Origin: a virus
DNA: 35,814 nt
Reading direction: 5' to 3' (one strand)
Virus record (IMG/VR): IMGVR_UViG_3300010885_009406
Span: 1-35,814 of that record
Shown here in pieces: positions 1-35,814 of this stretch; the stretch's first letter is position 1, and each line of letters starts with the position of its first letter. The position numbers and the translations under genes are program-made. The notes under the pieces are model-generated. The model did not search any database. It worked only from the letters and a program-made list of their open reading frames with translations, and was not told the origin of the DNA.

Positions 1-90
1 ATCGTCGCCGGTTTCGCTCCCTAAAAAATGGGGGGGTGTTTGTGCTGCATCCTGGGCCTCGTCGCTGTGCGTGTGCTCTTTAGAATCCAT
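1..90 (-). CDS. terS: Terminase small subunit, N-terminal part (continues at right end of window if circular)
   Basis: This is a 30-codon open segment that begins at an ATG at position 90 and runs off the left edge without a stop. A purine-rich ribosome site (GAAGAGGAAA) lies about 5 to 8 bases upstream, inside the preceding acidic ORF, which it overlaps by 11 bases. The encoded peptide is polar and probably disordered. When position 1 is joined to position 35814 the frame continues without interruption into the open P27-like small-terminase frame at 35332-35814, giving one protein of about 190 residues, a normal length for that family. The join is inferred from frame continuity, not seen as an overlap between the ends. 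Confidence 0.7.
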   Translation of the reverse strand, partial: MDSKEHTHSDEAQDAAQTPPHFLGSETGDD

Positions 91-178
91 CAGGGATTTC
101 CTCTTCTTCATTGTCCTCGTCATCGTCCCATCCCGGGTCAGGCACGGCATCGGGTGCTGTGTCCTCGTATGGTGGCAT
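80..178 (-). CDS. Small highly acidic protein (32 aa)
   Basis: A 32-residue ORF starts at an ATG at 178, 11 bases after the HNH endonuclease stop, and ends in TAA at 80-82, overlapping the terS start. It contains a run of Asp and Glu (WDDDEDNEEEE) and four prolines, so it is probably unstructured. No clear Shine-Dalgarno sequence precedes it, so it may depend on translation of the upstream gene. No function is recognised. An acidic mini-protein beside HNH and terminase genes could modulate those DNA-binding proteins, but that is speculation. It could also be a chance ORF serving as a leader for terS. Confidence 0.45.
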   Translation of the reverse strand: MPPYEDTAPDAVPDPGWDDDEDNEEEEIPDGF

Positions 179-189
179 GGTGTCAGGGA

Positions 190-537
190 TTACGCGCGCC
201 ATGGCCCAGGCTCATGCTTGCGTGCGCCTACGATTCCTTGGCATCGTTTGCATAGCACCTGCACGCCTTCCTCCGTATCCTCTGGTATGAGCGCACCACC
301 CATGCTCAATGGCACGATGTGGTCAAGCGTTAGGGGATTGGATGCGTCACCCTGTGTGGCACACCTGCTGCACCATGGCTGCTCCTTACGCTTACGCGCC
401 GATAGGTTGCGCCATTCCCTGCTGTTGCGATAAGGATTGGGCTTGGTCGCCTGTTTCTCCTTGGCGCATTCCTCACACCTACCCTGCCTTAGCCTGGATA
501 GGATCATGCCGCATGTAAGACAGGCTCTATTGCTCAA
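190..537 (-). CDS. HNH endonuclease next to the terminase
   Basis: This 115-residue protein has the features of a phage HNH nuclease. An N-terminal zinc knuckle (CLTC near residue 6, CEEC near 21) is followed by CSRC near 56, LDHIVPLSMGG near 70-80 with the catalytic Asp-His, and LCKRC near 94-98. The usual third-motif His is replaced by Gln (CKRCQ). The start is probably a TTG at 537 overlapping the previous stop (TTGA). An internal ATG at 507 is possible but would remove the first zinc knuckle. HNH proteins encoded beside P27-type terminases are known in HK97-like and Gram-positive cohesive-end phages, where they act with TerS and TerL in DNA cleavage during packaging. Confidence 0.85.
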   Translation of the reverse strand: MSNRACLTCGMILSRLRQGRCEECAKEKQATKPNPYRNSREWRNLSARKRKEQPWCSRCATQGDASNPLTLDHIVPLSMGGALIPEDTEEGVQVLCKRCQGIVGARKHEPGPWRA

Positions 538-785
538 CCCTTACGCCTTACAGGCTTAGCCCTGGGCTTAGGCTTAACGGCCGGCTTAGCCAATACCGAT
601 GCAAGCACATCGTCTAGGGCTACTGGTGGAAGGGCCTCATCCTGAGCCTTGCGCACTTCACCACATTTCCTGCACGCCATCATGGCCGTAAACGGAGAAT
701 GCTCTCCATCGCCTGTGTCGTATAGCATGAAGTCATGAGCGTAGGGGGGCCTTGCGTTCTTGCATCGGTGTGCATGTATGGCCAT
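534..785 (-). CDS. Small zinc-finger-like protein with basic tail
   Basis: An 83-residue protein; the ATG at 785 is chosen because a strong GGGAGGAG site lies 6 to 8 bases upstream, whereas the longer frame lacks one. Cys and His pairs (HAHRCKN near the N terminus, CRKCG near residue 40) suggest one zinc site, which would bring together the two halves of the N-terminal domain. The C terminus is lysine-, proline- and arginine-rich (PKPRAKPVRRKG) and could bind nucleic acid. Its stop overlaps the HNH start. The 85-bp gap upstream (786-870) holds no recognisable gene. Function unknown. Confidence 0.7.
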   Translation of the reverse strand: MAIHAHRCKNARPPYAHDFMLYDTGDGEHSPFTAMMACRKCGEVRKAQDEALPPVALDDVLASVLAKPAVKPKPRAKPVRRKG

Positions 786-870
786 TTCAACTCCTCCCTC
801 GTAGTAGCGCACAGAGGGGGGACGGGGAAGGCTCCGTCACGCTCCCTCCGTGCGCGCAGACATTAGCAGA

Positions 871-1218
871 TCACGCGAACTCGGGATTTACGCCCCAATG
901 CGGACTGCCTTTCTTGCACGGTTCGCATTCGCAGCGCCAGGCGAACAGCGCAAGGCCGGAGCAGATGTCCTTGACTAACGGTGTGATGCTTGGGTCAATG
1001 CTGACAACGAACTCCCCTGGTAGGGGGGCAATTTCCTCCATCATCCCCATGTTCATGTTCCGAATTGCCTCAATCGCAATCGGGATCATCTTGGCCGGCA
1101 CAGGCGGAAAGTGATGCCACACGAAGTGCCGGTCTAATTGCTCGTCTAACGCCATGTCGGTTTGGGCCAACTCCGATGCCTTCATGCCCTCGCCGTACTG
1201 GTTAATGTCTCGCCTCAT
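871..1218 (-). CDS. Hypothetical protein with C-terminal Cys cluster
   Basis: A 115-residue protein not recognised by family. The chosen ATG at 1218 overlaps the upstream stop (TGATG), a pattern common in this genome; a GTG at 1227 and an internal ATG at 1185 with a better GAGGG site are alternatives. The middle is amphipathic and methionine-rich (MNMGMMEE). Near the C terminus CECEPCKK forms a compact metal-binding candidate. It belongs to the leftward run of small early genes. A role in host takeover or DNA metabolism is only suggested by position. Confidence 0.65.
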   Translation of the reverse strand: MRRDINQYGEGMKASELAQTDMALDEQLDRHFVWHHFPPVPAKMIPIAIEAIRNMNMGMMEEIAPLPGEFVVSIDPSITPLVKDICSGLALFAWRCECEPCKKGSPHWGVNPEFA

Positions 1219-1418
1219 CACGCGCACGCCTTGTGCTTCCAGGTGTAGCGCCGACCTCCCTTGGCCCCGTTGAAGTTGATGACTAGCACCCGAACGCCTG
1301 GGAACACGCTTCGCTTGGCATCGGTGTAGTCAATCACCTTGCCGCATGCTGAACAGTCCGTCACCGTCCACACAGGGGGTTTCACCGCGCCTTCGCGCTT
1401 TGCCTTTACCCCTGCCAT
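1218..1418 (-). CDS. Small zinc-ribbon-like protein
   Basis: A 66-residue basic protein with CSACGK near residue 22 and a terminal HKACA. The spacing suits a split zinc site (CxxC plus HxxC) in a small beta-ribbon; the residues between are beta-rich (VRVLVINFNG). It overlaps the upstream gene by 13 bases and its stop overlaps the next ATG. No specific family is recognised. It is one of about ten small Cys-paired proteins in the leftward early region. Confidence 0.7.
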   Translation of the reverse strand: MAGVKAKREGAVKPPVWTVTDCSACGKVIDYTDAKRSVFPGVRVLVINFNGAKGGRRYTWKHKACA

Positions 1419-1816
1419 GCGTCAGATTCCAAGGCGAACGCCTCGTTGATCTCCTCAGCCGTATGTCGCACCAGAAACAGCGGAGCATTTTTGCCCGCCG
1501 GGTAGCGCAGATAGTTGTACTCGTAGAATTCCAGCGAATCGTCGTAGCCTGTGCATTCTTCCTTGCATTCGCTCTGCTCGCTCTTGTGATTGTCCTCGTG
1601 CATGCTTTTGGCCAACTGCTCCAGGTCATAGACCACTACGGTCTGCTGGTAGCCGCCGCCCTCTTTGCAATTCACGAACACCAGGGTCGTCCCAACCACG
1701 GCTGAGTCGCCCCCAATAAGCATCAGCGGATGCTCTGCGTGATTCTCTTCTGGGGCCGGGTCTAGTTTCTTGTCTAGCGCCTCGTCCAGGTTGATCGTGT
1801 CAAATACTTCGCTCAT
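1406..1816 (-). CDS. Hypothetical acidic protein
   Basis: A 136-residue acidic protein, start ATG at 1816 with a GGAGGG site upstream and an ATGA overlap with the RlpA-like gene. The central part alternates hydrophobic residues (VVGTTLVFVNCKEGG, QQTVVVYDLEQLA), suggesting a small alpha/beta fold. A His/Cys/Glu-rich stretch (HEDNHKSEQSECKEEC) around residues 74-89 could bind metal. No family is recognised. Confidence 0.65.
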   Translation of the reverse strand: MSEVFDTINLDEALDKKLDPAPEENHAEHPLMLIGGDSAVVGTTLVFVNCKEGGGYQQTVVVYDLEQLAKSMHEDNHKSEQSECKEECTGYDDSLEFYEYNYLRYPAGKNAPLFLVRHTAEEINEAFALESDAWQG

Positions 1817-2229
1817 CTTCCATGCCCTCCTACTGGCCTTACATACCGCTCAATGCGGACCTTCACAATACCAGCCTTCAGGTTCCGCAATTTGCGAAAC
1901 ACGGCCGGGCTTAGGTCAATAATTCCTCCACCAACACACCCGCAACTGTCCCGAACGAGACAAAGAGCCGATGCGCCTGTAGCCACATTTGTGACCTTGA
2001 CCCAGAACGGTGCGCTATGCCAGCGATACCCCGGCAAAGCGCAATAGTTCACCACCTCGTCGTGCCAGCCCCCCTGGGCCTTGGTTCGGTATGGCGTACA
2101 TGTCCTTGGTACTCCGTCGTAGCATTTCTGAGGCCCTGGGTATCCGTACCAAGTCGCCTTTCCGACTGCTGGGTCGGGTAACAGCGTTGCGTTGAGCGCC
2201 ATGCTCAACGAGAGCAACACAGCAATCAT
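1813..2229 (-). CDS. Secreted RlpA-like double-psi beta-barrel protein
   Basis: A 138-residue protein with a hydrophobic N terminus (about residues 1-15) that can serve as a signal peptide or anchor. The rest resembles a RlpA/DPBB fold: ATWYGYPG near residues 25-32, PFWVKVTNVATG near 74-85, and the typical V-x-D-SCGC-x-GGGIIDLSPAVFRKL block near 92-114 ending in GIVKVRIERY. Six cysteines (about 36, 44, 63, 90, 96, 98) suggest disulfides and an extracytoplasmic location. RlpA proteins act on glycan strands of peptidoglycan; whether the catalytic residues are kept is not clear. It overlaps its neighbours by ATGA on both sides and sits among early genes rather than in the lysis cluster, so it might modify the envelope early or be a moonlighting lysis factor. 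Confidence 0.7.
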   Translation of the reverse strand: MIAVLLSLSMALNATLLPDPAVGKATWYGYPGPQKCYDGVPRTCTPYRTKAQGGWHDEVVNYCALPGYRWHSAPFWVKVTNVATGASALCLVRDSCGCVGGGIIDLSPAVFRKLRNLKAGIVKVRIERYVRPVGGHGR

Positions 2230-2558
2230 CGGATTAACCGCACAAAGTCTTCTAGTGACAGGATGACCAGGTGTGTGCGTTTCACGCCAACTCCCGGCCG
2301 GTTGCCGACAATCACCACGGGTGTCTCATCCGCCTTGGATGCCGCCATGGTCTTATCCAGGTATCGGTTAAGTACTTCGGGGAACGATGCTCCCACCTTC
2401 ACCTGGGCAACGATTCCCTGGTCAGCGGTTACATCTATCGGGCCGCCATACATGCCCACGCGCTTACCGCCAGGGAGCATGGAGGCGACATCCCTTTCGT
2501 ACTGCTTCCCTGCATTGTTCGCCTTCCGGCCCCGATGCTTTCGCTCTTCATCAACCAC
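2226..2558 (-). CDS. PD-(D/E)XK nuclease, Holliday-junction-resolvase-like
   Basis: A 110-residue protein with the order expected of small archaeal-type or phage resolvases: NAGKQYERDVA near residue 15 (the catalytic Glu helix), a Gly-rich turn, PIDVTAD near 40-46 (Asp), and VAQVKVG near 50-56 (Q-x-K in place of E-x-K). The rest is a helix plus a beta strand (PVVIVGNRPG, HLVILSLEDF). The start is a GTG at 2558, with AAAGGGG upstream, overlapping the replication gene. Resolvases clear branched DNA before packaging. The specific resolvase assignment is an inference; a general PD-(D/E)XK nuclease is safer. Confidence 0.7.
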   Translation of the reverse strand: MVDEERKHRGRKANNAGKQYERDVASMLPGGKRVGMYGGPIDVTADQGIVAQVKVGASFPEVLNRYLDKTMAASKADETPVVIVGNRPGVGVKRTHLVILSLEDFVRLIR

Positions 2559-3108
2559 GGTTAGACCCCTTTCGCGCTAGGTCGCGGACAATTCCGCCCA
2601 CGCTCATTGGTGCTACTCCGTTCATCCTACTCTTTAGATTACTAATAACTCTTTTGTCATTGTCTTTGTCATTGTCTTTGTCCCCTGTCACATTTGCGTT
2701 CGGTGTGACGCGCGTGTGCGTCACAAGAGCGTCACTACCCTTGGACTTCTCACGCCACCGGCGGGTGCGCTCCGCGTTGGTGTTGATTTGGAAGTCGGCC
2801 CAGTCATGGACGACCACCAGCCCCTCGGGGGAGTCATGGAACGGCTCTAAGCATCGGATGCAGAGCGACGGAGACACCTCCAGGAGGCCCGCGACGACCA
2901 GCGCGGTAAAGCCCTTGCGATCTCCCCCAGCCCCAGCGGTCAACTGCGCCCAATGGCGCTCAGAGCCAAATGCGCCACCCGGCTTCTGAAGTTTGGCCTC
3001 AGACAGCGTGACAATCCACAACCAACGCAAGGCATTGTTGGGGAGTCCAGCCACCTTGGCAGAGCGCCAGGCAAGAGCATCCAGACGAAGCCAGGCCCCG
3101 CCGCTCAC
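2551..3108 (-). CDS. Replication-initiator-like protein (DnaD-type winged helix)
   Basis: A 185-residue protein starting with GTG at 3108 in a GTGA overlap. The N-terminal 110 residues look like the helical domain of phage replication proteins: WLRLDALAWRS, then a helix rich in Leu/Trp, a T-A-L-x-x-A-GLLEV segment, and LVVVHDWADFQ near residue 100. This pattern (new winged-helix step ending in x-I-HDW) recurs in phage DnaD and primosome-like proteins. The C-terminal part is low complexity (GDKDNDKDNDK, encoded by tandem DNA repeats at about 2655-2683) and basic at the end. As the only replication-initiation candidate, it presumably marks or loads the origin. No helicase or primase was found. 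Confidence 0.6.
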   Translation of the reverse strand: MSGGAWLRLDALAWRSAKVAGLPNNALRWLWIVTLSEAKLQKPGGAFGSERHWAQLTAGAGGDRKGFTALVVAGLLEVSPSLCIRCLEPFHDSPEGLVVVHDWADFQINTNAERTRRWREKSKGSDALVTHTRVTPNANVTGDKDNDKDNDKRVISNLKSRMNGVAPMSVGGIVRDLARKGSNRG

Positions 3109-3272
3109 TTGATCACCAATTCAGCCGACACTTCTGGGGCCGCCTTGGCGCACACTTCACAGCCGCAACTCACAAAGTTGTGGCACGGCTCGCAAAGCAT
3201 CACCCCACCCTGGTCCAGGGTCTCGGTATTCTCCGCTGCACATCGCGTGCAGGGCTTGTACTCGTCCGTCAT
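3105..3272 (-). CDS. Zinc-ribbon mini-protein (55 aa)
   Basis: A 55-residue protein overlooked easily because of its size. It starts at ATG 3272 in an ATGA overlap and ends in TGA that overlaps the GTG of the next gene. It contains CTRC near residues 8-11, CEPC near 27-30, and CGCEVC near 36-41: three Cys pairs that can hold one or two zinc ions. Coupling on both sides strongly supports translation. Function unknown; small treble-clef or ribbon proteins of this kind in phages often bind nucleic acid or host RNA polymerase. Confidence 0.75.
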   Translation of the reverse strand: MTDEYKPCTRCAAENTETLDQGGVMLCEPCHNFVSCGCEVCAKAAPEVSAELVIK

Positions 3273-3565
3273 TCCGCCACCTCCGTATCGTCCTTCCAGG
3301 CTTCAACCTGCTCCATGCCCGATACCTCAAGCCGGGTCAACTGCGGCTGTAGGTGCGGATTCTTCCAATTGCCGATCCGCTCCGCGCCTTTGCCCACCTC
3401 GTAGGGGCTAAACGCGCGGAGCGGGCAGTCCATAACCATGCAGAAGCCCTTAGACGGCTCCTCGCCCACGCACCAGGCGCAGAAGACCGCGATGGCCCCA
3501 TTGGCCCCATGCTTGGCGTGATCTTTGACATCCTTGGCAACTTGTTCCTCCTCGGTTAGCGCCAC
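3269..3565 (-). CDS. Hypothetical protein with paired cysteines
   Basis: A 98-residue protein that starts at a GTG at 3565 with GGGAG seven bases upstream and overlaps the HTH gene by 10 bases. It has FCAWCVG near residues 28-34 and FCMVMDCPLRAFSPYEVGKGAERIGNWKNPHLQPQLTR in the middle, where the two Cys pairs could form a zinc or iron site. The second half is charged and lacks hydrophobic segments. No family is recognised. Confidence 0.65.
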   Translation of the reverse strand: MALTEEEQVAKDVKDHAKHGANGAIAVFCAWCVGEEPSKGFCMVMDCPLRAFSPYEVGKGAERIGNWKNPHLQPQLTRLEVSGMEQVEAWKDDTEVAE

Positions 3566-3906
3566 ACGGCAACTCCCTTTCTCTTACAGGTCAAGCATGA
3601 TGCCATTGCATACATGTCTGACACGCTTGATTGCGACGGGATCACGGGATCGCTGCATGTTGCGCAGAACCAACTCTTCGGCCGGTCTGCGTGCTCCATG
3701 AAGTATTGCGAGACATGCTTACCGTCACCTACCGTGATCATCTTCTCCCGAATGTCATAGCCCCGTTGCTTTAACTCATAGACCCTGGCGGCAAGCCGGC
3801 CAATGCCAAAGTCTTTGAGCGCCTCCAGGGAGGTAATCTTGCGGCCACCATGAAACGCCGCCAGGAGCATTTGCGCCTGGCTCTTGTCGTTCGTCTTGTA
3901 GGCCAT
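3556..3906 (-). CDS. Helix-turn-helix protein with C-terminal zinc ribbon
   Basis: A 116-residue protein. Residues about 10-60 fit the common phage helix-turn-helix domain in which an LEALKDFGIGRLAARVYELKQRG segment carries the recognition helix. A second part has CATC near 81-84 and CLTC near 104-107, a four-Cys zinc ribbon. The ATG at 3906 overlaps the upstream TAA. It may act as a transcription factor or in replication initiation; related domains occur beside phage replication genes. No operator could be tied to it. Confidence 0.75.
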   Translation of the reverse strand: MAYKTNDKSQAQMLLAAFHGGRKITSLEALKDFGIGRLAARVYELKQRGYDIREKMITVGDGKHVSQYFMEHADRPKSWFCATCSDPVIPSQSSVSDMYAMASCLTCKRKGVAVWR

Positions 3907-4196
3907 TACTTTCCTCCCCCAATCCCTCGGCGCTGCTCGTCTTCCAACTCAAACCGACCAATCAAGAATGAGCGGATGCCGGCCGCAACTTCGCGCTTGG
4001 ATGTGTAGCCCAGGTGTGGGAGCACATCGCGCACCCCACCATGCTCGTTGACAATCTGCACCAACTTAGAGCCGCCGTAAGCGCCCATCAGGTAGTAGTA
4101 ACCAATCTGCGGGTACTCGCGTCGGGGCTTGTCAACCTCCCGACGGTTCATCACCGCCAGGAGGTTGTCCAATTCTGCTTTCGTCACTCGTGCCAT
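3906..4196 (-). CDS. Conserved phage protein with YGGxxL motif
   Basis: A 96-residue protein with GYYYLMGAYGGSKLVQIVNEHGG-VRDVLPHLGY followed by an amphipathic helix (KREVAAGIRSFLIGRF). This Tyr/Gly pattern, with a tyrosine-rich strand, YGG turn and a final helix, is one I associate with a widespread family of small phage proteins of unknown role. Start ATG at 4196 is preceded by GGGAGGAAGG. It is not assigned a function. Confidence 0.7.
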   Translation of the reverse strand: MARVTKAELDNLLAVMNRREVDKPRREYPQIGYYYLMGAYGGSKLVQIVNEHGGVRDVLPHLGYTSKREVAAGIRSFLIGRFELEDEQRRGIGGGK

Positions 4197-4220
4197 TGCC
4201 TTCCTCCCTTCCTGCCTCTG

Positions 4221-4589
4221 TTAGAGGCCCATGTTTTCGTTGAAAGTCCATGGCCGGTTCAACATCTGCGAATGGCCCACAGCCTCCGCATGTTCGCGGC
4301 TAATGGTGAACTCGCCGCCCTCCCAAGCACCTCGGGCAATTTCTGCCTCAGTCTTGGTTACAAACGCCTTGTAGGTTGCGGTTAATCCGGCCATGTCCAG
4401 GGCTTGCTGAACTGCCACCGTGTCGTTGACACATGCCGTGATCAAGATGTTCTTCTTCCCGACGGCAATGCGCGTGCCGCCGTTGCATCGGCTGCACGAG
4501 CGGGAGTTGCTGCCCCAGCCACCGCCGTTGAGGCCTAGCGCGTCCTTAAGGTCCTGGTACTTCTGCTTCGCGAACCGCATGTCAGCCAT
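4221..4589 (-). CDS. Hypothetical protein with CSRC zinc motif
   Basis: A 122-residue protein, first gene of a local operon because a candidate promoter and leader stand directly upstream (4590-4661). It has a helical N terminus, a Gly-rich turn, SCSRCNGGTRI near residues 31-42, and a beta strand NILITACVND. The rest is mixed helix. Only two clear Cys ligands are adjacent, so any metal site would need partners elsewhere or a dimer. The ribosome site GGAAGGAAGG matches the one before the gene at 7376-7627. No family recognised. Confidence 0.7.
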   Translation of the reverse strand: MADMRFAKQKYQDLKDALGLNGGGWGSNSRSCSRCNGGTRIAVGKKNILITACVNDTVAVQQALDMAGLTATYKAFVTKTEAEIARGAWEGGEFTISREHAEAVGHSQMLNRPWTFNENMGL

Positions 4590-4661
4590 GTGTACCTTCC
4601 TTCCTTACTAACAGCCCAGGTGGGCTATGCCCATTCTCAACCCACCTGAGCCGTATGTCAA
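4590..4661 (-). promoter_or_regulatory. Candidate promoter plus leader hairpin (copy 1)
   Basis: On the minus strand GGGTATTGACA gives a perfect TTGACA -35 at 4656-4661. A weak -10 follows 17-18 bases later (GAGAAT at 4633-4638, four of six). A short inverted repeat, AGCCCA-CC-TGGGCT (about 4612-4626), lies before GGAAGGAAGGTACACATG. The same order (GGTATTGACA, hairpin, identical ribosome-binding leader) occurs at 7628-7705, so this is a repeated regulatory cassette. The -10 assignment is uncertain. Confidence 0.55.
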
Positions 4662-4682
4662 TACCCTATTTCGTGCTTAAAC

Positions 4683-5351
4683 TCAGCCTTTCTTGGCGTT
4701 TGACCACGCGATTGAGGGCCGCTGCTTGCAGTAACCCTCGGACGATTTAGGAGCCGGGCAAGCCCAGAAATCGTAGTCGCGGCCATCCGCCGTTGTGCCG
4801 TTGCGATGCACCCAAGCCAACTTGTGCCGGGGGCATGCCGCGTCTTCGTCGGGAGTGATGTAGCGAATTGCCTTGAGGGCCATGTCGTACACCTCTTCCT
4901 GGCCTTCAGGGGCAGTTCGCACCGGCTCGTCAAACACCTTGGCCGCCGCGCGCAGAACCTCCTCATCGTTAATCTTCTGGTTTTCGCGCTCTTGCATCGG
5001 GTCTGGTTGCGCAACCTGGCGCTGCTGTGCCGCAAAGACCTCTTCGCGACTCGCAATGCCTTTCTTTACCTCAAAGCCAAGAGCCGCAATTGCGCGACCC
5101 CAGGCCGATGTTTCACACACCATGACCTCAGAGCCGCGCGTGTATGGCGTAGCCCCCGGAATCTGCTCCGACGCATGGCCAACTCCCGGCCGGAGGTCTT
5201 CGCGATCACGGTGCGCATACGCCTTGAAGACAACTACCTTCTCGTTCATGTGGATCATCTCTGACTGAAGCGATCCTTCTGGGTACGCTTCCTTGAATGC
5301 TGCAATACGCGATGCAACATCTATGTAATCAGACAGGTCAGGCTTCCCCAT
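4683..5351 (-). CDS. Erf/Rad52-like single-strand annealing recombinase
   Basis: A 222-residue protein. Residues about 5-105 follow a pattern I recognise from phage single-strand annealing or ssDNA-binding proteins: DYIDVASRIAAFKEAYPEGS near the N terminus, VVVFKAYAHRD, PGATPYTRGSEVMVCETSAWGRAIAALGF near 66-93, and GIASREEV. A charged linker (about 110-150) leads to a C-terminal zinc-ribbon-like part with CPRHK, WACP and YCKQRP. The start has AAGGAGGAG upstream and overlaps the Cas4-like nuclease by 14 bases. Nuclease plus annealing protein is the usual phage recombination pair (Red-like in function). Confidence 0.75.
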   Translation of the reverse strand: MGKPDLSDYIDVASRIAAFKEAYPEGSLQSEMIHMNEKVVVFKAYAHRDREDLRPGVGHASEQIPGATPYTRGSEVMVCETSAWGRAIAALGFEVKKGIASREEVFAAQQRQVAQPDPMQERENQKINDEEVLRAAAKVFDEPVRTAPEGQEEVYDMALKAIRYITPDEDAACPRHKLAWVHRNGTTADGRDYDFWACPAPKSSEGYCKQRPSIAWSNAKKG

Positions 5352-6231
5352 TGCTCTCCTCCTTCTGGGACATCATGAGTCCCACCTCACAGCCGCCGAA
5401 CCCGTAATCGGGTAGCGGAGCGGCATACTGGCACGATTTGCATTGCTGCGTGTTGAATGTTGCGTGCTCTGGCTTTCCCTTCACGGACTTAGCGACCACC
5501 TGGGCCGACATGACACCGAGCGCCACATCATCAGGGGTTGCCTGTCGGATTACCAGATTCCAACCCACCTTGGGCCGCGAATACGACATGAGCGCAAGCC
5601 GGGGAAGCGGCGCATTGGGGAACTGCTTGGCATACAGCGCCGCGTAAAACCGCATTTCCGATCCGCCCAGGTCCAGCATGGACTTGTGCCTCTGCCCGGT
5701 CTTGATGTCCAGGATGACCGCGTGCTCGGTAAACGGCGCAAAGATTGCGTCGGGTGTACCGATCACTAGCCCGGCCTTCGGGAACTTAACCGATAGGCTC
5801 TCGCCGTTAATGCCCTGGGTAAGCAAGCCCATGCCCATTGGCAACACCTGGGCAGATTTGGTCACCAGCCATTCAGCGAATAGCGCCGTGGCCAATTCCA
5901 CCTCTTCCTGAAACGCATCCCAATTGACCGCATCGGTGAACGCCTTGCCCTTGACGGACTCAACGCCATTCCGGGCTGCAATTGAAATCTCTTCCATGCG
6001 TAGGCGTTGGTCCGTGTCGTACCAAACCATCAGCGATTGCGTTGCATCGTCAACGGCTGATCCGAAATGCACGCGCTCGGGCATGGCCGCGTGAACTCGT
6101 CGCCCATCCTTGTCGCGCACCTGCTCCAGGTAGACAGCCTTGCGGCCGCACCAATCGGCAGCGGTAACCGTGGATTTGCTTAAGCCCTTGCGAGCCGGGT
6201 CAATTGCTTTACTGGGGACGGCTGGACTCAT
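5338..6231 (-). CDS. Cas4/RecB-like PD-(D/E)XK exonuclease with iron-sulfur cysteines
   Basis: A 297-residue protein; ATG at 6231 is chosen for its AAGGAGG site. The nuclease core is clear: GTPDAIF near residues 158-164 (Asp), VILDIKTGQ near 172-180 (D-x-K) and a RFYAALYAKQF helix. One Cys near residue 28 (DWCGRKA) and three near the C terminus (CKSC near 264-267 and GGCEVG near 281) form the four-Cys arrangement of Cas4 and AddB-type iron-sulfur nucleases. It would resect DNA ends for the annealing protein encoded just downstream. No CRISPR array is present, so this is a recombination enzyme and not a CRISPR component. Confidence 0.85.
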   Translation of the reverse strand: MSPAVPSKAIDPARKGLSKSTVTAADWCGRKAVYLEQVRDKDGRRVHAAMPERVHFGSAVDDATQSLMVWYDTDQRLRMEEISIAARNGVESVKGKAFTDAVNWDAFQEEVELATALFAEWLVTKSAQVLPMGMGLLTQGINGESLSVKFPKAGLVIGTPDAIFAPFTEHAVILDIKTGQRHKSMLDLGGSEMRFYAALYAKQFPNAPLPRLALMSYSRPKVGWNLVIRQATPDDVALGVMSAQVVAKSVKGKPEHATFNTQQCKSCQYAAPLPDYGFGGCEVGLMMSQKEESNGEA

Positions 6232-6478
6232 GCTCTGCCTCCTTCTCAAACCAACGCAGAATTGCCTCTGCGTCGGACCTGGTTGCCACCACTTTCATTT
6301 CAACCGTTGTCGTAGCCGAGAAGAATGCCGACCCGATGGACAACATGATGGGGTGACCTGGGCCATCCCATCGCGCAAACACCGGGCCTTCTCCGTCATC
6401 AGCCACCCAGAACACCTGATCACCAATGGTTGTCAGGTATCGGAACATGGACAACTCCCGCGCCTTCCTCTTTGCCAT
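6209..6478 (-). CDS. Hypothetical protein (89 aa)
   Basis: An 89-residue protein that begins at ATG 6478, overlapping the stop of the upstream membrane mini-gene (TGATG), and overlaps the nuclease start by 23 bases. It is beta-rich with several short strands (YLTTIGDQVFWVADD, GPVFARWDG, TTTVEMKVVATR) and a C-terminal helix. No conserved catalytic or metal motif is seen. Co-expression with recombination genes is implied by the overlaps. Confidence 0.65.
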   Translation of the reverse strand: MAKRKARELSMFRYLTTIGDQVFWVADDGEGPVFARWDGPGHPIMLSIGSAFFSATTTVEMKVVATRSDAEAILRWFEKEAEHESSRPQ

Positions 6479-6624
6479 CAGATTCGGCCCAGGATTACGG
6501 CAAGCCCAATGAGCAAAGCCGCAAGGCCAACTACCGTCAGCCGGTCGCGCTTCTGCTTTCGCAATTTAGCGGCCTCAACCTCTAGCGTTGTTGGCTTTCG
6601 CAGCGAGAAGATAATGTCGCTCAT
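6478..6624 (-). CDS. Small single-span membrane protein (48 aa)
   Basis: A 48-residue ORF starting at ATG 6624 in ATGA overlap. The first 27 residues are polar and basic (KLRKQKRDR), then a hydrophobic stretch of about 18 residues (TVVGLAALLIGLAVILG) ends in RI. It would be a tail-anchored or inverted single-span inner-membrane protein. It forms a pair with the equally small membrane protein just upstream. Function unknown; superinfection or membrane modulation roles are possible. Confidence 0.7.
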   Translation of the reverse strand: MSDIIFSLRKPTTLEVEAAKLRKQKRDRLTVVGLAALLIGLAVILGRI

Positions 6625-6755
6625 GCCGACACCAACTCAAACGCGATCCACACCAGCGTGACAACGCCAAGCGCAATTACTTGAAGCCGGAATCGCTCCT
6701 GCTCCTGCTCTTTGCGCTTGCGTGCCTCGTTGAGTTCCCTCCAGGTGTAATTCAC
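6621..6755 (-). CDS. Small single-span membrane protein (44 aa)
   Basis: A 44-residue ORF that starts at GTG 6755 in a four-base GTGA overlap and ends overlapping the next ATG. Residues 5-24 are a strongly charged, probably coiled helix (ELNEARKRKEQEQERF) and residues 25-43 are hydrophobic (VIALGVVTLVWIAFELV). The architecture copies that of the following ORF. Overlap coupling on both sides supports translation despite its size. Confidence 0.65.
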   Translation of the reverse strand: MNYTWRELNEARKRKEQEQERFRLQVIALGVVTLVWIAFELVSA

Positions 6756-7024
6756 TTTGCCTCCTTCGCGCCAAACAGCGCCGTCCACTTTCCGTTTAGC
6801 AATCCCACGCGCGTCTTCACGCCGTTAGGGAATCGCTTGGCCAGGGCTTGCTTGCCGGTTGCGCGGATACGCTCCGCATCATCCCGGTCAACTCCCTCAA
6901 CCGCTACGACCTCGCCCGACACCATCGCGATGCTGGCCTCGTCGTAATTGAATCGCGCCACAGGGCCGCGCTTGCCCAAGATGTGCTCCACATCCTCAAA
7001 CTTAATCGTCTTGAATCCCTTCAT
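6752..7024 (-). CDS. Hypothetical protein (90 aa)
   Basis: A 90-residue protein with ATG at 7024 in an ATGA overlap. It mixes beta strands (IAMVSGEVVAVEGV) and basic helices (DAERIRATGKQALAKRF) and ends in GLLNGKWTALFGAKEAK. No recognised motif. Its basic character and position before the recombination genes suggest nucleic-acid association, which is inference only. Confidence 0.6.
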   Translation of the reverse strand: MKGFKTIKFEDVEHILGKRGPVARFNYDEASIAMVSGEVVAVEGVDRDDAERIRATGKQALAKRFPNGVKTRVGLLNGKWTALFGAKEAK

Positions 7025-7383
7025 TGAGCCTCCATAATTCGTTCTGCGGAAGCGAAATCACCGACCGCTTCCAATTGTCGGATGGTGTCCAACTCCTGCC
7101 GGATCACCTCTTTCCTGCCGTCGTCGTCTACCTCTCTTGCGATAGACCACGCGATAGCCGGAACCTCTCTGGTGGCCAAGGCCAACTGCTCGGCCTCCTC
7201 GCACCCGCTGCACATGCCGTCGCTGCCACACATCTCGTGGTGCATGCAGTCATACGGCTCACAGCATTCTGCGCGCCGTACCTGCATCGCAATCAACTCC
7301 AGCATCATGTCGCGCATGTCTTCTGATAGCGCGCCCCAGGCCTTAAGGCCCAGGACGCGCGCCTCACCGGTCAACTCAAACAC
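7021..7383 (-). CDS. Cysteine-rich hypothetical protein
   Basis: A 120-residue product if translation starts at GTG 7383, which has GGAG seven bases upstream and an 8-base overlap with the preceding gene; the much longer open frame upstream lies over that gene and is not used. Eight cysteines cluster at about residues 40-64 (AECCEPYDCMHHEMCGSDGMCSGC) with two histidines between, suggesting a compact zinc-binding module. It is flanked by acidic and amphipathic helices. Not recognised. Confidence 0.65.
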   Translation of the reverse strand: MFELTGEARVLGLKAWGALSEDMRDMMLELIAMQVRRAECCEPYDCMHHEMCGSDGMCSGCEEAEQLALATREVPAIAWSIAREVDDDGRKEVIRQELDTIRQLEAVGDFASAERIMEAQ

Positions 7384-7627
7384 TTGGCTGCTCCATTTCT
7401 GCAATGGTCTGCCGGTCGCAACCGCCGCACAGAACCGTGACGACGGTTGTGTTGACCTTGTGCCGGGTGAAATACCAAATGCGAGCGGTGGGCAAATGCG
7501 TGAACTTAAACCCGCACATGCACACCTCGTAGGTTGGGACCTGAATAAGATCGCCGCGCTCCGCCCGCCCATAGAATTCAGCCGCAAGGGCCGAAGCCGG
7601 AATGTTCCAAACCGTTGTTGCCTTCAT
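7376..7627 (-). CDS. Small zinc-binding hypothetical protein
   Basis: An 83-residue protein, start ATG 7627 preceded by GGAAGGAAGGAAGGTACAC. It contains VCMCGFKF near residue 36 and LCGGCDRQ near 66, two Cys pairs that make a zinc ribbon, with a beta hairpin (RIWYFTRHKVNTTVVTV) between them. It is the first gene after the promoter-like leader at 7628-7705, so it probably heads the operon running down to the recombination genes. Function unknown. Confidence 0.7.
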   Translation of the reverse strand: MKATTVWNIPASALAAEFYGRAERGDLIQVPTYEVCMCGFKFTHLPTARIWYFTRHKVNTTVVTVLCGGCDRQTIAEMEQPSV

Positions 7628-7705
7628 GTGTACCTTCCTTCCTTCCAATGCCAGGGAACTCCCCTGGCTGACATAACCCTACAGCCCCTGCTAAACCCCT
7701 GTCAA
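7628..7705 (-). promoter_or_regulatory. Candidate promoter plus leader hairpin (copy 2)
   Basis: Minus-strand GGGGTATTGACA supplies a perfect TTGACA -35 at 7700-7705. The -10 is poor (TAGGGT at 7676-7681, spacing 18). A hairpin CCAGGG-GAGTT-CCCTGG (about 7650-7666) precedes GGAAGGAAGGTACACATG. The arrangement repeats that at 4590-4661. A poor -10 with good -35 would fit an activator-dependent or phage-modified promoter. Confidence 0.55.
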
Positions 7706-7712
7706 TACCCCG

Positions 7713-8042
7713 TTATTCCGGGCGCAGAATCAACAGCCCGCCCCGGGTCTGCTTGAACTCATAGCCTTCGGGTGGGCCTTGCTTGCGGAGCGCCTTCAGG
7801 GTGCGCCGGGCTGCGGCATGCAGGTGGGCCAGGCCGATGCCCGGATCAAAGCCGCCCGGGTCAGCGTAGTAAGACGCATCGCTTACCAGGTCGCCCAGGG
7901 CCTCAATGTCCAGCGACACCACATAGGCATTGCTGAACTCATTGACGATGTAGCCGGATGCGCCGCATTCGCGATACACATGGTCGTCGTAGAAGACCTT
8001 GCCGATCCGGTATTCAGCGCGGGGGCCGTTGCCCCCGCGCAT
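7713..8042 (-). CDS. Hypothetical protein (109 aa)
   Basis: A 109-residue protein whose ATG at 8042 overlaps the preceding stop (TGATG). A GC-only hairpin covers codons 1-9, so initiation probably depends on ribosomes arriving from the upstream gene. The sequence is mixed alpha/beta with a VFYDDHVYRECGASGYIV segment and a basic helix (HLHAAARRTLKALRKQG). No family recognised. It ends 7 bases before the promoter-like element at 7628-7705. Confidence 0.65.
   Translation of the reverse strand: MRGGNGPRAEYRIGKVFYDDHVYRECGASGYIVNEFSNAYVVSLDIEALGDLVSDASYYADPGGFDPGIGLAHLHAAARRTLKALRKQGPPEGYEFKQTRGGLLILRPE
8017..8040 (-). other. GC-rich hairpin at a start codon
   Basis: GCGCGGGGGC at 8017-8026 pairs perfectly with GCCCCCGCGC at 8031-8040 across a four-base loop. 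On the transcript it starts immediately after the ATG at 8042. There is no U-run, so it is not a standard terminator. It would block free initiation and favour coupled translation. Confidence 0.65.
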
Positions 8043-8218
8043 CAGGCCCACCTCCGGGCATGACGGCCGCGCTGGGCCGTGCAGGTGGCGCAACGAGCAG
8101 CGCCCTTGCTGTCGGGTAGGGCTGCCCCATGCCGACTATTGTTTGGGCAGATGGGTTGCATCTGCTCCCGGATGGCGGCCATCGCGGCTGCCCATCCACT
8201 TGTATCAGGAGCCTTCAT
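8042..8218 (-). CDS. Small zinc-motif protein, first gene after the regulatory gap (58 aa)
   Basis: A 58-residue ORF starting at ATG 8218 with a strong GGAGG seven bases upstream. It has an N-terminal helix (WAAAMAAIREQMQ), CPNNSRHG near residue 24, and RCATCTAQRGRHARRW near the C terminus. These cysteines plus histidines could make a small zinc site; the basic tail suggests nucleic acid binding. As the first gene downstream of the extended -10 promoter it may be an early-expressed protein. Codon pattern and the TGATG junction support it. Confidence 0.75.
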   Translation of the reverse strand: MKAPDTSGWAAAMAAIREQMQPICPNNSRHGAALPDSKGAARCATCTAQRGRHARRWA

Positions 8219-8366
8219 CCTGTACCTCCATAACCGGGGCGGACTGGTTGGTCCTCTAACCCTTCGGTCTGAGACAAGTATAGCACATGGGTTTTTACAC
8301 TTTGTTAGGTCTGAGCGTGAAGATGTTGTGTGCCACGCTCAGAAACAGGGGGCTTGACAAGCCTTT
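8219..8366 (-). promoter_or_regulatory. Intergenic promoter/operator region for the leftward early genes
   Basis: This 148-bp gap is one of the two longest non-coding stretches. On the minus strand TGC-TATACT at 8277-8285 is a good extended -10; a matching -35 is not clear. GGTCTGAG occurs as a direct repeat at 8266-8273 and 8308-8315, 42 bp apart, bracketing the -10. CTGAGCGTG (8311-8319) and CACGCTCAG (8334-8342) form a perfect 9-bp inverted repeat with a 14-base spacer. GGCTTG-A-CAAGCC (8351-8363) followed by five T on the plus strand could be a small terminator for plus-strand readthrough. The repeats are natural candidates for a repressor or activator site. Confidence 0.6.
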
Positions 8367-9563
8367 TTAGGATTCGTCGCAACTCAAGACGGCGAGGTCT
8401 TCCCATCCGTTTTTTGTCAATACAAATGTCAACACGCCGGCCGGAGAATCACCAATGCCGTATCGCTCTGTGAACCATTGAGAGCCAGAGTCCAACGCCG
8501 GGCATTGCATCCAGGTGCGCCGGCCAACGGTGGCCAACTGGAACGAATGGTAATGGCCTGTCAACAGAATGTCTGCATCGCCAATTGCGGTTTGGCCTAG
8601 CGCCTGACCGCTCCACCATTTCTGCACGCGCGCCTGTGGCGTAGCGCCAGAGCCGGACTGATGGCCATGCGCCATGCCAATGATCGGCCCGCCTTCAATC
8701 GGCTGAATGGTTTGCGTAAGGCTTTGAGCGATCACAAACTTCACATGACCAAAGGCCTCTGGGTTTGCGTTCAGGATGTCTGCCGCCATTTCTACAATGG
8801 CCAGGTCGTCGTTGTCCGTTGGCCCTGTAAGAACCGGACGCTGCTCGCCATGGTTGCCTGGAACTGCGGCCACCACAATGGAGGCAAGCCCTGGCAACTT
8901 GCTCCAACGCACCAGCGCCTCAACCAGAAGCCGGCGCATGACGCGCACCTGCTGGCCATGGTCCAACTCAGCCGTAAAAGTTTGATTGGGGTAATGTCCC
9001 GCTACCTGCTCAACCAGGTCTCCGAGACACGGGACCAAGATTCCACCTAGCGGTCGGCCTTGTCGGCGCAACTCGGCCCATCGCTCTTCCACCTCTGTGA
9101 TGGCAAGACCAAATCGGTCAATGGTTGCGGCCGTTCCCTCTTTGCCAATCTGTAGGTCGCCAATAACGACGGTCAGCATGGACTCACCTGGGGTATCGGG
9201 CAACGCCTTGGGCTTTCGGCGCTTGACCATGCGCTCTAACGCTTCGTCAATGCCAGCCGGCGCTTTCTTTAGGGTCACATCGGCGCGGAAATAGAACGCG
9301 CGCTGAAGTCCCTCTGCGGTTGGCGTATCCCACGAGCGAACGCTTACGGTGTCCCTGGCCACATCGTAGACCTGTGGGTCCAGGCCCAATTCGGTTAGCA
9401 CCATTGTCCAATCCGGCTCTTGGGTCAATGATCGCGCGGTGATACGCCCGCTGGCCCCTTTGAGTTCAACGCCTGGCTCCCATCCGTCTGGGTGCTTGCG
9501 CTTTGGTGCGCGTGCATCTAATTGCTGCTGCAATGCGAGCAGGTCCTTAATGCGGTCGCTCAT
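8367..9563 (-). CDS. Calcineurin-like metallophosphoesterase
   Basis: A 398-residue protein; ATG at 9563 overlaps the preceding stop (ATGA). The last 270 residues show the metallophosphoesterase signature: GDLQIGKE, then PCLGDLVEQ, then VPGNHGEQ, then AHGHQSG and finally LTGHYHSF, in the correct order for two-metal coordination. The N-terminal ~125 residues are a separate region without motif. Related phage proteins are common near the end of late operons; they may act on DNA ends, nucleotides or cyclic nucleotides, and the substrate here is unknown. It is the last gene before the regulatory gap at 8219-8366. Confidence 0.9.
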   Translation of the reverse strand: MSDRIKDLLALQQQLDARAPKRKHPDGWEPGVELKGASGRITARSLTQEPDWTMVLTELGLDPQVYDVARDTVSVRSWDTPTAEGLQRAFYFRADVTLKKAPAGIDEALERMVKRRKPKALPDTPGESMLTVVIGDLQIGKEGTAATIDRFGLAITEVEERWAELRRQGRPLGGILVPCLGDLVEQVAGHYPNQTFTAELDHGQQVRVMRRLLVEALVRWSKLPGLASIVVAAVPGNHGEQRPVLTGPTDNDDLAIVEMAADILNANPEAFGHVKFVIAQSLTQTIQPIEGGPIIGMAHGHQSGSGATPQARVQKWWSGQALGQTAIGDADILLTGHYHSFQLATVGRRTWMQCPALDSGSQWFTERYGIGDSPAGVLTFVLTKNGWEDLAVLSCDES

Positions 9564-9787
9564 CGCGCACACGCGCAATCGCCGCGTCGGTGGCGGGAAA
9601 CTGTGTTCTGCCCGGCCACTACGCCCTTCTGCTTAAGCCATAGGGTCACAGCCGTAGCGGTGATGTCGGGGTGGGCCAAGGCCTCGTCAACGACCTTGCC
9701 CAACTCAGCATCTGCAATCTTCTCGCGCCAACACTTAGCCCGTTTTACAACGGACAACGCAAGCATGGATTCCAAGTCTTTGTTCAT
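9560..9787 (-). CDS. Small HTH protein paired with the metallophosphoesterase
   Basis: A 75-residue protein with ATG 9787 and GAGGGAGG upstream. The C-terminal half, TATAVTLWLKQKGVVAGQNTVSRHRRGDCACAR, has the form of a helix-turn-helix whose recognition helix ends in SRHRRG-x-C-x-C. It looks like small terS-type or regulatory HTH proteins in phages. Overlap with the phosphoesterase start means the two are translated together. It may direct that enzyme to DNA, which is inference. Confidence 0.65.
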   Translation of the reverse strand: MNKDLESMLALSVVKRAKCWREKIADAELGKVVDEALAHPDITATAVTLWLKQKGVVAGQNTVSRHRRGDCACAR

Positions 9788-9821
9788 GTATGCCTCCCTC
9801 TTTGCCGTATTACCGTAGAGA

Positions 9822-10961
9822 TTATTTCTCTTTGGTCTTTACACCGAACTGATTATCGGTGGGCTGTAGAAAGCGCACGACCACATTCAGGCATGCGCTG
9901 AGTCCGCCGCTGATGACAACCCTGAAATCTCCAGAGGTCATGTCCAGCAGCGGAGACCCGGTTGCAAGCATCATGGCAATGCAGGTGGTAAGGAACACAC
10001 GGGCCGCTTCGGTTGCGGCCTCGTCAATGCCGGTGTTGTCTTTAATAGACTTAAGAACTGAAATCACACGATTCATTCCGCTTTGTCCTTTCGTTAATTC
10101 AACCGCGTTGCCGATAGCCTCTGCGGCCTCACCGGCCTTCGCGCCCCAGTCTACCCGCTTGAGAGCGTCAACTGACGCGCTCAACGCTGGGTCAATCTGA
10201 GCCTCTTTCTTGGCGGGAACCGGTGCTGGCGTGCTCACAACCGCGCTCTGCGTGGCGGAAACAGGGGCTGTAGGGGCTGCTACGACAGGCGCAACGGGGG
10301 CTACGGCCACAGGAGCCTGAACTGCCACCTGCCCGCCTGGGTGCGTGACGATTAGCAGCGCCTTGTAATCAGCCTTCAACTTGCCGGCCTTCACCTTGCT
10401 GTTAGCGATCTGGCGCAATTGAGATTCCGTGACAGGCACACCGTAGGCTTCGGCCGGGTCGCGCTCATCTCTCGTGGGACAGGTCCAATAAATGATTCCG
10501 GTGTCGCGATCCATTCCGCTACTGGTCATGTGGCCGTAAGTTCGCGTTGGCTGCTTCTGCTTTACCCACCACCACCTCTTCCACTTGTCATGCCATTTGC
10601 TGATGTGAATGTCTGGGAACCCCTGGGGCTGCTGGACCCACACAAGTAAGGCCGCGCCGGATTTCATTGCCGTCATTGCGTCGTCCCATGACTTTGCGTA
10701 GCGAGCCTTGCCACCGAGTTTGGCAATAACTTTGACGGCCTCGGGGAGACTGCCGCCGTTATCTGACACGCCTTGCTTGTCTACTCGTTTGGTCACGGCC
10801 TTTTGAGCCGCAACGCCGTCAGCGGCGCTGTAGTTTACGGTGTAAAGCGATGCGAAGGACACGGCTGCCGCGCATGAGGCCCAGGTGCAGTCGTCTAGGA
10901 TGCCCTGCTTAATGGCCTCCTGGTCTGAGTACAACTGGCTTTTCGTTCTGTACAAAGGCAT
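9822..10961 (-). CDS. Cysteine peptidase-like lysin fused to a holin-like membrane domain
   Basis: A 379-residue protein with three parts. Residues about 1-205 look like a papain-fold/C39-type cysteine peptidase: DDCTWASCAA near 23-31 (candidate nucleophile Cys25), a GSLPEAVKVIAKLGG segment, LLVWVQQP, and TYGHMTSSGMD near 141-151 (candidate His144). Residues about 210-255 are an Ala/Pro/Val-rich linker. Residues about 300-379 have two hydrophobic spans (about 322-338 and 346-365) separated by a short acidic turn (LLDMTSGDFR), ending in FLQPTDNQFGVKTKEK; this matches the layout of small phage holins. It probably acts in lysis on the cell wall. The fusion is unusual; a sequencing frameshift is not needed because the frame is continuous. 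No signal peptide is seen. Confidence 0.65.
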   Translation of the reverse strand: MPLYRTKSQLYSDQEAIKQGILDDCTWASCAAAVSFASLYTVNYSAADGVAAQKAVTKRVDKQGVSDNGGSLPEAVKVIAKLGGKARYAKSWDDAMTAMKSGAALLVWVQQPQGFPDIHISKWHDKWKRWWWVKQKQPTRTYGHMTSSGMDRDTGIIYWTCPTRDERDPAEAYGVPVTESQLRQIANSKVKAGKLKADYKALLIVTHPGGQVAVQAPVAVAPVAPVVAAPTAPVSATQSAVVSTPAPVPAKKEAQIDPALSASVDALKRVDWGAKAGEAAEAIGNAVELTKGQSGMNRVISVLKSIKDNTGIDEAATEAARVFLTTCIAMMLATGSPLLDMTSGDFRVVISGGLSACLNVVVRFLQPTDNQFGVKTKEK

Positions 10962-11212
10962 TAGGAATTCTCGCTCTTGATGAGGACAGCAAGCGCACGG
11001 CCGGCGGACTCAAAGTCAAGCGCCGCGCTTACAGGATGACCAGCGGTTACGCCTTCAGCATGGTCGGCCCCGTCGGAACCGCGCTTCCAAAGTGTTCCGC
11101 CAAACGCGCTGTTGTCGTCGTTGGGGACAACGGCTACCCATTCGTCCGGGGCCGTGTCAACTCGCGTCCACCCCTGCGCATGAATCTGGTCAATGTGGTC
11201 GGCTGCGCTCAC
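10961..11212 (-). CDS. Hypothetical protein (83 aa)
   Basis: An 83-residue protein starting with GTG at 11212 in a four-base overlap (GTGA), with GAGGAGG upstream. It includes GWTRVDTAPDEWVAVVPNDD and a Gly/Trp turn (GGTLWKRG), then a helix (DFESAGRALAVLIK). No family is recognised. Its stop overlaps the start of the peptidase-holin gene, so it belongs to the fibre-lysis operon. Confidence 0.65.
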   Translation of the reverse strand: MSAADHIDQIHAQGWTRVDTAPDEWVAVVPNDDNSAFGGTLWKRGSDGADHAEGVTAGHPVSAALDFESAGRALAVLIKSENS

Positions 11213-11337
11213 TCTGGAACCTCCTCGGGCATCCGCTCATTCTTGCCAATAATCTCGCCCGTCTCTGCGTCTCGGACGATCTCGGTAAGCATACCAGTCT
11301 GCTCGTCTAGGTAGGCTGGCTCAGTAATGACTGCCAT
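11209..11337 (-). CDS. Small hypothetical protein after the collagen-like fibre (42 aa)
   Basis: A 42-residue ORF, ATG 11337 overlapping the fibre stop (TAATG) and TGA overlapping the next GTG. It is acidic with beta-hairpin character (YLDEQTGMLTEIVRDAETG, EIIGKNERMPEEV). Short proteins of this shape with a T-G-E-x-x-G pattern are often seen beside tail fibre genes, but no function is assigned. The two coupled junctions are the main evidence. Confidence 0.65.
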   Translation of the reverse strand: MAVITEPAYLDEQTGMLTEIVRDAETGEIIGKNERMPEEVPE

Positions 11338-13112
11338 TAGGAGACAGCCCCATAATAAAGTGCCGTGGCGCTTGAAGCGCCTGTCGTACTTGCAGGAAGA
11401 TCAGACTGACTTGCAAGGGTGTATGAGCGGATTCCAAAAATACCTGATGAGTAAGATACGAGGTTGTTGTAAATCAGTGGTGCAATGGTCGTTCCGACTT
11501 GAATGACGGCAAGCCAGTATTCCGTGCCAGCAGTCATTGTGTAGGTTGCAGGGTATCCGCCTGTGGTATTTAGAGCACGAGTCACCTTGCTGGAGCCAGA
11601 GTTGAAAATGGTTGTATCCGATGCTGTGCGCGCTTGCAATGTGAATGTGCCGCCGCTTCGGGTATAGATTCCGAATCGTGCCGTAGTCAAGCCAGATGAA
11701 GCCGTGTTGTTACCAAACGCCAGATTGCTGACCGTGATTGTGCGATACGGAACAATACGAGTCCAGTACACTTGTCCCGAAAGGGTGGTCACCGAAGCAC
11801 TAAAGACAAAATGTGGAGCATTTGGAATTTCTCCGTTGCTGACGCTTGTGGTTCCGAACAAATAAGAGGCCAGCCCAGTATTTGTAAGGTCATACGCTGC
11901 CTTTACTGCTGTTGCAGTTGCAGCAAGCGTGCTATCCGTAGTGCTGACTGAATCGCTCAACTGCACCACGCCAGAGGCGGAGGTTGATGCGGCGGAGTGG
12001 GAGTGACCAGAAAGGCTTACTGCTGTGCCACCCTGTGAGAGCGTTCCAGATGTTATGTTAAGACCAGTCGTGGCAATAGTTGCCCGCTCTGTTCCGCCAA
12101 TGTCAAATGACAATGTGTCGTCAGAAGTAATGTAGTTTTTTCCTGCTTGCCCAACAAGTTCTAGTTCAGCAAATCCCGACCCGCCAGCACTAACTCCAAC
12201 TGTTACGCTTGCTGGACCAACTACCTCAAGTTGATGGCTTGGTGCGTTGGTTCCGATACCAAACTTACCAGCGGGAGTAATGCGCGCTCGCTCTTCACCA
12301 CCTGTGCCAAGCACAAGAGCACCGTTGGTCTCTGCGTTCCACAAATACCCAACATTGGTATCTGCCATAAGCAGGTACATACCGTCCTCGGTTCCAGACC
12401 CAGATGTGGTGTTCAGAAGTTGAACTTTGGAATCTGCCTTGTTGATTTGCAGGTTATTTGCAAACGATGTGTGCGTGTGGCTAGTTGCTGCCCCAGGATC
12501 GGACCAGATCGTGTCGTAGTCTGTGCTGCTGTTTTTGGCGAGAACCTGTCCAGTCGTTCCGCCGACAGGTACGCCCTGACCGTTTGTTCCATTCGTACCA
12601 TTCGTTCCGTTTGTGCCATTTGTTCCCGCTGCGCCAGTAGCGCCAGTTGCGCCCTGAATACCCTGAATGCCCTGCGGACCCTGTGCGCCAGTCGCACCGG
12701 TCGCACCCGCACTTCCGGTGGCCCCGGTTGCACCGGTGTCTCCCTTAGTCCCCTGAATTCCTTGAGGACCTGTGGCCCCGGTGGCCCCGGTTGCACCGGT
12801 GTCTCCCTTGATGCCTTGAGGGCCGGTGGCCCCGGTTGCGCCGGTGGCCCCGGTTGCACCGGTGGCCCCGGTCGCGCCTTGGGGGACGGTGAAATTCAGA
12901 ACTGCTGCGGTGGCGCTTCCGCTGTTGCTAACTGATGCTGATGTTCCAGCAGCGCCTGTCGTAGTTGAACCAACGGATACGCTGACTACCGTTGCTCCTT
13001 GCGGCCCGGCCGCGCTGACTTCCAAAGTTTGGGTAACTGGAGCGACCGTCACCGTTTCCTCGCCTTGGGTAACCGTTACCGTTTGCTTTGTCGGATTTAC
13101 CGTCACGCTCAT
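11337..13112 (-). CDS. Collagen-like tail fibre
   Basis: A 591-residue protein. Residues 1-75 are beta-rich with repeated VTV units. Residues about 77-180 are collagen-like Gly-x-y triplets ([30 protein letters not shown]). Then [22 protein letters not shown], and a phage fibre repeat near residue 370-410 ([29 protein letters not shown]) lead to a C-terminal beta domain of about 170 residues rich in Ser, Thr and Tyr, which is the likely receptor-binding head. Collagen-like triplets make trimeric shafts. It is a structural protein at the tail tip, and its C-terminal part is expected to vary among relatives. Confidence 0.85.
12715..12809. repeat. 32-bp direct repeat in the collagen shaft
   Basis: Positions 12715-12746 and 12778-12809 carry the same 32 bases, 63 bp (21 codons) apart. 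They encode the GxTGDTGATG block of the fibre. Flanking sequence continues with further partial copies to about 12880. Such repeats allow unequal recombination and change of shaft length. Confidence 0.8.
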
Positions 13113-13462
13113 CGGCTTACCTCTGGCGTTACGCTTACAACTCCTTCCAGAAGCCTAGTTACAACTCCGCCACCAGACACCAATTCCAAATCCCAAACAC
13201 CGGACCATGGTGCTGTAAGTGCGGCCGTTGTTGTTGCAGATACGGTAATGGCAATTGTTCCGGCAGACCCTCCAAGGGTAATTCCCGAACTACTTGTAAG
13301 GCTAATGATTGTGGTGGAAGAATCGTATGCCGAGCGAACCTGCATCCTTGCTGTGTAGCCAGTCAGGTTAATGGCCGTTCCGGTAGAGTCTTTCCAGGTG
13401 GCAGTCAGCGAAAATGTTGCGCCCTGTTTAATCTCTAGATCGTAGCGATTGTCAATTGCCAT
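13109..13462 (-). CDS. Small beta-rich fibre-associated protein
   Basis: A 117-residue protein; ATG 13462 is chosen for the GGGGGAGGA site and TAATG junction. The sequence has alternating strands: [58 protein letters not shown]. This is the usual pattern of a small immunoglobulin-like or baseplate upper-protein-type domain that often precedes a phage tail fibre. It overlaps the fibre gene by ATGA. It probably connects the fibre to the tail tip. Confidence 0.7.
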
Positions 13463-13650
13463 TAGTTCCTCCCCCACCGTAGTGGGCCTGTAATAAGCCA
13501 GAGGCCTAGCAGAACCAGAATAGCACCGCCGATGCTGTCCTTTGTGCTTCCGTCCGGGGTCACGGCAAAGGCCACAATCATGCCAAGCCAGGTCCAGGAT
13601 GAGGCGGCCGTATCAAGAATTGCGTCTACGAGTTTTCGCTTCATTACCAT
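13462..13650 (-). CDS. Two-span membrane protein, holin candidate (62 aa)
   Basis: A 62-residue protein starting at ATG 13650 (ATG 13644 is also possible). It has a basic start (MVMKRK), a first hydrophobic span (about 15-28, [14 protein letters not shown]), a polar turn (TPDGSTKDS), a second span (about 39-56, [15 protein letters not shown]) and a basic end (PLRWGRN). This size and topology suit a class II holin. It overlaps the secreted protein gene by 38 bases. Since the peptidase gene carries its own holin-like segment, which one triggers lysis is open. Confidence 0.65.
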
Positions 13651-14713
13651 TACTCTTTCCGCCTCCCCCTGATGGGGTTGAACTGCTGCCCGATGTTTGG
13701 GCTGCTGCTGCTGCCGCCGTTGCCGCTGCGGCCTGGGCCACTTGCGTAATAACGATTGCAGGAACAATTGTACGCGCTGCTTCCTCTTTCTGTTCTGGGG
13801 TCAAGTCATTGCCCAAGTTTGCAAGCGCCTCAATGGCTTCGCCTACGGCTGCGGCCGGATTGGGCAACTCAATGTCAAAGAAAGGTGGTGGTGGTTCGGT
13901 TGGCGTTGGCGGAGGCTCCGTCGGTGTTGGGGGCGGCTCGGTTGGACTCGGAGGTGGCTCGGTTGGCGAAGGTGGCGGCTCTGTCGGTGACGGTGGTGGC
14001 TCGGTTGGCGTTGGGGCCGGTGTCGGGGTTACGACTGGTGTAGGGCTAGGCTCAGGGCTAGGAGTAGCAGAAGGGCTAGGTTCAGCCGTAGCAGTTGGCG
14101 TAGGGTCAGGGGATGCCGGTGTCGGCTCTGGCGTGACCGTCGGCTCTGGCGTTGGCTCTGGTGTCGGAGGGGTAGGTTCATAGGAAGGCTCCTCTGATGG
14201 TGTTGGGGTTGGCTCCGGGGTTGGCAACTCCGATGGGATCGGAGAAGGGCTTGCCACCGGAGGGTTAGGGTCAAGAATGAGCGGAAGGTTGGCAATAAGG
14301 TCGTAGCGGCCACCTTCGGGGAACGGAGCATCCGGGTGAAGGCAACTGCCGTCATAGCAAATGAACCTTCCCGCGCGCAAGCGGTACACGCCCGGCTGCA
14401 AGGTAATGCCGATGTAGGAGTTGTAAGACTGGCCGTTCTTTCGTGGGTCGTCGTCGTTGGCCGTCATCACAGCGCCCTGGTTGTCGTACAGCCAGAGCAC
14501 GGAATCGGTAAATGGTGGACTCGCGCACCAGAACCCTTCGGTGTTCTCGCACAGGTCGGTCTCGGCCTCAAAGAGCGTCTCTTCGGTGACCACCACAAAA
14601 AAATCCATGGTGCGGTCAACGGTGACCAGGGATGTGGCGGACTCAGCCTTAACAGAGACTACCGACAGCATGAGGATGGCTGCCGAAGCAAGCGAGAAGA
14701 GCGGCCGGCGCAT
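13613..14713 (-). CDS. Secreted protein with PPC-like domain and proline-threonine stalk
   Basis: A 366-residue protein, ATG 14713 overlapping the upstream TAA. Residues 1-23 form a signal peptide ([23 protein letters not shown]). Residues about 30-140 resemble the bacterial pre-peptidase C-terminal fold: [37 protein letters not shown] and [10 protein letters not shown]; four cysteines could pair. Residues about 140-285 are a PT/PEP-rich stalk of repeated TEPPPSP units. The end is an Ala-rich hydrophobic helix (about 310-340) and a basic tail. It is predicted to be exported. The role is unknown: anti-superinfection, adhesion or a decorated virion protein are possible. Confidence 0.65.
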
Positions 14714-14898
14714 TACTTGCCCTGGCCTTGTAGCCACGCCAACAGCGCGCCTAATCCCCCCACTCCAAGAAGCCCACCAAGACCCTTAAGAACGGCCAAG
14801 CCGCCCCGCATTTCGTCAATCTGGCTTTGTAGTTTGTCAATCTTGGCGGACTGAGCGTCTAACCTGCTAATAATCTGTCGTGCTTGTGATTCGGTCAT
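14713..14898 (-). CDS. Small coiled-coil membrane protein
   Basis: A 61-residue protein in ATGA overlap with the S74 fibre gene. Residues 1-35 are an amphipathic coiled coil ([21 protein letters not shown]), and residues 36-57 are a Gly/Leu membrane segment ([20 protein letters not shown]). The arrangement matches small phage membrane proteins often annotated as holin or haemolysin XhlA-like proteins. It may support lysis with the two-span protein at 13462-13650. Confidence 0.65.
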
Positions 14899-16841
14899 CG
14901 TGACTCCAAGGACTTTAGGCGCTCCTCCAGGTCGTTAACCCGAGCGTAAAGGGCTGCGACTAGCGCGGTTGCGTCAATTGTCTCTGGTAAACCGTCAGAA
15001 TCATACCCTACGGCATGGGTTAGGCCAGCATCGTGTACCTCTTCAGCAATGAACCCTAAGCGTGTTGCGCCAGCCTCATCCTCAATTGTGCTTTCATAAT
15101 GGCGGGGCTTAATCTTTCGTGCGGACTCAAGCACAATGCTGTCTGCGTCAACAATGTTTGTCTTGTAGCGCGCCGAGGAGGAGTTGCGGCGTAGGCTGTA
15201 AGTTGTGCCGCTGCTAAAAACCCAGATTGCGGCGTTAGCGGTTGCGGTTGTAGTGCTGATCGCATCGCTGACCATAGCGCCGCTACAGGTGACTGTTCCC
15301 GTAGTAGTTAATGCGCCAGTAATAGATAAAGCCTTGTTCATCGTAAGGTTTGTACCGTCGTAATCAAGTTTGTAAGAGCCTTGCCCGCCGGGGAAGAACG
15401 AATCCGCTACTAGTGCCGTGTACGCTGACCCGCTTGTGTTCTTAATGGCAAGGCTATCGTTGCCCGCGCCCGCGCTAAACGCGCGAATAGAGCCGCCATT
15501 GCCGCCCTTAAAAATGATTGCTCCGTCCGTGCTGGTGTCCGATACGCCAATGTTGAGGTCGCCATTGAGATTAAGTTCACCGTAGATAGTTGCGTCCCCG
15601 CCAATACTTGCGTCGTCGCTAAAGTCTGAAATTCCAGTAACGCTAATGCCGCCCGGGTTAACGATTACCTGACCGTTTGTTGAAGTCGTAAGCAGGATGT
15701 TGCCCTGAGCGGGAGCGGTCTTGACCGTTGCTCCCGTGACCGTTGCCGATCCAGCCGTTCCAGCGGCCGTGTAGGTGAACTGCGTGGCTGTCTTAGACAA
15801 CACCTGAAATGTTCCGTTCATGCTTGTTCCAGCCGCGCCGCTGAGTCCAGCAACCGTGACCCAATACAGAACTTCAAGGTCGTGCGCCGCGCTGGTTGTA
15901 ATGGTTACGGTTGACGCGGCCCTAGTTGCGGCGCTAATTGTCTGCGCTACGCCAGCGGAACTCGCGTCCAATCCAATGCTCCCTTGCTTGGAATAGATGG
16001 AGATGATCGGGCTAGACCCAACCACTCCGGTCTCGTTTGATCGCGTGTCAAGCCGGCCGCTGTTCATGTAAGTAGATGCGTACCCGTAGCGAGCCGGGTC
16101 TGTTTGGTCGGTAATAAGGCTCTGAATTGAGCCATGGTCAATTCGGACTTCATGGAGGTCTACTTGTATTACCCCTGTTGTAAGTGTATTAACCACCACG
16201 CCAACCGCTACGCGCACAAACGCCGCATCGGCGGGAACAGATGGCAAGCCACCAGGGTTGGCATACAACTCATACGCCCATGTTGCAGAAGAAATAGTCG
16301 CCAGCGTTGCGGTTCGCGTTTCGCTTGTTCCCGTGGTTGTTGCAAGGTCTCCCTGGTAAAACTGCGACTGATGATTGGCGGAAACCTCGGTCGTTGAAGT
16401 CACACCCTTCCACGCGGACCTTGGTTGATAGGTAAAAGTTCGGGCTACGCTACCCGGGACTGCGACATAGCGAACTAGGCGGAGGTATTGCCCAACGGCC
16501 GTGCCGACTGGGATGGTAAAGCGAATCTTTCGGCCAGAGGCAACGGTTGAGTCCTCAACAGAAGCGGCAGTAATTTGGGAACCAGATACATAGTTAGACT
16601 CAAGGGAGAAGTACGGAAGCGCATTATCCGGATCGGAAATTGCAGCGTCCGGGTCTGGTGGAGTTGCCTTAAATGTTCCGTTCTGCACCATTGTGTAAAT
16701 GCCGGCCGACAACGAAGACCCGAGGGCATAAGATTGCCCGCCGGTTGACTGCGTTGACAGCAACGGGGCATCGGTATCGGCAATAATGTCGCCCTTAAAT
16801 GACGAGAGCGCGCCGTCGTTAGAGCCGAGTTCGCTTGGCAT
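14895..16841 (-). CDS. Tail fibre or tip protein with C-terminal S74 chaperone
   Basis: A 648-residue protein. The last ~95 residues match the intramolecular chaperone of peptidase family S74: SSSARYKTNIVDAD near 554-567 with the conserved Ser and Lys, GFIAEEVHDAGL near 596-607, and an ALVAALYARVNDLEERLKSLE coiled coil at the end. Such domains trimerise the fibre and then cut themselves off before the Ser. Residues about 300-375 contain a beta domain similar to one in the upstream tip protein. Residues about 385-530 are a beta-helix-like stretch (NLNGDLN, ITGALTTTGTV). It would form a host-recognition fibre. Confidence 0.85.
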   Translation of the reverse strand: MPSELGSNDGALSSFKGDIIADTDAPLLSTQSTGGQSYALGSSLSAGIYTMVQNGTFKATPPDPDAAISDPDNALPYFSLESNYVSGSQITAASVEDSTVASGRKIRFTIPVGTAVGQYLRLVRYVAVPGSVARTFTYQPRSAWKGVTSTTEVSANHQSQFYQGDLATTTGTSETRTATLATISSATWAYELYANPGGLPSVPADAAFVRVAVGVVVNTLTTGVIQVDLHEVRIDHGSIQSLITDQTDPARYGYASTYMNSGRLDTRSNETGVVGSSPIISIYSKQGSIGLDASSAGVAQTISAATRAASTVTITTSAAHDLEVLYWVTVAGLSGAAGTSMNGTFQVLSKTATQFTYTAAGTAGSATVTGATVKTAPAQGNILLTTSTNGQVIVNPGGISVTGISDFSDDASIGGDATIYGELNLNGDLNIGVSDTSTDGAIIFKGGNGGSIRAFSAGAGNDSLAIKNTSGSAYTALVADSFFPGGQGSYKLDYDGTNLTMNKALSITGALTTTGTVTCSGAMVSDAISTTTATANAAIWVFSSGTTYSLRRNSSSARYKTNIVDADSIVLESARKIKPRHYESTIEDEAGATRLGFIAEEVHDAGLTHAVGYDSDGLPETIDATALVAALYARVNDLEERLKSLESR

Positions 16842-18511
16842 TACCCAATCCTTTCAATAAGCCCCTTGCGCCGCCAGTCGCACTCAATCTCTAGGGATGC
16901 CTCTGTAGTTCCCTTGGCGAATGACCATGTTACCGCCTCAATGCGAAGGACCTCTCCCGCGATTCCCAATTGTGGGGCGCTTACCTTGATCCATTGGTCA
17001 GGGAGCACGGCCCGGACCAGGGTATAAGCCGATCCGGTGTAGTAATAGCCTTGGGTGTAGCCATAGTCGTGTGCCGGGTTGGCAGTCTGACTCAGGTTGG
17101 CCCCAACAATTGTAATGCGAACGCTTCGCATAGGCTGATAGCGAACTGCCAACATTCCGTTGCCAAACTTGTCAATAAAGTTGTCTCTGGTCGTGTTGTT
17201 AAGCCCCTTTACATCCGGCAAGTCAACAAGAGCGTCAGGTCGTGGACCATTGCGGCTCCCAAGGTTGGGGCCGGAGTTACCGCTTAGGTTGTATGTGCGC
17301 GTGTACGGATCGGTTGCGTCGTCAAGACCTGAGTCAAAATCTCCGCACCGCAAGAATGCGCGCTTGATGATTTGCTCATGGTCGTACTGCACCTGGATTC
17401 CCGTTGCCGCAATCTTGCTTGTGGTTGCTCCGCTGCTCCCGGTCGGGTCTACCTGGGAAGCAACTGTGACCACCTCAAAGGGGGCCGTGGCCTGAGCCGG
17501 AGCCGTTCTTGCGTTGTAGTTAATGCGCCCGTTGCCGTCAATCCAATACTTGCGCGCAATAGTGTCAAAGCCACCAGCGGCCTCCGACACCGTGTCCATT
17601 GCCCCGCGAAGGGTAGAGACCGGCAACTGCTTAACCTCGCCAGAGATGTTTACCGCCGTGTAACTCGGGTATAGCGCCCTAACTGCGGTCTTTCCAGAGC
17701 CGGAAATAGCAGAAGTGTCTACAAGCCGGCGCGTTGCAGCGTCGCTACGAAGGTCAACATAGTAAAGCAACTCGTTGATGGTGGCCTTATCGCTCACGCG
17801 CGCGGCCGTACTCAAGGTAATGGTCCCTACTGCCTGACGACTTGAACCAATCTTTCCCTTTCGCACAAGAATCTTGTCCATCCAGTTAATAGGATCGGCT
17901 CCGGTGACCTGAACTTCAATGCCTAGCGCGCGCATTCGTGCCTGAACATTGGTCACATAGCCTAGAAGCACCGGCTGTGTTGCGTTGTAGCGCGTGTCGT
18001 AGAAACGAATGGGAGCCATGTCGGCCATAGCGAGAAACCACGGCACAATGGTAACTGATCCACCGCTTGTGTACGCCCCTGTGGCGGCATTGGTCACGGT
18101 GAATTGAGTAGATGACGCGCTTGCAACGGTTGCCTTAGTTAGGTTGTAAACAGATGGCGTTACCCCGGTAATGCTGACCACCGAGCCAACTGACAAGGTG
18201 TTTGCGGCCGTGTAGGTCACGGTTCCTGCCGCTGCTGACACATTGGTAATCGTGTAGGTCGTACTCACATCTGGCTGTGTGATGGTAAAAGTCATGCTTG
18301 ATCCGCTTGCAGACCCGGATGAGGTAATAGAGAAGGTCTCAAGGGCAACTCGCGGAAGGGTTTGCTGATCCCCGGCCGGAAGCGCAATAAGGTCCCGAGC
18401 AGTACCTAGGCCATTAGCGCCAGGAAGCGGCCCCGGGGTTCCGGCCGCATACGGGTCTACAACCCCAGCGCCAACGACCCCTTCTACAAACAGAAGATAG
18501 GGGACTGGCAT
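16841..18511 (-). CDS. Tail tip (minor tail) protein
   Basis: A 556-residue protein just after the tape measure in transcription order, where distal tail and tip proteins are placed in siphoviruses. It has an N-terminal beta region, an extra beta module (about residues 87-154, TYTITNVSAAAGTVTYTAANTLSVGSVVSITGV...) and a long C-terminal part with IRFYDTRYNATQPVLLGYVTNVQ, GADPINWMDK and LRIEAVTWSFAKGTTEASLEIE. The latter resembles Dit/Tal-type minor tail proteins that define an axis and bind the fibre. ATG 18511 overlaps the tape measure stop. Confidence in the general role is high, in the exact one low. Confidence 0.7.
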   Translation of the reverse strand: MPVPYLLFVEGVVGAGVVDPYAAGTPGPLPGANGLGTARDLIALPAGDQQTLPRVALETFSITSSGSASGSSMTFTITQPDVSTTYTITNVSAAAGTVTYTAANTLSVGSVVSITGVTPSVYNLTKATVASASSTQFTVTNAATGAYTSGGSVTIVPWFLAMADMAPIRFYDTRYNATQPVLLGYVTNVQARMRALGIEVQVTGADPINWMDKILVRKGKIGSSRQAVGTITLSTAARVSDKATINELLYYVDLRSDAATRRLVDTSAISGSGKTAVRALYPSYTAVNISGEVKQLPVSTLRGAMDTVSEAAGGFDTIARKYWIDGNGRINYNARTAPAQATAPFEVVTVASQVDPTGSSGATTSKIAATGIQVQYDHEQIIKRAFLRCGDFDSGLDDATDPYTRTYNLSGNSGPNLGSRNGPRPDALVDLPDVKGLNNTTRDNFIDKFGNGMLAVRYQPMRSVRITIVGANLSQTANPAHDYGYTQGYYYTGSAYTLVRAVLPDQWIKVSAPQLGIAGEVLRIEAVTWSFAKGTTEASLEIECDWRRKGLIERIG

Positions 18512-21105
18512 TACTGCAATACCCTAGAACCGCCGCCAGGAATACGCGCAATGACCTTCTCAATTGCGTCGTTTATTGGCTTGTCATTTAGGTTAATCGT
18601 GATGTTTGGCGCTCCGTACTTGTCGCTCATTGGATTTGCGCTTACACCAGTTCCAAGATACGCCGGAGGAATTAGGCTGCCGTACTTGTCGTTCATTGGG
18701 TTAAGACTTACGCCTGTTCCCTTTGGATTGTTGATGTTGTCAACTGCTGATCCAATTGCGCCACCGATTGCCTCACCGATTGCGCCACCAACCATTCCGC
18801 CGAGCAGCGGACCAGCAATAGGAATCCACGACAGGAGTCCAGCACCAATTGCCGTACCGGCTGCGTTTCCTACGCCCTTACCGATGGCCTCGCCAACTCC
18901 CGAACCCTCTGCCAACGCATTTGCTCCGGCCAAGATGCCTCCAATAATCGGAACTCCAGCGCCAACCGCCTTTAGGCCGGTAGAGGCCACTTTGCCAACT
19001 GCTCCAAGTCCCTTACCCACAACCCCCAAGCCTTTGCCAACTGCCCCAACACCAGTACCAACCGCCCTTGCGCCGCCAATTGCAACTCGGCCAACGCCGG
19101 ATGAGGCAACCTTTCCGACAGCACCGGTCACGCCGCCCATGACCGTAGCGCCGGCCGCCTTGATCCCGCCAACGGCCGCAGACCCAAGCCGGCCAACGCC
19201 ACTTGTGAGTCCACCCGGGCCAGTAATGCCCAACATTTGACCGCCAATAGACAACGCAGTCCCAAGTCGTCCACCAAATCGCGAAAGCGCGCCAAATTGT
19301 TTTGATCCGGTGACTGCTCCCTTCCAATTGCTGAATCCTTGTGAAATTCTGGCAAACCGTCCGGCCGGCTTGCTCATCCCCGGAGGAACTGGTGGCCCCT
19401 GCATTGCGCCCATGCCAGGAGGCATTCCGCCCATTGGCATGCCGCCGCCGATTACTGAGCCCGCATTGAGATACACGGTGTTGGCACTCATTGTCATGGC
19501 CCCAACTCCACCCATGCCCATAGCAGCCCCTGCAACTCCAGCGGCTACTCCGCCGCCCTTGGGCCGCAAGAAGGAAGGAATAAGCGCACCACCAAGTCGC
19601 CCAAGAATCCCTGGCTTACCACCACCGGCGCGTGGCATTGTTGGCATTCCAGCACCGCCTCCGCCATTTCCCATCATTCCCCCAAAGAAACTTAACGCTT
19701 GAAGCGTACCGGCCCCACCAGCAAAGAGTCCAAGGGTATCCATGGCCGATGTTCCCGCGTCGGCCCCGCCGGCCATGTAGCCGCCAAGTCCGAGAGACGC
19801 AAGCATACCCAGTCCTGGCATCTTCTTGAAGAGCAACTTAGATAGCAGCGCGCCGCCAATTGTGGTAACTGCTGCGGTCTGCGCTCCCTGTCGGTTAATG
19901 CCAGCGCCCGCACTTTCAAGAAGTGGCCCGACTAGAGGAATTCCCGAAAGGCTGATGTTTTTACTTGGGCTTTGTGGGCCGCGACCTGGTTGCGGCATGA
20001 ACTCAGGGTTGGTAGACCCGTACTGAATTCCGGTGTATGTCGGACCCGTGGGAGTATTTCCACCAAGGAATCCAATGACCTTGTTGGCCATTCCAAGGAT
20101 TTCCTTGACTAAACCGCCTAACGCCTTAAATGCTTTACCAAGAGGACCCTCACCGTTCTCTCCCCAAACCGTCTTAGCCATCTTGAGGAACCCCTCAACG
20201 AGTCCGCCAGGTCCGGCAATTCTCTTGATAATTGGGTCTACCTCTGCAAGGAACTTTGGAACATTCTTGGTGATGAAGTCAGCAACTCCGGTGATGACTG
20301 GCTTCAATTGCGGAAGGATGTCCTTGTTTAGCGTTTGGGCAATCTTTAGCGCAATGGGGAGAAAGGCCGCACCAAACTCTTGCTTCAAGTCCTTTACGGT
20401 GTCCCCAAACATCTTGAACTGCTTCTCAACGCCCTCAGCAGACTTGGCCGCAGTCCCGCCGTATCGTTCCATGATGGTGTCCAGGACCTTCTGTCCCGTC
20501 ATAACGGTCTTGACTTCTTTGGTTACATTCTTGTAGGACGCGCCCCACTTCTTGTTGGCAACAAGTACTCGGGTAGTGACTTTCTCGGTCTTTGTCGTCT
20601 GGATACCCAACTTGGCCAACGACTTTCCTTGGCCGATGTACGCGCGCGCGACAATCGTTGAGGCCTTGCTAAGGCTGATGTTTTGAGCCGCAGCAACTTC
20701 CATTGCGGCATTTTGGATTGCAATGGCATCTGTAGTGTTCTTGGCAAACGGAATAATGGCTGCAAGGCTAGACTTGATCTCGTCTCCAGAGAACGCCAAC
20801 TTCTTTCCGGCTTCTACCTGCTTGACAATAGCGGCCGTGCTTTCTGCCGTGGCCATCTTCCGACTCTTGAGTACGCCAATAAGACGCTTGTTAATCTTCT
20901 CTTCTTCCATTGCCGCCTTGGTTGCGTCAGTAATGAACCTGGTTGCGGCAACAATGGCAATACCGGCTGCGGCAAATGCAACCTTGATGCCCATGCCGGC
21001 GCGCTGAGACGCGCCCTTGAGTCCGCCTAGGTCTCGGGATACATCCTTAATGGCACGGCTGGCATTGTTCTGCGCCGTGATCTGAAAGTTCATCTGTTCA
21101 GACAT
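18511..21105 (-). CDS. Tape measure protein
   Basis: An 864-residue protein, the longest gene, in the expected place between tail chaperones and tip proteins. The N-terminal third is helical with a hydrophobic span (VAFAAAGIAIVAATRF near 43-58) and a conserved-looking part with QNAAMEVAAAQNISLSKASTIVARAYIGQGKSLAKLGI. The middle contains helical segments and GGGGAGMPTMPRAGG-type low-complexity. Residues about 640-800 are Gly/Ala/Val-rich and hydrophobic, probably the part released into the host membrane. At about 1.5 angstrom per residue it predicts a tail of roughly 130 nm. No lytic domain was recognised. Confidence 0.9.
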   Translation of the reverse strand: MSEQMNFQITAQNNASRAIKDVSRDLGGLKGASQRAGMGIKVAFAAAGIAIVAATRFITDATKAAMEEEKINKRLIGVLKSRKMATAESTAAIVKQVEAGKKLAFSGDEIKSSLAAIIPFAKNTTDAIAIQNAAMEVAAAQNISLSKASTIVARAYIGQGKSLAKLGIQTTKTEKVTTRVLVANKKWGASYKNVTKEVKTVMTGQKVLDTIMERYGGTAAKSAEGVEKQFKMFGDTVKDLKQEFGAAFLPIALKIAQTLNKDILPQLKPVITGVADFITKNVPKFLAEVDPIIKRIAGPGGLVEGFLKMAKTVWGENGEGPLGKAFKALGGLVKEILGMANKVIGFLGGNTPTGPTYTGIQYGSTNPEFMPQPGRGPQSPSKNISLSGIPLVGPLLESAGAGINRQGAQTAAVTTIGGALLSKLLFKKMPGLGMLASLGLGGYMAGGADAGTSAMDTLGLFAGGAGTLQALSFFGGMMGNGGGGAGMPTMPRAGGGKPGILGRLGGALIPSFLRPKGGGVAAGVAGAAMGMGGVGAMTMSANTVYLNAGSVIGGGMPMGGMPPGMGAMQGPPVPPGMSKPAGRFARISQGFSNWKGAVTGSKQFGALSRFGGRLGTALSIGGQMLGITGPGGLTSGVGRLGSAAVGGIKAAGATVMGGVTGAVGKVASSGVGRVAIGGARAVGTGVGAVGKGLGVVGKGLGAVGKVASTGLKAVGAGVPIIGGILAGANALAEGSGVGEAIGKGVGNAAGTAIGAGLLSWIPIAGPLLGGMVGGAIGEAIGGAIGSAVDNINNPKGTGVSLNPMNDKYGSLIPPAYLGTGVSANPMSDKYGAPNITINLNDKPINDAIEKVIARIPGGGSRVLQ

Positions 21106-21108
21106 GTC

Positions 21109-21855
21109 TTACCCCATCATCCCGACTCGCTTGGCGTATGCCGCCTGGGAGCGAATCAACTTCTTGTCACCCTTCGCGGTCAATGGTACTGCCCCGACAA
21201 TAGCCCGTGCGGCTTCGTCGTTAATTAAGGCCGTCAGCGTACCTTTGACCACATCCGCAACATCGGACCGGCGGTCCTTAGCGGTCTCTCGGACGAACGG
21301 CCGGGATGGTAGCGCAGTCCGCTCGTATGTCTGGAGTAGCCCCAAGGCCTCTAGACGCTGGTTGTACACCTTAGCCCTACGCTTCTTAGTAATGTTGTTG
21401 AAGGTCATTCCCATGCGCTTGTCCTGGGCTTTCCAGCGCGCGCGTAGGTCCGCGCGCGCGGAGATAGCCCCGCGCCTAGACCAGGTAGTGCCGGTTCCGG
21501 AAACAACCGCCCGGCCGTAGTACGCGCCGGACTCATCCTTGCGGTTCCGGCCTGGGTAGATGCCGACAATGGCCGACGGCTTCTTGTACTTGCCAACCCG
21601 GGAGACAATGGAGTCGCGGAGACGGCCCGGATGCGGGTCTCCCTCTGCGGCAGAGCCAACCGGGGCTGCGGCCTCCATGAATGGCTCTAGGTACATAGCC
21701 CCCTCTAAGGCCGCATAGCCAATGAACTGCTGCATGGACTGTTCGTCAAACCCGGCGGCCAACTGGAGGCGCAATCGGTCAATCGTCCCAAGCACATCGT
21801 CCTCAATGCTCAGGGAGATAGACTTGTTCTTGCCGCCAAATAGGCTAAATACCAC
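21109..21855 (-). CDS. HK97 gp10-like morphogenesis protein
   Basis: A 248-residue protein starting at GTG 21855 with AAGGGGA upstream. GRLRDSIVSRVGK near residue 78, IVGIYPGR near 95, YYGRAVVSGT near 112, and PSRPFVRETAKDR near 203 fit the HK97 gp10-type family of tail completion or tail terminator proteins. The insert between residues 120 and 190 is long and basic. Location is odd, between the tail chaperones and tape measure instead of before the major tail protein. Confidence 0.65.
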   Translation of the reverse strand: MVFSLFGGKNKSISLSIEDDVLGTIDRLRLQLAAGFDEQSMQQFIGYAALEGAMYLEPFMEAAAPVGSAAEGDPHPGRLRDSIVSRVGKYKKPSAIVGIYPGRNRKDESGAYYGRAVVSGTGTTWSRRGAISARADLRARWKAQDKRMGMTFNNITKKRRAKVYNQRLEALGLLQTYERTALPSRPFVRETAKDRRSDVADVVKGTLTALINDEAARAIVGAVPLTAKGDKKLIRSQAAYAKRVGMMG

Positions 21856-22416
21856 GCTTGTTCCCCTTTGGTTGAGGCTTGGGTTGCATCTCTCTAAGGA
21901 TAGCGTATGTCGCCATCACATCGGACACATCCTCTTGCGCCAACTTCCAGGGTGCGATGCCAAACTCTTTCCCAACGATGTACAGGATCAGTTCAGCCGG
22001 TGGGACAGCGGAGTGGCCAACGCTAAGGCGGGCCGCCGCCGTCCTCACATAGGGGGGACGCTGCTTACCGCTTCTCCCCATAGTTCCATTAACTGAGTCA
22101 ACGCCTCAATCGGCGCGTCAAGCACATCTGCGTAGTGCTCGCCGGTTTCTGGGTCCGTAAAGTTGTGGCTCTTTACCAACTTAGCAACCGTACCCAACTG
22201 CTTGTCAAAGATTGGCGACTGAAGGTCAATTAGCACGCGAGCCGGGACTCGGCGGACTTGCATGATGGCTTTCCAGCCCTCAAAGGGAGCGCGCAACGCA
22301 ATCTCTTTGGTTGTTGGTACTGGTACTGGTGCAACCGCTGCAACTGGCTCAGGCGCAGCGGCTACCGGTGCGGCCGCTACTGGTGCGGCCACTACTGGAG
22401 TTGTTTCGTCGGTCAT
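21845..22416 (-). CDS. Tail assembly chaperone, frameshifted long product (G-T type)
   Basis: This is the predicted 190-residue fusion made by a -1 ribosomal shift at 22051-22057: the first 122 codons come from the 123-codon frame and 68 codons come from the next frame, ending at 21845. The downstream frame (YVRTAAARLSVGHSAVPPAELILYIV...) could also start on its own at ATG 22081, but it has no good ribosome site. Two-frame G/GT chaperones between the major tail protein and tape measure are general in siphoviruses; they bind and keep the tape measure soluble. The shift site itself is inferred from sequence. Confidence 0.75.
22045..22416 (-). CDS. Tail assembly chaperone, short product (G type)
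   Basis: A 123-residue protein with a low-complexity Ala/Pro/Val N terminus (about residues 8-35, PVAAAPVAAAPEPVAAVAP) and a compact domain after it (KEIALRAPFEGWKAIMQVRRVPARVLIDLQ ... FTDPETGEHYADVLDAPIEALTQLMELW). The gene lies directly between major tail protein and the tape measure region and ends in the slippery CCCCCCT followed by ATG TGA. Most ribosomes would finish here, producing the short chaperone in excess of the long one. Confidence 0.8.
   Translation of the reverse strand: MTDETTPVVAAPVAAAPVAAAPEPVAAVAPVPVPTTKEIALRAPFEGWKAIMQVRRVPARVLIDLQSPIFDKQLGTVAKLVKSHNFTDPETGEHYADVLDAPIEALTQLMELWGEAVSSVPPM
22051..22057 (-). other. Candidate -1 ribosomal frameshift heptamer C CCC CCT
   Basis: On the minus strand the zero-frame codons are GTC CCC CCT ATG TGA. 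The heptamer C-CCC-CCT fits the X-XXY-YYZ pattern; slipping back by one re-pairs both codons as CCC. Reading then continues as TAT GTG AGG in the downstream chaperone frame, with the zero-frame stop only 4 bases beyond. This is the expected place for the shift in a siphovirus chaperone gene. Confidence 0.7.
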
Positions 22417-22436
22417 TATGCCCTCCTATCTACTAT

Positions 22437-23462
22437 TTACGGCGCTGTTGACAGCCCGTTCTTCAACTCAATGAGCAGGGTCTTTGATGCCCCTGCAACA
22501 TCCGTAACCAACTGACCCTGCACCGTGACGGTTGTGAGGCCGTCCTCGGCATTAGCCAGGGGTGTCACTTCTGTCGGAATGAAGGCCAGGCAGATGTTGG
22601 CGCTGCGAAGCGAGGTTGATGCCAAGCCGTTGGTCCACTCAAGGCGAAGATACTTGGTCGTTGCCGCCTGGTATGCGTCGTAGAGTTCCGTGATGGCAGC
22701 AGCGTTAGCCGAAACGGTCAGAGAAATCTGACCCGTGAACGGCTCGGACTCTGCGTGAGTTGACATCGTAAGCGTGCCGCTCTGGTACGCCTGTCGGGCA
22801 TTGCCGGGGGTGATGTCCAGCGACCAGTCAAGAAGGTACGAATACGCCGTGCCTTGTGAAACTGTTGGGAACGAAGTGTGGAAGTACGGCTTCCAGAGGC
22901 GACCCGGCATGTAGGTAACGGAGGACTGCACGGTGTCTGCAAGCGTTGTGCTGTCCTTTGCAAGCGTCTGCGCAAAGAACTCCGCGCGCGCGGTTGTGAG
23001 ACCGTTGCGGTCTGCCGAGATGCTTAGGCTGGTCAGCATGGTGTAGTTAGTCACAAAGTTCTGTACGCCGTCAGTCATGACGATGGAGTACGACTTTGGC
23101 GTGTTGCTGGCCGTCATGCTGATGTCATAGGTCCAGGTGTATGGGTTTGCCGCGCCTACTGGCGAGACTGCCTTAATGCCCTGAAGGTAGAACACCCAGT
23201 CTTCAAGAGACAGGCTTGGAGCGTCTAGGCTAATGGTTGGCTCCTGGGATACGACGACTCCGGTGGACGACAGGATTGGGTTGCGGAGTGCAACTGCCCG
23301 GTCCTGGCCCAACTCAATGTTGGTTCCTGGGCTAATGATGCCGGTAGGGGAGGTAACAAGACGACGGCCGCCCGCAGTCAGGGTTGGGATCGTGCCGTAG
23401 GTGGTCTCACCAAAGGCAACTGCCTTGGTGAATAGGATGTTACCTGCGCTTGATACTGGCAT
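22437..23462 (-). CDS. Major tail (tube) protein
   Basis: A 341-residue beta-rich protein with an MPVSSAGNILFTKAVAFGETTYGTIP start and a strand pattern like tail tube proteins (PTISLDAPSLSLEDWVFYLQGI, YTWTYDISMTASNTPKSYSIVMTDG, GQISLTVSANAAAITELYDAY). The C terminus ends with TVTVQGQLVTDVAGASKTLLIEL. It is directly before the tail chaperones, the invariant position of this gene. About 340 residues is longer than the simplest tube proteins and suggests an extra domain, although no separate Ig-like motif was picked out with certainty. Confidence 0.85.
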   Translation of the reverse strand: MPVSSAGNILFTKAVAFGETTYGTIPTLTAGGRRLVTSPTGIISPGTNIELGQDRAVALRNPILSSTGVVVSQEPTISLDAPSLSLEDWVFYLQGIKAVSPVGAANPYTWTYDISMTASNTPKSYSIVMTDGVQNFVTNYTMLTSLSISADRNGLTTARAEFFAQTLAKDSTTLADTVQSSVTYMPGRLWKPYFHTSFPTVSQGTAYSYLLDWSLDITPGNARQAYQSGTLTMSTHAESEPFTGQISLTVSANAAAITELYDAYQAATTKYLRLEWTNGLASTSLRSANICLAFIPTEVTPLANAEDGLTTVTVQGQLVTDVAGASKTLLIELKNGLSTAP

Positions 23463-23465
23463 GTC

Positions 23466-23687
23466 TTACTCCTCTACTTCCGAAGCGGCCTTGATAACTC
23501 GCGGCGCTTCGGTTGCCACGAACTCCTTGATTAGCCCAGCCTTCAGGTACGGAGCAGCATACACCCGATCAACTTCGGATGCAGTTCCGTCGGCATTTAC
23601 GCCGGGGATAACTGCGCCGTCGGCAAGGGGCTTTACCAGCACCACCGTAATCGTTGCGCTCTCAGTAGTCTCAGGCTTGATAATCAA
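23466..23687 (-). CDS. Small hypothetical protein between tail completion and tail tube genes
   Basis: A 73-residue protein; the only start is a TTG at 23687 with AAGGGGAGAG upstream. It overlaps the upstream gene by 17 bases. It has one beta strand (ATITVVLVKPL), a Gly/Asp turn (GVNADGTASEVDRVYAAPYLKAG) and an acidic C terminus (ASEVEE). Possibly an accessory head-tail joining or tube-associated protein by position. No family recognised. Confidence 0.6.
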   Translation of the reverse strand: MIIKPETTESATITVVLVKPLADGAVIPGVNADGTASEVDRVYAAPYLKAGLIKEFVATEAPRVIKAASEVEE

Positions 23688-24111
23688 GGCTCTCCCCTTT
23701 CACACATGTGACTGTGGCTTCTACGGTTACGAACTCATCCCCAGCATACATGTCTGCACCGATGCGGGTGGAATCAACTGTGGCCAAGTCTACCAGACCT
23801 CCGAGGGTCACATCGCCAACAAAGATGTCCCGGAGTGCGGTTCGGTAGGTGTGCAAGGCCGGGAATCGTCGGGCAAAGTCCTGGGGACTGCCCAGGTACA
23901 ACCGGACGGTAAATGAACAGGTCACCTTGCGCGCGGATGCGTAGTGCTCAACCCGGTCTGAACTCGGAAGGACTACCGCGTAGGGAAGGACCTGCAACTT
24001 GTCAGGCGGGGCCGCAGTAGCCCCCCGGATGGCGGCAACGGTGGAGGCAACCGTTACGGTGGCTACCCGAGCGGCTACTGCGTCTGCGATGGAGGAGTCT
24101 ACAAATGCCAT
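23671..24111 (-). CDS. Tail completion / terminator-like protein
   Basis: A 146-residue protein before the major tail protein, the normal place of tail terminator genes. It starts with a helix (SSIADAVAARVATVTVASTVAAIRG), then strands typical of the fold (LQVLPYAVVLPSSDRVEH, KVTCSFTVRLYLGSP), a helix with aromatic residues (FARRFPALHTYRTALRDIF) and the end strand (FVTVEATVTCVKGE). The pattern fits proteins that cap the tube and join it to the head. Exact family not identified. Confidence 0.65.
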   Translation of the reverse strand: MAFVDSSIADAVAARVATVTVASTVAAIRGATAAPPDKLQVLPYAVVLPSSDRVEHYASARKVTCSFTVRLYLGSPQDFARRFPALHTYRTALRDIFVGDVTLGGLVDLATVDSTRIGADMYAGDEFVTVEATVTCVKGESLDYQA

Positions 24112-24125
24112 GGCCGGAGTCTACC

Positions 24126-25571
24126 TTATGACTTGGCTGTGCTGCCAAGAATCTCTTTTAGTTTGTCCGGGTCTGCTGTATAAAGTTCCCTTTCTCCGCC
24201 AAGGCTGTCATGCCTTGTGACAACCGGGCCAAGGCCCAGGGACTCGTACCATGGCCGTGCTTTCTCTGATGGATCAAGGACTGCAAAGGTCTTGTTTTCG
24301 TCTAGGGCCAACTGCATTGCCTCGCGCATGAGGGCAGTACCCGTTCCTGGCACTTCGTGACTCGTTCCAAGAAACTGGACCGTCAACTGTGGCCCGCCTT
24401 CCGGAGCGTAGTACGACAACGCGCCAACAATCTTTCCGGCGCTGTCCTTGGCCGTAATAACTGCGCTGTTAGAGGAGTATTCCGATTGTGGCTGATACGC
24501 AAGGTCCATCATCCTGTATCCCTCAATGACTGCGCGGAGTTCATTTGCCTCATCGCTTCCGTCTTTAGCATCTGCCCATGCGTCAATAGCCTTCTGCTTT
24601 AGTCGTTCAACCTTTGCTCGCTCTGATCGCGAATCTTTGGGGGTTGCAATTGTCTTTGACTCCGTAGTACCACCGGCCGCCTTAAACTTTCCATCGTACT
24701 TGTTTAGACGAGCGCCTCCCGTGGCCCAACTGCCATGATCGGCCTGGTCGTGGTCCGGACCGGCCTCGTGCTTCAGGGACTTGACTGAACTGCCAAGAAT
24801 CTCTTTCAAGGCATCCGGATTAACTCGGTACAGGGGTTTAGGCTCGTGGTAGGTAGTCGCCTCCGACATTTGCAACGGCCCAAGACCGAGGCTTTCGTAC
24901 CACGGCCGAGCATCCGCAACTGGCTCCAGGACTTGAAACGGAATTCCTTTCTCTAAGGCAATAGACATGGCCTCGCGCATGAGGGCAGTACCCGTTCCTG
25001 GCACTTCGTGAGTGCTACCGAGCAATTGAACGGTGAGTTGATCTTCTTCCGGAGGCATGTAGTAGGCAAGCGCGCCAACAATTTGCCCCTTGCTGTCCCG
25101 AGCCACAATCACCTCGTTAAATGGGGTGCTTAAGATGGCATCAGCAGTCAACTTATTTCCAAGGGCTAATCGGTTGGCCTCGTTGTACGCTTCTTCTAGT
25201 TGCTTGGCTTCCTTTTGGTATTGAGGGCTGTCAACATCGTATTTACTTGTGTCCCAATGATTTCGGTCGGCATCTTCGGCCTTTTCTAATGCGTCTGCTG
25301 ACGCAATCGCCTTGTCGGAAAGTGTCTGCCATTGCAAGCCGTAGTCTTTTTCAGGATCGTCAGTTGCCTTTACTGGCTTGTCAATAGAGCCGCCAGCCGC
25401 CCTAAACCTTTCAGCGTTCTTGGCTAAGACCCCGCCGCCGGTTGCCCAGTTTCCGTGGTCTGCCTGGTCATGATCCGGGCCGGCTTCATGCTTTACGGCC
25501 TTGGCCGGCTTGCCCTTAAGGTCGCGCAGAATCTTGTCGCGGAGTTTCTTGGGCAAAGCCTCGTCGTACAT
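24126..25571 (-). CDS. Tandem double-GNAT protein with HDQ motifs
   Basis: A 481-residue protein built of two similar halves. Each half has KHEAGPDHDQADHG-(N/S)-WATGG (residues 27-46 and 267-286), a helical linker and a GNAT-type acetyltransferase-like domain: V-I-A-x-D-S-x-G-x-I-VGAL-(A/S)-YY, LTVQ-(L/F)-LG, HEVPGTGTALMREAM (acetyl-CoA loop, about 188-202 and 405-419), and ARPWYESLGLGP. Each half ends with LKEILGS. In DNA, 42 bases at 24319-24360 and 24970-25011 are identical, showing a duplication under constraint or recent conversion. Its ATG overlaps the 612-residue gene's stop. It belongs to the head region and is probably a virion or cargo protein; acetylation of host targets is inference. 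Confidence 0.75.
   Translation of the reverse strand: MYDEALPKKLRDKILRDLKGKPAKAVKHEAGPDHDQADHGNWATGGGVLAKNAERFRAAGGSIDKPVKATDDPEKDYGLQWQTLSDKAIASADALEKAEDADRNHWDTSKYDVDSPQYQKEAKQLEEAYNEANRLALGNKLTADAILSTPFNEVIVARDSKGQIVGALAYYMPPEEDQLTVQLLGSTHEVPGTGTALMREAMSIALEKGIPFQVLEPVADARPWYESLGLGPLQMSEATTYHEPKPLYRVNPDALKEILGSSVKSLKHEAGPDHDQADHGSWATGGARLNKYDGKFKAAGGTTESKTIATPKDSRSERAKVERLKQKAIDAWADAKDGSDEANELRAVIEGYRMMDLAYQPQSEYSSNSAVITAKDSAGKIVGALSYYAPEGGPQLTVQFLGTSHEVPGTGTALMREAMQLALDENKTFAVLDPSEKARPWYESLGLGPVVTRHDSLGGERELYTADPDKLKEILGSTAKS
24319..24360. repeat. 42-bp perfect direct repeat, copy 1 (GNAT motif A)
   Basis: These 42 bases are identical to 24970-25011. They encode the acetyl-CoA-binding loop HEVPGTGTALMREA in the second half of the tandem GNAT protein. 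The copies are 651 bp apart. Neighbouring sequence between the halves is clearly more divergent. Confidence 0.9.
24970..25011. repeat. 42-bp perfect direct repeat, copy 2 (GNAT motif A)
   Basis: Matching copy of 24319-24360, encoding the same acetyl-CoA loop in the first half of the tandem GNAT protein. Perfect identity in 42 bases despite diverged flanks suggests gene conversion or recent exchange between the halves. Confidence 0.9.
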
Positions 25572-27409
25572 TATTTGCCTCCTGCTGCTTCATACGACTT
25601 CCACCACTCCTGGACGGTTTCCGGCTCCATGTAGCCAATCCAGTCTCCCTGTTTGTATTTCATCTCAAACCCTAACTCTCGGTAAAAACTGACGGCCTCA
25701 TCGTATGGCTGATTCAGCCAAACTCCCCGTCCACTTTCTGCCGCCGCGCCCAAGACTTGCGTTACAAGCCTGGTTCCAACTCCCGGCTCTAGGCCGTTAG
25801 TACCAATGTTGGTCAACTCTACCCATTTATCTTCATGCCCTGTAAGGTACGGGTTGTTTCCGACATTCTCTGCTGTGAAATTTCTGTACACCAGCGTGCC
25901 GACCGGGGTAGTACCGTCCACACCCGTGGCCACAAAAAACTGAAAGTCTTTATTCCGGCCAATTTCTCCCTCGTTAGCAGAATGGAGGGTATTCCTCATC
26001 AAGTCTGATCCGTCGCTAAACTGCTTCAGAAATTTCTGCTGCTCTGTAGGCTCAACTCGTGGTTGAGCGTATGCGCTTGGCCATTTCCCCATCTCTTCGT
26101 CAATGGCTGAGGTGATCTTGTCGGAAGCAGATTTGATTTCTGCAAACGAACTTGTGTTAGACAAATCAAGTTGTTGAATTCCGGACTTTCCACCGCGAGA
26201 CTCAGCGGCCCTTGCAACTAACTTTGCCGCAAACTCAGCAGCCGGAAGTTTCTTACCGCCCGTAATGCCCGTGGCCCAACTGCCGTGATCTCCCTGGTCG
26301 TGCTCGCCGTCCAAATGCTTGAGGGACTTGTTGTCAAACGGTGACTTGCGACCAGAGTCAACTCCTACGGCTTCTGCCGTAGAGACATCGGCAATTATTG
26401 CAGCAGGATTTAGAATTACGATTTCCCGACCAAGGTCAATAGCGTCATAGCCCTGGGAAGCCCAGTATGCGTTTTTAAGATCGGAAATAGTTCCGTTAAA
26501 TTCCCCCCACTCTTGCTTACTCCAGTCATCCGGCATGTCGGGTACTTGGTCCCACGCTAATTCACCACGAAGAATCTTTGCCTCCGGGCTAAACTCCATT
26601 TCAATAACCCGGCCGTTGTCTCCTCTGTAACTTACGGCCTCTTCACGCTCAGTTGTTGCGTAGAATCCAGCGCCCCAGGTGTATGGCTCTAGCCGTCCGT
26701 CATCCCCCATGGGGTAGCCGCCCATGATTGGCGCTTCTCCGGAAAGGAATGAGCGTGCGGCCTCATCTGTTGTAACGCCCCGGTAGATTCTGTCGCTACC
26801 CGTAAGTTTGGCCAACTGGGGCTTCATGCTAACTCCACGCGCTTCTAACACTTTAGTCAGCAACTCGCCGCCGTCTTTTGTTCCTGTGGCTAGGCTTAGT
26901 ACCTCAGAGAATGTTTGTGGCGCACTAGATACTCCGGCCCCATCTCGGTTGCCGTGGTCGGACTGATCGTGGTCACCGTGTTTAATGGACTTAGCCGGCT
27001 TGGCCCAGGGAACGCGGACCGAGACAAGGCCGCGATCTACCTGCTGCCTATCTCTTCCCAATCCTTGCTCAACAAGTTTAGGTGTCACTTGCATGTGTTT
27101 GTCTTGATAGCCCAGTTCCCGAAACACATCTTTGGCCAACTCAAGGTTGGAAACATGCACATCTATAGTCAAGTGCGCGTTTGCTCCGTATGAGTTGCTT
27201 GGGCCGTTTACCCAGGACTCTACTGGGCCGGGGTACTTACCTTCTGGGTTGGCCAACTTTGCTTGTTCGGTCAGGCGCTTGTAGGAGTCGGTCTTCCAAA
27301 CTTCGCTGTGTTTTGCAATAGACGGCAAACCATCGGCCCAGTTGCCGTGTTCCGACTGGTCATGGTCTGCGTGCTTGCGCGCGCGCGTAACGGCAAACAC
27401 GCGGGGCAT
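25571..27409 (-). CDS. Multi-domain protein: ADP-ribosyltransferase-like and GNAT-like modules with HDQ motifs
   Basis: A 612-residue protein with three HDQ motifs (residues about 12-27, 143-157 and 364-381) that set off three modules. Module 1 (30-135) is a small alpha/beta domain (AHLTIDVHVSNLELAKDVFRELGY) of unknown type. Module 2 (165-345) looks like an ADP-ribosyltransferase: DRIYRGVTT (Arg210), YTWGAGFYATTEREEAVSYRG, VIEMEFSPEAKIL and GYDAIDLGREIVILNPAAI (Glu329). Module 3 (410-612) looks like a GNAT acetyltransferase: FFVATGVDG-TPVGTLVY, ELTNIGTNGLEPGVGTRLVTQVLG and EAVSFYRELGFE. ART-like domains fused to phage head proteins are known from other phages. This protein may be carried in the capsid and delivered as an effector; enzymatic activity is unproven. 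Confidence 0.7.
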   Translation of the reverse strand: MPRVFAVTRARKHADHDQSEHGNWADGLPSIAKHSEVWKTDSYKRLTEQAKLANPEGKYPGPVESWVNGPSNSYGANAHLTIDVHVSNLELAKDVFRELGYQDKHMQVTPKLVEQGLGRDRQQVDRGLVSVRVPWAKPAKSIKHGDHDQSDHGNRDGAGVSSAPQTFSEVLSLATGTKDGGELLTKVLEARGVSMKPQLAKLTGSDRIYRGVTTDEAARSFLSGEAPIMGGYPMGDDGRLEPYTWGAGFYATTEREEAVSYRGDNGRVIEMEFSPEAKILRGELAWDQVPDMPDDWSKQEWGEFNGTISDLKNAYWASQGYDAIDLGREIVILNPAAIIADVSTAEAVGVDSGRKSPFDNKSLKHLDGEHDQGDHGSWATGITGGKKLPAAEFAAKLVARAAESRGGKSGIQQLDLSNTSSFAEIKSASDKITSAIDEEMGKWPSAYAQPRVEPTEQQKFLKQFSDGSDLMRNTLHSANEGEIGRNKDFQFFVATGVDGTTPVGTLVYRNFTAENVGNNPYLTGHEDKWVELTNIGTNGLEPGVGTRLVTQVLGAAAESGRGVWLNQPYDEAVSFYRELGFEMKYKQGDWIGYMEPETVQEWWKSYEAAGGK

Positions 27410-27603
27410 TAGCGAACTCGGCGCAGGTCTCCCGGCTTCCAGACGAAGCGATCCGCGCGTGCGCGCTTCTGCTCCTCGGTGAGCGGGAGCGAAGGGGCTT
27501 CTTCGGCTAGTCCAATCTTGGCGCGCTCTGCCTCCATCTCCTTGTCCATCGGACGCTTAATTACCTCGTCCGGATTCCAACTGATCTTCTTCTTCTCTGC
27601 CAT
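27409..27603 (-). CDS. Small charged hypothetical protein
   Basis: A 64-residue protein with ATG 27603 and AGGAGGAAA upstream, ending in TAATG overlap with the ART/GNAT gene. It is highly charged (MAEKKK, DKEMEAERAKIG, EEQKRARADRF) and has a Trp motif at both ends (ISWNPDEV and FVWKPGDLRRVR). It might bridge to the connector or act as an adaptor for the following cargo protein. No family is recognised. Confidence 0.7.
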   Translation of the reverse strand: MAEKKKISWNPDEVIKRPMDKEMEAERAKIGLAEEAPSLPLTEEQKRARADRFVWKPGDLRRVR

Positions 27604-27620
27604 GTTTCCTCCTACTTGAC

Positions 27621-28265
27621 TCAGCCGATTTCGTCCGGCCTCTTCAGTCTAAACCTTCCAAGGGTTTCGCGGTCGCGAAGGGAGACGGTCCGACTAATGA
27701 TCGGCATTCCCCCTTCGCTAACCCCGATTTGATCTGTCTGTCCGGCCTGTCGTCCGGCCCACGCGCGAACTACCATTACCTCTGCAATCTCAGTAATTTC
27801 ATCGGGTGTCTGGGGCCATCCCCAGGTCCCCGTGATGCGGATGTTGTCAAATCCAGGATTAAAAGTTGGCAATGGGTTACCGGCGCTTGGAACATTGGTC
27901 ATAACCAACTCGGTGTATGGATAGCCTGGGTTTAAGTCGTATCCCGACGGCCGTAGGAAATAATCCGTTGATGGAATGGTTTGGAAGGGACCGCCGGTAT
28001 AGGCCGAGTTCTCTAGAAGGGTAATGGTTCGGACTCCTCGCGGGATAAGCAGGACCCGGTTTGAGGTGCATTCGTAGCCGTCAAAGGTCTTGACTAGCGT
28101 TCCGGAAATTGGGGCCAGGACGGTCCCGGTGTAGGACTCAATGTAAGCGTTGATTTGGTCACATACCTTGCCGATTAGCGTGTCGTCAGTTGTGTCTGCG
28201 GAGGGAATGCCAAGGCGGGCCTTAGCGGTGGCCGTGGTTACATAGGAGCCGATTGCAGTTGGCAT
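27621..28265 (-). CDS. Head-tail connector (HK97 gp6-like adaptor)
   Basis: A 214-residue protein; the ATG at 28265 is used because the longer frame begins in the hairpin with a TTG. An N-terminal segment (YVTTATAKARLGI-PSADTTDDTLIGKVCDQINAYIESYTG) matches the helical start of phage connector proteins, and a beta part follows (TITLLENSAYTGG, IRITGTWGWPQTPDEITEIAEVMVVRAWAGRQAG). It follows the capsid gene directly, where the HK97 gp6 and SPP1 gp15-type adaptors lie. It would form the ring that joins the portal to the tail. It lacks a clear Shine-Dalgarno sequence. Confidence 0.75.
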   Translation of the reverse strand: MPTAIGSYVTTATAKARLGIPSADTTDDTLIGKVCDQINAYIESYTGTVLAPISGTLVKTFDGYECTSNRVLLIPRGVRTITLLENSAYTGGPFQTIPSTDYFLRPSGYDLNPGYPYTELVMTNVPSAGNPLPTFNPGFDNIRITGTWGWPQTPDEITEIAEVMVVRAWAGRQAGQTDQIGVSEGGMPIISRTVSLRDRETLGRFRLKRPDEIG

Positions 28266-28278
28266 GGGGTCAGTATAG

Positions 28279-28316
28279 AGCAAGACCCTCGGGAGCGAAC
28301 TCCCGAGGGTCTTGCT
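28279..28316 (-). terminator. Perfect 17-bp hairpin after the capsid gene
   Basis: AGCAAGACCCTCGGGAG (28279-28295) and its exact reverse complement at 28300-28316 flank a four-base loop, read as UUCG in the minus-strand transcript. It lies between the capsid stop and the connector start. No U-run follows on the minus strand, so it may be a partial terminator or an RNA-stability and processing element that raises capsid mRNA over downstream tail mRNA. TATACT just after it (28272-28277) could be a -10 element for a new start. Confidence 0.75.
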
Positions 28317-28337
28317 TCACCGTGGAACCGAACCTAA

Positions 28338-29672
28338 TTAGGCGCGGACACCCGTGATCTTCTCAACAGCCGTTGGCTGCACGGCAGCGATGCCGTGGCG
28401 AGCAATTGCCCGGTACGCGGACTGGTCGGTCGCGAAACCTACCTGATCCGAAAACGCGAGTTCAATACCCTGACGCTCAAGCAAAACCAACTTAGACGAA
28501 TCAACCAAGTACACATTAGATGTGTCGCTGTTTGAGCCGGTCGTGCGGTTAATTGCGATCTGCGTGGACACATACACCGGAATGCCAAGGAGCGAGGCCT
28601 TCGGGCCGTTGCTTGTAGCAAACCCGCCCGCAAGCGCCATCGGGGCATTGTAGCCCTGAGCCGCTGTGAGCATGTACTGGTTGCTGCTGTCCTTCAACTG
28701 CATAAGCGAGTTAAGAGTGCGTGGGTGCATGATCCATGCGCCCGAGCCGCTCTGTGGCTCAACATTTGCCAGTCTCAAGTTGTATACAGCCGTATACAAA
28801 TTATCAAACGAGAGCGCAGCACCGTTGGCTCCCAATGATGGTCCCGAGGTCACGCCGCTAATTGAGGCAAGACCAGTAATCTCGTTTGAGGAACCAGTTC
28901 CTTCAAGGTGCTGCTGATCAGCAAACAGAGCCACATCGCGAAGAAGCGTCTTCGTAATGAACTCGTTCCACGAAGGATCAGCGTCGGCAAGCAATTCATT
29001 GCTGAATACGCGATAGCCATACGCCTTCTTGATGGTGATTGACTGCTGCGCGAAAGTTACATCCTGTGCGGAGAGTGAACCGGCTTCGGCAGAAGTTGCT
29101 GCACCTGCACGGGAATCTTCGCGTGGGAGGTAGACAAGATTGCTCTTGACTGGCATCGTCGTAAGCCCTGGAAGGTTGCGGAACACGATGTTCGGAACCA
29201 GAGCGTACTGGAATGCGTCCTGCGCGTACATTGGGGGAACGAGGTATCCACCAGCGGTGGTCGTACCCTCAGATGCGGCCTTGATTGCCGAATCTACTCG
29301 GGCTGCGTGCTTCGTCTCGCCCATCGCATGAAGAACGGCGCGAGCCTCTTCAGGGGTCTTAGGCCAAACGACCGAACGCGCGGTCAGCGAATCATCGCCG
29401 GCTGCACCTTTGTAGCCGAAAATCTCGGCTGCGGTCTGTGAAAAGTCCTTCTCAAACTCGCCACCGTTGACAGTCTGGCCACGGAAGGCCGACTTTACAG
29501 CGATGCCAAGGTTAGGAAGACCATAAGAGCCACGGTTAAACGCCGCAGCCTTGGTCGGAGCAACTGGTCGGGCGCTCTCGTCAACCGTGTTTAGGGCCTT
29601 AACAGCCTTGGTCACAGCCTTAGAAACGAGAGTCTCAACTTCATTCTCCGACAGGAAATCGTTGTTTGCCAC
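28338..29672 (-). CDS. HK97-fold major capsid protein
   Basis: A 444-residue protein starting with GTG at 29672, AGGAG eight bases upstream. Residues 1-130 are a helical, charged delta-type scaffolding domain (LVSKAVTKAVKALNTVDESAR; GETKHAARVDSAIKAASEG). The capsid proper follows: GGYLVPPMYAQDAFQYALVPNIVFRNL, STPV-like strand segments (SITIKKAYGYRVFSNELLADAD), WNEFITKTLLRDVALFADQQHLEGTGSSNEITGL and LLGIPVYVSTQIA. This is the classic HK97 layout. The prohead protease encoded upstream would remove the delta domain, probably near AASEGTTTAGGY. Confidence 0.92.
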   Translation of the reverse strand: MANNDFLSENEVETLVSKAVTKAVKALNTVDESARPVAPTKAAAFNRGSYGLPNLGIAVKSAFRGQTVNGGEFEKDFSQTAAEIFGYKGAAGDDSLTARSVVWPKTPEEARAVLHAMGETKHAARVDSAIKAASEGTTTAGGYLVPPMYAQDAFQYALVPNIVFRNLPGLTTMPVKSNLVYLPREDSRAGAATSAEAGSLSAQDVTFAQQSITIKKAYGYRVFSNELLADADPSWNEFITKTLLRDVALFADQQHLEGTGSSNEITGLASISGVTSGPSLGANGAALSFDNLYTAVYNLRLANVEPQSGSGAWIMHPRTLNSLMQLKDSSNQYMLTAAQGYNAPMALAGGFATSNGPKASLLGIPVYVSTQIAINRTTGSNSDTSNVYLVDSSKLVLLERQGIELAFSDQVGFATDQSAYRAIARHGIAAVQPTAVEKITGVRA

Positions 29673-29830
29673 GATTATTCTCCTATCGTTATCGGACCGG
29701 GAGGTCCATTGTTTACCAATGCCTCGTCAGGTCGTCCGATGGAGCGTCAGCGTCAGCGTTCGCGTCCCCGGTCTCTCCGGCTAGACGCGAGAGGCCCACA
29801 TGGGCCAACTCGCCCAGCGAGTGTATCAGA
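29673..29830 (-). promoter_or_regulatory. Leader region of the capsid gene with two hairpins
   Basis: A 158-bp gap between protease and capsid genes. It holds GGCCCA-CA-TGGGCC (29793-29806) and GGACC-nnnn-GGTCC (29695-29708), the second only about 23 bases before the capsid GTG. A tiny in-frame reading of 31 codons (29713-29808, TTG start) is also open, acidic toward its end, but lacks a ribosome site and is not called as a gene. No convincing promoter hexamers were found. Possible roles are RNA stability or separation of capsid expression from the protease. Confidence 0.45.
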
Positions 29831-32137
29831 TTATTCTAGGCCGAGAACGCCCTCATCGGTGTCATTGGCCTCTTTGTAATTCTTGTCGGCAAGCCGGACC
29901 AACTTATCGTAGGCCGTGGCAACTTCATCTTCTGGAGCGCCGCTTAACTTTGCCGCAAGATAATCCTTTAACTCCTGGGAATCCATTGCGTCGTAGGTTT
30001 CATCTTCGGAAAGCGTCACAAACGCATGCTCTGGGCCAGGGACCCCCTCAATGTCGTTGTTGTAGGTGTTCTCAGTCATAAAGTAGTTTGTGCCGCCCTG
30101 CGTACCCTCGGAAGTGTTGAACTCTAGAATGCCCATCTCTTCGCCGTTTACGGTAATACCAAACCCGCGCACATCATTAAGGTCCTCAAAGGAACTGTCT
30201 AGGTCCTTAACTTCTTCGGCAAGTGTGTCAATGTCGTTCTGGGTCTCTTCGCTTACGCCGCTATTGGTAGCGCCGGACGCGGCCTCGGCCTCGTCTTTGG
30301 CTCCGGCCCCGGAGCCGCCAGGAGCGTGATCGCTCTGGTCATGGTCGCCATGCTTGGTGGAACGCTTGACCCGGAATGACTTCTTTGGCTCGTTATACGC
30401 ATCAACTGTGTGAGAAGCAATTTCAGACCAGTTAACACCGTCTAAGCCCTGATTAAACAGGTCAATAAGGAACGGGTTGCTGGCCCCGCCGTTGCTTTCG
30501 TCTTTTGTCATTTCAAGTTCGTCTTGAATGTTGCTTGCCAACATGCGGCCCAACTCGTAGCGCGCCTTTTCGGAGTCGCCGCCGGCAGCATCAAACACCT
30601 CTTTGGCAATGTCGCGAATGCTATCGGAGCCGCCCATAACCCCAGAGTTGTCAATGTGCAACGACGCAAGCCAGGTTGCCCGGTTGGTCCACCCGTTGTG
30701 TTCCTCTTCGTCTCCCCTTCGGAAACTATCCGAACCCTTCCAGGTTTCCTCTCCGCCAACTTCCGCAATGTAGTTGTCGGCAATTGCATCCCAGTCCATG
30801 CGCTCAACCACGCCGCTAATAACTCCGTCGGCCATGTCAGAATTTAAGCCGCTAGCGTCAAAGTCCTCTTCAACCGAAGAGCGAATGGTTAGTCCAAGAT
30901 CGCGCGCTGCTCCGGCCGCATCTCCGTTATTGTCGTCAAGGGCTTCTTTTACAAGTTCGTCCTCAAACATGCCCTCGCCAACCATCAGATTCATGTTCCA
31001 GGTTGCATGATTAGTCCAACCGTTGTAGCCCTTCTCGTCGCCGGTCTTCTCGCGCTCGGATGTCTCCTTGTCGCCGGCCCCGCCGCCGGTCGCCCACGCG
31101 CCATGCTCTGACTGATCGTGGTCTCCGTGCTTAACCGTGCGCTTGACCTTCAACATTTTCTTGCCTCCTCGTGTCTTGGTTAGGTCTCGGTAGATTGTCT
31201 TCTCTTTGGGGGCAGAATTAGAATTGCCAGTCAGGTCTCGGTAGATTGTCGCCTCTTTGGGGGCGGAATTAGACCCGCCGGTAAGGTCGCGAACAACTCG
31301 GTTGTCGTATTCGTCGGCGGCAAACTTAGAAATTTCAATGTTCAATCTCATGAATTCGTCGGCAATGTAGGTTTGCCCTAGCCTGTTTGCTTCCGCGCGA
31401 CCCTGCCCGGCTGCGTTCATGGCCTCTTCCCAGTTACCTTTTTCTAACGCCTTGTCTACGGCCACATGATGAAGCAAATGAACATAGCGATCTTCCTTTG
31501 GAATAGAAGTAATTGCGTCCATAACTGACGCTCGCTGGTTCTCGGTTGCGCTTAGTGCTGCTGCTACCCGACCACCCTTGTCGGACCCACCGCCGGTTGC
31601 CCAGGAACCGTGCTCGCTCTGATCATGGTCGCCATGCTTGGTGGCAAAGAGGGACTTCACATGGGCTGCGGCCGACTTGTTGGCGCGCACGATGTAAGCA
31701 TTTGGGTTGGCTGGGTTTGGGGTCAGGCTCAACTCAACGAGCGCCCACTTAAGAATCTCTCCGGTCTTGCCTGAGACCTTGACCAGGTGGCCCATAGTCC
31801 CGGACGAGAAGCCAAGAGCGTCCTGGCTAACCAATTCCTTAATCTCGTTGATGTATTCCGAGCGCGCGTCCAACTGTGCGCGTACCCAAACACCGCCGTC
31901 GTCAATCTTCTTGACACCCCAGCGGCCAATCACGGCCGTGTCTACGGCTGAATCCAGGCCGTGCTGAAACAGAAGTGGTCGCTGTCCGTCCGGAATAAGG
32001 TCAAGTGCAAAGTCTGTGTTCTTGCTAAAGTATTGTCCGTGAAGGTCCTTGCCCTTGATTGGGCCGCCAAACGGCACGCCGTAGCCCTCAATAACCAAGC
32101 CGCCGTCTGCCGTTGCTGCAATCTTCAGATGCTTCAC
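29831..32137 (-). CDS. Prohead protease (S78) fused to HDQ motifs and NGWTN/ATW domains
   Basis: A 768-residue protein, four times the usual length of a prohead protease. Residues 1-160 are the S78 protease: IEGYGVPFG, LLFQHGLD (His59), LGFSSGTMG (Ser111/112) and ALVELSLTPNPANP (Glu135). HDQ motif 1 follows at residues 167-184 and motif 2 at 336-353. Between these is a helical region and a duplicated RDLTG-x-SNSAPKE-x-TIY unit (283-320). After motif 2 come two related domains beginning YNGWTNHATW (371) and HNGWTNRATW (480), a pattern I know from DUF7249-like proteins. Motif 3 (595-604) precedes an acidic C-terminal domain (610-768). GTG start overlaps the portal stop. The protease is expected to mature the capsid; the extra part is candidate cargo. 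Confidence 0.85.
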   Translation of the reverse strand: MKHLKIAATADGGLVIEGYGVPFGGPIKGKDLHGQYFSKNTDFALDLIPDGQRPLLFQHGLDSAVDTAVIGRWGVKKIDDGGVWVRAQLDARSEYINEIKELVSQDALGFSSGTMGHLVKVSGKTGEILKWALVELSLTPNPANPNAYIVRANKSAAAHVKSLFATKHGDHDQSEHGSWATGGGSDKGGRVAAALSATENQRASVMDAITSIPKEDRYVHLLHHVAVDKALEKGNWEEAMNAAGQGRAEANRLGQTYIADEFMRLNIEISKFAADEYDNRVVRDLTGGSNSAPKEATIYRDLTGNSNSAPKEKTIYRDLTKTRGGKKMLKVKRTVKHGDHDQSEHGAWATGGGAGDKETSEREKTGDEKGYNGWTNHATWNMNLMVGEGMFEDELVKEALDDNNGDAAGAARDLGLTIRSSVEEDFDASGLNSDMADGVISGVVERMDWDAIADNYIAEVGGEETWKGSDSFRRGDEEEHNGWTNRATWLASLHIDNSGVMGGSDSIRDIAKEVFDAAGGDSEKARYELGRMLASNIQDELEMTKDESNGGASNPFLIDLFNQGLDGVNWSEIASHTVDAYNEPKKSFRVKRSTKHGDHDQSDHAPGGSGAGAKDEAEAASGATNSGVSEETQNDIDTLAEEVKDLDSSFEDLNDVRGFGITVNGEEMGILEFNTSEGTQGGTNYFMTENTYNNDIEGVPGPEHAFVTLSEDETYDAMDSQELKDYLAAKLSGAPEDEVATAYDKLVRLADKNYKEANDTDEGVLGLE

Positions 32138-33708
32138 TCGTTTGCTCCCTTCAATCCGGGGTACTCGTCTTCTTCTACGCCATTGGCAATCTGCTTACTA
32201 CTGTAGCGCCTCTTGATTCCTAGTTCAATAGTCCGGCGCTCATGGTCGTTCACCGCGAATCCTACCATTGCAGCGGCATCTAGTTTACCGCCGGCAACAA
32301 AGGCCTTAACTTCTGGCCGGCCATAGAGGTGTGACTCCTTCTCAAACCACGACATGATTGGCGGAGCGTCTACTACATGATCCTCTTCCACCGCTGTCTG
32401 GTTTGCAGGAAGGTCACCAACCGTGATCGGCCGCTTGCCAACCAGGCCCTCTTGCGGCTGGCCATTGAGGAGCGGGATGTCGCCCCATTCGGTTGGAGCG
32501 CCAAGGCCAAAGTGCGCGCGTACCTCGTTTGGCGTGACGACGCGCCGGTCCATCAACTGCGTCCATAGCATTAGTTCTTCTTGCGGTGTTGGCCGGAGGG
32601 CTTCAATGCTAGTCATGTCAAACTGCACGGTCAATCGGCCGGTCGTATCAAACTCTGTCGTCAACCAGGAGTCCATGATGTCGGCCGCCCAGCCGAGTTC
32701 TGTCTTCATTCTGCGCCAGAACACCTGCTCTGCGTCGCGTACTGATCGGTACACGCCAGAGTGCTCGTCGTCACCAACAAGTTGTAGCGGCACGCCCATG
32801 GCGGATGCAATGGCCATGCGGCTAATCTTGCGCGCGTTCAGGTACTGCGCGTCCTGTTCCGGGATACCAAGTTGCTGCCACTCAAGGCCGCCTGGGAGCA
32901 CCGCGCTCTTGCCGGCATTCTTTGGCCCGGAGATTGCGGCCAACACTTTCTTGATTGCTGATTGGTCCTGCACCGTAAGGTCGCTGTCCTTCGGCGCAAC
33001 CCATGCGCCAACCGGTACGCCCATGTTGCGAAGCAAAGCGTTTGTATGCTCGGAGGCCATGACGCTGACCTCTACCTCGCGTCGGATTGCAGAGAGAGGG
33101 GAGAGGCCGCGCGTCGGGTCAACAAAGTTTCCTGGAAGCCGGAAGGCCACAATGTCTTTAGCCGGAATGATTTCGGTTTGCGCGTTGCGCGCTTTTGATC
33201 CAAACGGGTTGTATTCGTAGGCTTCAATCCAGGTCTGGCCCATCTTTGGCGTGAGGTCTACCGGCCGGAGCAGGTACAACTCTTGTGGTGGCCCGCCAAG
33301 GCGGCCGCGAACTTTGCGAACATAGGCTTCGCCGTACACCGAAAGGCTTGCAACAAGGCTGCCCCGGAAATCAGATGCAGACATGCTGTATGGATTTACG
33401 GTGTCAAGAAGTTTCTGGTACTCAGCGGCCTCTGGATCGTTGGCAAGGTCTGCCGGAATAAGGTTGTGATCTTGGCGCACATAGACCCGGAGCGGAACCG
33501 AGCCGGCGCTCATGGCCTTTAACTTGATACAAGCGTTGAGGAACGGCTCATCTGCGGCCGCGCGCGCCCAATCCCTTGAGGAGTTGTAGTCGCCCGACCC
33601 TTGTTCGGCCATGCCAAAGAATGCCATCCACGATGCGAGCGAGTCTTTCTTTCCTGGCTGAATGTAATTCGCCGGGTTAGCAAAGTCTGGCATCTTACGA
33701 TCAGCCAT
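32134..33708 (-). CDS. Portal protein (HK97 family)
   Basis: A 524-residue protein between large terminase and prohead protease. Family features include WARAAADEPFLNACIKLKAMSAGSVPLRVYV near the N terminus, SDFRGSLVASLSVYGEAYVRKVR, ELYLLRPVDLTPK, IPAKDIVAFRLPGNFVDPTRGLSPLSA, and RKISRMAIASAMGVPLQLVGDDEHSGVYRSVRDAEQVFWRRMK with the long C-terminal helical part. The last ~65 residues (FVAGGKLDAAAMVGFAVNDHERRTIELGIKRRY...) are longer than in HK97 and include a basic helix. It forms the dodecameric ring for DNA entry. ATG 33708 overlaps the stop of the small zinc ORF (TGATG). Confidence 0.92.
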   Translation of the reverse strand: MADRKMPDFANPANYIQPGKKDSLASWMAFFGMAEQGSGDYNSSRDWARAAADEPFLNACIKLKAMSAGSVPLRVYVRQDHNLIPADLANDPEAAEYQKLLDTVNPYSMSASDFRGSLVASLSVYGEAYVRKVRGRLGGPPQELYLLRPVDLTPKMGQTWIEAYEYNPFGSKARNAQTEIIPAKDIVAFRLPGNFVDPTRGLSPLSAIRREVEVSVMASEHTNALLRNMGVPVGAWVAPKDSDLTVQDQSAIKKVLAAISGPKNAGKSAVLPGGLEWQQLGIPEQDAQYLNARKISRMAIASAMGVPLQLVGDDEHSGVYRSVRDAEQVFWRRMKTELGWAADIMDSWLTTEFDTTGRLTVQFDMTSIEALRPTPQEELMLWTQLMDRRVVTPNEVRAHFGLGAPTEWGDIPLLNGQPQEGLVGKRPITVGDLPANQTAVEEDHVVDAPPIMSWFEKESHLYGRPEVKAFVAGGKLDAAAMVGFAVNDHERRTIELGIKRRYSSKQIANGVEEDEYPGLKGANE

Positions 33709-33938
33709 CAGGTCTCCTCGTTATCTACAGGAAGGCCGCACTTCCAACACCATTCATCTTCGTCTGCTGGGCTAATGTATGGTACTGCACATCGGCATTG
33801 GTTCGCTTTGATTACGCGATCATACCTGTGAACGCGCGCTTCGGAGCCGGCTGCATGGCCTGGCTCACCGCCATCACCATCGCGATAGCCGCGTCCACTT
33901 TCGCTGTCGTGTTTCCTCTCGGCTTGCGAATTCGCCAA
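33708..33938 (-). CDS. Small zinc-ribbon ORF between terminase and portal
   Basis: A 76-residue frame that overlaps the end of terL by 127 bases. The only usable start is a TTG at 33938, with AGAGGAG about 8 bases upstream. Residues after the terL stop carry QCRCAVPY and EWCWKCGLP, four cysteines able to bind zinc. The first half is a low-complexity shadow of terL and may not be conserved. Its TGA overlaps the portal ATG, which suggests a coupling function. An alternative is that only a short C-terminal peptide is translated by re-initiation after terL. Confidence 0.5.
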   Translation of the reverse strand: MANSQAERKHDSESGRGYRDGDGGEPGHAAGSEARVHRYDRVIKANQCRCAVPYISPADEDEWCWKCGLPVDNEET

Positions 33939-35485
33939 CCGGCATCTCCTCTGGGTACTGCTACTGCGGCCATGACATGTCGCGTTAGCGCAACATTTAT
34001 CTTTGGATCGTACCGCAGCCGGCGGGTCACAATGGCCTGGAACAAGTCTGCCGTCATCGGAACCATCCGGCTATCCGTCTGATTTGTCTCCACCATGGCC
34101 AAACCCTCGCCCTCTAGCATCTGAGCGGACTCTCGGAATGACCAGGGGTCGTAGCAGAACGCCGGTCCGGGCCGTGTCCGGCCGTCAATCTTGACCATGG
34201 CTGCCGGGAATCGCTCGCGAAGGCTGACCAGATAGCGCCGGATTTCCTCAATGTCCACCTGCCAGGCCGCGCCCATGCTGCTGTCCTTCGGGTACGGATT
34301 GGCCCAGACACGCGACTCCACCACAATGTTGTCGCCCTGCTTCTGCGCAATGACCACGGCGGAAGCGTCCCGGGTAATACCCACATCTATCCCAACCGCT
34401 ACCGGCAATGCCGGGTCAAGCGTTACGGTCTCTTCGGCACACGCGGCCCACGAACCCATTGGGAGCCAGGACTCTTCACCGGCATGTACCCATTGGCCCA
34501 GGTGTAGCCGCCGGAATTCCGAAAGCCGGGTCGTCGGCTTGAATCGCTGTTGCCGGAGATACTGGTCGCTGATCCATGGGGCCGGGTTGCTCTTGCGCCA
34601 CACCTCCGGGCTGTCAGCATCGGCATCCTCCGGCGCTCCGTAGTGATAGAGCAGGAATCCGTTGTCCGGATCGCGGGCAATGCGCCGGTAGTACGGCCCG
34701 GATTGAAATTGCTGATCCGGCGCGGTCTCAATTACCCGGTTGTAAATCTGACCCAGGATTTGATCCGGGTCATAGCCCGGTGTGCTGATGGCAATGGTGA
34801 GCGGCTCGTCGCGCGCGCCGGAGCCAGAGGTCAGCGCCGTGTACAACTCGCCGTCCTGGTGCGCCCATAACTCGTCTACGATTACGCACGACGGGTTAGA
34901 GCCGTGCTGAAGCCGGCCGTCGGATGCCACGACCTTGATGAACCCGCCTCCCTGCACATCTATGTGGTACTGCTTCGGAATGAGCAGGGCCGATAGTTCT
35001 GGGTTGTTGGCAATGAACGCCCGAATCTGCCGGAAGATGACGGCGGCCTGGTCCTTGGATGCTGCGGCCACAATTGTCTGCGGCTCCTTGCCGGCATCGC
35101 GCAGGGTCTGGAAGATTGCCAGGGCTGCAGCCAGCGTTGACTTTCCGGATTTGCGGGGGAGCAAGAGCATGGCCTCGCTGTACCGGCGCTTGCCGGTGAC
35201 GGGATCGCGGCTCAACACATCGTTGATGAAGTCTCGCTGGAACGGCTCAAGCCGGAGCGGCTGTCCGGAGAATTGCCCGATGCTCTGCTTGATGAAGACC
35301 TTGCAGAATTCCTCAAAGATCGGACCGTCGGTTAGGAGGCGGGGATTTCCTCCGCTTGCCGGCTCATCAGGTCGCTGATCGTCATGGCCTTCTTGAGGCG
35401 CGGGGTCTTGTTGGCCTTGTACCGCGCCTGGGATGGCGTGGCTGACAGGCCCATTCGGCTGATTAAGTTCTGGTAGGTCTGACAT
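33812..35485 (-). CDS. terL: Terminase large subunit
   Basis: A 557-residue ATPase-nuclease motor. The ATPase domain has a Walker A-like LLLPRKSGKSTLAA (residues 107-120), Walker B with catalytic Glu VIVDELWAH (201-209), and TIAISTPGYD (coupling motif). The nuclease domain has VGIDVGITRD (Asp367), VKIDGRTRPGPAFCYDPW (Asp434), and KVDAAIAMVMA (Asp531). It follows terS with a 154-base overlap; the ATG at 35485 has GAGAGG upstream. The first ~45 residues, encoded in the overlap, are low-complexity (QQDPAPQEGHDDQRPDEP) and may vary. No later start codon is available before the conserved domain. Confidence 0.95.
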   Translation of the reverse strand: MSDLPELNQPNGPVSHAIPGAVQGQQDPAPQEGHDDQRPDEPASGGNPRLLTDGPIFEEFCKVFIKQSIGQFSGQPLRLEPFQRDFINDVLSRDPVTGKRRYSEAMLLLPRKSGKSTLAAALAIFQTLRDAGKEPQTIVAAASKDQAAVIFRQIRAFIANNPELSALLIPKQYHIDVQGGGFIKVVASDGRLQHGSNPSCVIVDELWAHQDGELYTALTSGSGARDEPLTIAISTPGYDPDQILGQIYNRVIETAPDQQFQSGPYYRRIARDPDNGFLLYHYGAPEDADADSPEVWRKSNPAPWISDQYLRQQRFKPTTRLSEFRRLHLGQWVHAGEESWLPMGSWAACAEETVTLDPALPVAVGIDVGITRDASAVVIAQKQGDNIVVESRVWANPYPKDSSMGAAWQVDIEEIRRYLVSLRERFPAAMVKIDGRTRPGPAFCYDPWSFRESAQMLEGEGLAMVETNQTDSRMVPMTADLFQAIVTRRLRYDPKINVALTRHVMAAVAVPRGDAGWRIRKPRGNTTAKVDAAIAMVMAVSQAMQPAPKRAFTGMIA

Positions 35486-35814
35486 GCTTGCCTCTCAATC
35501 ATAGCCGCTGGATGCGCGGTAATGCCTTGCGATGTCTGAACGGTGATGCCTTCGCGTGCGAGCATTTCAGCGGCCTGTTGCCAACGCTCCCAGGCCACGG
35601 CGGCCATGTGCAGCAATTGCGGGGGGATGTCGCCATCTCGGCCCGCAAGCCGGACCTGCTCTTCTAGGACCGATAGATGTTTCTCCGCCTCGGTCAGGGG
35701 CCGTTCCGGCTCTTGAATGGCATCAACCGTGCCGTCCTGAGCGTGAATTTCCCCCTCACCTATACCAGGGCTGGTATAGGGGGTGCTTTCAGGTACACAA
35801 CCTGTGTAAACACC
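35332..35814 (-). CDS. terS: Terminase small subunit (P27-like), C-terminal part
   Basis: The open frame runs from the right edge of the window to TGA at 35332, 160 codons. Its conserved part (about 110 residues) has AEKHLSVLEEQVRLAGRDGDIPPQLLHMAAVAWERWQQAAEMLAREGI and QACQTYQNLISRMGLSATPSQARYK, the usual form of P27-family small terminases: helices, then a short G-L-(S/T)-P-x-x-R-like segment. No start codon precedes the conserved part inside the window with a ribosome site; joined to 1-90 it gives about 190 residues. It recognises phage DNA and controls TerL. The C terminus overlaps terL by 154 bases. Confidence 0.85.
   Translation of the reverse strand, partial: GVYTGCVPESTPYTSPGIGEGEIHAQDGTVDAIQEPERPLTEAEKHLSVLEEQVRLAGRDGDIPPQLLHMAAVAWERWQQAAEMLAREGITVQTSQGITAHPAAMIERQACQTYQNLISRMGLSATPSQARYKANKTPRLKKAMTISDLMSRQAEEIPAS
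35759..35780. other. Perfect palindrome inside terS
   Basis: CCTATACCAG (35759-35768) and CTGGTATAGG (35771-35780) are exact reverse complements with a two-base centre. A second small inverted repeat, TACACA-acc-TGTGTA (35794-35808), lies 13 bp away. Both lie in the poorly conserved N-terminal part of terS, where pac or cos signals occur in some phages. They are candidates for a terminase-binding or cleavage site, or an operator. Confidence 0.6.

What the first reader, a model, noticed from the sequence alone, without database searches (positions are those of the whole stretch)
29831..32137. Prohead protease fused to about 600 extra residues with two NGWTN/ATW domains
The S78 protease ends near residue 160 (His59, Ser111/112 and Glu135 are in order), yet the gene continues for another 600 residues. 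These include a tandem repeat (RDLTG-x-SNSAPKE-x-TIY), two copies of an NGWTN-(H/R)-ATW domain and an acidic C terminus. NGWTN domains are known to me mainly from plasmid and phage proteins of unknown role. In HK97-type phages a scaffold function may be attached to the protease, but this length and content are unusual.
Basis: partly seen in the sequence, partly recalled or inferred. Interest (0 to 1): 0.65.

Follow-up and report, generated by a model that had tools for sequence, protein, structure and literature searches.

The report
Repeated tag on phage head cargo
The odd extra 600 residues on this phage's head protease are a string of cargo domains, each introduced by the same 15-20 residue tag, and the same tag marks enzyme domains in the head genes of hundreds of other uncultured phages, so it probably loads or releases proteins that phages carry in their heads and inject into bacteria.

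Summary
The fusion is real: an S78 prohead protease domain (residues ~1-160; H59, S111/S112 and E135 invariant in ten relatives), then ~600 residues with two DUF7249 (NGWTN) domains. A short element, KH-x(1-4)-HDQ-x2-HG-x-WA-x-GG ("HDQ box"), stands at every module boundary: three times in this gene and five times in two neighbouring head-cluster genes with acetyltransferase (GNAT) and probable ADP-ribosyltransferase (ART) domains. Shuffled sequence gives none. I collected 491 box proteins (787 boxes) from viral contigs. Modules are unrelated ARTs, GNATs, kinases and peptidases; the box is what they share, usually near the N terminus or once per domain. Box cores stay ~95% identical when modules fall to 20-30%, each phage has its own box dialect, codons differ between copies, and relatives swap modules at boxes. 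The same cargo can carry a variant box (KYSEDQxRDDHGRF); a further look-alike (FDESKHPRDxxGKF) precedes polyvalent-protein domains, including a portal-ART fusion in a cultured Pseudomonas phage. The protease C terminus is therefore variable cargo, not scaffold. Best reading: a tag for loading cargo into the prohead and probably for cutting it by the prohead protease. Loading and cutting are inferred, not shown.

The parts
31658..32137 (-). S78 prohead protease domain, residues 1-160 (H59, S111/S112, E135)
   Evidence: Pfam PF04586 residues 9-155; TIGR01543, PHROG 3270; invariant columns in ten relatives
31589..31639 (-). HDQ box 1 of the protease gene, KHGDHDQSEHGSWATGG (residues 167-183)
31181..31291 (-). 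RDLTG-x-SNSAPKE-x-TIY repeat, residues 283-319, in the linker of module 1
   Evidence: one copy only in relative L161
31136..31159 (-). unit-end sequence KMLKVKRT directly before box 2; relatives end their protein with the like (FRVKRT-stop)
31082..31132 (-). HDQ box 2, KHGDHDQSEHGAWATGG (residues 336-352)
30728..31027 (-). first NGWTN (DUF7249) domain, about residues 371-470
   Evidence: PF23907, two stretches, E=8e-15; end of the domain approximate
30359..30706 (-). second NGWTN (DUF7249) domain, from residue 478, ending in the unit-end sequence KKSFRVKRS
   Evidence: PF23907 residues 478-547
30305..30355 (-). HDQ box 3, KHGDHDQSDHAPGGSGA (residues 595-611; W-A half lost)
29831..30304 (-). 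C-terminal acidic module (residues 612-768), confidently folded alpha/beta domain of unknown kind
   Evidence: AlphaFold2 pLDDT mostly 60-89 for residues 630-762; no PDB match at E<=0.001
25571..27409 (-). cargo gene: box + module 1, box + ART-like module, box + GNAT module (612 aa)
   Evidence: ART-like module homologous to other box modules; GNAT fold by Foldseek, 20 matches with E<=0.001
27335..27376 (-). box KHADHDQSEHGNWA (residues 12-25)
26942..26983 (-). box KHGDHDQSDHGNRD
26273..26320 (-). box KHLDGEHDQGDHGSWA
24126..25571 (-). cargo gene: two box + GNAT units (481 aa)
   Evidence: PF00583 E=5.8e-10, PF13508 1.7e-6
25443..25493 (-). box KHEAGPDHDQADHGNWA
24723..24773 (-). box KHEAGPDHDQADHGSWA
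28338..29672 (-). HK97-type major capsid protein; residues 1-140 lie outside the capsid match and could be the delta scaffold (inference)
   Evidence: PF05065 E=3.1e-36, residues 141-440
32134..33708 (-). portal protein
   Evidence: PF04860 E=2.7e-52
33812..35485 (-). terminase large subunit
   Evidence: PF03354, PF20441

Best explanation
The C-terminal 600 residues of the protease gene, and the two neighbouring genes at 24126-27409, are modular cargo for the phage head. Each cargo domain is introduced by a short sorting tag, the HDQ box. Shown: the box marks module boundaries and the N-terminal regions of single cargo genes, is held under selection as a peptide, is phage-specific in dialect, and is independent of the domain that follows it. 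Inferred: a partner inside the growing prohead recognises the tag, most simply the S78-type prohead protease or something it works with, so that tagged proteins are loaded before DNA packaging; and the protease probably cuts at or next to the boxes, freeing single enzymes (ADP-ribosyltransferases, acetyltransferases, NGWTN and others) that are ejected with the DNA to act in the new host cell. In the protease gene itself the cargo is placed in the prohead by being fused to the enzyme.
For: Eight boxes in three head-cluster genes, none by chance. In an alignment of 75 box proteins of mostly unrelated modules the consensus is little more than KHGxHDQxxHGxWA. First box within 70 residues of the start in 275 of 391 complete proteins; one box per domain, spacing mostly 130-280, up to 8 in 1944 aa. 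Cargo: ADPrib_exo_Tox in 29 of 75, GNATs, zeta toxin/kinase, HAD, SprT-like; Alt-like ARTs by PHROG. Of 44 ART hits in the mapped records, 41 lie in box genes, most 15-60 residues after a box; the other three lie in genes with variant boxes. Box core ~95% identical even where modules are 20-30% identical. Boxes before unrelated modules are more alike within a phage than between phages (0.591 against 0.409, permutation sd 0.009, P<=0.0005). Codons differ between identical peptides, including TCN/AGC serine. Modules are swapped or deleted at boxes between close relatives. An S78 or S78_2 protease is found in 34 of 48 HDQ-class records; in 10 of 11 whose coordinates I compared by eye the protease gene lies inside the span of box genes. 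A module homologous to one in a box polyprotein lies in Pseudomonas phage H66 gp60, annotated as verified in the virion by mass spectrometry.
Against: No proteomics of any box phage was found, so virion location, loading and cutting are not shown. In 39 further records, 34 of them with the YSDQ or HPR box forms, only 13 have a detectable S78, S78_2 or DUF2213 protease (several below cut-off), so a general link to S78-type proteases is not established. I found no sequence shared by the likely capsid cleavage region and the boxes. The box lies at residue 2-3 of some HPR-class proteins, where cutting before it would free nothing. AlphaFold2 gave no confident structure for the box, though both alignments were shallow. 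Box counts come from searches for the box itself, so conservation of HDQ..H is partly built in.
Confidence: 0.6

Rival explanations
1. [quoted passage not shown]
For: One intact box per domain in polyproteins; box between portal and ART in cultured Pseudomonas phage Orisa03 (FDENKHPRSDDGKF), where targeting would be needless; protease genes inside box clusters. Iyer et al. 2017 (PMC5512222) argue that polyvalent proteins need cutting into units and propose a built-in metallopeptidase for it.
Against: Most single-domain cargo genes still carry a box near the N terminus (158 of 242 complete single-box proteins within 70 residues), where cutting separates nothing. No S78-type protease detected in 26 of 39 mainly variant-class records.
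Confidence: 0.2
2. The box is a passive flexible linker that also serves as a convenient joint for recombination between cargo genes.
For: Low predicted order at boxes, Gly-rich tail, and module swaps at boxes.
Against: A linker does not need 95% conserved H-D-Q-H-G-W-A at 20-30% module identity, phage-specific dialects, or a place before the first domain of single-domain genes. Codon differences speak against upkeep by DNA homology.
Confidence: 0.12
3. The box is a small ligand-binding element (three conserved His, one Asp: metal or DNA) that packs cargo with the genome or helps it unfold for ejection.
For: Conserved His/Asp pattern.
Against: The variant KYSEDQxRDDHGRF on 68% identical cargo keeps only one of the His, and the FDESKHPRDxxGKF look-alike differs again.
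Confidence: 0.05
4. One reading: the C-terminal part is a scaffold attached to the protease and degraded in maturation.
For: Some HK97-type phages use protease-linked or delta-domain scaffolds (general knowledge).
Against: The part differs completely between phages with nearly identical proteases; its box units also occur in genes after the capsid gene; the capsid protein has its own ~140-residue N-terminal region outside the capsid match.
Confidence: 0.03

Closest known systems
Polyvalent proteins (Iyer et al. 2017, PMC5512222)
   Same: Many unrelated effector domains in one polypeptide, encoded with virion genes; shared domain types (ART, GNAT, ParB; in the variant box classes PBECR1, PBECR3, LPD13, InPase).
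   Different: Here every domain carries the same short tag, many are separate tagged genes, and I saw no built-in metallopeptidase for cutting in the window genes. The terms I searched in that paper (HDQ, linker, N-terminal motif, conserved motif) found no such tag.
Prohead protease, portal or MuF fused to effector domains (e.g. Nudix fused to MuF, portal and capsid-processing serine peptidase, PMC9503650; MuF polymorphic toxins, PMC3482391)
   Same: Effector fused to a head protein, predicted to be packaged and injected.
   Different: The repeated box between head protein and cargo, several units per gene, and the same box on unfused genes.
T4 capsid targeting sequence and T4 internal head proteins, with Alt ART
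   Same: Short N-terminal tag on head-internal proteins; in T4 it targets proteins into the prohead and is cut by the prohead protease; ART cargo (cited in PMC10052503 and PMC5512222).
   Different: No sequence resemblance seen; the box is repeated inside polyproteins; cutting is untested.
DUF7249 / NGWTN domain (PF23907)
   Same: Two copies in this protein, over the family cut-off.
   Different: Function unknown; here it is one of several interchangeable cargo modules.
VIP2-like ADP-ribosyltransferases of freshwater phages (PMC6802176)
   Same: ARTs of the same general kind in freshwater phages.
   Different: That paper suggests a toxin against eukaryotic grazers; the box and head-gene setting here fit head-packaged effectors aimed at the bacterial host.

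Membership tests
HK97-type prohead protease (S78) | sequence match to the family | tested here: inconclusive
   19.6 bits against cut-off 21 for the window protein; TIGR01543 22 bits against 59; relatives over the S78 cut-off
HK97-type prohead protease (S78) | catalytic His, Ser and third residue conserved | tested here: met
   H59, S111/S112, E135 invariant in ten relatives
HK97-type prohead protease (S78) | gene between portal and capsid genes | tested here: met
   portal 32134-33708, capsid 28338-29672
HK97-type prohead protease (S78) | cuts capsid protein and other head proteins | not testable with these tools
   needs protein chemistry
Polyvalent proteins | two or more disparate effector domains in one polypeptide | tested here: met
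   ORF 25571-27409 has GNAT and ART-like modules; relatives up to 8 box units with 6 ART stretches
Polyvalent proteins | encoded among virion genes | tested here: met
Polyvalent proteins | built-in peptidase for processing (common, not universal) | tested here: not met
   no Pfam peptidase in the two window cargo genes; the phage's own protease gene carries boxes instead
Polyvalent proteins | packaged in the virion and injected | not testable with these tools
   only indirect: homologous module in the mass-spectrometry-verified H66 virion protein
MuF polymorphic toxin | MuF domain in the polypeptide | tested here: not met
   none in the window box genes; in other phages MuF is a neighbour of box genes or a box gene has head-morphogenesis homology
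T4-type capsid targeting sequence | short N-terminal sequence common to unrelated head-internal proteins | tested here: met
   first box within 70 residues in 275 of 391 complete proteins; that the proteins are head-internal is inferred
T4-type capsid targeting sequence | removed by the prohead protease | not testable with these tools
   no protein data
DUF7249 (PF23907) | score over the curated cut-off | tested here: met
   56 bits against 27, two stretches

The most novel reading that the evidence does not exclude
The HDQ box and its variants (KYSxDQxRDxHGRF/W and, if related, FDESKHPRDxxGKF) form one widespread cargo code of tailed phages: a short tag that sorts effector enzymes into the prohead and marks where the head protease frees them, used by phages with unrelated capsids, portals and proteases, and letting them build and exchange injected effector sets as tag + module cassettes.
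Probability: 0.4. Interest if true: 0.87.

Novelty: new variant of a known kind. Interest (0 to 1): 0.74.

Why it matters
How most phages choose which proteins to carry in the head is open outside T4, P22-like and giant phages. A sequence tag shared by hundreds of effector domains gives a direct, testable handle on that question, lets injected effectors be recognised by their tag alone (including modules with no known domain), and suggests a way to load foreign proteins into phage heads. It also gives another reading of the many ADP-ribosyltransferases of freshwater phages: head-packaged tools against the bacterial host instead of grazer toxins.

Tried and rejected
Scaffold reading: rejected, C-terminal sections are exchanged between near-identical proteases. 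DNA or RNA element: not favoured, codons vary freely between copies. Prophage or bacterial origin of the box: the only three genome-contig hits are not in reading frames with boxes. Cultured relatives: the nearest protease in cultured phages is that of Salinibacter phages, 34% identical, with a different N-terminal extension and no box; box peptide searches in cultured phages gave nothing useful, partly because of BLAST filtering. Rhodococcus phage E3 gp205 ('structural protein') shares a module but has no box. AlphaFold2 of the 768-aa protein failed except for the C-terminal module (mean pLDDT 39.7) and its fold search found nothing. Literature searches for the box sequence and for DUF7249 found no paper; PLxRFG gave no paper that bears on the tag. 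A universal tie to S78-type proteases: not supported for the variant classes.

Full report
1. The observation. The ORF at 29831-32137 (minus strand, 768 aa) begins with an S78-type prohead protease domain (residues 9-155) whose H59, S111/S112 and E135 are invariant in ten relatives. The Pfam score of the window protein alone is just under the cut-off (19.6 against 21 bits), but six related records score over it at the equivalent gene and the gene stands between portal and major capsid genes. The extension carries two DUF7249 (NGWTN) domains (E=8e-15), a small RDLTG repeat and an acidic C terminus. The description is correct.

2. What was missed. The 768-aa protein holds three copies of KHGDHDQ-S-[ED]-H, at residues 167, 336 and 595, at the joints between S78 domain, module 1, NGWTN pair and C-terminal module. 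Five more copies stand in the two genes at 24126-27409, whose modules are GNAT acetyltransferases and an ART-like domain. The match HDQ..H occurs eight times in the window and never in 100 dinucleotide shuffles. All three genes lie in the head gene cluster.

3. How wide it is. The consensus is K-H-x(1-4)-H-D-Q-[SKA]-[STED]-H-G-[NS]-W-A-x-G. Of 391 complete box proteins, 275 have their first box within 70 residues of the start; proteins with several boxes have one about every 130-280 residues, up to eight in a 1944-residue protein that holds six ART stretches. A Pfam tally over 75 representatives gives ADPrib_exo_Tox in 29, then GNATs, HAD phosphatases, SprT-like, zeta toxin, ParB and DUFs; PHROGs name Alt-like RNA polymerase ADP-ribosyltransferases. 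Aligned together, these proteins share little beyond the box.

4. Gene setting. In the window's kin the order is terminase, portal, protease with boxes, HK97-type capsid, connector, box cargo genes. In a second, unrelated head type it is Mu-type portal, MuF, box genes, XkdF/S78_2 protease, cement protein, capsid protein E. S78_2 is present in 28 of 48 HDQ-class records, and the six S78 records among those 48 are distinct from them, making 34 of 48. I compared the coordinates of eleven S78_2 records by eye; in ten the protease gene lies within the span of the box genes, and in the eleventh just outside at a contig end. Many records are fragments, so absence is not informative.

5. Selection on the box. 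Where downstream modules have fallen to 20-30% identity the HDQ/H/G/W/A core is still about 97% identical; part of this follows from how the proteins were found. Boxes preceding unrelated modules resemble each other more within a phage than between phages (0.591 against 0.409; permutation sd 0.009; 22 lineages): each phage has a dialect, such as KHGDHDQS[ED]HG, KHLAGQHDQS[ST]HG or EHLPGQHDQDDHGKW. That is expected if one partner in each phage reads all its boxes; homogenisation by recombination is a lesser alternative, since copies with the same peptide use different codons, in the window even TCN and AGC serine.

6. Modules move at boxes. Compared with the window's 25571-27409 protein, relative L161 lacks module 1 and joins box 1 straight to module 2; relative L162 has the same modules at about 92-94% identity split into two genes and rearranged. 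In the protease gene, modules end in [FL][RK]VKR[ST] both before an internal box and before the stop codon of shorter relatives, so the repeating unit is box + module + short basic end.

7. Variants. In G005 (locus L169), a close relative with the same gene order, the cargo genes use KYSEDQERDDHGR[FW] at their joints, while its protease gene keeps KHGDHDQSEHGNW. A GNAT module 68% identical to the window's second GNAT carries this other box in the same place, with the same preceding KSLK. Scans for this form and for FDESKHPRDxxGKF found 60 and 29 stretches. Both are again N-terminal or one per domain, and one phage (L334) has both. The HPR form precedes PBECR1, PBECR3, LPD13 and ART domains, and InPase occurs in a YSDQ-form protein: the known repertoire of polyvalent proteins. 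In cultured Pseudomonas phage Orisa03 it joins a portal protein to an ART-like domain. That the HPR form is the same element rests on position, partner domains and a shared D-x-x-G-[KR]-F, and is less certain than the YSDQ form.

8. Mechanism. The anatomy is shown; the function is inferred. Loading tag: the N-terminal place on separately encoded cargo and the dialects fit it. Cutting site: one intact box per domain in polyproteins, boxes between a head protein (protease, portal) and its cargo, and head protease genes in the box clusters fit it. Neither alone explains everything, since boxes on single-domain proteins cut nothing useful free and boxes after a portal need no targeting. A tag that is bound and then cut, as in T4, explains both. 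Against this, 26 of 39 further records, mostly of the variant classes, show no S78, S78_2 or DUF2213 protease.

9. Virion location. No box phage with a proteome was found. The nearest support is indirect: a module homologous to one in the L169 polyprotein lies in Pseudomonas phage H66 gp60, annotated as verified in the virion by mass spectrometry, and Nudix and other effectors fused to MuF, portal and capsid-processing peptidase have been proposed to be head-packaged (PMC9503650).

10. Novelty. Effector fusions to head proteins and polyvalent proteins are known. The shared per-domain tag is not described in the papers I could search, and no Pfam family covers it in the window proteins scanned. 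I file it as a new variant of a known kind; the tag itself may be a new kind of element. Limits: metagenomic fragments, a library without most subscription journals, searches capped, and no experimental data.

Noticed in passing
L169:5208-12322 (record G005): Close relative of the window phage uses a different box (KYSEDQERDDHGRF/W) at its cargo joints but the canonical HDQ box in its protease gene; five ART hits in two genes.
   Followed up: partly
L165:6417-12251, L043:653-6388, L166:10633-16275: Polyproteins of 1880-1944 residues with eight boxes each; six ART stretches counted in L165's. Why one phage carries so many ARTs is unknown.
   Followed up: partly
L299:2270-4381 (Pseudomonas phage Orisa03): Cultured phage with a portal-ART fusion joined by FDENKHPRSDDGKFGSNG, annotated as hypothetical protein.
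   Followed up: partly
L172 and L173 (record G024, 70.6 kb): Two portal + box + S78_2 protease cassettes, one near each end of the contig: either a phage with two head gene sets or a joined assembly.
   Followed up: no
L165:5660-6427: SprT-like metallopeptidase with a box variant KHADHNQEDHG as a separate gene just before the eight-box polyprotein.
   Followed up: no
window 31181-31291 (-): RDLTG-x-SNSAPKE-x-TIY unit is repeated in the window but single in the close relative L161, probably a recent linker expansion.
   Followed up: yes
window 13613-14737 (-): ORF with a long Pro/Thr/Glu-rich repeat ([14 protein letters not shown]) after a signal-like start; not examined.
   Followed up: no
window 9822-10961 (-): ORF beginning with a Cys-containing stretch (ILDDCTWASCAAA) that looks like a papain- or C39-like peptidase; not tested.
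   Followed up: no
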